Origin: Kineosporia corallincola
GTDB taxonomy: Bacteria > Actinomycetota > Actinomycetes > Actinomycetales > Kineosporiaceae
NCBI RefSeq assembly: GCF_018499875.1
Contig: NZ_JAHBAY010000008.1
Span: 1 to 64,000 of the forward strand
Direction of reading: 5' to 3'
Length of the DNA stretch: 64,000 nt
Numbering within the stretch: the stretch's first letter is position 1; each line of letters begins with the position of its first letter. The notes beneath the pieces are model-generated. The model was not told the origin of the DNA. It searched no databases and saw only the letters and a list, made by a program, of their open reading frames with translations. Position numbers and translations under genes: made by a program. Shown here piece by piece: positions 1 through 64,000 of the stretch.

Positions 1-24
1 GCCCACGCTCATCCGACCTGGCGC

Positions 25-969
25 TCAGCGCCGGTTGCGGGCCTCGCGCCGGGTTCGTGGGCGGTGCTGCTCCGGGTTCTCCCGCGGTTCCTCGCGCTGC
101 GACTCCTTGGCCGGTTGCGCCTGTTTCGCCTGGCGGGACTGTCTGGCCTGTCGTCGTGAGGTGGGCTGTCCCGAGGCGTACGGATCGCGCGGCTCGTACT
201 CGTCGAAGAACGGGTGATAGGGCTCGTCCGGATCGCGATCGGGCACCAGGGCGGCCTGGCCGTAGGCCGGGGTGGCGTGACGGGCCATGCCGGTGGGCGG
301 GGTGCGGCGCGGGGCCGCGTTCGGGCCGGTGACCGCCAGGATCGCCCCGGTGATCGGATCGTCGGCCGGTGCCGGGCGCTGCCGCTCGCGGGCCGGTTCC
401 TGGCTCCGGATCTGTTCCTGGCTCCAGGTCGGCTGCGGGCTCCGGGCCGGCTCCTGATGGCGGATCTGCTCCTGGCTCCGGGTCGGCTCCTCGTTGCGGA
501 TCAGCTGGGGATTGCGGACCGGCTGCGGGCGCCGGGGGGCGTCCCGCCTGCGCGAGAGTTCCGGCGGGTGCACGGCCTCGGAAGCTCGCACCGGCTCGGG
601 CTCAGGGGGGCGTGCGGGTTCCGGGCTGGGCGCCGGGCTCCACGAGGACTGCGGGGGCGCCGGCTCGGGCCTGCGCTGCACCGGGCTCGAGCCGGTGGCC
701 GCCGCGATCGCCCCGGAGATCGGGTCGTCCGCGGCCGGCGGCACCGGCGGGGCGCTGGGAACGGGCTGCTCGACCAGCACCAGGGCCAGGGTGGGGCAGG
801 CCGCTACCGCCCGCTGGGCATGCCCCTGCACGCCCCGGGTGACCGGCCGGTCGGCCAGGATCGGGTAGCCCCACTCGTCCAGCGTGATCAGTTCGGGGAC
901 GAGCTCGGCGCACAGACCGTGCCCCTTACAGGCCGGCCAGTCCACACTCAGCCGTCGCTCCGCCGCCAT
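25..969 (-). CDS. Ferredoxin-like protein with long Pro/Arg-rich disordered tail
   Basis: The first ~65 residues match single-cluster actinobacterial ferredoxins: C14, C20 and C58 followed by Pro, with His17 where a [4Fe-4S] protein would have another Cys. This predicts a [3Fe-4S] electron carrier of the type that serves P450s. The remaining ~240 residues are low complexity (Pro, Arg, Glu, Gln) with short repeats such as SQEPAR, and a DDPI(S/T)GAI module occurs twice, near residues 81 and 203. Ordinary ferredoxins of this family are only about 65-100 residues long. A TAGATT hexamer 7 nt before the ATG suggests a leaderless transcript. It lies 11 nt downstream of the HAD gene on the same strand. 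The redox partner is unknown and no P450 is nearby. Confidence 0.8.
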   Translation of the reverse strand: MAAERRLSVDWPACKGHGLCAELVPELITLDEWGYPILADRPVTRGVQGHAQRAVAACPTLALVLVEQPVPSAPPVPPAADDPISGAIAAATGSSPVQRRPEPAPPQSSWSPAPSPEPARPPEPEPVRASEAVHPPELSRRRDAPRRPQPVRNPQLIRNEEPTRSQEQIRHQEPARSPQPTWSQEQIRSQEPARERQRPAPADDPITGAILAVTGPNAAPRRTPPTGMARHATPAYGQAALVPDRDPDEPYHPFFDEYEPRDPYASGQPTSRRQARQSRQAKQAQPAKESQREEPRENPEQHRPRTRREARNRR

Positions 970-980
970 GTGGCAAGAAT

Positions 981-1811
981 CTACCGTTTGACCTTGTGAT
1001 CGCGTTCGGCCAAAAGGGTCTCGATCACCTGGGCCACCCCGTCCTGGTCGCAGGGCGGGGCCTGCCGGGGCGCCGCAGCGATCGCGTCCGGATGCCCGCC
1101 GGTCATCGCGTATCCGGTTCCGGCCCAGGTCAGCATGGGGATGTCGTTGGGCATGTCGCCGAAGGCGATCACTTCACCCGCCTCCACCCCGAGCTCCCCC
1201 GCCAGCCAGGCCAGGGCCGTTGCCTTGGTCACGCCGGGCGCCGAGATCTCCAGCAGGTGGCTGCGAGGGTCGGAGTGGACCACCTCGGCCAGGCCGCCCA
1301 GCGTCTCCCGGGCCAGCACCAGCAGCTCGTCGGAGTCCAGCTCGCCGTAGTGCTCGGCGGACTGCTTGCAGAGCACCTTGATCACCGTCGGGGCGTCGTG
1401 CAGCAGCGTGGCGACCGGGCCGACGGCGGCCTCGAAGGCGGCGTTGTGGATCGCCATGTAGCCCGGCTCACGGCGGTATCCGTTCAGTGTCTCCAGGGCG
1501 AACGCGGCACCCGGGATGCGCTCGCGCAGCCGCTCGGTGACGGCCAGCACGGTGGACGCGGTCAGCCCCCGGCTGCTCACGACGGCGCCGGTGGCCAGAT
1601 TCAGCACCGCGGCGCCGTTCCCGACCAGGGCCAGTCCCTGGTGCCCGGTCATCTCCACGATCGGGTCCATCCAGCGGGGCGGGCGCCCGGTGACGAACAC
1701 GACGTGCACGCCGCGACTCTCGCAGGCGGTGAGCGCGGCCAGGGTGCGCGGCGAGATCCGGCCGTCCCTGCCGACGATCGTGCCGTCGAGGTCGCACGCA
1801 ACCATTCGCAT
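981..1811 (-). CDS. HAD-superfamily (Cof-type, IIB) phosphatase
   Basis: This is a predicted cytosolic HAD phosphatase of the Cof/sugar-phosphate type. The DLDGT nucleophile motif lies within the first dozen residues, a VTGRP motif II follows, and near the C-terminus there is a GDMPND motif with Mg-binding acids. The length of about 276 residues is normal for the family. I chose the ATG at 1811 because AGGA stands 7 nt upstream and the Asp motif then falls at the usual place; a frame-extended start at 1874 would add a non-conserved leader. It is probably co-transcribed with the ferredoxin-like gene. The substrate cannot be read from sequence. A second Cof-type paralogue lies at 13542-14393. 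Confidence 0.88.
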   Translation of the reverse strand: MRMVACDLDGTIVGRDGRISPRTLAALTACESRGVHVVFVTGRPPRWMDPIVEMTGHQGLALVGNGAAVLNLATGAVVSSRGLTASTVLAVTERLRERIPGAAFALETLNGYRREPGYMAIHNAAFEAAVGPVATLLHDAPTVIKVLCKQSAEHYGELDSDELLVLARETLGGLAEVVHSDPRSHLLEISAPGVTKATALAWLAGELGVEAGEVIAFGDMPNDIPMLTWAGTGYAMTGGHPDAIAAAPRQAPPCDQDGVAQVIETLLAERDHKVKR

Positions 1812-1945
1812 GTTCACATCCTGGACCACATTTTCCGGGCCCACGCACGCATCGGTCCCGAGCTGTCGGCGCAAGGGCCGGCCGTGCCGGAACGACGCCC
1901 GACGGGCGGCACCGGAAGCGGGACCGATGGCCTACCGTGGCGGCC

Positions 1946-2524
1946 ATGGTGTCCGAACCGGGTTCCGAGCCCACCTCCATGCCCGGCGACGTGCCCGGCG
2001 ACGTGCCCGGCGACGTGCCCGGCGACGTGCCCGGCGACGTGCCCGGCGACGTGCCCGGCGACGTACCCGGCGACACACCCGGCCCCGTCACCGGTGACAC
2101 CACAGGTGACGCATCGGGGGAACAGCCTGGCCCGACCTCCGGCCCCGACCGTGGTGACGCACCCGACGACGAGTCGGACTTCGTGTTCGACCTGGTCTTC
2201 GACGAGGAGCCGGACCGGGAGGTGACGATCTGGGCGGAGGACGGCCTGACCGTCCGGGCCACACTTGACGACGGCGACCTGGTGATCACTGGTCAGGACC
2301 GCAACGCGCAGCAGCTGTTCGGCGAGGACGTCACCGAGTACGAGTACGGCATCACCGTGGCGGCCGACGACGTACCGGCCGTGCTGGACGCGCTCGACGT
2401 GGCGGCCGACGTGGACGTGCTCGACGCCCTGGTGCTGCGGGGTGCCGACCTGGTGCGGATCGGCGAGGCCGGATGGCTGGAGAGCATCGGCGTGAACGCG
2501 GAGTTCTGGTCACGCATCGAGTGA
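1946..2524 (+). CDS. Hypothetical protein with GDVP tandem repeats and conserved acidic C-terminal domain
   Basis: The N-terminal third is a low-complexity stretch built from seven PGDV units and one PGDT, coded by a 12-bp tandem repeat. About 120 residues follow that look folded and acidic (DFVFDLVFDEEPDREV near its start, ending FWSRIE) and probably form an actinobacterial family of unknown function. There is no signal peptide or membrane segment. A TACCGT hexamer 7 nt before the ATG at 1946 supports a leaderless start; an in-frame GTG lies at 1937. The gene is followed by two GC-rich hairpins and converges on the response regulator. Function unknown. Confidence 0.75.
   Translation: MVSEPGSEPTSMPGDVPGDVPGDVPGDVPGDVPGDVPGDVPGDTPGPVTGDTTGDASGEQPGPTSGPDRGDAPDDESDFVFDLVFDEEPDREVTIWAEDGLTVRATLDDGDLVITGQDRNAQQLFGEDVTEYEYGITVAADDVPAVLDALDVAADVDVLDALVLRGADLVRIGEAGWLESIGVNAEFWSRIE
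1982..2077 (+). repeat. 12-bp tandem repeat coding PGDV (8 units)
   Basis: Eight consecutive 12-bp units of cccggcgacgtg, in phase with the reading frame. The first seven encode PGDV and the last PGDT. The units are almost identical at DNA level, which implies recent slippage-type expansion and likely copy-number variation between strains. Confidence 0.95.
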
Positions 2525-2580
2525 CCACCGGGGAAGAGACGCCGGGCGGGCGCGACATCCTTCGCGGCGCCGCCCGGCGC

Positions 2581-2651
2581 CGAGGCCGTGGGAACCGGGC
2601 CGGATCCGCAGGGCCCGGTCCTGGCCTCGCCGGACACCCCCCGCGGTGTCC
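2581..2651. terminator. Two adjacent GC-rich hairpins between convergent genes
   Basis: A long interrupted stem pairs CGAGGCC (2581) with GGCCTCG (2623) and, inside it, ACCGGGCC (2594) with GGCCCGGT (2612). A second hairpin pairs GGACACC (2632) with GGTGTCC (2645). Neither has a U-run. Their place between the convergent genes ending at 2524 and 2719 fits actinobacterial U-less terminators. Confidence 0.5.
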
Positions 2652-2718
2652 CGGCCGACGCCAACGCTAGGCAGGTACCGATCGGTCGGCATGCCCCACC
2701 TTGGGGGGACACCGGATG

Positions 2719-3507
2719 TCAGTCGTCGCGCGGCCCCTCGGCCTCGTGCAGCAGGCCGTCTTCCACGGCCCGGCGGTGCAGGGCGATCTTCGTGCGCGCC
2801 TCCCGCCCGGCGTGGGCATATTTCTCCCGCACCCGGGTGAGGTAGGTCTTGGCCGTCTCTACCGAGATGTCCAGTTGCCGGGCAACGGTTTTCAGCGGCA
2901 GACCGGAGGCGTAGAGCACCAGGGCCCGACGCTCCTGAGGGCTCAGCGCCGGACCGGGTTCGCCCTGGTCGTCGGTCACCAGCATCGCCGCGAGAGCAGG
3001 CGTCACATGCCCCTCGCCCCGGGCCGCGGCCCGCACGGCATGCGCCATCTCGTCGGCGTTCTCGCTCTTCGGCACATAGCCCAGGGCCCCGGCCGACACG
3101 CACTCCCGCACCCGGCGGGGGTCGGAGAAGGTACTGATCACCACCACCGCGACGCCGGCCGCGGACAGCTCGACGATCTTCGCGCCGGCCGGTACGTCGT
3201 CGCCCAGGTCGATGTCGAGCAGCACCACGTCTACCGGAAACTGCTGATGCCGCACCAGTTCCCGGAATTCCGTGACGGCGATGACGACGTCCAGGTCGTC
3301 AGCCCGGGTCGTCAGCCAGGTGCTCAGCCCGTCGAGCATCAGCCGGTGGTCGTCGACGATCCCGACGCGGGTGCGCCGCACCGGGTGCTGCCGTGGAATC
3401 GGCGGCAGCCCAGCCAGCTCCAGCCTGTCGGAGTGCCGCACGTTCAGCTCCCCGGGCCGGGCCGATCGGCCGTCTTTCACCTGTCCCACCTGGTCTCGCT
3501 CGTCCAC
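2719..3507 (-). CDS. NarL/LuxR-family response regulator
   Basis: This is a two-domain DNA-binding response regulator. The receiver domain covers roughly residues 46-165 with the acidic pair D52/D53, phosphoacceptor D98 in LLDID, a conserved ST near 125 and K147 in VPKS. A LuxR-type helix-turn-helix follows at about 185-245 (LSPQERRALVLYASG, then VSVETAKTYL-like recognition helix). The GTG at 3507 puts ~44 unconserved residues before the receiver, so a later start is possible. No histidine kinase is adjacent, so it is an orphan here. It is divergent from the chemotaxis receptor gene, with about 250 bp between them. Confidence 0.88.
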   Translation of the reverse strand: MDERDQVGQVKDGRSARPGELNVRHSDRLELAGLPPIPRQHPVRRTRVGIVDDHRLMLDGLSTWLTTRADDLDVVIAVTEFRELVRHQQFPVDVVLLDIDLGDDVPAGAKIVELSAAGVAVVVISTFSDPRRVRECVSAGALGYVPKSENADEMAHAVRAAARGEGHVTPALAAMLVTDDQGEPGPALSPQERRALVLYASGLPLKTVARQLDISVETAKTYLTRVREKYAHAGREARTKIALHRRAVEDGLLHEAEGPRDD

Positions 3508-3694
3508 CCCGCCCTCACGTCCTCCCCCTCGGAAACAGTATGACCGCGGCCATCATGCCGACTGGAGAGTGCCGTCCGGGTCGGCCAGATCGGGAGAGTC
3601 TGCGCAGGTACCGCGGGTTCGGCCACGGCGCGTGATCACGGAACGGATTCCCCCGGACAGATGGGGCCGGACGGCTGACCCCCGGGACTTTCCG

Positions 3695-3721
3695 TAAAGC
3701 CTGATCCCTCAAAGGCGATGG
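3695..3721 (+). promoter_or_regulatory. Candidate FliA (sigma-28)-like promoter of the chemotaxis receptor
   Basis: TAAAG at 3695, then a 15-nt spacer from TAAA, then GGCGATGG at 3714. The classical sigma-28 pattern is TAAA-N15-GCCGATAA; the -35 and spacing match exactly and the -10 matches 5 of 8. It lies 37 nt upstream of the GTG start. Basis: pattern match plus the known role of FliA in chemotaxis gene expression. Confidence 0.4.
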
Positions 3722-3757
3722 AGGGGGGATTCCTCGTTCCCTCCTGGAGAGCACACG

Positions 3758-5239
3758 GTGGCCACGAACCTCGACGCGACGCCCCACCCCACGCCTCGTC
3801 CCCTTATCGCCGTCACCGTGGTCGGCGCCCTCGCCGTCGGGGCGCTGGCGCTGCTCGACGCCCCCTCCTATCTGCCCCTGGCCGCCGGAGCGGTGGTGGC
3901 CGTGCTCGGCGTCGTGCTCGGGCGCGGGCTCGACCGGTCGGTCTCCCGGCTGGAGACCGACGCCAGTACCGCCGCGCAGGCCCTGCGCCAGGGCCACCTG
4001 AACCTGGTCGCGGCCGACGACCGGCCGGTCAGCTCGTCGGTCGCCGGGCTGGGCAACACCCTGCGCCCCATCGGTGGCGCGGTCGACCTGCTGGTGATCG
4101 CCGGTCAGGAGATGGCCGAGGCCGGCGCCACGATCAGCGAGGGCGCGCAGGAGACCAGCGGCAACGCGAACCGGATCGCCGAGTCCGCCTCGGACGTCTC
4201 GCGCAACGTGGCCGCGATGGCCGCGGCCGGTGAGGAGATGCAGGCCGCGATCGCGGAGATCTCCCGCAGCGCGGCCCAGGCCGCCGAGACCGCTGCCTCC
4301 GGCGTGAGCGCGGTGAGTTCCGCGGTGAGCAAGATGGGCGCTCTGGAGGAGTCGAGCGCGCGGGTCGGCAACATCGTCAAGACCATCACCACGATCGCCG
4401 AGCAGACCAACCTGCTGGCCCTGAACGCCACCATCGAGGCCGCCCGCGCCGGGGACGCCGGCAAGGGCTTCGCGGTGGTCGCCGAGGAGGTCAAGCAGCT
4501 GGCCCAGGAGACCGCCCGGGCCACCGAGGAGATCGGGAACACGGTCGAGCAGATCCAGGGCGACTCGTCGTCCGCGATCCAGGCGATCCACGAAATCCGT
4601 TCCATCATCGACCGGATCAGCGAGTTCCAGCAGAGCATCGCCTCCGCCGTGGAGGAGCAGACGCTGACCACGCAGCAGCTCACCTCGACCACCGCCGAGG
4701 TGGCCTCGCAGGCCGACTCGATCGCCAGCTCGGTGGCCGTGGTCGCCAGCCGGTCCACCTCGACCAGCACGGCGGCCGTGCGTAACCACAAGGCGGTCAG
4801 CGAACTCACGCGTCTGGCAGGCGATCTCAAGTCAGTGGTGTCGAACCTGTCACTGCCCGCGCCGGAATCGGTGCCTGCGGACTACTCGATCGCCTGGGAC
4901 CGGGCGGCCAACCGTCTCGACCTGGCGCTGCGCGGCAACTGGGAGATCGACCTGGCCAAGAAGTACGCGGCCGAGCTGGGTGCGGCCTTCCGCGAGGGCA
5001 AGCCGGGCTGGAAGTGCCTGTGCGACATGAGCCAGCTTGGCGCCACCACCCCCGACGTGCAGGCGCAGATCGAGGGCACGATGGCGCTGGCCGGCCAGCT
5101 GGGCATCCAGTACGCCGTGATCCTGCTGGACAATCCGCTGGTCGCCATGCAGATGCAGCGCTCGTCCGACGCCTCCGGCGCGCCGATCGGTTACGCCACC
5201 GACCGGTCCGAAGGGCTGGCACTGATCTCGCAGCACTGA
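3758..5239 (+). CDS. Methyl-accepting chemotaxis protein without a periplasmic sensor, with C-terminal extension
   Basis: Two closely spaced N-terminal membrane helices (about residues 15-35 and 40-55) lead straight into a cytoplasmic methyl-accepting coiled coil. The conserved hairpin tip lies around 205-255 and contains [18 protein letters not shown]. No extracytoplasmic ligand domain is present. After the signalling domain, residues ~375-493 form an extra globular region ([16 protein letters not shown] onward) that I read as STAS- or YtfJ-like but cannot name. The GTG start has GGAG 8 nt upstream. Its presence implies flagellar or other taxis machinery elsewhere in the genome. A bidirectional terminator follows directly. 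Confidence 0.92.
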
Positions 5240-5245
5240 TTCATC

Positions 5246-5290
5246 AAAATGGTGGACGACGAAAGCAGCTCATCGTCGTCCACCATTTTT
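5246..5290. terminator. Bidirectional intrinsic terminator
   Basis: A perfect 17-bp stem: AAAATGGTGGACGACGA at 5246-5262 and its complement at 5273-5289, loop of 10 nt, with A and T runs on both sides. It serves the convergent receptor gene and DUF779 gene. The inner stem GGTGGACGACGA recurs in the terminator at 51205. Confidence 0.92.
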
Positions 5291-5707
5291 TCATGGGCCC
5301 AGCGCCGCGGCCTCGTCCTCGGTGAGCAGCCGGGAGCGGATCAGGAACCGCACACCGTGTGGCGCCTCCAGCGAAAAGCCTGCTCCGCGGCCGGGAACCA
5401 CGTCGATCGTGAGATGCGTGTGCTTCCAGTACTCGAACTGGTTGCGCGACATCCAGACCGGGACCCGTTCGTCGTCCAGAGGAAGTTCCGCCAGCAGCAC
5501 GTCACTGTCGCCGGTGATGAAATCGCCCAGCGGGTAACACATCGGGGAACTGCCGTCGCAACAGCCGCCGGACTGGTGGAACATCAGCGGACCGTGCTGA
5601 TCGCGCAGCGTGCGCAGCATGCCGACGGCCTCCGGGGTGAAAGCGACTCGCGTGTAGGGGTCGTCCTTCACGGTTCCGGTCAGTTCGGCGTCGATACTCC
5701 GGTCCAT
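5291..5707 (-). CDS. DUF779 family protein (aldehyde-dehydrogenase-associated)
   Basis: A small protein of 138 residues with the Cys-rich GGCCDGSSPMC motif typical of DUF779, a family that almost always sits beside acetaldehyde/aldehyde dehydrogenase genes. The motif suggests a metal or cofactor-binding role, but its biochemical job is not established. The start ATG at 5707 follows GGAGGTGG by 8 nt. It is the last gene of the set regulator - aldehyde dehydrogenase - DUF779, all on the minus strand. Confidence 0.88.
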   Translation of the reverse strand: MDRSIDAELTGTVKDDPYTRVAFTPEAVGMLRTLRDQHGPLMFHQSGGCCDGSSPMCYPLGDFITGDSDVLLAELPLDDERVPVWMSRNQFEYWKHTHLTIDVVPGRGAGFSLEAPHGVRFLIRSRLLTEDEAAALGP

Positions 5708-5833
5708 GGTCGTCCACCTCCGCAGGTTCTTCCCAGTGTCACGCGAGAACCGGCCGCCGGCCACCCCGTGGGGTGACCGACCGGCCGTTCCGCGGCGACC
5801 CGGTCAGCCCGAATCGCGCGTCCAGGAGATGGA

Positions 5834-7357
5834 TCAGAAGAAGCCGAGCTTCTTCGGCGAGTAGCTGACCAGCAGGTTCTTGGTCTGCTGGTAGTGCTCG
5901 AGCATCATCTTGTGGTTCTCCCGGCCGATTCCGGAGCCCTTGTAGCCGCCGAACGCGGCGTGCGCCGGATAGGCGTGGTAGTTGTTCGTCCACACCCGGC
6001 CGGCCTGGATGCCGCGGCCGAAGCGGTAGGCGGTGTTGATGTCGCGCGACCAGACCCCGGCGCCGAGGCCGTACAGCGTGTCGTTGGCGATCTTGAGCGC
6101 CTCGTCCTGACTGTCGAACCGGGTCACCGAGACCACCGGCCCGAAGATCTCCTCCTGGAAGATCCGCATCGAGTTGTTGCCCTCGAAGATGGTCGGTTTC
6201 ACGTAGTAGCCGCCGCTCAGCTCGCCCCCGAGGTCGGCCCGCTCACCACCGGTCACCAGGGTCGCGCCCTCGGCCCTGCCGATGTCGAAGTAGGAGAGGA
6301 TCTTCTCCAGCTGGTCGTTGCTGGCCTGGGCTCCGATCATGGTGTCGCTGTCGAGCGGGTTCCCGGCCACGATCGCCTCGGTGCGGGCCGTGGCGTCGGA
6401 CAGGAACGAGTCGTAGATCGACGTCTGGATCAGCGCCCGCGACGGGCAGGTGCAGACCTCTCCGGAGTTCAGCGCGAACATGGTGAAGCCCTCGAGCGAC
6501 TTGTCGTAGAAGTCGTCCTGGGCCGCGGCCACGTCCTCGAAGAAGATGTTCGGGCTCTTGCCGCCCAGCTCCAGGGTCACCGGGATGACGTTCTGGCTGG
6601 CGTACTGCATGATCAGCCGGCCCGTGGTGGTCTCGCCGGTGAAGGCGATCTTGCTGATCCGCGGGCTGGAGGCGAGCGGCTTGCCGGCCTCCACCCCGAA
6701 CCCGTTGACGATGTTGAGCACACCGTCGGGCAGCAGGTCACCCACCAGGTCGATCCAGTGCATGATCGACGCCGGGGTCTGCTCGGCCGGCTTCAGCACG
6801 ACCGCGTTGCCCGCGGCCAGGGCCGGGGCGAGCTTCCAGACCGCCATCAGCAGCGGGAAGTTCCACGGGATGATCTGGCCGACCACGCCCAGCGGCTCGT
6901 GGAAGTGGTAGCCGACGGTGTCGTCGTCGATCTGGCTGATCGAGCCCTCCTGGCCCCTCACCGCACCGGCGAAGTAGCGGAAGTGGTCGATGGCCAGCGG
7001 CAGGTCGGCAGCCAGCGACTCGCGGATCGGCTTGCCGTTGTCCCAGGTCTCGGCGACGGCGAGCGCCTCGAGATTCTGTTCCATCCGGTCGGCGATCTTG
7101 TTCAGGATGTTGGCGCGCTCGGCCACCGAGGTGCGGCCCCAGGCGGGGGCGGCGGCGTGGGCGGCGTCCAGCGCGAGTTCGATGTCCTCCGCGGTGCCGC
7201 GGGCGATCTCGCAGAACGTCTTTCCGTTGATCGGGCTGGGGTTCTCGAAGTACTGGCCCTTGGCCGGCGCCACCCGGCGGCCGCCGATCCAGTGGTCGTA
7301 GCGGGAGGCGAAGGTGGTGGGGCTGCCCGGCTGGCTGGGCGCTGCGAAGACGGCCAT
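5834..7357 (-). CDS. NAD-dependent aldehyde dehydrogenase (ExaC/AcoD-like)
   Basis: A 507-residue aldehyde dehydrogenase, full length for the superfamily. It has the nucleotide-binding IPWNFP motif (163-168), the general base E263 in LELGGKSPN, and the catalytic C302 in [10 protein letters not shown]. The closest group by motif and context is the acetaldehyde dehydrogenase used in alcohol and acetoin breakdown, oxidising short aldehydes to acids. It is preceded by a GAF-type activator and followed by DUF779. Its promoter region contains three CCGACGTT boxes. Confidence 0.95.
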
Positions 7358-7402
7358 GGAAAACCTCCGGATCTTTCGGCCCGACGGTGGACCGAAGCTA
7401 CG

Positions 7403-7449
7403 CCGACGTTAGGTCGGGTGAGGTTGCACCGACGTTGCGGACCGACGTT
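7403..7449. promoter_or_regulatory. Phased CCGACGTT boxes upstream of the aldehyde dehydrogenase
   Basis: CCGACGTT occurs at 7403, 7429 and 7442, i.e. spaced 26 and 13 bp. They lie 46-92 bp upstream of the dehydrogenase start, where activator sites are expected. They are candidate binding sites for the regulator encoded just upstream (7517-8809). Basis: seen repeats; role inferred. Confidence 0.45.
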
Positions 7450-7516
7450 GTCACCCGTTGGCAGGCAGCCGGTTACGCCGGACGGCTGCACGCCGGACAG
7501 CGTCACCCCAACGGCT

Positions 7517-8809
7517 TCACGCCAGACGGCCCAGGCGGGCCCGGGCGAGGGCCTGCCGGGGCGATCCGGTGGGCAGCGCGGCGACCAGGGCCTGCCAGGC
7601 CGCGGCGTCATCGGCCCCCTCGGGCAGGCCGACCCAGCGCTCGAGCACCGCGACGCTGCCCGAGGCGAGCGCGGCCTCCCGCACCTCGCAGACGAATTCA
7701 TCAGTCATGGAACGGATTCCGGGAGCGTCCGAGCCGGGCAGCGGGCTGCCCGCGAACTGCTCTAGGGCCTGCGCCACCTGACCCTCGGCCAGCGCCTCGC
7801 GCACCTGCGAGACGTCGGTGCCCACCGGAAGATTCAGCCGGTAGGGCCGGGACGACAGCATCGAGGCACCGAGAACCCTTCGCAGCCGGTTGATCTCGGC
7901 CCGTACCGTGATCAGGTGCTCCCCCTCGTCGTGCAGTGCCACGTCGAGCGCCTGGGCGGACAGGCCGTGCGGGGCGCTCGCCAGCAGCCAGACCAGCTCG
8001 GTGTGCCGACGTGACAGGCGCACGGTGCGGCCCTCGACCTCCAGGGTGCCCGCGTCCGGGCCGAGCAGGCGCAGGCGGGCGTCGCTGTGGCGGGGCATCG
8101 GGGGACGCACGTGCGTGCCGGTGCGTGGACGGTCGCCTCCCGGCGTGGAGGCGTCTGCCGGCCACTGGCCACCCGCGCGCAGCTGCAACCCGGCCTCCAC
8201 CGCGGCGGCGCAGGCCCGCACCAGGGCCAGGGTGCGCGGGCCGGCCACGTCCGGCCCGCCGGTCAGGTCGATGACGCCGAGCAGGTCGCCGCTGAGCGGG
8301 TGGTGCACCGGCGCGGCCACGCAGCTCCACGAGCGGGCACCCAGGCCGAAGTGCTCGCCCGCGTTGATCCCGACCGGTCGGCCGAGGGCCAGGGCGGTGC
8401 CGGGGGCGTTGGTGCCGGCGGCCCGCTCACTCCACAGCGAGCCCTCGACGAAGTGCATGCCCTCGGCCCGGCTGCGCAGGTGGTGGTGGCCCTCCACCCA
8501 GAGCAGCCGGCCGGTGGCGTCGCCGACGGCCACGATGTGCCCGGCCTCGTCGGCGTCCTCGGTCAGGAGCTGCCGGATCAGGGGCATCATCGCGGCCAGC
8601 GGATGGTGGGCCCGGTAGTCGGCGAGCTCGCTCTCGGTCATGTCCAGCGGAGCGGCCTCGGTGTCCGGATCGACCCCCAGGGCGAGCGAGCGCCGCCAGC
8701 TCTCGGCGACGACCGGCCGCACGAGATCACCCGGCAGCGGCGAGGTGGGGGCGGCCAGAAACGTCTCGTGGACGGCAGCCAGCGCTCCGATCCGCTTCAT
8801 CGAGGACAT
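7517..8809 (-). CDS. GAF-domain transcriptional regulator of the aldehyde locus
   Basis: The N-terminal half (to ~residue 205) resembles the sensor part of AcoR-type regulators: a SWRRSLALGVDPD entry motif and a GAF fold with GSLWSERAAGTNAPGTAL. The AAA+ domain of classical AcoR is absent; instead a C-terminal region (about 240-335) has a winged-helix look (VRLSRRHTELVWLLA, then ITVRAEINRLRRVLG). This architecture is usual in actinobacteria beside aldehyde dehydrogenase and DUF779. The start has TAGGAT just upstream, consistent with a leaderless transcript. It probably controls the dehydrogenase downstream; the inducer is unknown. Confidence 0.85.
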   Translation of the reverse strand: MSSMKRIGALAAVHETFLAAPTSPLPGDLVRPVVAESWRRSLALGVDPDTEAAPLDMTESELADYRAHHPLAAMMPLIRQLLTEDADEAGHIVAVGDATGRLLWVEGHHHLRSRAEGMHFVEGSLWSERAAGTNAPGTALALGRPVGINAGEHFGLGARSWSCVAAPVHHPLSGDLLGVIDLTGGPDVAGPRTLALVRACAAAVEAGLQLRAGGQWPADASTPGGDRPRTGTHVRPPMPRHSDARLRLLGPDAGTLEVEGRTVRLSRRHTELVWLLASAPHGLSAQALDVALHDEGEHLITVRAEINRLRRVLGASMLSSRPYRLNLPVGTDVSQVREALAEGQVAQALEQFAGSPLPGSDAPGIRSMTDEFVCEVREAALASGSVAVLERWVGLPEGADDAAAWQALVAALPTGSPRQALARARLGRLA

Positions 8810-8918
8810 GCCGCGATCCTAAGTGACCCAGCTCACCGGCGCAGCCGCCTGCCCGGGACATTTTCCTCTGGGGCGCCGACCGGTGGACCCTTCGTGACCT
8901 GCGGCAGGTCCTGACCGT

Positions 8919-9506
8919 TCAGGACGAAAGGACCGGCACCGGGAGCTCCGCCCGGGTCAGCACCCGGTCGACCAGCCCGTAGTCCACCGCCTCCTGCGCG
9001 GTGAACCAGCGGTCCCGGTCGGCGTCCTCCTCGATCCGTTCCAGCGGCTGCCCGGTGTGGGCGGCGGTCAGCTCGGCCAGCTGCCGCTTCATCCGGATCA
9101 TCTGCTCGGCCTGGATGCGGATGTCGGTGGCCGAGCCACCCACCCCGCCGCTCGGCTGGTGCATCATCACCCGGGCGTGCGGCAGCGCGAACCGCTGGCC
9201 CCGGGTGCCCGCGCTGAGCAGGAACTGCCCCATCGAGGCGGCCATGCCCATCGCCACGGTGGACACGTCGCAGCTGATGAACTGCATGGTGTCGTAGATG
9301 GCCATGCCGGCGTCCACGGATCCGCCGGGCGAGTTGATGTAGAGCGAGATGGGCCGGTCCGGGTCCTGCGCCGCGAGCAGCAGCAGCGAGGAACAGATCT
9401 GGTTGGCGTTGTCGTCGCGCACCTCGGAGCCGAGCAGCACGATCCGCTCGTTCAGCAGCCGGGTGTACACCTGGTCGGAGGCGGGAAAAGGGTTGCTGTC
9501 AGTCAT
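8919..9506 (-). CDS. clpP: ATP-dependent Clp protease proteolytic subunit
   Basis: A Clp serine peptidase subunit of 195 residues with a complete catalytic triad: S91 in GMAASMGQ, H116 in MMHQPSGG and D165 in ADRDRWF. It forms tetradecameric chambers that degrade proteins unfolded by ClpX/ClpC. The ATG at 9506 is favoured over 9536, whose SD would have no spacing. Actinobacteria usually carry clpP1-clpP2 next to clpX; this copy stands alone, so it is probably an additional paralogue. It is divergent from the ClgR-like gene, the known activator of clp genes. Confidence 0.95.
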
Positions 9507-9561
9507 GTCTCCACCATCGGCCCGGGGCCGGGGCATCCTCCAGCGATTCGGCCGGCAGGAG

Positions 9562-9626
9562 ATTCGCCGGTGGCAGACAGGGACGGGGATCTGCTCTCAG
9601 CAGAGTCCGGCAGTTCGCGGGTGACG
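9562..9626. promoter_or_regulatory. Two near-consensus ClgR boxes in the clpP-clgR intergenic region
   Basis: The published ClgR site is GTTCGC-N5-GCG. Here GTTCGC-GGGTG-ACG lies at 9613-9626 and ATTCGC-CGGTG-GCA at 9562-9575, each with one mismatch in the downstream triplet and the latter also one in the first hexamer. Placement between the two divergent genes fits activation of clpP and autoregulation. Pattern seen directly; function inferred. Confidence 0.5.
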
Positions 9627-9688
9627 GGGCCCGATCCTGTCGGTGGGGCGCCGTAGTCTGGAGGGCAGTCGATTCAGGAGGGCCACCC

Positions 9689-10051
9689 ATGCTGCTGCGA
9701 GGGCTGATCGGGACCGTTCTGCGCCGGATCCGGCTCGGTCAGGGGCGCACCCTGCGGGATGTCGCCGAGGCCGCGCGGGTGTCGGTGCCCTACCTGTCCG
9801 AGGTGGAGCGTGGCCGCAAGGAGGCCTCCTCCGAACTGCTCGGCTCGATCTGCGAGGCGCTCGGGCTCGACCTGATCGACCTGCTGTCCGAGGTCCGGTT
9901 CGAGCTGGAGACCGAGCGACTGGCCCAGCTGGCGTCGCAGCCCCGCACCATCGGCTTCACCGCCCTGGCGCAGAGCGAGCTCGCGCCCCGGCCCTCGCTG
10001 TCGTCGTCCGGCGGGGTGGGGCTGCACGCGGTACCGATGGTGGCGGCCTAG
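9689..10051 (+). CDS. clgR: XRE-family regulator, ClgR-like
   Basis: A 120-residue cytosolic DNA-binding protein with one XRE helix-turn-helix (about residues 12-68). The segment [20 protein letters not shown] with following [11 protein letters not shown] is highly characteristic of ClgR, activator of clp and other protease genes in actinobacteria. The protein ends in VAA; ClgR of Streptomyces is itself a Clp substrate through terminal alanines, so this tail may be a degron. The start is supported by AGGAGGG 7 nt upstream. Divergent from clpP, and its stop shares the CTAG tetranucleotide with the stop of the convergent gene. Confidence 0.85.
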
Positions 10052-11022
10052 ATTCTCGGGGCGGCGGCCCGGTCCAGGTCGCCGAACTGCCGGCGCAACT
10101 GGTGGTACCAGGCTCGGCGGCGGGGGTTCTCGCCGTCCACCGGGGGCACGCCCAGGGCCATCACCGGGTCGGTCACCGAGTAGGTGGCGCGGTAGGCCAG
10201 CAGACTGGTGGCCACGTCCATCCAGGCCTTGGTGTCCTGGGCCGGGGGAATCGGCCCGAGCACCGAGGTGAACCAGCTGGGCAGCAGCGCGCCGCCGCCC
10301 ACCGCGTCGGCGATGCGGGCCCGCAACCGTCCCTGGAGAGCGCCCCAGGCCCGCTCCCCGTCGCTCACCACGTCGGCCACCGCCACCTGGTTCTCCTCGT
10401 CGGCGGCCAGCAGCTCGGCGGCCTCCAGCGCGGGCACCGACAGGTCGCGCACCCGTGCGCGGGTCTCGTCCAGCCCGGTCACCGCCACCTCGAACTCCTC
10501 CACGGCGGCCGCGTGGCGCGGGTCGTCGCGATGGGTGCCGGCGATCACCTCGCTGGCCTCCAGCGCCACCTCCCGGTGGTGTGAGTGCTGCCGCACCACT
10601 GCGGCGTGGGCCGACACCGCGGCCTCCAGCGACGAGCGCCCGGCGGGCTGGAGCAGACCGGCCCTGGCCAGGTGCCCCTCCTCGGCCACCTGTGCCAGTT
10701 CCAGCTCCCGGCGGTCCAGCGCGTCCAGTTCCACCTCGGGCACGTCGGACTGCAACCGGATGTTCCGCTCCAGCCACTCCACCCGGGAGTTCAGCCGCTT
10801 CACCAGCGACGCCAGGTCTTGCGTGGTGAGTTCGGCTTCCTCGGAACGCCTTTCGACCTGATGCAGGGCGTGGCGCACATCGGCCAGCGACGAGCTCAGG
10901 GTGCCGAAGCGGTCGGGCAGGTCGGAGATCGCCTCGCCCAGGTCTTCGACGTCGTTACGCAGCTGCACCACCGCGTGGTGCAGCTCGGTGTCGGGCGCGG
11001 AACGCGGCCTGATCAGTGTCAT
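10048..11022 (-). CDS. Hypothetical coiled-coil protein (last gene of PRC-barrel operon)
   Basis: 324 residues without signal or membrane segment. Residues ~10-90 are predicted to form a coiled coil (heptad-like [19 protein letters not shown]). The C-terminal ~100 residues include a motif [18 protein letters not shown] that recalls the tail of actinobacterial MobF-type relaxases, but no relaxase core is present, so I give no function. It starts 4 nt after the upstream gene, so translation is probably coupled. The stop overlaps the clgR stop on the opposite strand. Confidence 0.75.
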
Positions 11023-11025
11023 GAC

Positions 11026-12282
11026 TCAGCGAAACCTCCTGGGCAGGGCCCCGATCCGGACCGGTGTCTGCTGCACGTGCCAGATTCCCGCCGCCATCGC
11101 CACGATGCCCGGCAGCACCACCGGGTCGGGGATGCCGGAGGCCGCACAGATCGCGGTCAGCAGAGCCCCGGCCGCCACCACTCCGGCTCCCGGCCGCAGA
11201 CTCTCGTGCCGGTCGCCGGGCGGGTGCACCGGCAGACGCAGCAACAGCAGCCCGGCTCCGGCACAACCGATCGCCGGCAGTGCCCACCACCGCGCCAGGC
11301 TCCCCACCAGGGCACACACCAGCAGCGCCGCCGCCACGGCTGCCGTCAGCAGGCCGCACCAGCGCACGATCAGCAGGCTCTGCCGCCGGGGCCCGGTGTC
11401 GAGCAGCAGTGGCAGGCGGCGCTCGTAGCTGATCAGCTCACGGGTGGCGGCGATGACCGCGTCGGTGGCCTCCTGGAGGCTGGACCCACCCGCCGCAGCG
11501 GAGCCCGCCGCACCCGAGCCGGTCGCGCCGAAGCCAGAAGCACCGGAGCCGGGAGGACCAGGGGGCCCGGCGCCGGGAGCACCAGAACCGGGAGGTCCCG
11601 AGCCGGGGCCACCCGAGCCCTGAGCACCCCGGCCCGGAGCGCCAGGACCCGGAGCGTCAGAACCGGCGGCGGAAGCTCGCGCGCCGTGCCGGCCCGACGA
11701 ACCACCGTGGCCTGCCGGGCCGAGCAGGCGCGGTCCGGTGTCTTCGGCGGGACCCGGCGGCTGTGCGTCGGCCCGGTGCCGCCGGGGGCCACGACGTGGC
11801 CCCTCCTCCAGCAGGTCGCCGCTTCCGAACAGCCGTCCGTCGGTGAGATCACGCAGCTCCCCGTCGCCCGGCCCGTCCTCGTCGTCCCGGATGGCCCGGC
11901 GTCGTTGTCGGCCCGGACCATTCGATCCACCCGGCCCGCCCGATCCGCCCCGACCGTCAGAGCCGTCGAAACCGTCAGGACGATCCGAGCCGTCAGGGCC
12001 CTCCGAACCGTCCGAACTCTCCGGACCGTCCCGGCCGTCGTCGTCCTCGTCGTCCCACCGGGCCTGGGCGAGCCGGGCGTCGGTCAGATCGATGCCGTCG
12101 GTGAGGTCGATCTCGCGCACGTCGTCCACACGTTCTTCGCCCACCAGACCCGCGCCCGGATCAGGGCTTTCGCGCGGACCGGCGCCGGCGCGCACCCCTT
12201 GGCCGATGGCACGCAGAGCCGCGAGGCGCTCCTGGATGCGCGCTTGCAGGATCGCAACCTGTTCCTCCGGGTCAACCCCCAT
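11026..12282 (-). CDS. Hypothetical membrane protein with Gly/Pro/Ser-rich linker
   Basis: About 418 residues in three parts: a short N-terminal helix (MGVDPEEQVAILQARIQERL), ~220 residues of Asp/Gly/Ser/Pro-rich low complexity, and a C-terminal block with three to four membrane helices from about residue 305 on, ending in a basic tail. The ATG at 12282 was preferred; a TTG at 12312 would add ten residues. It lies between a PRC-barrel gene and a coiled-coil gene with minimal spacing. No family recognised; a scaffold or envelope-associated role is only a guess. Confidence 0.7.
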   Translation of the reverse strand: MGVDPEEQVAILQARIQERLAALRAIGQGVRAGAGPRESPDPGAGLVGEERVDDVREIDLTDGIDLTDARLAQARWDDEDDDGRDGPESSDGSEGPDGSDRPDGFDGSDGRGGSGGPGGSNGPGRQRRRAIRDDEDGPGDGELRDLTDGRLFGSGDLLEEGPRRGPRRHRADAQPPGPAEDTGPRLLGPAGHGGSSGRHGARASAAGSDAPGPGAPGRGAQGSGGPGSGPPGSGAPGAGPPGPPGSGASGFGATGSGAAGSAAAGGSSLQEATDAVIAATRELISYERRLPLLLDTGPRRQSLLIVRWCGLLTAAVAAALLVCALVGSLARWWALPAIGCAGAGLLLLRLPVHPPGDRHESLRPGAGVVAAGALLTAICAASGIPDPVVLPGIVAMAAGIWHVQQTPVRIGALPRRFR

Positions 12283-12314
12283 GACACTGACGGTAACCAC
12301 AGCGAGGCCCAAAG

Positions 12315-12749
12315 TCAGCCAGTGACAACCACGGCGTACTTTCCGATTCCGAGAATCCGTGCGCCGTCGACGAAGCTGTCCTTCAGCATGAGGTTGGTTA
12401 CCCGGCCGTCGGCCGGGTCGAACTCGACATCCCGGACCTTGCCCAGCGGATGCCCGTGCTCGCTCAGCACCCGCCGCCGCAGCACGTCGAGTTTCTTGCC
12501 GGAGCGGTCTTTCAGCTCAGCCGGCGCCACGGCCACCCGGTCCGCCGAGCTCACCGTCAGCGCGTCCGGACCGAGCCCGGACACCGCGTCCCACAGCAGC
12601 ACATCGCCCGGGCCCTTGCTCTTCTTCACCCGGAAACCGACCACCCGGTGCGTGGCCGGGTCGATGATCGGGGCCCCGATCCGGCCGATCGTGGTGGCGG
12701 TGGAGGTGTCCATGACCGGATTACCGGCGATGTCACTGAATCTGATCAC
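12315..12749 (-). CDS. PRC-barrel domain protein (single domain)
   Basis: 144 residues. PRC-barrel features are two beta-rich halves: GRIGAPIIDPATHRVVGFRV at about 22-41 and GHPLGKVRDVEFDPADGRVT near 98. PRC barrels act as small-ligand or protein interaction modules, e.g. in RimM and the photosynthetic reaction-centre H subunit. The GTG start overlaps the stop of the upstream PRC-barrel gene (GTGA), so the two are translationally coupled. Specific function unknown. Confidence 0.85.
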   Translation of the reverse strand: MIRFSDIAGNPVMDTSTATTIGRIGAPIIDPATHRVVGFRVKKSKGPGDVLLWDAVSGLGPDALTVSSADRVAVAPAELKDRSGKKLDVLRRRVLSEHGHPLGKVRDVEFDPADGRVTNLMLKDSFVDGARILGIGKYAVVVTG

Positions 12750-13324
12750 TGCGGATCACCTTCCCTGCGTCCCAGACGCGCCCGGAACTCCTCCACCGCC
12801 GCACCGAAACCGGCCAGGTCGTCGCGGATGAAGTCGAGGGCGCTCTCGGGCAGGATCAGCGCCTCGCCGGAGACCGAGAGCGTGTCGGGCAGCGGCACGA
12901 ACTGCCGCCTGGGCGCCGACTTGTCGCTCGGCTCGATCTCGTAACCGACCGCGTCGGTGACGTTCTCGTGCACCGACAGGATGACGTCGGTGACCGCGCC
13001 GAGATTGCGGCCGCTGCGGGTCAGCACCATCGACCCGATCACCACACCCCCGGCACCCTCCAGCTCGCCGTCGAAGGCGTTCTTGCCGGCCAGGCTGTCG
13101 AGGTCCTTGATCATCACCGCGGCCGGGCCCAGGCCGTGCACGTTCGCCCAGGGCAGCGTCTTCTTCAGCGGCCCGGCGAACACGCCCCGGCCGTTCAGGG
13201 TGAACCCGGCCAGCTCCCCCGAACCGGACGAGTACACGACGTCCTTGATCTGGGCCACGTCGTCACCGGCCAGCGTGACCACCGGCCGCTTGACCAGCTC
13301 GGCGGCGCGCAGCAGCACGCTCAC
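12746..13324 (-). CDS. PRC-barrel domain protein (two barrels)
   Basis: 192 residues when started at the GTG at 13324, which overlaps the stop of the micro-protein gene as GTGA and follows a G-rich stretch. The opening LLRAAELVKRPVVTLAG and later GGVVIGSMVLTRSGRNLGAVTD are typical PRC-barrel strands, so the protein probably has two barrels. A longer frame reaching 13495 would be an unrelated shadow of the micro-protein. Likely cytosolic partner of the neighbouring PRC-barrel protein. Confidence 0.85.
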   Translation of the reverse strand: MSVLLRAAELVKRPVVTLAGDDVAQIKDVVYSSGSGELAGFTLNGRGVFAGPLKKTLPWANVHGLGPAAVMIKDLDSLAGKNAFDGELEGAGGVVIGSMVLTRSGRNLGAVTDVILSVHENVTDAVGYEIEPSDKSAPRRQFVPLPDTLSVSGEALILPESALDFIRDDLAGFGAAVEEFRARLGRREGDPQ

Positions 13325-13455
13325 GAACGACCCCCGCCCCGCGGGCGCTGGGCCAGCACGCTGCCCCGCCGGCGCCGGGCCTGGATGCCGTAGACCACCG
13401 CCATCAGCAGGATCAGCACCCCCACGACCAGCACGATCCACTGCCATACGTCCAC
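13321..13455 (-). CDS. Small single-pass membrane protein (44 aa)
   Basis: A GTG at 13455 with GGGGAG 6 nt upstream opens a 44-codon frame: one strongly hydrophobic helix (WQWIVLVVGVLILLMAVVYG) followed by a basic tail rich in Arg. The frame ends in GTGA, overlapping the next gene, so it is the first gene of the coupled operon 13455-10048. Its size would let it be missed by standard gene calling. Function unknown; it may anchor PRC-barrel partners at the membrane. Confidence 0.7.
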   Translation of the reverse strand: MDVWQWIVLVVGVLILLMAVVYGIQARRRRGSVLAQRPRGGGRS

Positions 13456-13541
13456 GGCTAACTCCCCTCTGACCGGCGCGAACGCGCCAGCACAATCGTG
13501 GCGTGAACTGATCGCCACGGCATCCCGAGGGTTGCGCGGTC

Positions 13542-14393
13542 TCAGCGCTCCAGGATTTTTTCGAGCACGTCGGCCAGGCCGTCGTCGGCCACGCTGCCGG
13601 TGATCACGTCGGCGTGCACCTTCACGTCGTCCGTGGCGTTGCCCATCGCGACGGCCCGGCCGGCCCAGCCGAACATCTCGATGTCGTTGCGGCCGTCGCC
13701 CACCGCCAGGGTGGCGTCGGCGTCCACCGCGAGCCGGCCGCGGATCACCTCCAGCGCGCTGGCCTTGCTCACGCCGCTGGGCGCCAGGTCGAGCCAGGCG
13801 GTCCAGCCGACCGCGTAGTTCACGCCGTTCAGGCCGATCGAGCGGGTGAGCGCCAGGAAGTCCTCGGAGGTGTGCTCCGGGCTGCGGACCACGACCCGGC
13901 AGGCGGCCTCGGACTTGAGCTCCTCGAACGTGGCCACCCGGGTGTGCGGGCCCTCCAGCTCGCCCTCCGGGAACGGTGCGGTGAGCAGGAAGTCGCCGTC
14001 GCCGTTCTCCAGCGCGTAGAGCGCCGTGGGCAGGTGCTCACGCAGCAGGGTGAGCACGTCGGCCGGGTCGAAGGTGACGGTGTCGGCGACCTCGTAGCCG
14101 TTGGGCGACATCGGGTCGAGCCGCAGGGTGACGCTGCCGTTGCTGCACACCGCCCAGCCGGTGACCAGGCCCAGCCGGTCGAGCACCGGAACGGTCTCGT
14201 AGAGCGAGCGGCCGGTGGCGATGATGACATGCACGCCGAGCTCGGCGACCGACCGGACCGCCTGCCTGACCCGATCGGTCAGCACCTGGTCGTGGTCGAG
14301 GATCGTGCCGTCGATGTCCAGAGCGACCAGTTTCGGGACCCAGATCTCGGCGGGGTCGATGCGTGGACGATTTTCCATGGCGTGGTCTGTCAT
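13542..14393 (-). CDS. HAD-superfamily (Cof-type) phosphatase
   Basis: 283 residues with the DIDGT nucleophile motif (about residues 26-30), ATGRS motif II, a Lys in the SGVSKASAL segment (motif III), and GDGRNDIEM motif IV: a complete Cof/YidA-type HAD hydrolase of the cytosol. The start at 14393 has TAAACT 6 nt upstream, supporting a leaderless mRNA. It is divergent from the lipid kinase. The substrate is unknown; a paralogue is at 981-1811. Confidence 0.9.
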   Translation of the reverse strand: MTDHAMENRPRIDPAEIWVPKLVALDIDGTILDHDQVLTDRVRQAVRSVAELGVHVIIATGRSLYETVPVLDRLGLVTGWAVCSNGSVTLRLDPMSPNGYEVADTVTFDPADVLTLLREHLPTALYALENGDGDFLLTAPFPEGELEGPHTRVATFEELKSEAACRVVVRSPEHTSEDFLALTRSIGLNGVNYAVGWTAWLDLAPSGVSKASALEVIRGRLAVDADATLAVGDGRNDIEMFGWAGRAVAMGNATDDVKVHADVITGSVADDGLADVLEKILER

Positions 14394-14530
14394 CCGCAGA
14401 GTTTACTCGCCCCGAGGTTACGGTCCGGGGTCAATTGATGACGACGGAAGACGTGCGCGACGTAAACAGGTGTCTACTTCCTTTCGCGTCTGCACGGGCA
14501 ACGCCGGGATCCCCGGATAACGTGCAGTTC

Positions 14531-15583
14531 ATGTCGATCAGCAGCGATGTCTGGAACATCGTTCTGGTCGTCGCGCTCGTGCTGGCCGTGGTGGTGCTGC
14601 TCGTCCTGGTCGCCACCCGCCGCCGTCTTCTGTTCCGGGGCCGCACGTCCGAGGTGCTGGACGACACCGGTGAGGCCCCGCAGGCCGCCGTGGTGGTGCA
14701 CGGCGTGAAGGTGGACGACCACGACGCGCGACGCCGCCAGATCGAGGTGCTGTCCGGGCGTCTCGGATGGCGGGCTCCGGTGTGGCTGGAGACCACGGCG
14801 CAGGACCCGGGCCGGGGCCAGACCCGCAAGGCGGTGGCCGACGGCGCGTCCGTGGTGATCGCCTTCGGCGGTGACGGCACCACCCGCGCGGTCGCCGAGT
14901 CGCTGGCCCGAACGGGTGTTCCGATGGGCCTGTTGCCGGCCGGCACCGGAAACCTGCTGGCCCGCAATCTGGGCATCCCACCCAACCGGCTGGAGTCGTC
15001 CCTGCACATCGCCCTGACTGGGCGGAACCGGACCATCGACATCGGGCACGTCGAGCTGGCCGACACGCTGGACTCCCCGCCGCGCAAGGAGTCGTTCCTG
15101 GTGATGTCCGGCCTCGGTTTCGACGCCGAGGTGATGGCCACCACCGCGCCCGAGCTGAAGAAGAAGATCGGCTGGGTGGCCTACGTGGTGGCCGGGGCCA
15201 GCCGCCTGCGTGGGCGCCGCACCCCGGTGACCATGCAGGTGGACGACGGACCGGTGCAGCAACGCAAGATCCGCGCGGTGGTGGTGGGCAACGTCGGCAT
15301 GCTCCAGGGCGGTATCCAGCTGATGCCCGGTGCCCTGCCCGACGACGGCTGGCTCGACGTGGTGGTGGTCTCGCCGCGCGGCATGACCGGCTGGCTGCCG
15401 GTGGTCGGGGCCATCCTGACCCGCCGTGATCACACCACGGTCGAGCACTTCCGCTGCCGCACCATCGAGATCCACGCCGACCGCCCGATGTTCGCCCAGC
15501 TCGACGGCGACCCGACCGGCACGGCCCAGACCCTCAAGGCCCGGGTCGATCCACTGGCGCTGGTGGTGCGGGTTCCGGGGTGA
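14531..15583 (+). CDS. Membrane-anchored diacylglycerol kinase-family lipid kinase
   Basis: 350 residues: one N-terminal membrane helix (about 8-30), then a DAGK catalytic domain with FGGDGTTRAV (ATP/Mg binding), LPAGTGNLLARNLGI, and a C-terminal beta domain ending DGDPTGTAQTLKARV. Relatives of YegS/DgkB phosphorylate diacylglycerol or related lipids. A TAACGT hexamer 7 nt before the ATG at 14531 supports this start as leaderless. It converges with the GT-C gene, leaving about 20 bp. Confidence 0.9.
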   Translation: MSISSDVWNIVLVVALVLAVVVLLVLVATRRRLLFRGRTSEVLDDTGEAPQAAVVVHGVKVDDHDARRRQIEVLSGRLGWRAPVWLETTAQDPGRGQTRKAVADGASVVIAFGGDGTTRAVAESLARTGVPMGLLPAGTGNLLARNLGIPPNRLESSLHIALTGRNRTIDIGHVELADTLDSPPRKESFLVMSGLGFDAEVMATTAPELKKKIGWVAYVVAGASRLRGRRTPVTMQVDDGPVQQRKIRAVVVGNVGMLQGGIQLMPGALPDDGWLDVVVVSPRGMTGWLPVVGAILTRRDHTTVEHFRCRTIEIHADRPMFAQLDGDPTGTAQTLKARVDPLALVVRVPG

Positions 15584-15602
15584 AATTGAGGACGCCCGGA
15601 GC

Positions 15603-16925
15603 TCACCTTCCGGTGAGGACCGCCTCGGGTTCCGGTTCGGCGTCCGGCACCGGCTGCCGGCGGGCCACCAGCAGCCAGAGCGCGAGCAGCGCCAGCAGGG
15701 CCCACCAGCTGTAGCTGTTCTGCACCACGCGGGCCAGGGCGTTCGGCACCTCGTCGCCGGCCAGCAGATTGGCGCCCCACCAGGGCATCCGGATCCACAG
15801 GAGGACGGCGCCGGCCAGGGCCACCGCGGCCCGGCGCAGGTCCCGGCCGTCACCGAGCACAGCACCGATGACGACCACACCCCAGTGCATGTGGTGCACC
15901 CAGGAGACCGGGGAGATCAGGTAGGCGGTCATGCCGACCACCGCGACCACGGCCACCGGCTCGCCCAGCCGGTCGAAGCGGCGGGCCAGGGGCAGGGCCG
16001 CCGCCAGCACGGCGACCACCAGCAGCAGGTTGATCGCGGTGAACAGCAGGCTGTCCTGGTCCGGGCCGATCCGCAGCAGCACGCCGCGCAGGGACTGGTT
16101 GGACGTGCCGCCGTTCGGGCCGAGCCGTTCCGGGTCGAGCAGGGCGTCGGTCCAGTAGGTGGCCGAGGCCGGGGGCAGCAGCAGCCAGGAGGCGACGGTG
16201 ACCAGCGCGGCGGCGCCGATCGAGGTGATCAGCACCTTCCAGCGCCGGGTGAAGGCCCAGTGCAGCCAGAACACGCCGGGAGTCAGCTTCACCGCGGCCG
16301 CCAGCGCCACCCCGACCCCGCTGCCGCCCTGCCACGACCCGTCCTCACGTGAGCGGCGCGTCACGTCCCACAGGCACAAGGCCACGATCACCGCGTTGAC
16401 CTGACCGAACCGCACGCCGTCGGAGACCGGCAGCAGCCACACCCCACCGGCTGCCAGCACCCCCTGGGCCAGCCCGGCCCGGTGGCCGAAGCGACGCAGG
16501 AACGGGCGGAACGCGATGCCGACCGTCCACCACAGCAGCGCGCACTGAAGCACTGTCCAGGCCCAGCCCATCACCGCGAACGGCGCGATCAGCAGCGGCA
16601 GTGCGGTGAACGCGGCGAAGGGCGGATAGGTGAAGGGCAGGAACTGCGGCTGCACGGTGCGCACGTCGTACAGCGGGAACCCGCTGACCACGGCCCGGGC
16701 CCCCTCGCGGTAGACCTCGAGGTCGACCTGCCAGTTCTCGCGGGGGTAGCTGACCAGGTAGTGCCAGGCGAGCGGGAACGCGGACCCGGCCAGCACCAGG
16801 ACCCCGATCCCCAGCCAGGGCGCCCGCTGCCGAAGCGTTCCAGCGTTCTCCACAGGGGAGATTGTGGCCTGCTCCGCCGCTAAACCGGGCAACCTCCTGC
16901 TCAGGGGCACCTCGGAACTGAACAT
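15603..16925 (-). CDS. GT87/GT-C family polyprenol-phosphate-dependent mannosyltransferase
   Basis: About 440 residues with ten or so membrane helices. The early loop after helix 1 holds the acidic catalytic-site pattern of GT-C enzymes (WQVDLEVYREGARAV, then YPPFAAF), as in the mycobacterial PIM/LAM mannosyltransferase family. It probably transfers mannose from a polyprenyl-phosphate donor outside the membrane to an envelope glycolipid. The frame runs open to 17639 but upstream residues are not protein-like, so I start at the ATG at 16925. It is divergent from the large membrane protein at 17097. Confidence 0.85.
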   Translation of the reverse strand: MFSSEVPLSRRLPGLAAEQATISPVENAGTLRQRAPWLGIGVLVLAGSAFPLAWHYLVSYPRENWQVDLEVYREGARAVVSGFPLYDVRTVQPQFLPFTYPPFAAFTALPLLIAPFAVMGWAWTVLQCALLWWTVGIAFRPFLRRFGHRAGLAQGVLAAGGVWLLPVSDGVRFGQVNAVIVALCLWDVTRRSREDGSWQGGSGVGVALAAAVKLTPGVFWLHWAFTRRWKVLITSIGAAALVTVASWLLLPPASATYWTDALLDPERLGPNGGTSNQSLRGVLLRIGPDQDSLLFTAINLLLVVAVLAAALPLARRFDRLGEPVAVVAVVGMTAYLISPVSWVHHMHWGVVVIGAVLGDGRDLRRAAVALAGAVLLWIRMPWWGANLLAGDEVPNALARVVQNSYSWWALLALLALWLLVARRQPVPDAEPEPEAVLTGR

Positions 16926-17096
16926 GATCTTGGTATTCCGGTGCAGGTGGGAGCGGGCGGGACTGGTGCGGCACCGGGGCGTATTAGGTCCCCATCCACT
17001 GCACCGGCGGCAGGTGTCTCCCCGGGTGGGCGGGGTCTGTCCCTGGCCGCAGCGCAGTTTCTTGGGCTCACCGGCTCGGCCAATACAGTGGCGCGG

Positions 17097-19388
17097 GTGA
17101 GATTCGGACTGCGGAGACGGTGGGCAGCGCTCGGGGTACTGGGAGCGGTGGTCGCCGGGCTCGCCGCGCCCACCACCGCAGCGGCGGCGACGGGTGACGC
17201 GTCCGGCAGCTCGGTGACCGGGCCGGTCGTGCTGCTCGGCACCGGCGGGGTGCGCTGGACCGACGTCACCGACGCCACCCCCGCCCTGGAGAACCTGCTC
17301 AGCACCGGCTCGGCCGGTTGGCTCGCGGTGCGCAGCGTCCGGCCCACCACCTGCAAGACCGACGGCTGGCTGGCCGTCTCGGCCGGGGCCCGCGCGGCCG
17401 ACCGGTCCGCCCAGGACGGCGAGGCGATCTGCCGCGACCCGCAGCTCCAGGCCGGCGAGGCCGGGCAGAGCGGCACTGTCACGCAGTGGGACCGCTACGT
17501 CGAGCAGGCCGGCTCCGACGACTTCGACGCCGTTCCCGGCCTGCTCGGCAGCACACTGGCCGCGGCCGGGGTGAGCACCGCGGCGGTCGGGCCGGGGGCC
17601 GCCGTCGCGCTGGCCGACGAGAGCGGCCAGGTCCCGCACGTGTGGGAGGGCAGCCAGAACGACGCCTCGGGCAGCGGCGACCCGCAGGCCCTGGCCGACG
17701 ACGTGGTCTCGGCGCTGGACACCGACCCGGAGCTGCTCGCGGTCGACCTCGGATCGGTCGTCGACCCGGACGAGCAGGGTTACCGGACCAAGTACACGCT
17801 GCCCGAGCTGACCGGCGGTTACGCCCGGGCCCGGGCCGAGCAGGTGGCCTCGATCGAGCAGAGCCTCGAAGCCGTGCTGGCCGAGCTGCCGGCGGACGCC
17901 ACCGTGCTGGTGGCCTCGCTGTCCGACTCCGGATCCCGTTCGCAGTTGCGGCTGCTCGCCGCGACCGGCCCGGTGCCCGGTGGCGGCAGTTACGCCGACT
18001 CGCTGACCGGCAGCTCCTCCACCCGCCAGGACGGCCTGGCGCAGACCACCGACCTGTTCCCCACCCTCCTGGCCGGGCTCGGCGTGACCGCTCCCGACTC
18101 GGCCGTGGGCTCAGTGGTCCGGCCGGTGTCGACGGGTATGGACGACGAGGCGCGCGACCGCAAGGTGCTCGACCTCGACGAGGCCGCGATCGCGGTGAAC
18201 CCGATCGTGCAGCCCTTCTTCATCGGCCTGGTGGTGGCGCAGGTGCTGCTCTACCTGGTCGCCACGCTGATCCTGCGCCGCCGGGCGCGCAGCGCCGACC
18301 AGGCCCAGATCGCCGCGCGCCGTCTGCTCCTGCTGCGCTGGCTCCGCCGTACCGCGGTGGTCTTCGCCTGTGTCCCCGCCGCCACCTACCTGGCCAACCT
18401 GCTTCCCTGGTGGCGGTACGACTCGCCGGGCCTGGCCGTGACCGGCGCGGTGATCCTGTTCGTCATCCCGATGGCCCTGATCGCCAACCTTGGCCCGTGG
18501 CGGCACTCCCTGCTCGGCCCGATGGGGGCGGTCGGCGCGATGACCATGCTGGTGCTGGCCGGTGACGTGCTGACCGGATCGCACCTGGTGCTCTCCAGCC
18601 TGATGGGCCTCCAGCCGGTGGTGGCGGGCCGGTTCTACGGTTTCGGCAACCCGGCGTTCTCGGTTTTCGCCACCGGTGCCCTGCTGCTGGCCGTCGCCGT
18701 GGCCGACAGCCTGGTGCGCCGCCGTCGGCTGCGGATCGCCGCCGTGGCGGTGGCGCTCGTCGGCCTCCTCGCCACGGCCATCGACGGAACGCCGGGCCTG
18801 GGCAGCGATTTCGGCGGTCCGCCGGCGATCATCCCGGCCTTCGCCGTCCTCGCTCTGCTGGCCCTGGGTGTGAGAATCAGCTGGCGCCGCGCCCTGATCA
18901 TCGCCGCCGGCACGGTCGTCGCGATCGTGCTGATCAGCGTGCTCGACTGGCTGCGCGGCCCGGAAGACCGCACCCACCTGGGCCGGTTCGTCCAGACCGT
19001 GATCGACGGCGGCGCGTTCCTGGTGATCAAGCGCAAGGCCGAGGCGAACGTGCGCATCCTGTTCACCTCGTACCTGAGCATCCTGCTGCCGGTCGCCGCG
19101 GCGTTCGTGGTGCTCGTGCTCTCCCGTCCGGTCTCCTGGGGGGTGCGGCCGCTCCAGCTGGCCTACGACCGCTCGCCGCTGCTGCGGGCGGGCCTGGTCT
19201 CGTTCGGCGTGCTGATGCTGATCGGGTTCGGGATGAACGACTCCGGCGTCGCCATCCCCGCCGTCGCGGCCACCGTCGCCCTGCCCCTGCTGATCGCCGC
19301 CAGCGTGCGGGCGCTCGAGCTGGCCGAGACCGATCCCTTGCCCGTTCCGGAGAAGACCGAGACCACCCCCGAGCCGACCCAGGGCTAG
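17097..19388 (+). CDS. Large membrane protein with extracytoplasmic alkaline phosphatase-like domain
   Basis: 763 residues. After a signal/anchor helix ending in an Ala-rich site, residues ~35-360 form an extracytoplasmic domain with features of the alkaline-phosphatase fold (DGLAQTTDLFPTLLAGLGV is the typical segment of sulfatase-like folds), though the usual metal site is not obvious. About ten membrane helices follow, then a short charged tail. TACAGT 7 nt before the GTG supports a leaderless start. Such proteins are widespread in actinobacteria and uncharacterised; the neighbouring GT-C gene suggests an envelope role. Confidence 0.75.
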   Translation: MRFGLRRRWAALGVLGAVVAGLAAPTTAAAATGDASGSSVTGPVVLLGTGGVRWTDVTDATPALENLLSTGSAGWLAVRSVRPTTCKTDGWLAVSAGARAADRSAQDGEAICRDPQLQAGEAGQSGTVTQWDRYVEQAGSDDFDAVPGLLGSTLAAAGVSTAAVGPGAAVALADESGQVPHVWEGSQNDASGSGDPQALADDVVSALDTDPELLAVDLGSVVDPDEQGYRTKYTLPELTGGYARARAEQVASIEQSLEAVLAELPADATVLVASLSDSGSRSQLRLLAATGPVPGGGSYADSLTGSSSTRQDGLAQTTDLFPTLLAGLGVTAPDSAVGSVVRPVSTGMDDEARDRKVLDLDEAAIAVNPIVQPFFIGLVVAQVLLYLVATLILRRRARSADQAQIAARRLLLLRWLRRTAVVFACVPAATYLANLLPWWRYDSPGLAVTGAVILFVIPMALIANLGPWRHSLLGPMGAVGAMTMLVLAGDVLTGSHLVLSSLMGLQPVVAGRFYGFGNPAFSVFATGALLLAVAVADSLVRRRRLRIAAVAVALVGLLATAIDGTPGLGSDFGGPPAIIPAFAVLALLALGVRISWRRALIIAAGTVVAIVLISVLDWLRGPEDRTHLGRFVQTVIDGGAFLVIKRKAEANVRILFTSYLSILLPVAAAFVVLVLSRPVSWGVRPLQLAYDRSPLLRAGLVSFGVLMLIGFGMNDSGVAIPAVAATVALPLLIAASVRALELAETDPLPVPEKTETTPEPTQG

Positions 19389-19460
19389 CCATCACCCGTC
19401 CACGAGCCGGCCGGACCGCCCGGTGAACCGCCACGTCTTCCGGGACGATCGGTCGCCGGG

Positions 19461-20846
<1,386 letters not shown>

Positions 20847-20859
20847 TCCCGCAACCTAT

Positions 20860-22494
20860 TCAGTCGGTCGAGCCGACGTCGAATCGTTGGCCGACGGACG
20901 GCGAAGGACTCGCGAGCTCCTCGTCGTCCGTCATTATCGACCCCCGTGAACGACTCCACCATCGAAAGTCGTTCCAGTGCAAGCATGTCCAGACCACCAC
21001 GGTGATCACGACGGCAAGTTCCAGCCACGGGGCCACGGATTTGCGGAAGCCCAGACTGATGTCTTCGACCTGTACGGACATACCGACGACCCGGCCCGGC
21101 ACGTAGGCCAGCACCAGCACGAGCAGACGCGCCAGCAGCGCACCGTCGAGCAGGGTCGGCGCGAGCAGCGCCAGCGGTGCCCACACCATGCTGTCGTACC
21201 ACGGAAGCGAATACGGCGTCATCAGCAGCCAGCCCGTGGCCAGCGCGAAAGCGGCCCTGGCCATCGAGGCGGTCTCCTCGCCGGTCCCCACCCCGGTCGG
21301 ATGATCCCGCAGCCTGCGCAGCAGGAGCAGCACGAGCAGGGCGCCCAGTCCCATCGCGACCGGCGCCACCACGTCGCGCACCGACCCGCCGAACACCGGA
21401 TCGAGCTGGTCGGTCAGCAGCCGCCAGGGCGCGGCCAGCGAGACCTGGCGGCTGGCCTTGTGCAGCAGGTCGTAGGTGTGCGGGCCGCTCCACAGATGGG
21501 CCGGCACCAGCACCGCCAGCCCGGCCAGCGTCATCACCCCGATGTGCCGGGCCAGCTGCGGCAACGGCCTGCGTCGCAACCCCCAGAGGATGGCCAGGGC
21601 GAACAACCCGAAGGTGATCTTGCTGCCCACCGCCGCGCCGATCAGCACCCCGGCCGCCACCGGGCGTCTCGCCGCGAGCGCGATCGCCCCGATCGCGAAC
21701 GCCACCGAGATCACGTCCAGGTGCCCGCCCAGCACCACCTGGCCGAGCAGCAGGGGGTTCAGCGTCCACAGCACCCAGGTGCGCGCGCGGGCCCGGGGAT
21801 CGTCGCGGGTGATCCGGTCGAGCGTGAACGCGACCAGCAGAAAGGCCAGGCCGCAGAGGATCTGCCAGAACCAGACGGACAGGCGCAGCGAGCCGCCGCC
21901 GGCCCAGGCAGCCAGGGCCTGGACGGCCGTGGACACCGGACCGTAGACGCTGGTGGTGTGCTGCCAGGGCGGCTGCACCGCGCTCGCGACCGGGTCGGTG
22001 CCGTCTCGCCAGGTGCTCGGGTCCACCACGTAGGGGTCGTCACCGGCGGCCGCGATCCGGCCGTAGGCCAGGTAGGACAGGTGGTCGGCGGAGCCCAGGG
22101 GCGGCAGGGCGGTGAGCAGCACCACGGCGGACACGGCCGCGATCGACACGTTTCGCGGGCTCAGCGAGAACGACGACGAACGGACGGCGAGAAGACCGGC
22201 CACGACCGCCGTGGCGCCGAGTGCCGCGGCCACCACCAGCATCACGCTGACCAGCCCGGAGCTCAGCCCGAGGTCGAGGTCCCAGGAGGGATGCCAGGTG
22301 GCCGCACCGAGGCCCGGAACGGCGGCGGAGTCACCGGCCGCCGCGACCCCGGCCATGAGCAGTACACAGAGCACACCGGCACTGCCGAACACCAGCCGGT
22401 AACCGGGCCGGCGCCGCGTGGATGACACCTGCCCATCGAACCAGGATTGGCCGTCCAAAACCGCCCCTGACCGGGCCTGGTTTCGTGCGGGCAC
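20860..22494 (-). CDS. GT-C mannosyltransferase (MptA/MptB-like alpha-1,6 type)
   Basis: 544 residues and about thirteen membrane helices. The segment SADHLSYLAYGRIAAAGDDP with a following PPWQHTTSVYGPV is diagnostic for polyprenol-phosphomannose-dependent alpha-(1-6)-mannosyltransferases of the MptA/MptB group, which build the mannan core of lipoglycans. It acts on the outer face of the membrane. The start is a GTG at 22494; an in-frame GTG at 22428 is possible. It belongs to a minus-strand run of glycosylation genes (GT2 - GT-C - methyltransferase). Confidence 0.88.
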   Translation of the reverse strand: MPARNQARSGAVLDGQSWFDGQVSSTRRRPGYRLVFGSAGVLCVLLMAGVAAAGDSAAVPGLGAATWHPSWDLDLGLSSGLVSVMLVVAAALGATAVVAGLLAVRSSSFSLSPRNVSIAAVSAVVLLTALPPLGSADHLSYLAYGRIAAAGDDPYVVDPSTWRDGTDPVASAVQPPWQHTTSVYGPVSTAVQALAAWAGGGSLRLSVWFWQILCGLAFLLVAFTLDRITRDDPRARARTWVLWTLNPLLLGQVVLGGHLDVISVAFAIGAIALAARRPVAAGVLIGAAVGSKITFGLFALAILWGLRRRPLPQLARHIGVMTLAGLAVLVPAHLWSGPHTYDLLHKASRQVSLAAPWRLLTDQLDPVFGGSVRDVVAPVAMGLGALLVLLLLRRLRDHPTGVGTGEETASMARAAFALATGWLLMTPYSLPWYDSMVWAPLALLAPTLLDGALLARLLVLVLAYVPGRVVGMSVQVEDISLGFRKSVAPWLELAVVITVVVWTCLHWNDFRWWSRSRGSIMTDDEELASPSPSVGQRFDVGSTD

Positions 22495-22544
22495 GACAAA
22501 TTGACCGGAAGTTCAGTTCTCTGTGGCGCAGGACACGCCGGTCG

Positions 22545-23414
22545 TTAGCCGCCCAGCACCCTGCGCACGACGCGGGAGGCGGGCCGGAAGCCCCGGTTGA
22601 CGACCGGCAGGCGACGGGTGCGGCGCTCCAGCAGAGCCAGCCAGACGTCGCGGTACTGCCCCGCCCGGTGCAGCTGGCCACGCAGGTCGGAGCCGGTGAC
22701 CCGGTGGTGCAGCTCGCACGGCACCTCGATCACCCGGAACCCGGCACCGAGGATGTCGATGGTCAGGCCGGTCTCCACACCCCAGCCGACGGCCAGGGGA
22801 AGCGCCACGTCGAAGGCGGGCCGGCTGATGCAGCGGGTGCCGGACAGCGGCTGCGTGGCGGTCCAGCCGGTGGACGCCCGGATTCCCTTGCGCGACAGCC
22901 TCACCACCTTGCCGCTCCCGCCGCCGGCGGTGGCCTGCGGCGGGATCAGCGCGATGGTCATGTCGGCCTCACCGGCCAGCACCGGCTCCACGATGGTCGA
23001 CGTGGCGCCCGCGCTGGCGCCCAGGTCGGCGTCGATGAACAGCAGGGCACGCGGGCCGCCGTGGTCGACGGAGGCGTCGAGCAGCGCGGCCCGGGCCGCC
23101 CCGGTCTCCATCGCGGCCGCCTTGCCCCGGTTCACCTCGTGGCTGACCACCTGCGCGCCGGCCTTCTGCGCGATCGAGGCGGTGCTGTCGGAGGAGCCGT
23201 CGTCCACCACGATCACCACGTCGGCGCCGGGCAGCGCGAGGGCCGCCTCCACGGTGGCCGCGATCCGCTCGGCCTCGTCCTTGGCCGGGATGATCACTGC
23301 CAGCCCGCCGGGAACACCCACCGAGGGCGGGTCGACCCGCACCGGCACGTCGGCGGGCTCGGCCACGCCCACCTCGTCGTTCGGCCCACCGCCGGAACCC
23401 GTCACGTCTGCCAC
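22545..23414 (-). CDS. Family 2 glycosyltransferase
   Basis: A cytosolic GT2 enzyme with AVIIPAKDEAERIA, VVDDGSSDST and the DXD-type LFIDADLGA motif for Mg/nucleotide sugar. The overall pattern is close to dolichol-phosphate-mannose synthases and GpgS-like enzymes but without C-terminal membrane helices. A plausible role is making the polyprenyl-phosphate sugar donor for the neighbouring GT-C enzymes. The GTG at 23414 has TAGCCT 8 nt upstream (leaderless); a GTG at 23405 has GGAGG 10 nt upstream and cannot be excluded. Confidence 0.85.
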   Translation of the reverse strand: MADVTGSGGGPNDEVGVAEPADVPVRVDPPSVGVPGGLAVIIPAKDEAERIAATVEAALALPGADVVIVVDDGSSDSTASIAQKAGAQVVSHEVNRGKAAAMETGAARAALLDASVDHGGPRALLFIDADLGASAGATSTIVEPVLAGEADMTIALIPPQATAGGGSGKVVRLSRKGIRASTGWTATQPLSGTRCISRPAFDVALPLAVGWGVETGLTIDILGAGFRVIEVPCELHHRVTGSDLRGQLHRAGQYRDVWLALLERRTRRLPVVNRGFRPASRVVRRVLGG

Positions 23415-23523
23415 GCCTCCAGAGGCTATGCGGTGCGCCCGGTCCGCAGTAATCCGGGCGGAGGCGAACGGTGCACGGTCACGGCCGCGAAGAGGCCGGC
23501 GGCACCGTCCGCCCGGGAACCTC

Positions 23524-24483
23524 TCAGCGCAGGGTGACCTGGCGGGACACCACGCCCGCACGCACCCGGCGCTCCTCGGCGGTGAGCGGCGCCGTGACGG
23601 CCATCGCCTCGCGCAGCCGTTCGCCGAACGCCACGATCGGCTTCTCCAGCTCCTCCGGCTCGGTGTCGTCGGCCAGGTCCCAGACCGGCACGATCAGACC
23701 GCAGGCCCGGAACGAGCCGACGTACTTGGTCTCCGGCAGCAGCGCGGACTCACCGGCGGCGTGCAGCCGGGCGATGCCGTCGAGCACCGCGGACTCGTCG
23801 TCGGGGAGCACCCAGCGCAGGTGCCGCCGCGCGCCCATCTGCACCCAGTACGCCGCCTCCACCGACTTCAGCCGCCTGGTCGGCACCGCCTGGCCGTTCG
23901 CCTGCTCCAGCGACTCGCGCACCTCGGGCGTGAGCTCGTTGTCCGCGGCGAACCAGAACTCGAAGCCGTCGTGCACGGTCACGTCGAAACCGCCGGACAG
24001 GTCGAGCACGTCTTGCAGACGCGGCCCCGGGCCGGGCAGTTCGCCCTCCACCACCGGGCTGCCGGCCTCCAGCTCACGGGCCTTCAGCAGGGCGTCGGCC
24101 AGGTCACGGCTGGCGTCACCGGAACCACCACCGGTCTGGAGCCCCAGCAGCACCTCGCCGTCGGCGCGGTGCAGCGCGGGCCAGGCCATCGGCAGGATGG
24201 TGGAGACGGTGACGGTGCCGCCGCCGAACTCCTCCTTGACCGGCACGACCGCCGTGGCGGCCGGCACGATCTCGCGCATCGCGACCCAGTCGCACTCCCC
24301 GGCCAGGCCCTCGAAGGGGCGCACAACCAGCTTCATCGCCTCGATGCGGGCCGCCCGCCCGTGGCACGCCTTGTAGCGCTTGCCCGAGCCGCAGGGGCAG
24401 GCCTCGCGTCCGCCGACGACCGGAATCTCACCGTCGGCCACGGCGGCGGGGGCGGATCCGGTTCGGCGCTGCTTCTTTCCCAT
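23524..24483 (-). CDS. DUF5926 family protein with N-terminal SEC-C zinc motif
   Basis: 319 residues. Residues ~28-42 hold the SEC-C zinc motif (ACPCGSGKRYKACHG), as at the C-terminus of SecA, where it binds Zn and ligands such as SecB or ribosomes. The rest is a conserved actinobacterial domain (DUF5926) with no known activity. TAGGCT 8 nt before the ATG suggests a leaderless transcript. It lies upstream of the GT2 gene on the same strand, with ~110 bp between them. Function unknown. Confidence 0.88.
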   Translation of the reverse strand: MGKKQRRTGSAPAAVADGEIPVVGGREACPCGSGKRYKACHGRAARIEAMKLVVRPFEGLAGECDWVAMREIVPAATAVVPVKEEFGGGTVTVSTILPMAWPALHRADGEVLLGLQTGGGSGDASRDLADALLKARELEAGSPVVEGELPGPGPRLQDVLDLSGGFDVTVHDGFEFWFAADNELTPEVRESLEQANGQAVPTRRLKSVEAAYWVQMGARRHLRWVLPDDESAVLDGIARLHAAGESALLPETKYVGSFRACGLIVPVWDLADDTEPEELEKPIVAFGERLREAMAVTAPLTAEERRVRAGVVSRQVTLR

Positions 24484-24551
24484 GACCGGCGAGCCTAGCG
24501 ATCCGGGAGCACCGGGGGCACGACCGGAGGCGCGGACACTTCATCGGACCA

Positions 24552-24591
24552 TCTAGCAGAAGCTAGTGAATTTTCTAGAAAACAATATACG
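24552..24591 (+). promoter_or_regulatory. CTAG palindrome cluster with adjacent -10-like TATACG
   Basis: CTAG at 24553, 24563 and 24575. The last two form GCTAG-N8-CTAGA (24562-24579), followed 6 nt later by TATACG. The arrangement matches the elements at 28370 and 29654. It lies in the 277-bp gap between DUF5926 and the first 2H gene, in an AT-rich island. It looks like an operator over a -35 region. Confidence 0.5.
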
Positions 24592-24760
24592 ACGCTCGTT
24601 TCTCCGGTCGGTCACGTGCTGGAACCCGGGCTGTCACCTGAGCGACCCCGGCACGCGACACGCTCGGGTCGAATTGGCTCCCGGCCTTCCGCCCCCGGTA
24701 GCGTTTCCGCGCGCAGCGCAGCCCTGGGGCGACCCCGGTTCGAAAAGGAGAGGCCGTCAG

Positions 24761-25432
24761 ATGAAGGGCCTGCACAACCACTGGACAGACATGCCCGAAT
24801 GGCGCCCCGGGCGCCAACTCTGGGCCTTCTATCTGACGTTCGACGGGGCCACCGCCCTGCACGAGCGGATCGCGCGGGATCAGCACGCCCTGCGTCACGT
24901 CCCGGGCGTCGAGATGATCCCGCGCGCCCGGCTGCACCTGAGCGTGCAGGGCATCGCGTTCCGGGACCTGGTCGGCGAGAGCGACATCGAGCGGCTGACC
25001 GAGGCCGTCCGGTCGGTGGTCGGCACCCGCACCCTGCCCACGCTGTACGCGGGGCCGGCCATGGAGGACTACGACGCGATCGGGCTGCCGGTGTACCCGG
25101 CCGCGGACCTGGTGGCCCTGCGCGACCTGATCCGGCTGGCGGCGGCCGAGCTGATCGCCCCTGAGCTGATCCACCAACTTCCGGAATCCGAGACGGGTTT
25201 CGTGCCGCACGTCAGCATCGCCTACGCCCACCAGCCGGTGACCGGCGAGGACCTGTACGCCGGGCTGGAGCTGACCGACCAGGGCATGACCCCGATCGAG
25301 GTGCGGCACCTGTCGCTCGTGCCGTTGCGCCGGGCCGATCGCGCCTGGTCGTGGGACAGCGAGGTCCGCCTGCCCTTCGCGAGTCGTGACCGCAGCAGCG
25401 AGAGTGCAGAGCCGATGCCGCTTCTGCCCTGA
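24761..25432 (+). CDS. 2H phosphoesterase / 2'-5' RNA ligase-like protein (copy 1)
   Basis: 223 residues with the two HxS/T motifs that define 2H phosphoesterases: RLHLSVQG near residue 55 and PHVSIAYAH near 152. The family includes RNA 2'-5' ligases and cyclic phosphodiesterases of RNA and tRNA splicing products. The ATG at 24761 is preceded by AAGGAG. A closely similar copy follows at 25590 in the same orientation. The substrate is unknown. Confidence 0.88.
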   Translation: MKGLHNHWTDMPEWRPGRQLWAFYLTFDGATALHERIARDQHALRHVPGVEMIPRARLHLSVQGIAFRDLVGESDIERLTEAVRSVVGTRTLPTLYAGPAMEDYDAIGLPVYPAADLVALRDLIRLAAAELIAPELIHQLPESETGFVPHVSIAYAHQPVTGEDLYAGLELTDQGMTPIEVRHLSLVPLRRADRAWSWDSEVRLPFASRDRSSESAEPMPLLP

Positions 25433-25589
25433 CCCGGCCGAAAGCGCGGCAAGATACATCCACCGGCCATCGACACGTCATCTGCCGGCAGCACCCGGGC
25501 CCAGGTGGGCCGCCAGATTTCCCGTACCAGGCCTGAACCGAACCGGCGGACCGGGCCGGCAGGCATCTGCGAGGGGGGATTCGTTCACC

Positions 25590-26246
25590 GTGGCAACCGA
25601 CACCTTGCGCGACCACTGGGGCGAGGCTCCGGAGTGGGACGGCGGAAAGCGCCTGTGGGCGCTGTATCTGACGTTTCCCGACCAGATCGCCCTGAACGCC
25701 CGGATCCTGCGCGATCAGCAGGCCCTGCGGGAACTGGGCGGCCTGACCGCGATTTCGCTCCCGAGCATCCATCTCACCATGCAGGGCATCGCTTTTCAGC
25801 ACACGGTGAGTGAGAGCACCGTGCTGCGGATCACCGAGCGGGTGGCCGGGGCGCTGGAGGAGCATCCGGTGCCGACGCTGCTGGCCATGCCGGCCGAGGC
25901 GGTGCGGGACGCGGTGTGCTTCCCGGTCCGTCCCGCGGCCGAGCTGACCGGCCTGCGGGAGATGATCCGGGCGGTGGCGGCCGACGAGATCGGCGAGGAG
26001 CGGCTGTACCGGCTGCCCGAGCCGCCCGGCGGGTTCGACCCGCACATCAGCATCGCCTACGCGCACTCGTTCGTGCCGGCCGCCGACCTGGGCCGGGCCA
26101 TGGCCGGCACCGAGCGGACGCCGACGCCGTTCGAGGCGGCGCACCTCAGCCTGATCGACCTGACCCGCGGGAATCGTTCGTGGACCTGGACCCGGGAGCG
26201 CCGGCTGCCCCTGCGCAGTTCCTCGGCGGTCCGGTCCGGCAGCTGA
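25590..26246 (+). CDS. 2H phosphoesterase / 2'-5' RNA ligase-like protein (copy 2)
   Basis: 218 residues, a tandem paralogue of the preceding gene: both begin with a W-GGKRLWALYLTF-like stretch and share the layout. The catalytic motifs are IHLTMQG and PHISIAYAH, so both copies keep the two His and the hydroxyl residues. The start is a GTG at 25590 after a G-rich SD (gagggggg). The 157-bp gap between the copies suggests its own promoter. Retention of two intact copies argues for different substrates or regulation. Confidence 0.88.
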   Translation: MATDTLRDHWGEAPEWDGGKRLWALYLTFPDQIALNARILRDQQALRELGGLTAISLPSIHLTMQGIAFQHTVSESTVLRITERVAGALEEHPVPTLLAMPAEAVRDAVCFPVRPAAELTGLREMIRAVAADEIGEERLYRLPEPPGGFDPHISIAYAHSFVPAADLGRAMAGTERTPTPFEAAHLSLIDLTRGNRSWTWTRERRLPLRSSSAVRSGS

Positions 26247-26318
26247 CCCGGGCCCCGGCGTTCCCGGCCGGTTCGCACCGGCCGGGAACCACCGACATCA
26301 TCCGAGTTCTGTGAGGAA

Positions 26319-26867
26319 TCAGGCCTGCTTGTCGGCCTCGATCTCGAGGACGAGCTTGACCTTGTCGGAGATCAGGAAGCCACCGGTCTCCAGGGCGGAG
26401 TTCCAGCTGATGCCCCAGTCACCACGGTTGATGGTGGCGGTGCCGTCGAAGCCGGCCTTCGTGGTGCCCCACGGGTCGGCGGCGATGCCGTTGAACTCCC
26501 ACTTGATCTCGACCGGCTTGGAGACACCCTTGATCGTCAGGTCGCCGACCAGGATCAGGTCGTCGCCGTCCAGCTTGGCCGAGGTGCTCTTGAAGATGAT
26601 CTTCGGGTTGTTCTCGGCGTCCCAGAAGTCGGCGGAGCGCAGGTGGCCGTCACGCTGCTCGCTGCCGGTCTGGATGCTGGTGGCGTCGATCTCCAGGTAG
26701 GCGCTGGAGGACTCCGGGTTGGCGGCGTCGATCGTGGCCGAACCCTCGAAGGAGGCGAAGTGACCACGCGTGGTGGAGACCATCGCGTGCTTCACGGCGA
26801 AACCGACGGTGCTGTGGCCGGCGTCGATCTTCCAGGTACCGGTCAGCTCGGCGGGGAAGGAGCTCAT
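26319..26867 (-). CDS. YceI family lipocalin-like protein
   Basis: 182 residues starting GTWKIDAGHSTVGFAVKH, the signature of YceI-like proteins, an eight-stranded lipocalin-like barrel that binds polyisoprenoids or other long lipids. No signal peptide is present, so this copy is cytosolic, as usual in actinobacteria. The SD GAGGAA lies 6 nt before the ATG. A GTTGAA-N10-TTCAAC inverted repeat lies in the intergenic region shared with DUF445 and may be an operator. Confidence 0.93.
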   Translation of the reverse strand: MSSFPAELTGTWKIDAGHSTVGFAVKHAMVSTTRGHFASFEGSATIDAANPESSSAYLEIDATSIQTGSEQRDGHLRSADFWDAENNPKIIFKSTSAKLDGDDLILVGDLTIKGVSKPVEIKWEFNGIAADPWGTTKAGFDGTATINRGDWGISWNSALETGGFLISDKVKLVLEIEADKQA

Positions 26868-26920
26868 TTCAATTCCTCACAGAAAGTCGGCGGGCCCGAG
26901 GGCCCGGGTCGGTGGTACTG

Positions 26921-26942
26921 GTTGAACCCTAGATGATTCAAC
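26921..26942. promoter_or_regulatory. GTTGAA-N10-TTCAAC inverted repeat between yceI-like and DUF445 genes
   Basis: Perfect 6-bp arms at 26921 and 26937. The position, 54 bp upstream of the YceI start and 107 bp upstream of DUF445, is suited to a shared operator. The regulator is not in the window. Low confidence because arms are short. Confidence 0.35.
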
Positions 26943-27048
26943 GTTCACCTAACTACCTCCGGCCGAAGAAATTCCCGCTCTTGGCCGAACAGCAACCTCC
27001 ACGACGCTCGACCGGGCGGCGTCGCCACTTAAGCGCGAGGATGCACCC

Positions 27049-28332
27049 ATGTCAGTCGCGACGGTGCCACCCACGACGTCACCCAAACTGGCCGGCTCGG
27101 CCGAGGCCGACGAGCGCCGCCGGGTGGCTCTGCGGCGGATGAAGGTCATCGCCACCACGCTCCTGGTGGTGGCCGCACTGATCTACCTGGTCACGCTGAA
27201 GCAGGACGGTGTGCTGGGTTTCGTCAACGCCGCGGCCGAGGCCGCGATGGTGGGCGCCCTGGCCGACTGGTTCGCGGTGACGGCGCTGTTCCGGCACCCA
27301 CTCGGCCTGCCGATCCCGCACACGGCGCTGATCCCGACCCGCAAGGACCAGATCGGCGAGAGTCTCCAGGAGTTCGTGGCCGACAACTTCCTGTCCGAGG
27401 ACATCGTGCGGGAGAAGGTCGGGCAGGCCGAGGTGACCCGGCGGATCGGCAGCTGGCTGGCCGAGCGCGAGCACGCCGAGCGGGTGGGCGCGGAGCTGGC
27501 CACGGCCGGGCACGGCGTGCTGAGCGTGCTGCGTGACGACGACGTGGCCGCGATGCTGGAACAGGTGGTCGTGCCCCGGGCGGCCGACATCCCGGTGAGC
27601 CCGCTGGCTGGTGGCCTCCTCGACGGGATTCTGGACGACGGCGCGCACCGCGCCCTCGTCGACCTGCTGCTCGACGAGGGCCGGTCCTGGCTGGAGACCA
27701 ACCAGCAGCGAGTGATGCTGCTGGTGACCGAGCAGGCGCCGGGCTGGACCCCGCAGTGGGTGGACAACCGGATCGCCCGCCGGGCCTACGACGAGATCCA
27801 CCGCTGGCTGTCCGAGGTCGCGGCCGACCAGCAGCACCCGGCCCGGCAGGCCCTGGACGACCTGCTCCGCCGCCTGGCCCGCGACCTGCGCACCGATCCG
27901 GACACCCAGGCCAAGGTCGAGGCGATCAAGATCCGCCTGCTGGAGCACCCGGAGCTGCGCAAGGCCACCATCACCCTGTGGTCGACCGTGCGCCGGCTGC
28001 TGCTGGAGGCGCTGGCCGACCCGTCCGGCGAGCTGCGCCGCCGGATCATCGACGCGCTGGTCGACCTGGGCATCCGGCTGTCCACCGACAGGGCGCTCCA
28101 GGCCCGCCTCGACACCTACGCCGAGGACGTCGTGGGGTACGTGGTGCGCAACTACGCGGGCGAGCTGGCCACCGTGATCAGCGAGACGGTCAGGCGCTGG
28201 GACGCCGAGGACGCCTCCCGGCGCATCGAGCTGCACGTCGGCCGCGACCTCCAGTTCATCCGGATCAACGGCACGGTGGTCGGCGCACTGGCCGGGCTGG
28301 TGATCCACACCGTGACGCTGCTCATCGAGTGA
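27049..28332 (+). CDS. DUF445 family membrane protein
   Basis: 427 residues with one membrane helix near residues 34-50, the DUF445 hallmark GALADWFAVTALFRHPLGLPIPHTALIP, a long alpha-helical cytosolic body, and a final C-terminal membrane helix (INGTVVGALAGLVIHTVTLLI). YheB/YtwF-like proteins of this family are uncharacterised. GAGG 7 nt before the ATG supports the start. Confidence 0.9.
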   Translation: MSVATVPPTTSPKLAGSAEADERRRVALRRMKVIATTLLVVAALIYLVTLKQDGVLGFVNAAAEAAMVGALADWFAVTALFRHPLGLPIPHTALIPTRKDQIGESLQEFVADNFLSEDIVREKVGQAEVTRRIGSWLAEREHAERVGAELATAGHGVLSVLRDDDVAAMLEQVVVPRAADIPVSPLAGGLLDGILDDGAHRALVDLLLDEGRSWLETNQQRVMLLVTEQAPGWTPQWVDNRIARRAYDEIHRWLSEVAADQQHPARQALDDLLRRLARDLRTDPDTQAKVEAIKIRLLEHPELRKATITLWSTVRRLLLEALADPSGELRRRIIDALVDLGIRLSTDRALQARLDTYAEDVVGYVVRNYAGELATVISETVRRWDAEDASRRIELHVGRDLQFIRINGTVVGALAGLVIHTVTLLIE

Positions 28333-28369
28333 GCCGCCCTCAGCGGGCCGCTCGGATGGTCTGAGCAGC

Positions 28370-28398
28370 TCTAGCGAATGACCTAGAAAAGCGTAGAC
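28370..28398 (+). promoter_or_regulatory. TCTAG-N8-CTAGA palindrome with promoter-like tail, between convergent genes
   Basis: TCTAG at 28370 and CTAGA at 28383, then AAAAGCG and TAGACG. It resembles the element at 24562-24591 (CTAG-(T/C)GAAT...CTAGAAAA-N3-TA(T/G)ACG). Both flanking genes end here, so a promoter at this place would drive an antisense or small RNA into the ATPase gene. Confidence 0.4.
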
Positions 28399-28406
28399 GC
28401 GGCTAC

Positions 28407-29633
28407 TCAGTCCCCGCCCTGCCTGCGCAGGTAGCGGCCGAAATGTGGCACTGTGAAAGCGATCCGGCCACGCTCCGCGCTGTAGATCAGGCCCTTCTTG
28501 ATCAGCGAGTCCCGGGCCGGCGACAGCGACTGCGGCTTGCGGCCCAGCAGCAGGGCGATCTCCGAGGTGGCCACCCCGGCATCGCCCATCGACAGGCCCG
28601 GCGGCAGGTCGGCGGACGCATCGGCCATCGCCCTCAGGTACTCCCGCTCGGCCGGGGTGGCCCGCTCGTAGCGCGACCCGAAGAAGCCGACGGCGAGCTC
28701 GGCCTCGGCCTCCGGGGCGGCCACCCGCACGTCGTCGGCGGTGATCGGGGTGCGCGGGGCGACGTCCCAGGCGCCCTTGCCGTAGGCCTGGATGAAGTAC
28801 GGGTACCCGGCCGTGACCTCGTACATCTGGGTCAGCGCCGCTTCGGTGAAGTCCGCGCCCTCCTCCTGCGCCGGGGTGCGCAGGGCCTGGGCGGCGGCCT
28901 CCGGATCGAGACGGTCGATACGGGCGTAGCGAAACAGCCGCTCGGAGTAGGACTTACTGGCCGAGAGCACGGCGGGAAGGTGCGGCAGACCGGCTCCGAC
29001 CACCACCAGCGGCAGCCCCTGCTGACCGAGCTCGTGGCACGCGGCGCACAACGCGGACACGTCGTCGGGCAGCAGGTCCTGCATCTCGTCGATGAACACC
29101 GCGATGCCCCGGCCCGCCCCGGCCGCCACCCCGGCGATGTCGGAGAACAGCTCGACCAGGTCGATCTCGATGTCGCCGGAGTCGGCGCGGCCGGTCACCG
29201 CCGGCACGTCGATGCCCGGCTGCCAGCGGTCGCGCAGGGTGGTGCGGCCCCGGGTGCCGGTTGCGGGGGGCTCCTTCATCGCGAACGACTTCAGGATGCC
29301 GAGCACGTGATCGGTGTCGTCCTTGTTGGCGGGCCCCAGCTCCCGCACCGCCTGGTGCAGGGCGGCCGCGAGGGGGCGGCGCAGCGGCGTGTCGGGCCGG
29401 GCCTCCAGCTTGCCGGTGCCCCAGCGGCGCCGCACCGCGGCCGAGCGCAAGGCGTTGAGCAGCACGGTTTTACCCACTCCGCGCAGGCCGATGAGCACCA
29501 GACTGCGCTCCGGGCGGCCCCGCGCGATCCGCTCCAGCACCACGTCGAAGCTGTCCAGCTCGGCGTCGCGCCCGGCCAGTTCGGGCGGGCGCTGACCGGC
29601 TCCTGGGGCGTACGGATTGCGCACCGGGTCCAC
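28407..29633 (-). CDS. AAA ATPase (AAA_16/Orc1-Cdc6-like ATP-binding protein)
   Basis: 408 residues: Walker A GLRGVGKT (about 49-56), Walker B in IAVFIDEMQDLLP (about 181-193), sensor region VVVGAGLPHLP, and a C-terminal winged helix (about 330-405, DSLIKKGLIYSAERGRIAF). The architecture is that of archaeal-type Orc/AAA_16 ATPases found in many actinobacteria, sometimes in mobile or defence regions. TAACCT 6 nt before the GTG suggests a leaderless transcript. The upstream palindrome at 29654 overlaps the expected -35, and a similar palindrome lies just past its 3' end. Confidence 0.85.
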   Translation of the reverse strand: MDPVRNPYAPGAGQRPPELAGRDAELDSFDVVLERIARGRPERSLVLIGLRGVGKTVLLNALRSAAVRRRWGTGKLEARPDTPLRRPLAAALHQAVRELGPANKDDTDHVLGILKSFAMKEPPATGTRGRTTLRDRWQPGIDVPAVTGRADSGDIEIDLVELFSDIAGVAAGAGRGIAVFIDEMQDLLPDDVSALCAACHELGQQGLPLVVVGAGLPHLPAVLSASKSYSERLFRYARIDRLDPEAAAQALRTPAQEEGADFTEAALTQMYEVTAGYPYFIQAYGKGAWDVAPRTPITADDVRVAAPEAEAELAVGFFGSRYERATPAEREYLRAMADASADLPPGLSMGDAGVATSEIALLLGRKPQSLSPARDSLIKKGLIYSAERGRIAFTVPHFGRYLRRQGGD

Positions 29634-29653
29634 GTCGAGAGGTTATCGAGGCA

Positions 29654-29671
29654 TCTAGCCCGGTTCCTAGA
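29654..29671. promoter_or_regulatory. TCTAG-N8-CTAGA palindrome over the ATPase promoter
   Basis: TCTAG at 29654 and CTAGA at 29667, spacing 8. If transcription starts at the GTG at 29633 with -10 TAACCT at 29640-29645, the palindrome covers about -21 to -38, a classical repressor site. Confidence 0.5.
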
Positions 29672-29686
29672 GTTCCGAATAGGAAA

Positions 29687-30085
29687 TTACCCCAGGGCGT
29701 CGAGCAGAGTGCGCGGGCCGGCCACCAGGGCCTCGTGCGGCAGCCGGGCCCGCAGACCCCGGTCGGCCGTCACCACCAGCGGAATCCGGCCCTCGGCAAC
29801 CACTTCGGCGGCGACCGCGACGATCGTGCTGTCGCCGTCGGCGGTCGCCCGGATCACCTCGACCGGATCGGGGCCCACAGCCCCCTTCGCCTTGCCCTCG
29901 ACCACGGCAAGAATCCGCTCGAACACCAGGTTCTCGTCGTGCAGCGTGAGCGACCCGACCCCGGCCAGCTGCCCGAGCAGCCGGGAGGCCGACCCCAGCC
30001 GGTCACGCCACCAGCCGTCCGGGCGGCTGCCCATCACGTTGGCGACGTCGACCACCAGCACCACGGCCACCGTCGGCCGCGTCAC
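29687..30085 (-). CDS. NYN/PIN-like small protein
   Basis: 132 residues. Opens with VVLVVDVANVMGSRPDGWW and ends with VVTADRGLRARLP before the C-terminus; the spaced acidic residues match NYN/PIN-type nuclease folds, often mis-annotated as NTP pyrophosphohydrolase in actinobacteria. The GTG at 30085 follows GGAGG by 4 nt, better than the upstream frame extension. Activity is inferred from fold-like motifs only. Confidence 0.7.
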   Translation of the reverse strand: MTRPTVAVVLVVDVANVMGSRPDGWWRDRLGSASRLLGQLAGVGSLTLHDENLVFERILAVVEGKAKGAVGPDPVEVIRATADGDSTIVAVAAEVVAEGRIPLVVTADRGLRARLPHEALVAGPRTLLDALG

Positions 30086-30146
30086 CGGCCCTCCAACCCG
30101 CGCGCCACCGCCGAGCAGCACGCCGCCGCCGAGCAGCGCCCCGCCG

Positions 30147-32478
30147 TCACCGGCACAGCGCCCGGGCGGTGGCCAGCGTGCGGGCCAGCGTGAGCTGCAC
30201 GAACCGGGCCGCCGGGCCGGAGGGGAGCGGGCTGTCCTTGGCCGTCACCCGGGCCAGCCGGCCGTCGTACCCGGCCTCCAGCACCCCGGTCACGATGCTC
30301 TCGGAAACCCCACCGGTACGCCGGGTCTCGTCGAGGATGAGCAGATTGCCGGTGGCCGAGGCGGCGGCGACCACGTCGTCCATCGGTAGTGGAGCCAGCC
30401 AGCGCAGATCCACCACCCGGCAGCCGATGCCCTCACCCGCCAGCTCGGCCGCGGCCTGCCGGGCGATCCGCAGACCGTTGCCGTACGCCACGACGGTCAG
30501 GTCCTTGCCGTCGCCGTGCACCAGCGCCCTGCCGATCGGCGCGTGCTGCTCCTGCCAGAGCGACGGCGGCGCGTAGGGCGCGAGCCAGGCGCCGTCACCC
30601 GGGCTGTCCAGATCCGTGACGTGGTAGAGCGCGGCCGGTTCGAGGAACACACTGACCGTGCCGTCGGCCTGCCCCGCGGCCAGGCAGGTGCGCAGCATCG
30701 CCGGGGCCTGGGCCGGGTGCGCCGGGCAGGCGACGACCAGGCCCGGGATGTCACGCAGGCCGCCGAGCGCGTTGTCCACCGGGACCGCACCGCCGGCCCC
30801 GTCGTGGTGACCGAGACCGGGCACCCGCAACACCATCGGGTTACGGAAACTGCCGCCGGTGGAGAACATCAGCGGCGCCACCTCGGCCCGCAGCAGTTCA
30901 CCGGCGGCGTGCAGGTCGGCCAGGCCGAGCTCGGCGATCGGCAGCAGACCACTCACCGCGGAACCCATCGCCAGCCCGAGCACCGAGCGGCCGTCCGGCA
31001 CGGTGTCGGTGATCCGGGCCGCACCGAGCTGTTTCAGCAGACCCTGGGTGACGCCGTAGGGGCCGCCCGCGCGGGCCACGTCGGGCCCCATGACCACCAC
31101 GTTCGGATGGGCGGCCGCGGCGTCGGCCAGGGCCCGGTTGATCGATGCGGCCAGTGTCAGCGGGCCTTCGGCCTCGGGCAGCGTGTCACCGAAAACCGCT
31201 GTTCTGCGCGCGGACTCGGTCTCGCGCACCGCCGCCATCGCGACCACGGCCGGGCGGCGCGGCGCGAGCGGCGCCATCACTTCGGCCGAGCCGGTGGGCC
31301 GGGGCCGGTGGGTGGCGTCCTCCAGCGCGGAGGCCACCCGGTCACGCAGGCGCAGCAGCCGGTCGGCCACCTCGTCACCGGTCATCGCGCCGTGCCGCAC
31401 CAGCGCGGTCATCGTGGCCGCCAGCGGGTCGCGGGCCAGGTCGGCGGCGATCCGGTCGGCACGGCGGTAGCGGTGTTCGTCGTCCGTGCCGCTGTGACCC
31501 CCGATCCGCACGCACGACAGGTGCAACAGCACCGGGCGGCGGTGGGTACGGGCCGTCTCCACGGCGCGGCGCGCGGTGGAGAACAGGGTGGCGGCGTCGC
31601 CCGCGGTGTCGGCGTGGAAGTAGCGCAGCCCCTCGCGGGTGCCGAGCGACGAGGCGATCCAGCCGGACGGGGTGGAGGTGGAGAAGCCGAGCGAGTTGTC
31701 TTCGCAGATCAGCAGCAGAGGGAGCGGAACGCCCTGCCGGGAGGCCCACAACGCGGTGTTGATCGTGCCCACGGCGGTGCCGTGGGTGGCGGTGCCGTCG
31801 CCGAGACCGGCCACCGCCACCGCGTCGGCGGGCCAGTTCAGCCGGGCCGTTCTGGTGCGGGCCTGACGGCCGACGGCCCAGGCCAGGCCGAGCGCCCGGG
31901 GCAGGTGCCCGGCCGGGGTGGACGACGGGGGCAGCAGCGCCACCTCGGCGTTGGCCGGGGTGGCGCGGCGCCCCGCCACCGGCGGGCTGGTCCACGCTGC
32001 CGGCCAGACCGCGGGCGACCGCGGCGATGCCGTCGTCGAGGCCCGCGGAGGCGAGCCTGGCCAGGTAGAACGCGGTGGAGCGGTGATGCGGCAGAACCGG
32101 GTCGTTGCTGCGCAGGGCGATGGCCACGGCGGCGTTGCCCTCGTGCCCGGCGGAGGCCACGGTGTGACTGCCCAGCCCGGCCGCGGCCATCCGGCGCGCG
32201 GCGACGTCGAGCCAGCGGCTGGCGGCCTGCGCGTCGAACAGGTCCAGCAGGTCGGCCCGCAGGGCCTCCAGCGGAGCCTCCTCGTCGGTGCCGTCGACCG
32301 GGACCACCACGTCGTCGTCCACCGCCGGCGGCCCGACCTCGACCGGGGGCAGCGGATCGCGGGACAGCCGCTCCAGCACGCCGCCGAGGTGGTCGACCAG
32401 CTCGGCCCCCGGCCCCGGCTCCCCGAGGTCGGTGACCGTCAGCGCCGGCCCGTCGTCAGCGAACCGCGGGTGCTTCAC
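30147..32478 (-). pseudogene. Fused alpha/beta E1 component of 2-oxoacid dehydrogenase with apparent frameshift
   Basis: Two frames together make one ~775-residue TPP-dependent E1 with alpha and beta parts fused, as in actinobacterial branched-chain or related 2-oxoacid dehydrogenases. Frame one (from GTG 32478) covers the N-terminus to GLAGSVDQP; frame two resumes at VAGRRATPAN and runs to 30147. The alpha part has the TPP motif GDGTATHG...CEDNSLG; the beta part has VVVMGPDVARAGGPYG. The break lies near 31981-31990 at a CCC codon and needs a +1 shift. It could be an assembly error, a real mutation, or programmed slippage. The start overlaps the rhodanese gene by 23 nt. Confidence 0.8.
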
Positions 32479-32788
32479 CGGTCTCGCTCACCATCTCGCG
32501 GCCGACCGCCTGCCAGGCACCCATGCCACCACTGATGTTGATCGCCTCGAACCCGTTCTGCTCCAGCCAGGCCGCGGCCCGCGCGGAGCGGCCGCCGGAC
32601 CGGCACACCACGTACACGTCGCCCTCGGGCAGATCGGCCGTGCGGGCCGGAACCTCCATCAGCGGGATGTGCACCGCACCGCTGATGTGGCCGGCGTCCC
32701 ACTCGTCCGGCTCGCGCACGTCGAGGATCGCGGCGTCGGCGGGCACCTGGGTCGGGTCAACCGAGCGGACCTGCGAGAACTCGGACAC
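32456..32788 (-). CDS. Rhodanese-domain protein
   Basis: 110 residues, a single rhodanese domain with active-site C62 in the loop CRSGGRS, the usual length for sulfurtransferase/GlpE-type proteins. The substrate is unknown, probably thiosulfate- or persulfide-type sulfur. The GTG at 32788 is preceded by GGAGG at 5 nt. The 3' end overlaps the start of the E1 gene, so the two are likely co-transcribed. Confidence 0.92.
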   Translation of the reverse strand: MSEFSQVRSVDPTQVPADAAILDVREPDEWDAGHISGAVHIPLMEVPARTADLPEGDVYVVCRSGGRSARAAAWLEQNGFEAINISGGMGAWQAVGREMVSETGEAPAVR

Positions 32789-33099
32789 AGTCACCTCCTG
32801 CGGGCCCCGGGTGGGCGCCCGGCTTTCGATCGGGTGCGTCCATCCTCTCAGGCGACCGGTGCCCGCGTGACCTCGGCGGAGCCCTGTCGGGGGTGCGTCG
32901 GAGCCGGTGATCGGCAGAACTTCGGAGAATCCGGGCAGAACCAGAGGGAACCGGAGGAGGTCCGGGCACGTCCTAGTGCTGTGCCGGAACCGGCCGGCCG
33001 GGAACCAGCCCGGGAACCGAGCCGGGATCGTCCCGACACACCGTCCCTCCGGCACCCGATCCCGAACCGCTCAGGGCTCACGCACGAAAGGATGCGACC

Positions 33100-33579
33100 G
33101 TGAACCATCAGCGATCTTCTCTGAACGCCCGAGGCCCCCGGGGCCGGCTGACCGTCGCGCTCCCACTGACCGCCGTGGCGGCGGTGGCCGTGCTGGCCGC
33201 CGGGTGCGGCGCGGAGAGTTCCGGGGCGGGCAGCGTCACGGCCCAGGAGACCACCCCGGCCACCGACCTGACCATCGCGGTGACCGACGGCGACACCACC
33301 ACCTGGACGCTGACCTGCGATCCGGTGGGCGGTGACCACCCGGATGCCGACGCCGCCTGCGCCACGCTGGACAAGAGCGGCGACCAGGCCGTGCCGGCGG
33401 CGTCCACCGATCAGATGTGCACGCAGATCTTCGGCGGCGAGCAGACCGCCACGATCACCGGCACCTGGAAGGGCAAGGCGATCGACGCCTCGTTCAGCCG
33501 CGAGAACGGCTGCGAGATCGCCCGCTGGGACCTGCTCACCCCGCTGCTGCCGAAAGTCACCGGTTCACAAGCCTCCTGA
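33100..33579 (+). CDS. Subtilisin inhibitor-like (SSI family) lipoprotein
   Basis: 159 residues. A lipoprotein signal with lipobox VLAAGC (C36) anchors it outside the membrane. The mature part matches the SSI family: LTCDPVGGDHPDADAACATL, then QMCTQIFGGEQTATITGTW and ENGCEIARWDLLTPLLP, with the four cysteines that form the two SSI disulfides. SSI proteins inhibit secreted serine proteases; most are free, so a lipid-anchored form is less common. The gene lies directly upstream of two secreted serine-protease-like genes. The GTG start follows AAAGGA. Confidence 0.8.
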   Translation: MNHQRSSLNARGPRGRLTVALPLTAVAAVAVLAAGCGAESSGAGSVTAQETTPATDLTIAVTDGDTTTWTLTCDPVGGDHPDADAACATLDKSGDQAVPAASTDQMCTQIFGGEQTATITGTWKGKAIDASFSRENGCEIARWDLLTPLLPKVTGSQAS

Positions 33580-33670
33580 CCCACGAGACACATCCACCTC
33601 ACTGCTGCACCCGCACTGCGCCGCAGATCCGCCAAATCCACCGCCAGCAGCCGAAACCGAGCACAACATC

Positions 33671-33715
33671 GCCGAAAGGGTGGTTTTGCCGCCGGGTCTG
33701 AGGGCATAAGGTGAC
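33671..33715 (+). promoter_or_regulatory. 45-bp element shared by both S55-type genes (copy 1)
   Basis: Begins GCCGAAAGG and ends TCTGAGGGCATAAGGTGAC; the second copy (35717-35761) has the same length, start and end. TAAGGT may be the -10. It ends 84 nt before the ATG. Conservation of ends and spacing between otherwise diverged spacers implies function. Confidence 0.55.
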
Positions 33716-33799
33716 CCCGTCCGCCGGAACCGTGGGGACGGTCCGGCGGGCGGGCCGGCACAGTCGTGCCGCGCCTGATCTCGGACCAGTGGGGGCACC

Positions 33800-35539
33800 A
33801 TGTCCAAGGCGCGTGCGGCGTGCGGTTTCATCACCACCGCAACGGTTTCCGGTCTACTCGTCGCACTCCCGGCGCTACCGTCACAGGCGGCCGGTGACTG
33901 CCCCACGGCGCTTCCCACCTCCGAGGCCGTCGACGGCCTCGAAGGCACCGGCTACACGGTCGAGCGGGGCACCACCCCCGACCCGTTCGGCGCCAAGCTG
34001 CTCGGCCGCATCACCGACGGCATCGCGCCCGGGGTCGACATGATCATGGCCGACCTCGACTCCCCCGCCCTGGAGCGCGCCGGCGGCGTCTGGGCCGGCA
34101 TGTCCGGGTCCCCCGTCTACACCTCCGACGGCAAGCTCATCGGCTCGGTGTCGTACGGCCTCACCGCGGCGTCGAACATCGCCGGCATCACCCCGGCCGA
34201 AGACCTCACCGCGCTGGGGGCCGGCAGCGGCGCCGCGGCCACGGTGAAGGTGTCCGGGCACCGGGCGGCCCGCCTGGCCAAGACCGGCGAGACCTCGAAG
34301 GCCCTGGCGGCCAAGGGGTTCGAGCGGCTGCCGGTGCCGGTGAGCGCCTCGGGCATCGCCCGGCGCCACACCAAGCGCTTCCTCAAGTCGGTCACCGCCG
34401 GCAGCGGCATGGCCGTGCGCAGCGGCGGAGCCAGAATCGGCGTCCGGGCGCAGTCCTCGCCCGATGAGATCTTCGCCGGCTCCAACTACGCCGCGGCCCT
34501 GTCCTACGGCGACATCTCGCTCACCGGCCTGGGCACCACCACCTACGTCTGCAACGGCACCGCGGTCGCCTTCGGCCACCCGTTCCTCTCGGCCGGCCAG
34601 GTGGAATACAGTGTGCACCCGGCCAGCGCGGTGCTCGTGCAAGAAGACCCAACCGGCCTGGCCGGCGGGCCGTTCAAGGTGGGCAACCCGGGCGGCGTGG
34701 TCGGCACGGTCACCCGCGACAACACCACCGGCCTGCGCAGCACGCTGGGTCAGGCTCCGGCGCACCAGTTCCCGGTCACCACCCTGCTGAAGAACGAGTC
34801 CGGCCAGACCATCAGCGGCACCACGGTGGGCGTGTACCAGACCTACGCCGCCGACATCGCCGCGTTGCACCTCCAGGCCGCCGTCGTGAAGGCCCTGGGC
34901 GCCCAGGGCGGTGGGTCTGCCGCGATCCAGATCACCGTGAACGGCACCCGGGCCGGCGGCAAGAAGTTCAAACTCACCCACAGCGACCACTTCTCCGACA
35001 GCACCGACGTCAGCTACCTGGCCGCCGACAGCCTCTACTTCATGATCCTGCCGCTGATCAGCCAGTCGTTCGAAGACGTCCAGATCACCGATGTCAAGAT
35101 CAGCGGCGCGGTCACCAGCGGCATCCAGCAGTACCGGGTGAGCCGCATGCAGGTGAAGAAGAACGGCGCGTGGACCGCGCTCAAGGGCGCCCAGAAGGTC
35201 ACCTCGGGCGGCAGTCTCGCGCTGCGAGCCACGCTCACCGCCTACCGCAGCACCAAGACCGTCACGGTTCCGCTCACCGTCGCCGTGCCGAAGAAGAGCA
35301 GCGGTTTCACCGGCACCCTCACCGTCACCGACGGCCTCAGCGCCACCTCGCCGGACCGCGAGCCCACCTCGCTCGACGGCCTGCTCAAGCAGATCAACGC
35401 CACGGCGTCGAACGACTCGGTGGTGGCCCGCATCGACCTGGACACGCCGTCGGGCGGACAGGTCAGCGGCACCGCGGTGGCGCACGCCGAGGGCAGCGTG
35501 AGCCCTTATCTCAAGCTTCTCACGGTTGACGTCAGCTGA
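33800..35539 (+). CDS. Secreted SpoIVB-type peptidase S55 family protein (copy 1)
   Basis: 579 residues with a Sec signal peptide (cut near residue 31). Residues ~68-150 carry the S55 signature: LGRITDGIAPGVDMIMADLD, then GGVWAGMSGSPVYTSDGKLIGSVSYG with putative nucleophile S104. A conserved FGHPF motif with a candidate catalytic His lies near 259. In B. subtilis SpoIVB the His precedes the Ser; here the order is reversed, as in other non-sporulation homologues. The last ~200 residues are a beta-rich module. RBS: GGGGG 5 nt before the ATG. About half identical to the next gene. Confidence 0.88.
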   Translation: MSKARAACGFITTATVSGLLVALPALPSQAAGDCPTALPTSEAVDGLEGTGYTVERGTTPDPFGAKLLGRITDGIAPGVDMIMADLDSPALERAGGVWAGMSGSPVYTSDGKLIGSVSYGLTAASNIAGITPAEDLTALGAGSGAAATVKVSGHRAARLAKTGETSKALAAKGFERLPVPVSASGIARRHTKRFLKSVTAGSGMAVRSGGARIGVRAQSSPDEIFAGSNYAAALSYGDISLTGLGTTTYVCNGTAVAFGHPFLSAGQVEYSVHPASAVLVQEDPTGLAGGPFKVGNPGGVVGTVTRDNTTGLRSTLGQAPAHQFPVTTLLKNESGQTISGTTVGVYQTYAADIAALHLQAAVVKALGAQGGGSAAIQITVNGTRAGGKKFKLTHSDHFSDSTDVSYLAADSLYFMILPLISQSFEDVQITDVKISGAVTSGIQQYRVSRMQVKKNGAWTALKGAQKVTSGGSLALRATLTAYRSTKTVTVPLTVAVPKKSSGFTGTLTVTDGLSATSPDREPTSLDGLLKQINATASNDSVVARIDLDTPSGGQVSGTAVAHAEGSVSPYLKLLTVDVS

Positions 35540-35869
35540 ATTGTGGACGACGAAAGGACCCCGTTCATGCTGGAGCTGGTTCCTTTTCGTCACCCGCATT
35601 AGCAGCACAGCAGTTCTCACCACCAGGCCCTGACCACATCGGCCCCTTGGGGCATCGCCGATCCGGACGATGGCCGCAAAAATCAGCGTCACGCAAGTGA
35701 AAGACCCGCGACCCGGCCGAAAGGAGTCTTTCCCTAACGCTTTCTGAGGCCCTAAGGTGACGATCGCAACTGGGGGGTTGTCGGCACCTGCTTTCGCGGG
35801 CAGCCATTCAGGCCTGCCCGGCACAATCCGTGCCGGGCAGTCGTGTTCACTGGGACAAGTGGGGGCTCC
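35540..35869. other. 330-bp intergenic region between the S55-type genes
   Basis: It holds an imperfect hairpin (GACGAAAGGACC at 35549 with GGTTCCTTTTCGTC at 35578; probable terminator), the second copy of the 45-bp upstream element (35717-35761), and an inverted GCCCGGCAC/GTGCCGGGC pair around 35816-35840. No protein-like frame is seen in it. Confidence 0.6.
35717..35761 (+). promoter_or_regulatory. 45-bp element shared by both S55-type genes (copy 2)
   Basis: Starts GCCGAAAGG and ends TCTGAGGCCCTAAGGTGAC-like, matching the copy at 33671-33715 in length and both ends. It ends 108 nt before the ATG at 35870. Likely the promoter or activator site that co-regulates the two paralogues. Confidence 0.55.
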
Positions 35870-37639
35870 ATGTCCAGGTCTCGCACGGCCTGCGGTCTCA
35901 TCACCGCAGCAGCCGTCTCCGGTCTTCTGGTCGCACTTCCGGCGGTGACCTCGTCGGCTGCGACGGGGGCCACGAACTGCCCGACGGCGTTTCCCACCGA
36001 TCAGGCGGTCGACGGGGTGAAGGGAACCGGCTACACCGTCGAAAAGGGCACCAAGGCCGACCCGTTCACGGCCAAGGTGCTGGGCCGCATCACCGACGGC
36101 ATCGGCCCCGGCATCGACATGATCATGGCCGACCTCGACTCCCCCGCCCTGGAGCGGGCGGGCGGAGTGTGGGCCGGGATGTCCGGGTCACCGGTCTACA
36201 CCGAAGACGGCAAGCTGATCGGGTCGGTCTCGTACGGCCTGGTCTCACCGTCGAACATCGCCGGCATCACCCCGGCCGAAGACATGCTGGCCCTGCGCGA
36301 GGAGCCGGCGAGCGCCCGTCGCTCGATGCCGACCAGCGCCGAGAAGGTCACGGTGTCCGACCAGCTGGCCACCCGCATCGCGAAGACCGGCGAGGTGACG
36401 AAGGCGCAGGCCAAGGCCGGCTTCACCCGGATGTCGGTGCCGGTCAGCGTGAGCGGCCTGGCCAAGAAGAACACCAGCAAGTTCACCGAGCGCATCGAGA
36501 AGGAGACCGGCTCGAAGGTGCGGGCCCTGGCCGGCAAGGCCTCGACCGGTGCCAAGTCCTCGCCCGGCGACATCTTCGCCGGGTCCAACTACGCCGCGGC
36601 CCTGTCCTACGGCGACGTGACGCTCAGCGCGCTGGGCACCACCACGTATGTCTGCGACAGCACCGCGGTCGCCTTCGGCCACCCGTTCTTCGCGATCGGC
36701 CCGTCGGAGTTCAGCCTGCACCCGGCCGAGGCCGTCTACGTGCAGCCCGACCCGACGTGGGGCCCGTTCAAGGTGGGCAACCCGCTCGGCCGGGTCGGCA
36801 ACGTGAACTGGGACGGCACGGTCGGCGTGCGCGGCACGCTGGGCGAGAACCCGCCGCACGAGTTCCCGATCACCACCGACCTGGTCAACGAGAACTCGGG
36901 CAAGAGCACCAAGGGCACCACCGTCGGGGTGTACCAGCCGTACGCCGCCGACATCGCCGCCATCCACCTCCAGTCGGCCATCGTGAAGGCCCTCGGCGTG
37001 CAGTCGCAGGGTTCGGCCGAGGTGAAGATCACCGTCAAGGGCACCCGGGGTGACGGCAAAGACTTCAAGATCACCCACGACGACTACTTCGCCGACACCT
37101 ACGACATCAGCTACGCCACGGCCGACAGCCTCTGGTACCTGCTGTACCCGCTGGCCGACCAGCCGTACGAAGAGCTCAACATCACCAGCGTCAAGGTGAC
37201 GGGCAAGGTCTCGACCACCGTGAAGCAGTTCCGGGTGAGCAAGCTGGAGCAGAAGGTCAACAGCAAGTGGCAGACGCTGCCCGAGACGATCACCGCCAAG
37301 GCCGGCAGCAGCATCCAGCTGCGCGCCGTGCTGAAGGGCTACCGCAACAGTGACAACCTCACGGTGCCGCTCAGCGTGCAGGTGCCGGACGGCGCCGTCA
37401 GCGGCAACGCCGGTTCGCTGACCGTCGCCGACGGCCGCAGCCTGGGCTCCTACTACCAGGAGCACGACTCGCTCGACGAGCTGCTGGAACAGCTCAACGA
37501 GCAGCAGACCGGCAACGAGCTGGTGAGCCAGGTCGACCTGTACAACGACGACGGCACGACGCTCACCAGCCGCGCCGAGGCCGAGATCAAGGGCGCCATC
37601 GCGTACTACTACAAGAACGTGGCGGTGAACGTGCAGTAA
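35870..37639 (+). CDS. Secreted SpoIVB-type peptidase S55 family protein (copy 2)
   Basis: 589 residues with a Sec signal peptide ending in an SSAA-type site. It shares with copy 1 the LGRITDGIGPG, AGMSGSPVY and FGHPF motifs, so the putative Ser and His are kept. Divergence is concentrated between the two motifs and in the C-terminal module. The ATG at 35870 is chosen because the same GGGGGCNCC stretch precedes both ATGs; an upstream frame extension to 35843 is not needed. A strong terminator follows at 37655. The physiological substrate is unknown. Confidence 0.88.
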   Translation: MSRSRTACGLITAAAVSGLLVALPAVTSSAATGATNCPTAFPTDQAVDGVKGTGYTVEKGTKADPFTAKVLGRITDGIGPGIDMIMADLDSPALERAGGVWAGMSGSPVYTEDGKLIGSVSYGLVSPSNIAGITPAEDMLALREEPASARRSMPTSAEKVTVSDQLATRIAKTGEVTKAQAKAGFTRMSVPVSVSGLAKKNTSKFTERIEKETGSKVRALAGKASTGAKSSPGDIFAGSNYAAALSYGDVTLSALGTTTYVCDSTAVAFGHPFFAIGPSEFSLHPAEAVYVQPDPTWGPFKVGNPLGRVGNVNWDGTVGVRGTLGENPPHEFPITTDLVNENSGKSTKGTTVGVYQPYAADIAAIHLQSAIVKALGVQSQGSAEVKITVKGTRGDGKDFKITHDDYFADTYDISYATADSLWYLLYPLADQPYEELNITSVKVTGKVSTTVKQFRVSKLEQKVNSKWQTLPETITAKAGSSIQLRAVLKGYRNSDNLTVPLSVQVPDGAVSGNAGSLTVADGRSLGSYYQEHDSLDELLEQLNEQQTGNELVSQVDLYNDDGTTLTSRAEAEIKGAIAYYYKNVAVNVQ

Positions 37640-37654
37640 GCGACCACCACCTGG

Positions 37655-37688
37655 AGGGGCCCCGTTTCCGTTGGGAACGGGGCCCTTT
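37655..37688 (+). terminator. Intrinsic terminator after S55 copy 2
   Basis: GGGCCCCGTTTCC (37657) pairs with GGGAACGGGGCCC (37673) with a 3-nt loop and is followed by TTTCG. It also lies at the end of the convergent Fpg/Nei gene. Confidence 0.85.
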
Positions 37689-37699
37689 CGTGGTTCTGA

Positions 37700-38587
37700 C
37701 TACTTCAGCAGCCGGGACATGCGGCGGTCGGCGAGCACCTTGCCGCCGGTCTGGCAGGTGGCGCAGTACTGCAACGACGAGTCGGCGAACGACACCTCAC
37801 GCACCACGTCGCCGCATACCGGACACGCCTCACCGGTGCGGGCGTGCACCGAAAGACCAGCGCGCTTGGCGTCTTTCAGCTCCTTGGCGGGTTTTCCGGC
37901 GGCCGCGGCGATCGCCCCGCGCAGGGTGTTCTGCAAGGCCTCGAACAGCGTGTCCACCTGCTCATGGTCGAGTTTCGCGGCGATCGCGAACGGCGACATC
38001 CGGGCCGCGTGCAGCACCTCGTCGCTGTAGGCGTTGCCCACCCCGGCCAGGGTGCTCTGGTCACGCAGCAGTCCCTTGATCTGCTGACGCTGCCCGGCCA
38101 GGATCTGCGCCAGGGTGTCACGGGTGAAACCCTCGGCCAGCGGGTCGGGCCCGAGGGTGGCGATGCCCGGCACCTGTTGCGGCGACCTGACCAGGTAGAT
38201 CGCGAGCCGCTTCTTGGTGCCGGCCTCGGTCAGGTCGAATCCCGGGGTGGACTCGTCGTGGACGTCGTCCATTTTTGGAGTGAACCGCACCCGCAGGGCG
38301 AGAGGGCTCTTGCCGGGCTTCAGCGTGGTCATGACCGCGGTGTCGTTCCAGCGCAGCCAGCCGCCGCGGGCCAGGTGGAAGATCAGGTGCAGGCCGTCGG
38401 CGTCGACGTCGAGAAACTTGCCGTGCCGCTGCACGGCGGTGACCTCCAGACCGCTCAAGGCGGTCGGCTGCGGGTCATAGGTTTTCAGGGCGCTGACGGC
38501 CCCGATCTCGACGCTGTCGACGGCACGCCCCACCAGCCGCTCACGCAGAAATCCCGCGAGGGCCTCGACCTCCGGCAGCTCAGGCAC
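37700..38587 (-). CDS. Fpg/Nei-family DNA glycosylase
   Basis: 295 residues starting MPELPEVEAL; the residues after Met removal (Pro, Glu) are the catalytic nucleophile and acid of the family. The helix-two-turn-helix is seen around LAGVGNAYSDEVLHAARMSP, and the C-terminus has a zinc finger of the form C-X2-C-X16-C-X2-C. It removes oxidised bases and cleaves the abasic site in base-excision repair. The GTG at 38587 gives the conserved N-terminus; the frame continues upstream but that cannot be active. Whether it is Fpg or a Nei2-type paralogue is not decided. Confidence 0.93.
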   Translation of the reverse strand: MPELPEVEALAGFLRERLVGRAVDSVEIGAVSALKTYDPQPTALSGLEVTAVQRHGKFLDVDADGLHLIFHLARGGWLRWNDTAVMTTLKPGKSPLALRVRFTPKMDDVHDESTPGFDLTEAGTKKRLAIYLVRSPQQVPGIATLGPDPLAEGFTRDTLAQILAGQRQQIKGLLRDQSTLAGVGNAYSDEVLHAARMSPFAIAAKLDHEQVDTLFEALQNTLRGAIAAAAGKPAKELKDAKRAGLSVHARTGEACPVCGDVVREVSFADSSLQYCATCQTGGKVLADRRMSRLLK

Positions 38588-38630
38588 CCGACCAGTCTGC
38601 CTCCGGATGACCACGGTGTCTCGCCGTCCG

Positions 38631-38663
38631 CAGATGAGAGCGTTCTCATCTTTCTCTCATCTG
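38631..38663 (+). promoter_or_regulatory. Response-regulator-type direct repeats before the acidic protein gene
   Basis: CTCATCT at 38645 and CTCATCTG at 38656 are 11 bp apart, one helical turn, as OmpR-family regulators prefer. CAGATGAG at 38631 is the inverted copy. They lie 30-60 bp upstream of the operon encoding an OmpR-family regulator, so autoregulation is likely. Confidence 0.55.
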
Positions 38664-38693
38664 CTCGCATTCTCCCCACGACAGGGTGCGGAT

Positions 38694-39116
38694 ATGGGAC
38701 GACGCCACCTGCTGCTCACCGCCGTGCTCCTCGGGGCCGGGGGCCTCGCCGTTCCGCTGGCCGCGACCGCCGCAACCGGCAGTGACGGCCTCGACCGGCC
38801 GCTCGGCCCGGCGGTGGTGGCGAGCCTCGACCCGACGGTCTCGTCCACCCCCACGCCGTACGACGTCTCCGCTGCTCAGACGCCCACCCCGGCCACCGAG
38901 GACGACGAGGAGGGTGACGACGGGGAGGCGGACGACGGCGACGACGAGGCCGAGTCGGTCGACGTGCCGGAGGTGGACGACGCCGACGACGAGGACGAGG
39001 CCGACGAGGAGGAGGCGGACGAGAACGAGCCCGACGAGGACGAGCCGGACGAGGACGGCTCAGCCGAGGGTGATGACGACGATGACGCCGGTGCGGACGA
39101 CGGCGATGATGAATGA
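38694..39116 (+). CDS. Secreted highly acidic protein (first gene of two-component operon)
   Basis: 140 residues: a Sec signal peptide (MGRRHLLLTAVLLGAGGLAV...), ~45 residues of Thr/Pro/Ser, then ~75 residues made almost only of Asp and Glu. No fold is expected; it could bind metal cations or act as a sensor partner. The TGA overlaps the ATG of the histidine kinase (ATGA), so expression is coupled. It is preceded by the CTCATCT repeats. Family unknown. Confidence 0.8.
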   Translation: MGRRHLLLTAVLLGAGGLAVPLAATAATGSDGLDRPLGPAVVASLDPTVSSTPTPYDVSAAQTPTPATEDDEEGDDGEADDGDDEAESVDVPEVDDADDEDEADEEEADENEPDEDEPDEDGSAEGDDDDDAGADDGDDE

Positions 39117-40621
39117 CGATGACCGATCCGACCGCACCGCTCCCCGCCAGACGCCGCGGGTGGCTGCGGCGTCCCACCATCGGGGTGCGCACCCGGATCC
39201 TCGCCACCGTGCTGGTGCTGACCGCGCTGGGCATGTTCGGGGCGGGCACCAGTGTGGTGATCATGCAGCGCAACGCCCTGGACGAACGGGTGAACGAGGC
39301 GCTGCGCACCGAGGTGGAGGAGTTCCGCTCGATCGCCGGCTCGGCGACCGACCCGAGCACCGGCAAGGCCTTCACCTCGGTGGCCGAGCTGCTGCGCTCC
39401 GCCATCCAGAAGCAGGCGCCCGACCGGGACGAGACCTTCCTGACCATGGTCGACGGCCGCCGACAGTACGTGCCCAGCGGCGAACGGTTCGTGCGGCTGG
39501 AAGACGAGACGGCGCTGATCAGCACGGTGGCCGGCCTGGCGGCCGGCGACCCGGTGCGCCTGCGCGAGGCCGACACCGCGGCCGGGCGCATCCGCTACGC
39601 CGCTGTGCCGGTCTCGGTGCCGGGGCTCAGCACCGTGGGCGTGTACGTGGTGGCCCAGGCGCTGGAGCGCAACCAGCAGGAGATCGCCCAGATCGCCGGC
39701 CGGTTCGCGCTGGTGTCACTGGTGTCGCTGCTGGTGGTCGGCGTGGTCGGCTGGCTGGTCGCGGGCCGTCTGCTGCGCCCCCTGCGGGAGCTGCGCACCA
39801 CCGCCGAGCGGATCTCGCACACCGATCTGACCGAGCGGATCGAGGTCACCGGGTCGGACGACGTCAGTGAACTCGCCTCCACGTTCAACCACATGCTCGA
39901 CCGCCTGGAGCACGCCTTCCGCGCCCAGCAGGAGTTTCTGGACGACGCGGGGCACGAGCTGAAGACCCCCGTGACCATCATCCGGGGTCATCTGGAGCTG
40001 ATGGCGGCCGACGACCCGGGCGACGTGGAGGAGACCCGCGCCCTGGTGCTGGACGAGCTGGACCGGATGGCCCGCCTGGTGCAGGACCTGATCCTGCTGG
40101 CCCAGACCCGGCGCCCGGACTTCGTCCGGCGCGAGCCGGTGGCCGTGGACGAGCTGATGACCGAGGTGCTGGACAAGGCCGTCGGGCTGGCCGCGCGGCA
40201 GTGGCGGCTGGACGAGCAGACGCCCGCCTGGATCCACGCCGACCCGCAACGGATCACCCAGGGCCTGCTGCAACTGGCACACAACGCGGTCAAGTACACG
40301 ACCGAGGGCCAGGTGATCGCCTTCGGCAGCCGCGCCGAGGACGACGTGGTGCACCTGTGGGTGCGCGACACCGGCCCCGGGGTCTCGGCCGGGGACGCCG
40401 CACGCATCTTCGAGCGCTTCGGCCGGGGCACCGACGCCCGCCGGGTCGAGGGCTCCGGCCTGGGCCTGTCCATCGTCGGCGCGATCGCCGCCGCCCACGA
40501 CGGCTCGGTCGCGCTCACCTCACCGCCCGGTGAGCCCGGCGCGGTGTTCACCCTGACGATTCCGCGGGCCGCCGTGCCCGCCTCCGCAACGACCATCCCG
40601 ATCGCACAGGAGGTGCCGTGA
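39113..40621 (+). CDS. Sensor histidine kinase (HAMP type)
   Basis: 502 residues. Membrane helices near 28-50 and 197-217 flank an extracytoplasmic sensor of ~145 residues. HAMP follows (to ~270), then HisKA with the phospho-His near 281 (DDAGHELKTP) and HATPase with LAHNAVKYT (N box), DTGPG (G1) and GSGLGLSIV (G2). It overlaps the acidic protein upstream and the response regulator downstream (GTGA). The stimulus is unknown; a divalent cation is a reasonable guess from the acidic partner. Confidence 0.93.
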   Translation: MTMTDPTAPLPARRRGWLRRPTIGVRTRILATVLVLTALGMFGAGTSVVIMQRNALDERVNEALRTEVEEFRSIAGSATDPSTGKAFTSVAELLRSAIQKQAPDRDETFLTMVDGRRQYVPSGERFVRLEDETALISTVAGLAAGDPVRLREADTAAGRIRYAAVPVSVPGLSTVGVYVVAQALERNQQEIAQIAGRFALVSLVSLLVVGVVGWLVAGRLLRPLRELRTTAERISHTDLTERIEVTGSDDVSELASTFNHMLDRLEHAFRAQQEFLDDAGHELKTPVTIIRGHLELMAADDPGDVEETRALVLDELDRMARLVQDLILLAQTRRPDFVRREPVAVDELMTEVLDKAVGLAARQWRLDEQTPAWIHADPQRITQGLLQLAHNAVKYTTEGQVIAFGSRAEDDVVHLWVRDTGPGVSAGDAARIFERFGRGTDARRVEGSGLGLSIVGAIAAAHDGSVALTSPPGEPGAVFTLTIPRAAVPASATTIPIAQEVP

Positions 40622-41286
40622 ACCGGATCCTGGTGGCAGAGGACGAAGACCGGATCGCCTCGTTCGTCTCGAAGGGCCTGCGGGCCGCCGGTTTCACCCC
40701 GACCGTGGTGGACGACGGCGTGAGCGCCCTGGACTACGCCGTCACCGGCGAGTTCGACCTGCTCGTGCTCGACATCGGGCTGCCCGGCATGGACGGTTTC
40801 GAGGTGCTGAAACGGCTGCGCGAGAGCCGTAGTCAGTTGCCGGTGATCATTCTGACCGCACGCCAGTCGATCACCGACACGGTGGCCGGGCTGGAGGGCG
40901 GGGCCGACGACTACATGTCCAAGCCGTTCCGCTTCGAGGAACTGCTGGCCCGCATCCGGCTGCGGCTGCGGGAGGACCCGCGGGAGCCGGAGGTCACCGT
41001 GCTCACCCACGGGGCGCTGGCTCTCGATCTGCGCAGCCGCCGGGCCGCCGTGGAGGGCCGCACGGTGGAGCTGTCGGCCCGCGAATTCGCCCTGGCCGAG
41101 ACCTTTCTGCGGCATCCGGGTCAGGTGCTGAGCCGGGAGCAGCTGCTCAGCCACGTCTGGGGGTACGACTTCGACCCGGGCTCGAACGTGGTCGACGTGT
41201 ATGTGCGTTACCTGCGCAAGAAACTCGGCGTGCAGTGGTTCGAGACCGTGCGCGGCATGGGCTACCGCCTCGTCGAGGCGGCCTGA
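40618..41286 (+). CDS. OmpR-family response regulator
   Basis: 222 residues: receiver domain with acidic cluster EDED near 8-11, phosphoacceptor D52 (LVLDIGLPG) and a Lys in MSKPF, followed by a winged-helix output domain (GALALDLRSR to VDVYVRYLRKKLG). The GTG start overlaps the kinase stop by 4 nt. It presumably binds the CTCATCT repeats upstream of the operon. The following phosphotransferase gene starts 1 nt after its stop. Confidence 0.95.
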   Translation: MNRILVAEDEDRIASFVSKGLRAAGFTPTVVDDGVSALDYAVTGEFDLLVLDIGLPGMDGFEVLKRLRESRSQLPVIILTARQSITDTVAGLEGGADDYMSKPFRFEELLARIRLRLREDPREPEVTVLTHGALALDLRSRRAAVEGRTVELSAREFALAETFLRHPGQVLSREQLLSHVWGYDFDPGSNVVDVYVRYLRKKLGVQWFETVRGMGYRLVEAA

Positions 41287-41287
41287 C

Positions 41288-42484
41288 GTGGCGCTGGACA
41301 TGCTCACCGGGCCGGACGCGGCCGAGCTGCTGGAGGCGGCCGTGTCCACCGCGGGCGGGCGGCTGGAGGGCTGGCGGGTCACCCAGGTCGACCACCGTGG
41401 CGCTGTCACCACCGTGGCCTATGCCGCCACGGTGCAGTGGCCGACAGGGCGTACGGACGACGTCCTGGGTGCGACGTCACTCGCCCCCGGCGACGAACCT
41501 CCGCGGATCCCGGGCACTCTCACCCTGTCGGACGGGCAGAACCGGGTGTGCGTGTGGCGGCTCCCCGACGATCCGGGTCTGCCCGGGCTGGCCACGGCGA
41601 TGAACCAGCAGGCACTCTCGTCGCTGCTCACCTCGTTCGGGCTGGACTCTTCCGGGCTGCGCACCGATCTGGTGTCGTACCGCCCGAAACGCCGTGCGGT
41701 GATCCGGATCAGCGCGGCCGGCGGAGTGATCTACGCCAAGGTGCTGCCGCCCGGTGACGTGGAGGCGCTGCACCGGCGGCACGAGATGCTGCACGGGGCA
41801 GGAGTTCCCGTGCCGCACAGCCTGGGCTGGACCGACGACGGGCTGTTGCTGCTGGAGAATCTGCCCGGCACCCCGCTGCGCCGCCGGCTGCTCGCCCCCG
41901 GCCCCGACCTGACCGCCGGGCTGCCCGACCCGCACGACGTGATCGGTGTGCTGGACCGCTTTCCGCCCGGAGTGCTGGGGCTGAACCGCCGGCGGCCGTG
42001 GAGCCGCCGCGCCCCGCAGTACGCGGCGATGGTGGGCGAGGCGCTGCCGGCCGAGGCCGAGCGGGCCCGACAGCTGGCCGCGGTGGTGGCCGAGGGCCTG
42101 CGCCACACCGGGCTGGGCAGCGACCCGACCCACGGCGACTTCTACGAGGCGCAGATGATGGTCGATCCCGCCGGGCGCCTCGTCGGCCTGCTCGACGTGG
42201 ACACCGTGGGACCCGGTTCCCGCGCCGACGACCTGGCCTGTGCCCTGGCGCACTGCGAGGCCCTGGCCCTCAGCTCGCCCCGGCACGCGGACCGGTCGCT
42301 GGCCATGTCGCGGTTGTGGAGGCCGGTTTTCGAGCGGCAGGTGCCCGCCGAACAGCTCCGGCTGAGCACGGCAGGGGTGCTGATGAGCCTGGCCACCGGC
42401 CCGCATCGGGTGCAGCGCCCGAACTGGGAGGACGCCACCAGCCGCATGCTCGACCGGATCGAGGACATGCTGCGCGCTTCATGA
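41288..42484 (+). CDS. Phosphotransferase-family (APH-like) kinase
   Basis: 398 residues with an aminoglycoside phosphotransferase/choline-kinase-like fold: a Lys-containing beta strand (VIYAKVLPPG), the catalytic loop THGDFYEAQMMVD, and the Mg-binding DVDTVGPGSRADDLA. Relatives phosphorylate sugars, antibiotics or cell metabolites. The GTG start lies 1 nt after the response regulator stop, so it is the fourth gene of the two-component operon. No close match to an antibiotic-resistance enzyme can be claimed; the substrate is unknown. Confidence 0.83.
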   Translation: MALDMLTGPDAAELLEAAVSTAGGRLEGWRVTQVDHRGAVTTVAYAATVQWPTGRTDDVLGATSLAPGDEPPRIPGTLTLSDGQNRVCVWRLPDDPGLPGLATAMNQQALSSLLTSFGLDSSGLRTDLVSYRPKRRAVIRISAAGGVIYAKVLPPGDVEALHRRHEMLHGAGVPVPHSLGWTDDGLLLLENLPGTPLRRRLLAPGPDLTAGLPDPHDVIGVLDRFPPGVLGLNRRRPWSRRAPQYAAMVGEALPAEAERARQLAAVVAEGLRHTGLGSDPTHGDFYEAQMMVDPAGRLVGLLDVDTVGPGSRADDLACALAHCEALALSSPRHADRSLAMSRLWRPVFERQVPAEQLRLSTAGVLMSLATGPHRVQRPNWEDATSRMLDRIEDMLRAS

Positions 42485-42577
42485 GAAGCCCTTCATCCGG
42501 TTCTCCTGTTCACCTCACCCGCGCTCGGAAAAGTACCTGTCAACGGCAAAAGACGTTCCGACAGCGGAGGCAAGATC

Positions 42578-43123
42578 ATGAAGGTCCGGAAGAACTGGGT
42601 TGTCATCGGTACCGCCGCGGTGCTCGGCGTGAGCGCGGCCACGGCGACGGCGGCGATGGCCGACGGCACGCCCGACCTCAACGACCGTTCCTCGGTGACC
42701 TCGACCACCGGCAGCACCGAGGCGGGCAGCAGCGCCTCGGCGGGCACCGACGGCGCTGACGGCACCGGCCAGAACGACGTGGCGGACACGGCGAACACCA
42801 GCAACACGGCAGACACCCCCAACGACACCGACAACACCCCGAACGACGCGGACACCCCGAACGACCGGAGCAGCGCCGGGCAGGGCAGCACCCAGGGCAG
42901 CACCCAGGGCAGCACCGGCCAGAACGACGCGACGAACACGGCGAACACCCCGAACGACGCCGACACGGCCAACGACGCGAACTCCGCCAACGATGCGGAT
43001 TCCGCCAACGACACCGCCACGCCCAACGACACCGCCACGCCCAACGACACGGACTCGGCGAACGACGCGGACTCGGCGAACGACACCGACTCCGCCGACG
43101 ACGCCGACTCCGCCAACAGCTGA
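42578..43123 (+). CDS. Secreted Asn/Asp/Thr/Ser-rich repeat protein
   Basis: 181 residues. A signal peptide (to about residue 29, AMADG) is followed by ~150 residues of low complexity based on the units ANDADSANDT, TPNDTA and QGST. No folded domain. GGAGG 8 nt upstream supports the ATG. The composition resembles wall-associated linkers, but no anchor motif is seen. A 14-bp perfect hairpin lies 30 nt after the stop. Confidence 0.75.
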   Translation: MKVRKNWVVIGTAAVLGVSAATATAAMADGTPDLNDRSSVTSTTGSTEAGSSASAGTDGADGTGQNDVADTANTSNTADTPNDTDNTPNDADTPNDRSSAGQGSTQGSTQGSTGQNDATNTANTPNDADTANDANSANDADSANDTATPNDTATPNDTDSANDADSANDTDSADDADSANS

Positions 43124-43152
43124 CCTGGTCGACAGCGGCCCACCGCGCCGCC

Positions 43153-43195
43153 GGTGATCGTGCGGACCGCCCCCGAGCGACTCCGCACGATCACC
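43153..43195 (+). terminator. Perfect 14-bp hairpin downstream of the repeat protein
   Basis: GGTGATCGTGCGGA at 43153-43166 pairs exactly with TCCGCACGATCACC at 43182-43195, with a 15-nt loop. No U-run follows; it directly abuts a 19-bp tandem repeat array. Terminator is the simplest reading. Confidence 0.6.
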
Positions 43196-43198
43196 GCG

Positions 43199-43313
43199 AC
43201 CGCACCACGAACGCCCAACCGCACCACGAACGCCCGACCGCACCACGAACGCCCGGCCACACCACGAACGCGCGACCGCACCACGAACGCGCGACCGCAC
43301 CACGGACCGTCCG
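43199..43313. repeat. 19-bp tandem repeat array (about 6 copies)
   Basis: Units start with ACCGCACCACGAACGC at 43199, 43218, 43237, 43256, 43275 and 43294; the fourth and sixth are degenerate. It fills most of the 253-bp gap between the repeat protein and the small membrane protein. Not coding in any frame I trust and too regular for spacers of a CRISPR array. Confidence 0.92.
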
Positions 43314-43376
43314 ACCCGCCCACCCGGGACGGACGGCCGGTTGACCACCCGAAAAGCCCGGGGACACGCTGGAAGG

Positions 43377-43772
43377 ATGGGATCGGAGAACCTCGTGGTC
43401 CGGAGCGGCGCGCAAGACCGCACGCTCCCCACCGAAATCCTTCTGACCTGCGGCGCGGCGCTGCTCATGACGTCGGTCACGGTGACCCACGCGCCTGCGG
43501 CGCTGCACCGGGCGGCGCCCACGGAACTGCGCACCGCCCTGATCGCGCTGACGGCGTTCACCCTGCTCACCCTGATCTCGGCGGTGATCGGGGTGGAGCA
43601 TCCCCGCATCGGGTTCTGGATGCGGGCGCCGGGCATCGTGATGTCCAGCGCCCTGGGTGGTTTCATCGGTGGGCAGGCCACTCCCTTCCTGGTGGTGGCG
43701 GCGCTGCTGGCGACGGGGGCCGTGATTCTGTTGTTCCTCCGGCTGACCGCACACGCGGGCGAGGGCGGCTGA
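43377..43772 (+). CDS. Small hypothetical membrane protein
   Basis: 131 residues with four predicted membrane helices ([38 protein letters not shown], a short third, and [18 protein letters not shown]). No family recognised. Start is uncertain: ATG at 43377, or GTG at 43395 with GGAG 6 nt upstream. The reverse strand also has long open frames here but these are repeat- and GC-driven shadows. Confidence 0.6.
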
Positions 43773-43866
43773 ATCCCCCGCGCCCGGCGGCGGGCGGACG
43801 AGAAGGCCAGGGGTGCATCGACTAGCCTCACGGACGGGAACGCCAGCCGTGCCGCCAGGAGGAGTC

Positions 43867-45510
43867 ATGCCACACGATCGGGCCGGATCACCGGCGAAGC
43901 CGGAAGATCTGATCGACGTCTCGCACGTCGTGACCAGCTACTACACGGTCCAGCCGGATCCGGCGGAGGCCGCGCAGAGAGTTTCGTTCGGCACCTCCGG
44001 GCACCGCGGCAGCAGCCTCAGCGCATCGTTCAACGAGGCCCACATCGTCGCCACCACCCAGGCCATCTGCGACTACCGCGCCGGGCAGGGCATCGCCGGG
44101 CCGCTGTTCATCGGCCGCGACACGCACGCCCTGTCCGAGCCGGCCTGGGCCAGCGCGCTCGAGGTGCTGGCCGCCAACGAGGTGCGCACGCTCGTCGACG
44201 ACCGTGACGGCTACACCCCCACCCCGGCGGTGTCCCACGCGATCCTCCGGTACAACAAGGGACGACGCGGGGACGACTCCGGGCGCGCCGACGGCATCGT
44301 CGTCACGCCGTCCCACAACCCGCCCGCAGACGGCGGTTTCAAGTACAACCCACCGCACGGCGGCCCCGCCGACACCGACGCCACCGGCTGGATCGCGAAC
44401 CGCGCCAACGAGCTGCTGGCCGCGAAACTGGATGGGGTGAAACGGATTCCGTTCACCCGGGCGCGCGCCGCGGAAACCACCGGCAGTTACGACTTCCTCG
44501 GCACCTACGTCGATGACCTGCCGAACATCCTCGACCTGGACGCGATCCGCGAGAACGGCCTGCACATCGGCGCCGACCCGCTGGGTGGCGCCGCAGTGGC
44601 CTACTGGGGCGAGATCGCCGAACGCCACGGTCTCAACCTGACCGTGGTGAACCCGCTGGTCGACTCCACCTTCCGGTTCATGACCCTGGACTGGGACGGC
44701 AAGATCCGGATGGACTGCTCCTCGCCCTCGGCGATGGCCTCGCTGATCGGCGCCAAGGACCGCTACGACCTGGCCACCGGGAACGACGCCGACTCCGACC
44801 GGCACGGCATCGTCACGCCGGACGGTGGGCTGATGAACCCGAACCACTACCTCGCGGTCGCCATCAACTACCTGTACGGGTCACGGCCGGGCTGGGCCGC
44901 CGACGCCGGGATCGGTAAGACGCTCGTTTCGTCGTCCATGATTGACCGGGTGGCCGCCGACCTGGGCCGGAAGCTGGTGGAGGTGCCGGTCGGCTTCAAG
45001 TGGTTCGTGCCCGGGCTGCTCGACGGCTCGGTCGGCTTCGGCGGCGAGGAGTCGGCCGGGGCCTCGTTCCTGCGCAAGGACGGCACGGTCTGGACCACCG
45101 ACAAGGACGGCATCCTGCTGGCGCTGCTGGCCAGCGAGATCACGGTGAACACCGGTAAGACGCCGAGCCAGTTGTACGCCGAGCTGGTGGCCAAGCACGG
45201 TGACCCTGTGTACGCACGTATCGACGCTCCGGCGACCCGGGAACAGAAAGCCGTTCTGGCCAAGTTGTCGCCCGAGCAGGTCACCGCCACCGAGCTGGCC
45301 GGCGAACCGATCACGGCGACGCTCACGGCTGCGCCGGGCAACGGTGCCGCGATCGGCGGTCTCAAAGTCACCACCGAGAGTGCCTGGTTCGCCGCGCGCC
45401 CGTCCGGTACGGAAGACGTGTACAAGATCTACGCCGAGTCCTACCGCGGCACCGAGCACCTGGCTCAGGTGCAGCAGGCTGCGAAGGACCTGGTGTCCGC
45501 CGTCCTTTGA
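43867..45510 (+). CDS. pgm: Phosphoglucomutase (alpha-D-glucose phosphate-specific)
   Basis: 547 residues, the standard length. The phosphoserine motif [17 protein letters not shown] (about 145-160), the metal-binding DADSDRHG and the C-terminal phosphate-binding [16 protein letters not shown] are all present. It interconverts glucose 1- and 6-phosphate, feeding glycogen, trehalose and envelope sugar nucleotides. AGGAGGAG lies 4 nt before the ATG at 43867. Confidence 0.96.
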
Positions 45511-45525
45511 CGACCTGAGGATGAA

Positions 45526-46989
45526 ATGACGTCGATCCAGACCACGGTCACCCCTGTCCTGTCCACCTCCTCCGTGGCCCCCGTGGTCTCGCTGGTCCGC
45601 GGCGCCCAGGCGCACCGGACGGCGGTGGACAGGTTGCTGGCGTCCTATCGAGCGATCCCCGCGGGACAGCGGGTGCGGCTGGCCAAGCGCACCTCCAACC
45701 TGTTCCGCTCACGCAGCGAGGGCACCACGACCGGGCTGGACGTGACCGGGCTGGACGGCGTCATCTCGATCGACACGACGGCGCGCACCGCCGACGTCCA
45801 GGCGATGTGCACCTACGAGACGCTGGTCGCCACCACGCTGCCCTACGGTCTGATGCCGCTGGTCGTGCCGCAGCTGAAGACGATCACCCTGGGCGGGGCG
45901 GTGACCGGGCTGGGCATCGAGTCGACCTCGTTCCGCAACGGCCTGCCGCACGAGTCGGTGCTGGAGATGGACATCCTCACCGGTGACGGCGAGGTGGTCA
46001 CGGCCCGGCCGGAGGGCGAGCACGCCGACCTCTTCCGGGGCTTCCCCAACTCCTACGGCACCCTGGGCTACGCCACCCGCCTGCGGATCGAGCTGGAGCC
46101 GGTGCACCCCGCGGTCGCCCTGCGCCATGTCCGGTTCGACGACCTGGACCGGCTGGCCGAGGCGATCGACACGATCAGCACCACCCGGCAGTGGGAGGAC
46201 GGCGACGTCGACTTCCTCGACGGCGTGGTGTTCTCCGCCTCCGAGGCCTACCTGACGCTGGGTTCCTGGACCGACGACCTCAGCGACCTGAGCGACTACA
46301 CCGGCCAGGCCACCTTCTACCGCTCCATCCAGCAGCGCAGCACCGACAAGCTGACCATCCACGACTACCTGTGGCGCTGGGACACCGACTGGTTCTGGTG
46401 CTCGAAGGCGTTCGGAGCGCAGAACCCGCGGGTGCGCCGGTACTGGCCGGCCCGGTACCGGCGCAGCGACGTGTTCCACAAGCTGGTCGGGCTGGAGACC
46501 AAGTACGGTTTTGTCGCCAAACTTGACGAGTGGCGGGGCAAGCCCGGACGGGAACGGGTGATCCAGGACGTCGAACTGCCCGTGAGCCGCACTCCGGAGT
46601 TCCTGCGCTGGTACCTCGACCACGTGCCGATGACCCCGCTCTGGCTGTGCCCCCTGCGGCTGCGTGACTCCGGCCCGGCCGGCTCGCCGGCAGCCGGGTC
46701 GCAGCCCTGGTCGCTGTACCCGCTGCGGGCCGGCGAGACCTACGTGAACGCCGGGTTCTGGGGCACCGTGGCGATCGAGCCGGGCCACGCCGACGGCGAC
46801 AAGAACCGCGAGATCGAAGACGCTGTGGGCGGTTTCGGCGGCCACAAGTCGCTCTATTCGGACGCCTACTACGACGAGGAGACGTTCTGGGCGGCCTACG
46901 GCGGCCAGAACTACCCGGCTCTCAAGCAGCGGTACGACAGCGGTGACCGACTGCTCGACCTTTACGCCAAAGCGGTGGGCCGACGCTAG
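45526..46989 (+). CDS. tmsA: FAD-dependent oxidoreductase, TmsA-like (10-methyl fatty acid synthesis)
   Basis: 487 residues with a DHCR24-type FAD-binding domain (ITLGGAVTGLGIESTSFRNGLPHESV) and a long C-terminal half ending GGQNYPALKQRYD, which is characteristic of the sterol-reductase-like group. In actinobacteria this type pairs with a CFA-synthase-like methyltransferase (tmsB/ufaA1) to make 10-methyl-branched fatty acids such as tuberculostearic acid: the methyltransferase adds a methylene, this enzyme reduces it. The methyltransferase is the next gene. SD GAGGA precedes the ATG. It lies 15 nt after pgm. Confidence 0.85.
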   Translation: MTSIQTTVTPVLSTSSVAPVVSLVRGAQAHRTAVDRLLASYRAIPAGQRVRLAKRTSNLFRSRSEGTTTGLDVTGLDGVISIDTTARTADVQAMCTYETLVATTLPYGLMPLVVPQLKTITLGGAVTGLGIESTSFRNGLPHESVLEMDILTGDGEVVTARPEGEHADLFRGFPNSYGTLGYATRLRIELEPVHPAVALRHVRFDDLDRLAEAIDTISTTRQWEDGDVDFLDGVVFSASEAYLTLGSWTDDLSDLSDYTGQATFYRSIQQRSTDKLTIHDYLWRWDTDWFWCSKAFGAQNPRVRRYWPARYRRSDVFHKLVGLETKYGFVAKLDEWRGKPGRERVIQDVELPVSRTPEFLRWYLDHVPMTPLWLCPLRLRDSGPAGSPAAGSQPWSLYPLRAGETYVNAGFWGTVAIEPGHADGDKNREIEDAVGGFGGHKSLYSDAYYDEETFWAAYGGQNYPALKQRYDSGDRLLDLYAKAVGRR

Positions 46990-47036
46990 GGGCGGGCGAC
47001 TCCTCGGTCACATTCACAGGCTCAAACGCCACAAAC

Positions 47037-47088
47037 TGGTGTCTTATCGGACACCAACTACTTGTGCTTGAGGCAACTAGTACCTCAA
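47037..47088 (+). promoter_or_regulatory. Two hairpins in the tmsB leader
   Basis: TGGTGTC (47037) pairs with GACACCA (47050) around a 6-nt loop; TTGAGG (47068) pairs with CCTCAA (47083). The region 46990-47197 is distinctly AT-richer than its surroundings. They may be RNA structures or operator palindromes. Confidence 0.45.
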
Positions 47089-47102
47089 TCTAGGAGAGTC
47101 CG

Positions 47103-47141
47103 ATGTCACTGAACGTGATTCGGACCTTCGCCTCGCGATGA
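47103..47141 (+). CDS. Candidate leader peptide MSLNVIRTFASR
   Basis: A 12-codon frame with AGGAG 8 nt upstream of its ATG, ending at TGA 57 nt before the TTG of tmsB. Its first residues (MSL) match the N-terminus of TmsB (MSLSTILGR), so it may be a duplicated start remnant or a translated uORF. No experimental basis. Confidence 0.35.
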   Translation: MSLNVIRTFASR

Positions 47142-47159
47142 TCGTTTGGGAGACTTACG

Positions 47160-47183
47160 ATGCGATCGTCGCGGGAGATTAGT
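47160..47183 (+). CDS. Candidate second mini-ORF MRSSREI
   Basis: Seven codons with GGGAG 7 nt upstream, ending 15 nt before the tmsB start. Translation would bring ribosomes close to the tmsB RBS. Could be chance in a 208-bp leader. Confidence 0.25.
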
Positions 47184-47197
47184 CACGAGGAGATCAG

Positions 47198-48514
<1,317 letters not shown>

Positions 48515-48525
48515 GGTCTCGATAG

Positions 48526-48558
48526 CGGGGTGTGACGACGTGTCGCCGTCGCACCCCG
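48526..48558 (+). terminator. Hairpin after tmsB
   Basis: CGGGGTGTGACGACG at 48526 pairs with CGCCGTCGCACCCCG at 48544 with two weak pairs and a 3-nt loop; no U-run. Confidence 0.65.
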
Positions 48559-48646
48559 TCCGGTCACCGCGCCGGCCGGCTGCTCCGTACGGGGGAACCG
48601 CCGACGGTGGGTGACCTGCCCGATGACCCGATCGGGGTACCGCCGC

Positions 48647-48675
48647 CTCAACTGCTGCCGTGGGTCGGCCGATAG
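48647..48675 (+). promoter_or_regulatory. FliA-type promoter of the EAL-HDOD gene
   Basis: CTCA at 48647, then exactly 17 nt, then GCCGATAG at 48668. It fits the actinobacterial FliA pattern described in Actinoplanes (CTCA-N15-17-GCCGAA) at 9 of 10 positions and the general GCCGATAA -10. It lies 79 nt upstream of the GTG. Confidence 0.5.
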
Positions 48676-48753
48676 GGAGCGGACGTCACCGCGCCCCCTG
48701 CGGTCCGCCGACATCAGGATTGGCCGCAGGTCCGGCCCGGAAACGGAGCGATC

Positions 48754-49980
48754 GTGCACGTGGCCCGTCAGGCGATCAACGACGCCGCAGGCCGCCTTTA
48801 CGGGTACGAACTGCTCTTCCGCAGCACCGCCGGCGCGACCCGGGCGACCCTGGACAACGACCAGGCCACCACGCAGACCATCCTGGCCGCGTTCGCCGAG
48901 TTCGGTGCCGACGAACTCCTGGGCGGAAAGCCCGGTTTCATCAACCTCACCCGCGGCTTCCTGGTGGGTGACCTGCCCCTGCCGTTCTCGCCCGAGGCCG
49001 CCGTGCTGGAGGTCCTGGAGACCGTCAGCATCGACCACGAGGTGGTCGTCGGGGCACTGAAGCTGACCAACGAGGGCTACCGGCTCGCCCTCGACGACTT
49101 CGTCTGGACCCCGGAGTCCGAGCCACTGCTGGCCGTGGCCGACATCGTGAAGATCGACGTGCTGTCGATGGCCTGGGACGACGTGCTGTTCACCCTGGAC
49201 AAGTGCCGGCAGCACGACGTGCGTCTGCTGGCCGAGAAGGTCGAGGACGCCGAGATCTACGAGCGTTGCGTGGCCGAGGGTTTCGAGCTCTTCCAGGGCT
49301 ACTACCTGGCCCGGCCGGAGACCATGTCGATCGAGACGCTCTCGCCCGGGCAGCAGCTGGCCCTGCAACTGGTCGGGCGGCTGAGCGACCCGGACGCGAC
49401 GACCGAGGAGATCGAGCGGGTGGTGCGGCGCGATCCGGCGCTGGTGTACCGGCTGCTGCGGATCGCCAACTCGGCCGCCTCCGGGTCGAGCCGCAAGGTG
49501 TCGTCGATCCGCGACGCGCTGGTGATGGTCGGCCTGAGCCGGCTGCGGGCCTGGCTGATCCTGCTCTCCCTGGCCTCCGACGGGGCCAGCCAGAACGCGC
49601 TGGTCGGTGCCCTGACCCGAGCCCGCACCTGCGAGCGGGTGGCCGAGATGGGCAAGCTGGTGGCGCCGGACACCGCCTTCACCGCCGGCCTGCTCGACGG
49701 GATCGCCGAAGGACTGGGGCTGCCGTCGTCCGACCTGCTGGACCGGATGCCGACGCTGACGCCCGACCTGTCCGCGGCCCTGACCGGTGACGGCTCCCAC
49801 CCCCTGCGGCGGGTGCTGACCTCGGTGCGGGCCTACGAGCACGAGGACCTGGCCGAGGCCAAGCGCGGGCCGGTGCCGCTGCACGCGATGGCGGAGGCCT
49901 ACCTCCAGGCCCTGGCCTGGACCACGGAGACGACGCGGGCCACGCACCTGCGCGAGCGCCGGACGCCCCGGCCTGCCTGA
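48754..49980 (+). CDS. EAL-HDOD signalling protein (YuxH-like)
   Basis: 408 residues. The N-terminal EAL domain begins with YGYELLFRS, so the catalytic EAL is replaced by ELL; other metal ligands are partly kept (LALDDF, VKIDVL, AEKVED). Loss of EAL suggests it binds rather than cleaves c-di-GMP. The C-terminal HDOD domain is at ~195-400 (RRDPALVYRLLRIANSA). Such proteins act in motility and signalling. GGAGC precedes the GTG. The FliA-like promoter supports a link to flagella. Confidence 0.9.
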   Translation: MHVARQAINDAAGRLYGYELLFRSTAGATRATLDNDQATTQTILAAFAEFGADELLGGKPGFINLTRGFLVGDLPLPFSPEAAVLEVLETVSIDHEVVVGALKLTNEGYRLALDDFVWTPESEPLLAVADIVKIDVLSMAWDDVLFTLDKCRQHDVRLLAEKVEDAEIYERCVAEGFELFQGYYLARPETMSIETLSPGQQLALQLVGRLSDPDATTEEIERVVRRDPALVYRLLRIANSAASGSSRKVSSIRDALVMVGLSRLRAWLILLSLASDGASQNALVGALTRARTCERVAEMGKLVAPDTAFTAGLLDGIAEGLGLPSSDLLDRMPTLTPDLSAALTGDGSHPLRRVLTSVRAYEHEDLAEAKRGPVPLHAMAEAYLQALAWTTETTRATHLRERRTPRPA

Positions 49981-50030
49981 CATCCGAGGTCAGGCAGAAC
50001 GGGGCACCGCGAAAGGCTTTTCGGCCGTTC

Positions 50031-50975
50031 TCAGTCGAACTGGGCGCCGAAGTCCTGGGTCCACCAGATCTTGCCGTCCGAGGCGGTGGTCGCGACCACG
50101 CCGATGTCTTCGAAGTCGCAGTTGAGGATGTTGGCCTTGTGCCCGGCGCTGTTCATCCACATCTCCATGACGCTGGTGGCGGCGTCGGAACCGTAGTTGT
50201 AGGCGATGTTTTCACCGACCGTGCTCCAGCCGGTGTAGCCGGCGGCGGAGAAGCGGTCGCCCAGGTCGGCCTCACCGGCGTAGAGGTGCGACAGCGCGTT
50301 CTTGGCGACGGCCAGGTCGTTGTGCGCCCCGGCGGCCTTGGTGAGGGCGGCGTTCGCGGTCACCGGGTCGCAACCGGCCGTGGCCCGCTCCTCGTTGACC
50401 AGGTCGATGACCTGGTCGGCGAGCGCGGCGTCGCCGTCGCTGCCGGAGTCGTCCGTCGGCTCGGTCGTCGTGGTGCCGGAGGGGTCCGAGGTGGCGGTGT
50501 CCGAGGGTGCGGCGGTAACGGTGCCGGTCGGCTCGGACGTGTCGGTCGGCTCGGTGGTCTCCGTGGGCTCGGTGGTGTCGGTCGGCTCGGTGGTGTCCGA
50601 GGGCTCGGTGGTACCGGTGTCGGACGGGTCGGTGGTGTCCGAGGGTTCGGTGGTCGAGGTGTCCGTCGGGTCGGACGGCTCCGTGGCACCGTCGGTCGGC
50701 GTGGTGGTCGGCTTGTGGTGATGACCGTGCCGCTTGTGCCTCTTGTGCTCCTGGGGCGTGTCCTCGTCCGCGGCCTGTGCCTCGGTCTCGGTGCGGGTGT
50801 CGTTCGCCGCATCGCCGAGAGATGTGAAACTGGTGGTGAGTTCGGACCGTGGAGTGTCGGACTGACCGCCGACGAGCCCGTTGCAGGCCCAGGCGGCGCC
50901 GCTACCACCGACGACGACGGCGGTGACGCCGGCGATCCAGATCGGCCGGAACTTCTTGTGACGTGTCAGGGACAT
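50031..50975 (-). CDS. Secreted CAP/SCP-domain protein with TEPSDT repeats
   Basis: 314 residues: an N-terminal membrane/signal helix (about 12-30), a His/Lys-rich stretch (HKRHKRHGHHH), ~85 residues of TEPSDTT-type repeats, then a CAP domain from about 190 (VIDLVNEERATAGCDPV, HNDLA, GENIAYNYGS, MNSAGHKANILNCDFEDIGV). Bacterial CAP proteins are extracellular and often act on the cell wall; the His and Glu of the CAP cavity are recognisable. The linker probably spans the wall. Confidence 0.92.
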   Translation of the reverse strand: MSLTRHKKFRPIWIAGVTAVVVGGSGAAWACNGLVGGQSDTPRSELTTSFTSLGDAANDTRTETEAQAADEDTPQEHKRHKRHGHHHKPTTTPTDGATEPSDPTDTSTTEPSDTTDPSDTGTTEPSDTTEPTDTTEPTETTEPTDTSEPTGTVTAAPSDTATSDPSGTTTTEPTDDSGSDGDAALADQVIDLVNEERATAGCDPVTANAALTKAAGAHNDLAVAKNALSHLYAGEADLGDRFSAAGYTGWSTVGENIAYNYGSDAATSVMEMWMNSAGHKANILNCDFEDIGVVATTASDGKIWWTQDFGAQFD

Positions 50976-51275
50976 GACCAGCAGGTTTAGCAGAATCGCC
51001 GGTTAAGGCGTTGTCATATCGTTATCCACCGGCGGGCAACTTCCGTCCTGTTCGTCACCGGAACGACCTGGTGATCGAACAGGGTTGCTCAAGCCTTGGC
51101 GTGGAACCTGTTAAACCCGACCACGCAAAATCTTTCGGCCCTGTTTCGGCCCGGCACTCCTCTGACCTCCTGCACCCCATCCTCACCCCGCCGGCACGGC
51201 AGAAAACGGTGGACGACGACGGGTCTGTCGTCGTCCACCGTTGTGAACAGATCTGCCGCGCTACGTGGCGGGGGT
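50976..51275. other. Intergenic region between CAP gene and ohr
   Basis: 300 bp. The part next to 50976 should hold the CAP promoter, but I see no clear -35/-10. The far end holds the strong ohr terminator at 51205-51242. No protein-like frame seen. Confidence 0.5.
51201..51245 (-). terminator. Intrinsic terminator of ohr
   Basis: A perfect 16-bp stem: AACGGTGGACGACGAC (51205-51220) and its complement (51227-51242), 6-nt loop. Read on the minus strand it ends with CCGTTTTC, a short U-run. Its core matches the terminator at 5246. Confidence 0.92.
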
Positions 51276-51707
51276 TCAGGCCGGGTCGGTGGTGACGACC
51301 AGCTGCACCGGGATGTTGTTGCGCGTGGCGTTGGAGTAGGGGCACACCTGGTGCGCCGTCTGCACGATCGACTCGGCGGTGGCCTGGTCGAGGGCGGGGA
51401 AGTTGACCTTCAGCACGACCTCGAGCGCGAAGCCGCCCTGGCCGTTGGAGCCGATGCCGACCTCGGCGGTCACCGAGGAGCCGGTGGTGTCGGCCTTCTG
51501 CTTGCCGGCCACCAGGCGAGCCGCGCCGTGGAAGCAGGCGGCGTAACCGGCAGCGAAAAGCTGCTCGGGGTTGGTCTTGTCGCCACCGGGGCCACCCATC
51601 TCCTTCGGCACCGCGAGGTCGAGGTCGATGACCCCGTCGCTGGTCTGGGTGTGCCCGCCCCGCCCGTCACCGGTAGCGGTAGCAACAGCGGTGTAAACAG
51701 CGGCCAT
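51276..51707 (-). CDS. ohr: Organic hydroperoxide resistance protein (Ohr/OsmC family)
   Basis: 143 residues with the two redox-active cysteines: C58 in AAGYAACFHGA and C122 in VCPYSNATRNN. It reduces organic peroxides with lipoyl- or thiol-type reductants in the cytosol. The ATG at 51707 has GGAGG 8 nt upstream; the frame-extended start at 51815 would overlap the TetR gene. Two 20-bp inverted boxes lie between it and the divergent TetR gene. Confidence 0.95.
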   Translation of the reverse strand: MAAVYTAVATATGDGRGGHTQTSDGVIDLDLAVPKEMGGPGGDKTNPEQLFAAGYAACFHGAARLVAGKQKADTTGSSVTAEVGIGSNGQGGFALEVVLKVNFPALDQATAESIVQTAHQVCPYSNATRNNIPVQLVVTTDPA

Positions 51708-51725
51708 GACGACTGCCTCCAAGAA

Positions 51726-51802
51726 ATCGGACCGATCGTTCTGTCGTGCTGAACACTCTCGCAGCATTCGTTCGGATGTCAAGACGGAACGGTCGGTCCG
51801 AT
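51726..51802. promoter_or_regulatory. Paired operators between ohr and tetR
   Basis: ATCGGACCGATCGTTCTGTC at 51726-51745 and, inverted, GACGGAACGGTCGGTCCGAT at 51783-51802: 18 of 20 positions agree. One box faces each gene, as expected of a TetR repressor controlling both. Confidence 0.75.
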
Positions 51803-51813
51803 AAGCTGAGTGC

Positions 51814-52395
51814 ATGGCAACGACCGTGTCGGCGTCCGGCCGGCCCTCTCAGGCACGCGAGCGCCTGCTGAAGACCGCGTCGGCGCTCTTCTACACCGAA
51901 GGCATCCACGAGGTAGGTGTCGACCGCATTCTCAACGAGGCTGAGGTCACACGCTCGACCTTCTACCGGCATTTCCCGGGGAAGGAGGATCTCGTGCTCA
52001 GTTACGTCCGTTCGGTGGATGCCTCCATTCGGGCGCACGTCGAGGCCACCGAGCCACCGGGTAACCTGCTCGACGCGCTGATCGACGAGCACACCGAGAA
52101 GATCTGCCAGCCCGGATTCCGGGGCTGCGCGTTCATCAACGCCGCCGCCGAGTACCCCGACCAGGCCAGCCCGGTGCGCCGGGCGATCGACGAGCACCGG
52201 GCCTGGATGCTCGACGTGGCCACCGAGGCCTTCCGCCGGGCCGGCCACCGCGACCCGGAGCGGGCCGGGCGGCGGTTCATGCTGCTGCGCGACGGCGCCA
52301 TGGTGTCCGGCTACCTGCACGACCCTCAGGCGGCGCGGGCCACGCTGCGCGAGGGCGTCGACGATCTGCTGGCCACCGGCACGGCGCGTTCCTGA
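51814..52395 (+). CDS. TetR-family transcriptional regulator
   Basis: 193 residues. The N-terminal HTH is FYTEGIHEVGVDRILNEA... with VTRSTFYRHFPGKEDLV. The C-terminal region carries FRGCAFINAAAEYPD, typical of a TetR subgroup with a conserved Cys; that Cys could sense oxidation. It probably represses ohr and itself via the paired 20-bp boxes. Most ohr genes are controlled by MarR-type OhrR, so a TetR partner is less usual. Confidence 0.92.
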   Translation: MATTVSASGRPSQARERLLKTASALFYTEGIHEVGVDRILNEAEVTRSTFYRHFPGKEDLVLSYVRSVDASIRAHVEATEPPGNLLDALIDEHTEKICQPGFRGCAFINAAAEYPDQASPVRRAIDEHRAWMLDVATEAFRRAGHRDPERAGRRFMLLRDGAMVSGYLHDPQAARATLREGVDDLLATGTARS

Positions 52396-52428
52396 CGCCC
52401 GGTCCGGCGTCTTTGCCACAATGCAGGC

Positions 52429-55400
52429 GTGGGTGATCGGAGCGAGATGGTCCTCGACCGCACCCGACGTCTGCTCACCTTCCTCGCCGCGGCCGCCCGG
52501 GACGTCACCGTCCGGCCGGTGCGCGACGTGTTCCGCCACGACGGCCCGCCACCGCTGACCCCGGCCGACGTGCCCGGGCACCCCCGGGTCCGGCTCGCCG
52601 CACCGGACCGGGCCGCGTGGCTGGAGGTCGGCAAGGTCGCGCCGCCGCCCGGCCCGCCGGCCGTGCCCGGGCGCCTGGCCCCGCACGTGTCCACCGGCGC
52701 ACACCAGCCGGTGCTGGCCCCCGGCGCCCCGGCCGAGCTGGAGCTGCCGTTCCACACCTGGCTGCGCGACGCCTGGCAGCCCTGGGCCGACGCCGCGTCG
52801 TCCACCCGCAGTGCCCGCGCGCTGTACGAACGGCTGTTCACCCTGCACCTGGAGGCCGAGCGCCGGCAGAGCACCCACGAGCTGGTCTGGGGCCATTCCG
52901 TTCTGGCCTGGAACCTCTCCGGCGAGGTCGTGCGCCACCCGCTGCTGCTGACCGGCGTGCTGCTGGAGCTCGACGCCGCCACCGGCGCGCTGTGCGTGCT
53001 GCCCGACGGCCCGCCCGAACTCCAGCTCGCCCCGCTGGAGGGGCTCGACCTGCCGGTGCTCGCCGAGCTGAACCGGCTGACCGAGCAGGTGGCCGCGGAG
53101 CCGTTCGAGGTCTGGGACGAGCCGGCCCGGCAGGCCCTGAACCAGTCGCTGCTGGCGCCGCTGCACCTCGATGCCGGCGTCACCGGGCAGATCCCCGAGC
53201 CGGGCGAGGTGCCGGTGATCGCCGACACCTGGGTGCTGTTCCTGCGCCGCCGGCCCACCCGGCACGAGCGGTTCTACCTCCAGCTGGCCGGACGGCTGCG
53301 CGACGACGCGGTGCTGCCCCAGGCCCTCGCCGCGGTGGTGGCGGACGACGACGAGCTCCGGGCGGCGCAGGACGAGCTGGGGCAGCTGCCCGGCGACGAG
53401 ACCTGGCGGCCGGTGGGCGAGCGCCTGCTGATGCCGCTGCCGGCCAACGCCGAGCAGGAGCGCATCGCCCGGCAGCTGGCCCGCGAGCGCGGCGTCACGG
53501 TGCAGGGCCCGCCCGGCACCGGCAAGAGCCACACGATCGCCAACCTGGTCAGCCATCTGCTGGCGCACGGCAAGCGGGTGCTGGTGACCGCGCAGAACGA
53601 GCAGGCCCTGACCGTGCTGCGCGACAAGATCCCGGAAGACCTGCGTGACCTGTCGATCGCGGTGCTCGGCTCGTCCGGCGGGGCGATGGAGCAGCTGTGG
53701 GCCTCGGCGCAGGCGGTGCAGGACATCGCCTCGCAGGTCGACGTGGACGTGGAGACCCGGGCGGTGGCGGCGCTGGAGGCCGAGCTGGACCGGGTGCGCG
53801 AGCAGCTGCGCGGCGTCGAGCTGGCCGTGCTGGAGGCGTTGCGCACCGAGGACGCGGAGTGGGACCTGCCGGCCGGGCCGGAGAAGGCGCCGCAGGTGGC
53901 GCGCTGGCTCACCGAGCACGAGTCCACGCTCGGTCTGATCCCGGACGAGCTGCCGGTGGAGGCTGTGCCGCCGCTGTCGCCGCCGGAGCTGACCCGGCTG
54001 TTCGAGCTGAGCGAACAGTTGCGGCCGGCCGACGTGCACGCGCTGCGCACCTCCCGCCCGCCCGGCGACCTGCCCACCGCGGACCGGCTGGCCGGGCTGA
54101 CCAGCCGTCTCGACGACCTGCGGCACGACGTGGCCGACTTGGAACAGTCCGGCGTGGTGGTGCGCGCGCTCGACGAGACCGGGCCGGAGCGACTCGCCGA
54201 ACTGCGGTCGATGACGGACGACGCGAACACCCGCCTGGCCGCGCTGGAGACCCCCTGGTTGCTGAAGATCCGCGCGGAGATTCGGGACTCGGCCCAGGGC
54301 GGGCAGACCTGGGCGGCCCGGGCCGAGCAGCTCCGGCAGCGCACCGGCACGGCGAACGAGCTCCAGCGGGCCCTGTTCGGCCACGAGATCGTCCTGCCGG
54401 CGGGCGATCCGCACGAGCAGCGCCGGACGCTGCGCGAGCTGGGTCAGAGATTCGCTGCGGGCAAGGCACTTCCGCGGTTCGGCGGGGGCGACCTGAAGCA
54501 GTTCCACGCCGGGGCGCTGATCGACGGCCGGCCGCTGCGCACGCCCGAAGACACCGCGCTGGCCCTGACCCGGCTGGAGCTCGCCGACGAGCGGGCCGCC
54601 ACCCGGCGCATGCTGACCCAGCTGGGGTTCACCGACATCCCGCCCGACGATGCCGATTTTCTGCACCGCGCAACGCTTCTGGCCGAGCAGGTGGCCGAGG
54701 CCGTGGACTGGGAGCTGACCCGGCTGCCCGCCCTGCTGACCCGGCTGCGCCCGCTGCTGCCGCAGCTGCGGCCCGACCTGACCACCGCCGACCTGCGTGG
54801 GCTGGCCGAGCTGCTGGCAGCCGCGCGGGCCCGGCAGGAGGAACGCGCGGTCACCGCCGAGCTGGCCGGCCTGGCCGCCCGGCTGCGCTCGGGTGCGGAG
54901 GACCTGGGCGCCTCGCCGTTGTGGAACACCCTGCGCACGGCGCTGGACCGGCGCGACTGGGGTTCCTGGGGCGGTGCCCTGGCCGAGGCGGCCCGGCTGA
55001 CGGCCCTCGAACCACTGGCGGCCGACCAGCGTTCTCTGGCCGCCCGGCTGGCCACGGTGGCGCCCGGCTGGTCCGCGGCGATCGTGGCGACCGGCGCCGA
55101 CCCGGAGGTGGTCGGCCCGGTGTCGCGCGCGGCCCGGGTCTGGCGCTGGCGCACCACCGCGACCTGGCTGGACGAGTTGCTGCGGGCCGGTGACCTGGCC
55201 CGGCTCCAGTCTCAGGTGATCGCCCTCCAGCAGCGTGAGCAGGCGCTGGTGCTCCAGCGGGCCCGGCGCGGGGCCGGGCTCGGGCTGCGGCGCAACCTGC
55301 GCGACCCCAACCGCCGGGCGCTCGCCGCCTGGTTGCGGGCCCTGGGCAAGCGGGGCAAGGGCACCGGCAGGTACGCCCCGCACTGGGAGAGCGAGGCGCG

Positions 55401-56820
55401 CCGCTTCATGCCCGGCGCGATGGGGGCCGTGCCGGTCTGGATCATGCCCGTGCACCGGGTGATCGAGAACTTCGACCCGCTGGTCACCGAGCCGTTCGAC
55501 GTGGTGATCGTGGACGAGTCCAGCCAGTGCGACCTGCTCTCGGTCGGGGTGCTGGCGCTCGGGGCGAAGGCCGTGGTGGTCGGCGACGACCAGCAGACCA
55601 GCCCGGCCGCGGTGGGGGTGAACCAGGAGCGCATCATCCAGCTCCAGAACGCGCACCTGTCCGATGTCGGCGTGAAGAGCCTGCTCACGGTGGACCAGAG
55701 CCTCTACGCCCTGTCCGAGCTGATCTTCCCGAGCACGATCCTGCTGCGCGAGCACTTCCGCTGCGTGCCGGAGATCATCGAGTTCTCCAACCGCTACTAC
55801 GACGGCGACATCCTGCCGTTGCGCGAGCCGTCCACCGCCGCCATCGGCGCGCCCCTGCGACTGATCAGAACCATGGACGGCGCAACCACCGGCTCCGCCT
55901 CGGGCGACCGGATCAACCGGGCCGAGGCCCGGGCCCTGGTCGAGCAGGTGCTCACCTGCCACCGCGACAGGGCTTACGACGGAATGACTTTCGGTGTCGT
56001 GACGGTGCAGGGCTCGGCCCAGGCCCCGCTGATCGAGAACATGCTGCGCGAGCGGCTCGGCCCGGAGGCGTTCGCGCAGCGCCGGCTGCGGGTCGGCAGC
56101 CCGGCGGCGTTCCAGGGCGACGAGCGCAACGTCGTCTTCGTCAGCATGGTCGCCGACGACGCCACCTGGGCGGCCACGAAGAACGCCGACAAGCAACGGA
56201 TCAACGTGGCGGCGTCGCGGGCCCAGGACCAGTTGTGGGTGTTCCACACGGTGGAGCCCGGCCGGCTGCACGCCGACGACCAGCGCCGGGCGCTGATGGA
56301 GTACGTCCGCGATGCCGGGTCGGCCACGGTCGAGGCCCACGACCTGGAGGCCCGCACCGAGTCGGAGTTCGAGCTGGCCGTGCTGCGCGAGCTGCTGCGG
56401 GCCGGCTACCAGGTGCAGGTGCAGCACCAGGTCGGCCGTTACCGCATCGACCTGGTGGTGGTCGGCCGGTCCGGGCGCCTGGCCGTGGAGTGCGACGGCG
56501 ACCGCTATCACGGCGCCGACCGCTGGGAGGCCGACATCCGGCGCCAGCGTCAGCTGGAACGGCTGGGCTGGACGTTCTGGCGGATCCGGGCCTCGGAGTT
56601 CTACCGCGAGCGCGCTCTCACCGTGGCCACCCTGATCGAGCGGTTGGAGCAACACGGCATCGAGCCGCGCGAGCGCCGGCGGGCCGAGTCGTCCACAGCC
56701 GAGTCGTCCACAGCCGAATCGTCCACGGCCGGGTCGGCCCCGGCGGCGTCAGCCACGGCGGAGTCGTCGGCCGGTGCCCCGCCGGACGTCATCGACCTGG
56801 ATGCTCAGGCCCGGTCCTGA
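52429..56820 (+). CDS. DUF4011-type SF1 helicase with C-terminal Vsr/DUF559-like nuclease domain
   Basis: 1463 residues. Walker A GPPGTGKSHT is near 360-369, Walker B VDESSQC near 1027, and GDDQQTSPAAVG and VAASRAQDQLW complete an SF1/UPF1-like helicase. A ~600-residue helical insert separates motifs I and II. From ~1305 there is a PD-(D/E)XK-type nuclease (YRIDLVVV...LAVECDGDRYHG) as in very-short-patch/DUF559 proteins. The last ~45 residues are Ser/Thr/Ala repeats. This domain order resembles the single-gene DUF4011-helicase-Vsr defence type (Hhe). It overlaps the convergent polymerase gene by 16 bp. Confidence 0.88.
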   Translation: MGDRSEMVLDRTRRLLTFLAAAARDVTVRPVRDVFRHDGPPPLTPADVPGHPRVRLAAPDRAAWLEVGKVAPPPGPPAVPGRLAPHVSTGAHQPVLAPGAPAELELPFHTWLRDAWQPWADAASSTRSARALYERLFTLHLEAERRQSTHELVWGHSVLAWNLSGEVVRHPLLLTGVLLELDAATGALCVLPDGPPELQLAPLEGLDLPVLAELNRLTEQVAAEPFEVWDEPARQALNQSLLAPLHLDAGVTGQIPEPGEVPVIADTWVLFLRRRPTRHERFYLQLAGRLRDDAVLPQALAAVVADDDELRAAQDELGQLPGDETWRPVGERLLMPLPANAEQERIARQLARERGVTVQGPPGTGKSHTIANLVSHLLAHGKRVLVTAQNEQALTVLRDKIPEDLRDLSIAVLGSSGGAMEQLWASAQAVQDIASQVDVDVETRAVAALEAELDRVREQLRGVELAVLEALRTEDAEWDLPAGPEKAPQVARWLTEHESTLGLIPDELPVEAVPPLSPPELTRLFELSEQLRPADVHALRTSRPPGDLPTADRLAGLTSRLDDLRHDVADLEQSGVVVRALDETGPERLAELRSMTDDANTRLAALETPWLLKIRAEIRDSAQGGQTWAARAEQLRQRTGTANELQRALFGHEIVLPAGDPHEQRRTLRELGQRFAAGKALPRFGGGDLKQFHAGALIDGRPLRTPEDTALALTRLELADERAATRRMLTQLGFTDIPPDDADFLHRATLLAEQVAEAVDWELTRLPALLTRLRPLLPQLRPDLTTADLRGLAELLAAARARQEERAVTAELAGLAARLRSGAEDLGASPLWNTLRTALDRRDWGSWGGALAEAARLTALEPLAADQRSLAARLATVAPGWSAAIVATGADPEVVGPVSRAARVWRWRTTATWLDELLRAGDLARLQSQVIALQQREQALVLQRARRGAGLGLRRNLRDPNRRALAAWLRALGKRGKGTGRYAPHWESEARRFMPGAMGAVPVWIMPVHRVIENFDPLVTEPFDVVIVDESSQCDLLSVGVLALGAKAVVVGDDQQTSPAAVGVNQERIIQLQNAHLSDVGVKSLLTVDQSLYALSELIFPSTILLREHFRCVPEIIEFSNRYYDGDILPLREPSTAAIGAPLRLIRTMDGATTGSASGDRINRAEARALVEQVLTCHRDRAYDGMTFGVVTVQGSAQAPLIENMLRERLGPEAFAQRRLRVGSPAAFQGDERNVVFVSMVADDATWAATKNADKQRINVAASRAQDQLWVFHTVEPGRLHADDQRRALMEYVRDAGSATVEAHDLEARTESEFELAVLRELLRAGYQVQVQHQVGRYRIDLVVVGRSGRLAVECDGDRYHGADRWEADIRRQRQLERLGWTFWRIRASEFYRERALTVATLIERLEQHGIEPRERRRAESSTAESSTAESSTAGSAPAASATAESSAGAPPDVIDLDAQARS
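56683..56727 (+). repeat. 15-bp in-frame repeat (3 units) at helicase 3' end
   Basis: Three units of the form GCCGAGTCGTCCACA coding AESST. They lie in the disordered tail after the nuclease domain. Confidence 0.9.
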
Positions 56821-58067
56821 GGCTGCTCGCCGGGTCCGCCACGGATCATCCCGGCCCACGGGTCGTAGGTGGCGAGAAGTTCTTCCTGCGGCGGGCGTTC
56901 GGCCTCCGGCACGTGCTGGAGGTTGATCCGGATCCGGTACCACAGCGAGCTGCGGCCGCGCATGCCGTCGACCAGCACGTCGGCCGGCTGGAGCTGCGTG
57001 GCCACCTGCGGGTGCCGGGTTCTCCAGACCTCCAGCCACTCCAGGGCCTCGGGCCTGGTGCGGGTGCGGGCGACCTCGATGAGCGGCATGGTCGGCTGCC
57101 GCCGCCCCTCCCCCTTCGGCGGCTTCTCCGCGGGGCCCATCTCCCTGGCCAGGGCCAGCAGGGAATCCACTGTGCCGGAAGAGTTCTCGATCCCGGCCCA
57201 GGGGTCGCCGAGCTCCTTCCAGCGCGGCAACACGGTGGCCACGGTGAGGTCCTCCATCCGGCAGCGTTCCACGTCGTCCCACAGCAGCGGGGTCGAGACA
57301 CGCGCGTCGGCGACCGCCCGCACCGACCAGACCGACGCCGTGGTGCGGTCCTTCGCCATCTGGTTGAAATCGACGAAGACCTGCGAGCCGCGCTCCTCCT
57401 TCCACCAGCGGGCCGTGGCCAGGGCCGGGACCCGGTGCTCCACCTCGCGCGCCACCGTCTCGGCGGCCAGTCGCAGGTCTTTGAACGGCCGGTCCGGCCG
57501 CACCCGGGAGTAGATGTGAAAGCCGCGTGAGCCGGAGGTTTTCGGCCAGCTCTCCAGTCCATGGTCGGTCAGCACCTGACGCACGGTGAACGCCACCTCC
57601 ACCACCTGCCCCCAGTCCACGCCGGGCATCGGGTCGAGGTCGATGCGCAGTTCGTCGGGCCGGTCCAGGTTCTCGGCCAGCACCGGATGCGGATTCAGGT
57701 CGATGCAGCCCAGATTGATCACCCAGGCCAGGCCGGCCGGGTCGCGGATCACGGTCTCCTCGGCGGACCGGCCGCTCGCGTACTTCAGCTCCGCCACCTC
57801 GACGAACGGCGGACGTGTGGACGGCGCCCGCTTCTGGAAGAACGCCTCCTCGTCGATCCCCTTCACGAAGCGCTTGAGCACCATCGGGCGGCCACCCGCC
57901 CCGCGCAGCGCCCCTTCGGCCACCGTGAGGTAGTAGTGCACGAGGTCGAGCTTGGTGATGCCGACGCCCCCGCCGGGGCGCTGCGCCGTGGGGAACACCA
58001 TCTTGTCCGGGTGCGTCACCGTCACCTCGTGCCCGGCAACCTCGAGCACCACGCCCTTGTCAGCCAT
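56805..58067 (-). CDS. LigD-like DNA polymerase/primase domain protein
   Basis: 420 residues; residues ~10-290 are the polymerase domain of LigD (archaeo-eukaryotic primase fold) with HPDKMVFP, the metal-binding DLDP of RIDLDPMPG (about 141-149), SGSRGFHIYSR and the third acid in VFVDFNQM. It fills gaps in non-homologous end joining. The remaining C-terminus is a helical extension; no ligase or phosphoesterase domain is attached. TAGCCT 6 nt before the ATG suggests leaderless. It converges with the helicase-nuclease. Confidence 0.93.
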   Translation of the reverse strand: MADKGVVLEVAGHEVTVTHPDKMVFPTAQRPGGGVGITKLDLVHYYLTVAEGALRGAGGRPMVLKRFVKGIDEEAFFQKRAPSTRPPFVEVAELKYASGRSAEETVIRDPAGLAWVINLGCIDLNPHPVLAENLDRPDELRIDLDPMPGVDWGQVVEVAFTVRQVLTDHGLESWPKTSGSRGFHIYSRVRPDRPFKDLRLAAETVAREVEHRVPALATARWWKEERGSQVFVDFNQMAKDRTTASVWSVRAVADARVSTPLLWDDVERCRMEDLTVATVLPRWKELGDPWAGIENSSGTVDSLLALAREMGPAEKPPKGEGRRQPTMPLIEVARTRTRPEALEWLEVWRTRHPQVATQLQPADVLVDGMRGRSSLWYRIRINLQHVPEAERPPQEELLATYDPWAGMIRGGPGEQPQDRA

Positions 58068-58297
58068 CCGCCCAGGCTAGGCCGCACCAGGGTGGTCCGC
58101 CGGGAGAACAACGCCCGGAATCCAAGCACCCGGATGCGCCTTCGCGGCCGCTTTCGTCGTCCATTATTTGACGTTTTGCCCGCATGCTGGAACGGAAAAG
58201 CCGATAGCCGAAAGGTTAAGCCGATCGGGTGACGGATGTTCCGCTGTCACTCCGGTGGTGGATGCCCCTGTCCGGCGAAACCTCCTACCGTCCGGAC

Positions 58298-58552
58298 ATG
58301 CCCACACTCACGGATGTGCTCCCGCGCAACGTCGCGGCCGAGCGCGCCCGGCGCGGGTGGCTCCAGAAAGACCTGGGCCGGCGGCTCGGCTGGAGCGGCA
58401 CCAAGGTGTCCGAGCTGGAGACCGGCGCCCGGCGGGTGCAGGTGGACGAGCTCGGACCGCTCTGCAAGGCACTGGGTGTGCCGCTGTGGAAGCTCGCCGA
58501 GGGCGCCGACCCCGAGGAGCTGGAGGCCCTGGGCCTCACCCCGCACCGTTAG
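58298..58552 (+). CDS. Small XRE-family DNA-binding protein
   Basis: 84 residues with a single XRE helix-turn-helix: AAERARRGWLQKDLGRRLGW and following GTKVSELETGARRV. TACCGT 7 nt upstream supports the ATG at 58298; a longer frame from 58229 is possible. The stop overlaps that of the convergent NAD-kinase-like gene by 4 bp. Target unknown; it may belong to the neighbouring Nudix/SPFH locus. Confidence 0.8.
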   Translation: MPTLTDVLPRNVAAERARRGWLQKDLGRRLGWSGTKVSELETGARRVQVDELGPLCKALGVPLWKLAEGADPEELEALGLTPHR

Positions 58553-59421
58553 ACCAGCGCCAGCCGCGGGCCGGCCACCCGGACCTCGATCTGCTGGCCC
58601 CAGGTCAGGTGCAGCCGGTCTGCCTCCAGGCCGTCGCCGAACACCACCAGATCCCCCTCCGCCACCACCGGCAGCGACTCGCCCGGCCGCAGCAGTCCCT
58701 GGGTGCGCGTGGTGCCGGTGACCGGCGACGGCCAGGCCTCACGCACGAACCAGATCAGCGAATCATCCAGCCGGCCGGGCAGTTCCGGGGCACCGGCCCG
58801 CTCCCGGGCCAGTGAGGCGCACCAGCCGGTGGAGCCGGTCCCGGTGCCGATCAGGATCCCGGACGACGACTGCCGCTCCTCGTGCAGCCGGTAGCGTGCG
58901 GACTGGTGCCCGGCGTCGCCGATGTAGAGCTCGTTCAGGGCCCGCAGCGACTGCCCGTCGTCCAGCACCGCCTCCACCATCGCGCGCGACTCGGCCCGCG
59001 CCGTTCCGGACGCCACCCGGGGCAGCAGCGCCACGCACTCCGACGCCGAATGCCGCACCAGTACACCCGGATTCACACCCGGCTCGGGATCGACACCGAT
59101 CACCGGCTGCCCGCTGACGTACTTGGCCACGTTCGCCACCAGACCGTCCTGACCCACGGCCACCACCACGTCCTCCGGGTCGAACCGCAGCCGGGGCAGG
59201 TCGGACCGCTCCACCGAGGCCCGCCGCCAGCCCCCCGGCACACCGGCCTCGACCAGGCGCAACGCCTCGTGCAGGGCGTCGTGCCGGCGCTGCACCGAGG
59301 CCAGGTCGCGCCCGCGCGAGCGCAGGAAGAACTCGGCCTGCCCGCGGGTGCCGTGCCGGTCGAGCAGCAGGTCCAGCTCGCTGCGCCGGTGCACGAGCAC
59401 CGCGCGGGGGGCGAGGGCCAT
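58549..59421 (-). CDS. NAD kinase-like protein
   Basis: 290 residues of the ATP-NAD kinase/DAGK superfamily. Visible are VVVAVGQDGLVANVAKY (corresponding to GGDGT, here GQDGL), NELYIGDAGHQSARYRL (NE motif) and GTGTGSTGWCAS (substrate loop). The changed GGDG makes true NAD kinase activity uncertain; it may use another nucleotide or only bind NAD(P). The ATG overlaps the SPFH stop by 1 nt (TGATG), so both are one operon, divergent from the Nudix regulator. Confidence 0.82.
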   Translation of the reverse strand: MALAPRAVLVHRRSELDLLLDRHGTRGQAEFFLRSRGRDLASVQRRHDALHEALRLVEAGVPGGWRRASVERSDLPRLRFDPEDVVVAVGQDGLVANVAKYVSGQPVIGVDPEPGVNPGVLVRHSASECVALLPRVASGTARAESRAMVEAVLDDGQSLRALNELYIGDAGHQSARYRLHEERQSSSGILIGTGTGSTGWCASLARERAGAPELPGRLDDSLIWFVREAWPSPVTGTTRTQGLLRPGESLPVVAEGDLVVFGDGLEADRLHLTWGQQIEVRVAGPRLALV

Positions 59422-60428
59422 CAGGCGTCCCGGTCCGTGCGGGCCAGGGCGCTCAGGGCGCTCGTGATGACGTCGGGGGTCAGGGTCAGGCTGCCGATCT
59501 GCGGCAGGTGGGCGGCGGCCTCGCGGGCGGCCAGGGCCAGCAGCACGTCGCGGTCGATGGTCGCGTAGACCGCCATCCGGGCCGCCTCGGTCTCCGCCTC
59601 GGCGGCACCGACCATCCGCGTGGTGTCGGCCCGGGCCTCGGCCAGCACCCGGGTCTGCTCGGCCTTGGCCTGGGTCTCGATCTGCCCGGCGGCCGCGGCC
59701 TCGGTGGCCCGGCGGCGCTCGTTCGCCCCGCGCTGGGTGACCAGCTGCTCCTCCCGGGTGGCCAGCTCGATCTGCGACTGGAGCTCGTTCTCGCTGATCG
59801 CCCGCTCCCGCTCGACGGCCAGGGCGCGGCGCTCGTAGGTGGCCCGGTCGGCCTCCTGCTGCACCTGCTCCCGGGCCGGGGTCTGGAGGGCCCGCTCCAC
59901 GTCCGCCTCGGGCCGCACGTCGATCACCCGCACGTCCACCACCTCCACACCGGTCTGGAGCAGCCGCTCGTCGCCGGACAGCCCGGCGGCGATCCGCTCG
60001 CGCACCCCGGTCATCCCGGTGGCCAGCGCGCCGGTCAGCGGCAGGCCGGCCAGCAGGGCGAGCGCGTGCTGCTGCGAGGCCTCGGTCAGCATCTGCGCGA
60101 TCTGCTCCAGCGGACGCCCGCGCCAGCGGCCGGTTCTCGGCTCCAGGCCGAAGTCGAGGCGGCGGGCTGCCAGGTCCGGGTCGGCCATCCGGTAGGCGAC
60201 GGTGGCCTGCACCGTGACGTCCTGGAAGTCGGACGTGCGGGCGTGGAAGAGCAGGCCGAGCTCCCGGTCGTCGATCGGCACCTCGCTGAGGGCGCTGGTC
60301 AGGGGGCGGAACCAGAAGGCCTGGCCGGTTCCGGCGTGCACGGTACGGCCCCGGCTGACGTGCACCAGGTGATCCGTCGTGCCGCTGCGGACGTGCCAGA
60401 CGAAGGGGTAGCGGCGGATCTCGGCCAT
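59421..60428 (-). CDS. SPFH/band 7 domain protein
   Basis: 335 residues. An SPFH domain (about 1-195) is followed by a long Ala/Glu/Arg-rich coiled coil (about 195-300) and a short C-terminal region, the flotillin/stomatin layout but without an evident membrane helix at the N-terminus. Proteins of this class form rings or scaffolds at membranes. The ATG at 60428 has GGAGG about 7 nt upstream. First gene of the SPFH - NAD-kinase-like operon, with a palindrome 20 nt upstream of the start. Confidence 0.88.
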   Translation of the reverse strand: MAEIRRYPFVWHVRSGTTDHLVHVSRGRTVHAGTGQAFWFRPLTSALSEVPIDDRELGLLFHARTSDFQDVTVQATVAYRMADPDLAARRLDFGLEPRTGRWRGRPLEQIAQMLTEASQQHALALLAGLPLTGALATGMTGVRERIAAGLSGDERLLQTGVEVVDVRVIDVRPEADVERALQTPAREQVQQEADRATYERRALAVERERAISENELQSQIELATREEQLVTQRGANERRRATEAAAAGQIETQAKAEQTRVLAEARADTTRMVGAAEAETEAARMAVYATIDRDVLLALAAREAAAHLPQIGSLTLTPDVITSALSALARTDRDA

Positions 60429-60447
60429 CGGTCTTCCTCCCGACTTA

Positions 60448-60462
60448 TCGTCACCGTGACGA
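60448..60462. promoter_or_regulatory. NrtR-type palindrome facing the SPFH operon
   Basis: TCGTCA-CCG-TGACGA, a perfect 6-bp palindrome, 20 nt upstream of the SPFH ATG. Preceded by TTA like its partner at 60499. Confidence 0.7.
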
Positions 60463-60498
60463 GTCATGTCGAGATGACGGTAGCCCGTACCTTTGTTA

Positions 60499-60513
60499 TC
60501 GTCAACCAGACGA
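60499..60513. promoter_or_regulatory. NrtR-type palindrome facing the Nudix regulator gene
   Basis: TCGTCA-ACC-AGACGA, one mismatch in the second arm, 31 nt upstream of the Nudix GTG. Centres of the two boxes are 51 bp apart, five helical turns, which allows cooperative or looped binding. Confidence 0.7.
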
Positions 60514-60544
60514 AAGACGCCTCGCGCCGAAAGGACCCACCGCC

Positions 60545-61288
60545 GTGTCCGACTCCGAGAGCCTCGAGGACTACGACCCCGCGAAATACCCGCCCATCGC
60601 GGTGACCGTCGACATCGTCCTGCTGACCATCCGCGACGACAGTCTGGCGGCCCTGCTGATCCGCCGGGGCGGCGAGCCGTTCAAGGGCTGCTACGCCCTG
60701 CCCGGCGGTTTCGTGCAGCCCGACGAGACCCTGGCGGCGGCCGCGGCGCGCGAGCTCGAAGAGGAAACCGGCGCCCGCGGAATGCATCTGGAGCAGCTGG
60801 GCACCTACGGCGACCCGGGCCGCGACCCCCGGATGCGGGTGGTCAGCGTGGCCTACCTGGCTCTCATCCCGAACCCGCCGGAGGTCACCGGCGGCAGCGA
60901 CGCCGAGTCCGCCGAGTGGTCGCCGGTGGCCACGTTCCTCGACTCCACCCTGCCCGACGCCCCGTCGCTGCTCGCCTTCGACCACCGCCAGATCCTGCGT
61001 GACGGCGTCGAGAGAGCACGCGGCAAGCTCGAATACAGCGGCCTGGCCACGGCCTTCTGCGGCAGCGAGTTCACCGTGGGCGAGCTGCGCCGGGTCTACG
61101 AGATCGTCTGGGGTGTCGACCTGGACGCCCGCAACTTCCACCGCAAGGTCACCGGCACCCTCGGCTTCCTGGAACCCACCGGCGAGATGACCACCCGCGG
61201 CGGCGGGCGCCCGGCCCAGCTGTTCCGCCGCGGGGCCACCCAGACCCTCAACCCGCCGATCCTGCGGCCGTCGCCGACGGTGTTCTAG
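60545..61288 (+). CDS. NrtR-like Nudix / winged-helix regulator
   Basis: 247 residues. Residues ~18-150 are a Nudix domain with a full Nudix box: G55, E61, R69-E70, E73-E74 and G76 fit GX5EX7REUXEEXGU. Residues ~155-235 form a winged helix. This is the NrtR architecture (ADP-ribose-sensing repressor of NAD genes); most NrtR proteins have a degenerate box, whereas here catalysis may be possible. AAGGA precedes the GTG. It is divergent from the SPFH/NAD-kinase-like operon, with two matching palindromes between. Confidence 0.88.
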   Translation: MSDSESLEDYDPAKYPPIAVTVDIVLLTIRDDSLAALLIRRGGEPFKGCYALPGGFVQPDETLAAAAARELEEETGARGMHLEQLGTYGDPGRDPRMRVVSVAYLALIPNPPEVTGGSDAESAEWSPVATFLDSTLPDAPSLLAFDHRQILRDGVERARGKLEYSGLATAFCGSEFTVGELRRVYEIVWGVDLDARNFHRKVTGTLGFLEPTGEMTTRGGGRPAQLFRRGATQTLNPPILRPSPTVF

Positions 61289-61759
61289 TCACCTCTGCCG
61301 CTTCCGCTCCCGCCACCGCCCGAGCATCTGGGCCAGCTCGTCCTGCATGAACTCGATGAACTCCTGGCTCTCGCGGATCCGGTGCCCGGCCGGGCTCTCG
61401 CCCAGGGCCTGCGCACCCTCGCCCAGGGCCGCGGCCCAGCGGTTCAGCAGGACATCGCGGTTGGCCAGGGCCTCGTACCAGCTCTGCTCGAACACCCGGT
61501 AGTGGTCCTTGCGGGCGCCCGGCTCGCGCTCGCGGGCGATCATGTTGACGGTGATCAGATAGCGCACCGCACCCGACACCGCGGCCGGGCTGATCTGGAG
61601 CTTCTCGGCGATCTCGGCCGCCGTCAGCCGCCCCGTGTCGGTGGCCAGCAGCAGTACCCACACCCGGGCCGGCATCCGGCCCATCCCGGCGTTCACCAGT
61701 TCCTCGGCGAACCGCCCCACGAACCGCATGACCGCATCGTCGTCCTGCGCCAAGACCAA
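61289..61759 (-). CDS. GbsR/MarR-family transcriptional regulator
   Basis: 156 residues with a MarR-type winged helix: RVWVLLLATDTGRLTAAEIAEKLQISPAAVSGAVRYL. The pattern is that of the GbsR-like subgroup often found next to ABC exporters. The start is a TTG at 61759; ATG at 61729 is an alternative that would cut conserved residues. It is divergent from the ABC ATPase and its stop abuts the Nudix stop with no gap. Likely binds the TTCACAA palindrome and represses the exporter. Confidence 0.88.
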   Translation of the reverse strand: MVLAQDDDAVMRFVGRFAEELVNAGMGRMPARVWVLLLATDTGRLTAAEIAEKLQISPAAVSGAVRYLITVNMIAREREPGARKDHYRVFEQSWYEALANRDVLLNRWAAALGEGAQALGESPAGHRIRESQEFIEFMQDELAQMLGRWRERKRQR

Positions 61760-61817
61760 GAACCTGCCCGTCCACGTCCGGAGATGTATCCGTCAGCACC
61801 CTGCCCCGCATTTCCAA

Positions 61818-61838
61818 CATTCACAACCTTGTGAAATG
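61818..61838. promoter_or_regulatory. TTCACAA-N2-TTGTGAA operator at the ABC exporter promoter
   Basis: Perfect 7-bp arms at 61820 and 61829. It lies just upstream of TACGCT (-10-like) and 21 nt before the ATPase ATG. Probable site of the divergent GbsR/MarR protein. Confidence 0.7.
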
Positions 61839-61855
61839 TGCGTACGCTCGAAGGC

Positions 61856-62761
61856 ATGAGTGATGCCATCTCGATCGAGGGTCTGATCAAGAACTTCGGC
61901 AGCACCCGGGCCCTGGACGGGCTCGATCTGACCGTCCGCACCGGCGAGGTGCACGGTTTCCTCGGGCCCAACGGCGCGGGCAAGTCCACCACCCTGCGCG
62001 TCCTGCTCGGGCTGCTCACCCACGACGCCGGCCGGGTGCGCCTGCTCGGCGACGATCCGCGCCGCGACACCGCGGCACTCCACCGCCGCCTGGCCTACGT
62101 CCCCGGCGACGTCACGCTCTGGCCCGGCCTCTCCGGCGGGGAGGTGATCGACCTGCTCGGCCGCCTGCGGGGCGGGCTGCACGAGAACCGCCGCGCCGAG
62201 CTGATCGAGCGCTTCGAACTGGACCCGACCCGGAAGGGCCGGGCCTACTCCAAGGGCAACCGGCAGAAGGTGGCCCTGGTCGCCGCCTTCGCCTCGGAGA
62301 CCGAGCTACTGCTGCTCGACGAGCCGACCTCCGGGCTGGACCCGCTGATGGAGAACGTCTTTCGGGAGTGCGTGCAGCAGACCCGGGAGAACGGCCGCAC
62401 CGTGCTGCTGTCCAGCCACATCCTCAGCGAGGTGGAGCAGCTGTGCGACCGGGTGAGTATCGTGCGGGCCGGGCGCACGGTCGACACCGGCACGCTCGAC
62501 GACCTGCGCCAGCTCACCCGCACCACGATCGAGGCCGAACTGGACTCCGAACCGGTTGGCCTGGAGGCACTTCCGGGCGTCCACGGGGTCAGCGTGCACG
62601 GCTCCGGGCCGGTGCACCTGCACGCCGAGATCGAGCCGGAGGCCCTGGCCGGGGTGGTGCGGCTGCTCGGCCAGGCCGGCACCCGCAGCCTGGTGAGCCG
62701 TAAACCCACGTTGGAAGAGCTCTTTCTGCGTCACTACCGCACCGGGGCGGCGGCGTCATGA
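61856..62761 (+). CDS. ABC exporter ATP-binding protein
   Basis: 301 residues: Walker [10 protein letters not shown] (about 38-46), signature [15 protein letters not shown] (in place of LSGGQ, common in drug/antibiotic exporters), Walker [14 protein letters not shown] and a switch His in SSHILSEVE. The C-terminal ~75 residues are the DrrA-type extension. ATG at 61856 with TACGCT 8 nt upstream (leaderless). The stop overlaps the permease start (ATGA). Confidence 0.95.
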
Positions 62762-64000
62762 TCACGCTGACCCGCTTCGCCCTGCGCCGGGACCGGGTGA
62801 GGCTGACCGTCTGGCTGCTCGGGATCGCCTGCGTCCCGAGCGGTGTCGCGACCACCCTGGCCGATCTCTACCCCGACGTGGCGTCGCGCCGGCCGCTCTC
62901 CGCCGATCTGGCGCACAACCCCGGCCTGCTGGCCTTCACCGGTCCGGCCGACAACCTGCTCAGCCTCGGCGGCCTCGTGGTCTGGCGCGGCATGGGCACC
63001 ACCTGCATCCTCGCCGCGATCATGAACTTCCTGCTGGTGCTGCGGCACACCCGGGCCGACGAGGAGTCCGGCCGTCTGGAGCTGCTGCGCTCCGCCCCGG
63101 TGCGCCGGTCGGCCCCGCTCGACGCCGCCCTGCTCACCGCCCTGATCGCCGACCTGGTGCTGGCCCTGCTGATCGCCGCCGGCCTGATCGGTGCCGGGCT
63201 GCCCGCCGGCGGGTCGCTACGGTTCGGGCTCGCCACGGCCGCCTGCGGCCTGTTCTTCGCCGGGCTCGCGGCGGTGACCGCCCAGCTCACCGAATTCACC
63301 CGCCCGGCAACCGGTGTCGCCGCCGCCGGGCTGGCCACGGCCTACCTGTTAAGGGCGGTCGGGGACTCGTCCGGCCCGCACTGGCTGGCCTGGCTGTCGC
63401 CGATCGGCTGGGCCCAGCGGTCCGGGGCCTTCGGTGGTGGCCCATGGTGGACGACGCCGGCCGCGCTGCTCGCGGCCGGGCTCCTCGCGCTGGCCGCCCG
63501 CCGCCTGGAGGCCCGGCGCGACTTCGGCGGGGGAATCGTGGCCTCCCGGCCGGGTCCGGCGCGGGCCACCCGGCTCGGCTCCTCGTTCGCCCTGGCCTGG
63601 CGACTCCAGCGCGGCACCCTGCTGGCCTGGACGCTCGGGCTGGCCGGGTTCGGCCTGGTGTCCGGCGGCCTGGCCGAGGGCGTGGGCGGGCTGGTCGACG
63701 ACTCGCCCCAGCTGGCCGACGTGCTCTCCGCACTGGGCGGGGAGCAGTCGGTGGTCGACTCCTACCTGGCCACCGTGTTCGGCATCTACGGGCTGCTGGC
63801 GGGGGCCTACGCCGTGTCCGCGCTGCTGCGGCTGCGCGCCGAGGAGACGGAGGGCCGGGCCGAGGCGCTGCTCGCCACCCCGGTCGGCCACCTGCCCTGG
63901 GCCGCGGGCCACCTGGCGATCGCCCTGGGCGGCGTCGCCGTGATGCTGCTCGCGGCCGCACTGACCACCGGCCTCACCTACGGTCTGGCCGCCGGTGACC
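62758..64000 (+). CDS. ABC-2-type exporter permease (partial, runs off window)
   Basis: Open from the ATG at 62758 to the window edge, 414 codons without a stop. The sequence ([21 protein letters not shown] at the start, then repeated [19 protein letters not shown] and [18 protein letters not shown]) is typical of large multi-pass permeases of polyketide/antibiotic exporters, where two similar halves each carry six helices. The first half ends near residue 255 and the second begins. The ATGA overlap with the ATPase indicates coupling. The 3' end is missing. Confidence 0.9.

Follow-up and report, generated by a model that had tools for sequence, protein, structure and literature searches.

Predicted NrtR-type control of an SPFH and NADK2-like kinase module in Kineosporia corallincola

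Among the closest described systems are those of the NrtR regulators. According to the available text on Shewanella NrtR (PDB 3GZ6) and on MsNrtR of M. smegmatis (PMC6800001), these proteins join a Nudix domain to a winged helix, as does the one here, and recognise palindromic sites, located at their own gene and at NAD genes, as is also predicted here. The part available of PMC4666351 indicates that NAD-regulating NrtRs generally carry an impaired Nudix box. As regards the SPFH proteins, the SPFH8 and SPFH9 subfamilies have no predicted transmembrane domains in the sections available of PMC2636767, a trait in common with the SPFH protein treated here, and the words "nudix" and "kinase" are absent from the main text of that paper. 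Many bacterial SPFH proteins are still without a defined job. An SPFH/prohibitin-like target of NrtR may perhaps be mentioned in the founding NrtR paper (Rodionov 2008). A full-text search of the literature gave nothing joining NrtR with SPFH, nor SPFH with an NAD kinase, and among the papers found on SPFH and Nudix proteins (including PMC7159879) none is titled on such a module. In addition, no description was found of bacterial NADK2-like proteins partnered by SPFH. The original prediction, that the combination corresponds to no described system, agrees with what the searchable literature contains.

The window, a stretch of 64,000 nucleotides of K. corallincola, contains a three-gene module. 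The gene of an SPFH protein, of the ring-forming type, shares 1 nt with the NAD-kinase-like gene, and the pair diverges from the gene of a Nudix/winged-helix regulator of the NrtR type. Both the open reading frames and the Pfam assignments bear out the arrangement originally proposed. The features are the following:

58549 to 59421, minus strand: NAD-kinase-fold protein of 290 aa, NADK2-like, with a GQDGL signature (ORF, profile search, structure model)
59421 to 60428, minus strand: SPFH/Band 7 protein of 335 aa with no transmembrane segment and a long C-terminal helix (ORF, Pfam, model)
60445 to 60465, no strand assigned: predicted operator O1, TTATCGTCACCGTGACGAGTC, located shortly before the SPFH start and differing from the consensus by three mismatches (pattern search)
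60477 to 60505, minus strand: tentative SPFH promoter, TTGACG, 17 nt, TACCGT (read by eye)
60496 to 60516, no strand assigned: predicted operator O2, TTATCGTCAACCAGACGAAAG, three mismatches, overlapping the TTGACG element on the minus strand (pattern search)
60545 to 61288, plus strand: NrtR-type regulator of 247 aa, Nudix domain with intact box and NrtR winged helix (ORF, Pfam, profile match)

The start listed for the SPFH reading frame, at 60467, is too early, and relatives conserve the ATG at 60428 (MAEIRRYPF...), which is preceded by GGAGG. With this start the intergenic region measures 116 bp and holds both operators, two copies of the palindrome TTATCGTCAnnnTGACGATAA. A promoter scan of the same region found no promoter.

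In the regulator, Pfam recognised NUDIX (PF00293, E 5e-19) and NrtR_WHD (PF21906, E 6e-16), both above cut-off, and the NrtR structures 3gz5/3gz6 gave a profile match with E 1.3e-43, which for 3gz5 spans nearly the whole length; the score against the curated NCBIfam model, 133.6 bits, lies below its cut-off of 400. The Nudix box is intact, as had been read at the outset, and so it is in 60 of the 61 regulators that adjoin the operon (loci L002-L081, the best 80 of 169). Nevertheless, hydrolysis by these regulators would not be general, since the full box is missing in all eight proteobacterial regulators and also in those of G324, G446 and G278.

The explanation that we favour, and regard as reasonably probable as a whole, is that an NAD-sensing NrtR represses both NAD salvage and an SPFH-organised, NADK2-like NAD(H) kinase. 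The repressor would bind the two palindromic operators between its own gene and the SPFH-kinase operon, as well as an operator at an NAD salvage gene, here pncB. ADP-ribose or another NAD-derived ligand would release it from the DNA, and the cell would then make more of the enzyme for salvage of NAD precursors, together with the SPFH oligomer and the second, NADK2-like NAD(H) kinase. This kinase, which the SPFH assembly would probably carry or organise, would form NADP(H), and the purpose may be to adjust NAD versus NADP under NAD stress.

The kinase-like protein belongs to no relevant Pfam family and has no Pfam NAD-kinase match, and among the NCBIfam NAD kinases the match was weak (best E 1.4e-4, 21.5 bits against a cut-off of 260). 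Its best profile match was human NADK2 (E 2.7e-15), with bacterial NADK at E 2.6e-8; the sequence match to NADK2 ends at profile position 213 of 297. With the structure model (pLDDT 92.5), Foldseek placed NADK2 in the first rank (E 3.7e-17, TM 0.73) and the bacterial NAD kinases at TM ~0.60 with E 3.3e-16, close to the NADK2 value, the TM-scores being moderate. By these comparisons the modelled protein has the NAD kinase fold. Within the family, D92, N163, T198 and W200 are invariant (30 sequences, three phyla) and position 164 is E or D in all 30. The catalytic Asp, the NE/D motif and the TG.G.TGW region are kept, as is conserved region II. On the other hand, GQDGL stands in place of GGDGT. 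The change from GGDG to GQDG singled out in the original prediction is real, but it is not peculiar to this gene: among the best 80 of 169 loci the second position of the motif is Q in 76, P in three and S in one. The copies read from Proteobacteria and Treponema likewise have Q there, and it is never G in the 30 sequences of the cross-phylum set.

This fixed GxDG, in which x is not G, speaks for a reading with the same NrtR regulation that seems to us possible, if distinctly less probable. It supposes a changed chemistry, so that the kinase would phosphorylate another metabolite (ADP-ribose, a nucleoside or a sugar) or use another phosphate donor. The presence of a canonical NAD kinase elsewhere in the genome and the database names of relatives, which include sugar kinase, point in the same direction; the retained catalytic residues and the closest solved relative, an NAD kinase, point away from it. 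The altered motif, together with the close SPFH partnership, could also mean that the protein is a subunit that binds NAD(P) and has only weak catalysis, gating or sensing within an SPFH ring and not producing NADP. We consider this improbable, because the Asp and Asn of catalysis are invariant over a large divergence, which argues for selection on kinase activity.

The SPFH protein matched Pfam Band_7 (E 2e-12, 47.7 bits against a cut-off of 23.6), and in its model a long helix follows the SPFH domain, with Foldseek matches to HflK/C, stomatin, erlin, flotillin and the vault protein. None of 19 sequences showed a transmembrane segment, their highest 19-residue hydropathy being at most 1.68, and this makes the original description of the protein as membrane-scaffold-like a weak one; peripheral attachment to the membrane may nevertheless occur. 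Tentatively, the module could be a self-regulated NAD-status response spread across phyla, in which the NrtR sensor would induce a cytosolic SPFH cage, and this cage would house a kinase of a distinct GQDGL family related to NADK2, as a bacterial counterpart of the compartmented production of NADP in mitochondria. The kinase would there act, with altered chemistry, on NAD or on an NAD breakdown product.

The comparison among relatives showed a conserved gene order and the conserved co-occurrence without which the original prediction would have been refuted. The SPFH and kinase genes are adjacent and codirectional in 80 of 80 actinobacterial loci (the best 80 of 169), and a divergent NrtR adjoins SPFH in 61 of them; locus L004 includes only 132 bases before SPFH, so that its missing Nudix gene is uninformative. 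Among 396 sampled genomes of the phylum the kinase was present in 13, all with SPFH, and a 14th SPFH was cut by a contig end. This co-occurrence and the constant adjacency indicate a pairing beyond chance. Outside the phylum, where the search covered plasmid-collection records and phage and viral collections, the same divergent triad was present in Rhizobium, Cupriavidus, Providencia, Proteus, Methylomonas and Moraxella. The module was recorded in 57 plasmid-collection records. A megablast of the Moraxella triad, which finds near matches only, gave no match in E. coli genomes.

A defence-like helicase-nuclease gene lies at 52429-56820, some 1.7 kb from the module. It was suggested originally that the module is possibly defence-related, and this gene, the patchy distribution and the plasmid records could be read in favour of a module that uses NAD in defence, against phages or otherwise. 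We hold such a role to be very unlikely: PADLOC had no match for the kinase or SPFH and only a weak partial one for the regulator (PDC-S07, 22.8 bits, covering 55 Nudix-domain residues), no relative of the three proteins was found in the viral contigs (pattern-prefiltered) or in the phage collection, and the operator is common to NAD genes.

Operators were searched with the palindrome pattern at up to three mismatches, and the sites are therefore predicted. The window gave two sites against 0.00 expected. Across the whole K. corallincola genome (G000) the pattern occurs in three places, and the only copy outside the intergenic region lies 61 bp upstream of pncB (identified by NF006698); the backward control pattern gave two hits per strand in this genome and none in 34 of 35 others. 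Among the best 80 of 169 loci, the script found at least one operator near SPFH in 74 and two in 66. It missed the sites of L055, L058 and L079, where the SPFH start was set too far upstream, and allowing for these three misplaced starts at least one operator is present in 77. Related species do not count as independent evidence. The remaining 809,731 bp of the loci contained five matches, four of them those of L055, L058 and L079 and one at an nrtR. No site within three mismatches was found at SPFH in loci L006 and L037, with which L067, containing only part of SPFH, was counted, nor in genomes G281 and G446.

The same operator accompanies NAD genes. It is present at pncB in all five other genomes of the genus searched (G001, G002-G005), at nrtR, pncB and nadA in Kitasatospora G062, and at pnuC-nadR in G001 and G008 (in the latter, a pnuC-like stretch read by eye). 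At an nrtR located apart from the operon it was found in Streptomyces G065 and in seven of seven genomes that belong to one further genus, inferred to be Streptomyces-type, where no pncB stood beside any operator site. In one set of 14 genomes, further counted sites occurred only in G062 and G065.

Several other sites were not counted. Those of the TTATAGTC...GACTATAA type (L146, L219, L220, L240) were not assigned to this regulator; they lie at pnuC (PF04973 for L219, by eye for L146), at a different paralog of nrtR or, in the case of L240, upstream of nadR and of a paralog of this kind. G058 (L150) and G070 (L148) also have sites at other NrtR-type genes, and these were left out, as was L155 (NAPRTase, a Cellulomonas), which overlaps a start region. 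Sites within coding regions (e.g. L135, L138), and those at other genes (L141, L147, L214-L218, L239), were set aside as chance matches or as unexplained.

The original prediction had set the target apart from NAD biosynthesis. With the operator at pncB here and at NAD genes in several relatives, NAD metabolism appears to remain under the control of this regulator, and the NAD(P) link is likely. Since SPFH-kinase and the NAD genes (pncB, pnuC-nadR, nadA, nrtR) have this operator in common, we are probably dealing with a true NrtR of the NAD regulon, to which SPFH-kinase belongs as an extra member. The idea that NrtR controls only itself and NAD genes, with SPFH-kinase as a mere divergent neighbour, would suit the sister genome G001, which keeps nrtR, HTH, LigD and one operator at the locus, besides the NAD-gene sites, while no kinase was found anywhere in it and its corresponding 5-kb stretch lacks SPFH, but the idea is hardly credible given that Streptomycetaceae-type loci without an adjoining nrtR still carry operators upstream of SPFH. 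Judged on sequence comparison, NrtR regulation of the module is well supported, the predicted binding to DNA being supported by the conserved operators. Altogether, the observation that started this work is confirmed and its interpretation partly supported, and the results suggest an NAD(P) response without earlier description. A small, widely conserved operon under an NAD sensor offers a directly testable function for SPFH and for the kinase, and on the favoured explanation actinobacteria and several Proteobacteria would possess a second route to NADP(H), one that is regulated.

Compared with the known systems, as far as the available parts of the sources go, the SPFH-kinase operon as a target sets this regulator apart from the known NrtR regulators, and its operator differs from the mycobacterial one. 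The Nudix box of MsNrtR is mutated and inactive (PMC6800001), whereas here and in most actinobacterial neighbours it is intact. The NadQ regulon (PMC5343134) has a palindrome, ttATRCTCannntGAGYATaa, with nearly the same layout; the winged helices of NadQ and NrtR are homologous, but the N-terminal sensor domain of NadQ is unrelated. Prokaryotic SPFH operons in PMC2636767 pair SPFH with NfeD, unlike the kinase pairing found here. A second NADK is likewise present in Streptomyces, Streptacidiphilus and Amycolatopsis as nadK1/nadK2 duplicates (PMC6675116), which, unlike this kinase, were defined by orthology calls to E. coli nadK. Finally, human mitochondrial NADK2 (C5orf33; PMC8553519) is the best sequence-profile and fold match of the kinase-like protein, and both have a Trp in the same alignment column; the human enzyme carries GGDGT, whereas the bacterial protein carries GQDGL and is encoded in an operon with SPFH.

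An ORF scan placed the three genes of the module as follows:

58549-61288; minus, minus and plus strand, respectively; kinase-like gene, SPFH gene and NrtR-type regulator

The genes for the kinase-like protein (290 aa) and for SPFH share an overlap of 1 nt, and the regulator gene (247 aa) diverges from them, so the coupled and divergent arrangement of the original prediction is borne out by the ORFs. A first SPFH start, taken from the mechanical scan, lay too far upstream compared with the family start and its GGAGG element; both place the start at 60428, which leaves an intergenic region of 116 bp. Next to the module, at 56805-58552, there is a gene for a stand-alone LigD primase-polymerase domain and a small HTH gene, a pair retained in the close relatives examined.

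The co-occurrence that was set as a check on the original prediction is conserved. Among actinobacterial relatives (the best 80 of 169, with Kineosporia mesophila as the closest named one, 82% for the kinase protein), the SPFH and kinase genes were adjacent and codirectional in all 80 loci, and a divergent Nudix gene was located within 1 kb in 61. Fifteen of the other 19 loci are titled Streptomyces, Kitasatospora, Streptacidiphilus or Actinacidiphila, and two of the 19 (L004 and L067) are cut; in L019 and L026 the SPFH gene, as read by script, has an in-frame stop. Of 396 genomes sampled from the phylum (kinase E <=1e-25, SPFH E <=1e-40), 13 contained the kinase, every one of them with the SPFH gene; the fourteenth SPFH gene, without kinase, was cut by a contig end. 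Even in G324, the most distant carrier, the Nudix, SPFH and kinase genes remain together; the motif there is GPDGM. Furthermore, the kinase was present in 57 records of a plasmid collection, 42 of them from Rhizobium. In the 11 records inspected SPFH always precedes the kinase, once interrupted and once cut by a transposon, and in eight a divergent NrtR-type gene adjoins (Rhizobium twice, Cupriavidus, Providencia, Methylomonas, Proteus, Acinetobacter and Moraxella). In the Treponema record this gene is on the same strand at a distance of about 4 kb, and it was not found in the Roseomonas and pHHV216 stretches. The three proteins show correlated pairwise identities (r 0.921-0.966 in 30 loci; r 0.745-0.860 in 22 actinobacterial loci, from the window and the search for relatives), which mostly reflects shared ancestry and fits a module travelling as one. 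Since the pairing is constant, we infer a physical cooperation of SPFH and kinase. As a separate observation, the triad adjoins tet(J) or tetR/tet(H) in the Proteus, Moraxella and Acinetobacter records (L235, L236, L238), and a transposon disrupts the SPFH gene of pHHV216 (L237); part of the module may have been taken up by a resistance element.

Comparison of the intergenic sequences from 70 loci revealed a recurring palindrome with consensus TTATCGTCAnnnTGACGATAA. The window has two sites at no more than 3 mismatches, versus 0.00 in shuffles. Near the script-predicted SPFH start, at least one site was present in 74 of the 80 loci (the best of the 169 relatives found) and at least two in 66, and the other 809,731 bp of these loci gave five matches: one at an nrtR and four close to SPFH in three loci whose start had been misplaced, so that 77 of the 80 carry a predicted site. 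The two sites are mostly 33-34 or 44-45 bp apart, and 51 bp in the window. By eye, one of the window sites and a TTGACG element overlap, and the second site is located between this promoter-like pair and the SPFH start, a placement that would suit a repressor; a promoter scan returned no promoter. Different repeated palindromes, read partly by eye, are present in the proteobacterial gaps, and NrtR sites vary among groups according to the available text of PMC4666351.

In the genome of the window, G000, three places match the pattern with up to 3 mismatches: two at the module and one 61 bp upstream of pncB. The backward control pattern gave two matches per strand in G000 and none in 34 of 35 other genomes. 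A predicted site at pncB was found in all six genomes of the genus searched (G000-G005), and one at pnuC-nadR in G001 and likewise in G008, where pnuC was read by eye. When 14 genomes were searched, further counted sites appeared in Kitasatospora G062 (at nrtR, pncB and nadA) and Streptomyces G065 (at nrtR itself) alone; the remaining 12 had either no further site or sites that fell within coding regions or beside other genes. All seven genomes of one genus, inferred to be Streptomyces, have a site at nrtR, and pncB was beside none of their sites, those off the operon included. At SPFH, a site with up to 3 mismatches is missing in G281 and G446. In G001 (97% complete) the kinase gene was not found, nor any SPFH gene between nrtR and the HTH-LigD genes; this genome retains nrtR with one operator and the sites at pncB and pnuC, which indicates that the role of the regulator in NAD metabolism is independent of the operon. 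The proposed contrast with control of NAD biosynthesis is not supported: predicted sites lie at SPFH and also at pncB and other NAD genes. By comparison across genomes, the regulatory half of the interpretation is well supported. In Streptomyces-type genomes, more operator-like palindromes lie near unidentified genes (L214, L215, L216, L217, L218), and a related palindrome of the TTATAGTC...GACTATAA type lies at pnuC or at another nrtR paralog (L146, L219, L220, L240); the latter points to a pair of NrtR paralogs, each with its own type of site.

The kinase-like protein falls below curated family level in Pfam and NCBIfam. For a 32-sequence profile, human mitochondrial NADK2 was the top match (E 2.7e-15, profile positions 5-213 of 297), ahead of bacterial NAD kinases (E 2.6e-8, positions 82-208). 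In Foldseek, the confident structure model (pLDDT 92.5) also ranked NADK2 first (TM 0.73), with bacterial NAD kinases close behind by E-value (TM ~0.60). PMC8553519, in the part available, names residues vital to M. tuberculosis Ppnk; by motif-based mapping, the Asp, Asn and Thr among them are retained in 30 of 30 sequences, Glu is Glu or Asp in all 30, and Tyr is replaced by Trp, as in human NADK2 in the profile alignment. The change of GGDG to GQDG is real and family-wide, with G[QPS]DGL in 80 of 80 actinobacterial loci. An extra NAD(H) kinase, beside the one ordinary NAD kinase of G000, is the likeliest reading of its predicted catalysis; other substrates or donors are possible because of the altered motif.

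The SPFH protein was modelled as an SPFH domain followed by a 116-residue helix (pLDDT 85.4, pTM 0.52), with Foldseek matches to HflK/C, stomatin, erlin, flotillin and vault protein. A membrane-scaffold-like protein had been proposed; no transmembrane segment was found in any of 19 SPFH sequences. By family membership, an oligomeric ring or cage is likely. The suggested defence role of the module is unlikely. Nearby, at 52429-56820, there is a large helicase-nuclease protein (AAA_11/AAA_12 and REase_MTES_1575) matching the Hhe and PDC-S37 defence models. Elsewhere in G000, a second NrtR-type regulator (L098 2957-6770; contig C14 near 166 kb) lies directly upstream of a nucleosidase of the phosphorylase superfamily that has effector matches in PADLOC, which suggests an NrtR-controlled conflict system. 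A literature search, which did not cover Rodionov 2008, found nothing that links SPFH to NrtR or to NAD kinase.

The regulator has the NrtR architecture attributed to it: Pfam assigns Nudix and NrtR winged-helix domains, and its best solved relative by profile match is 3gz5/3gz6, 3GZ6 being Shewanella NrtR with DNA (PMC6800001, available text). The layout of the intergenic palindrome resembles the NadQ consensus, and the winged helix of NadQ is described as a homologue of the NrtR one (both from the accessible part of PMC5343134). A complete Nudix box is absent from eight of eight proteobacterial regulators (7 genera) and from G324, G446 and G278, which are distant members of the phylum; this argues that hydrolysis is not required for the module as such. 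The Treponema regulator retains the box. Hydrolysis may be an additional activity in a single branch. The NAD-regulating NrtRs described in the available parts of PMC6800001 and PMC4666351 have impaired Nudix boxes, some of them inactive, whereas the box is complete in 60 of the 61 regulators adjoining the operon (L002-L081) and, as reading of the protein confirmed, intact in that of the window.
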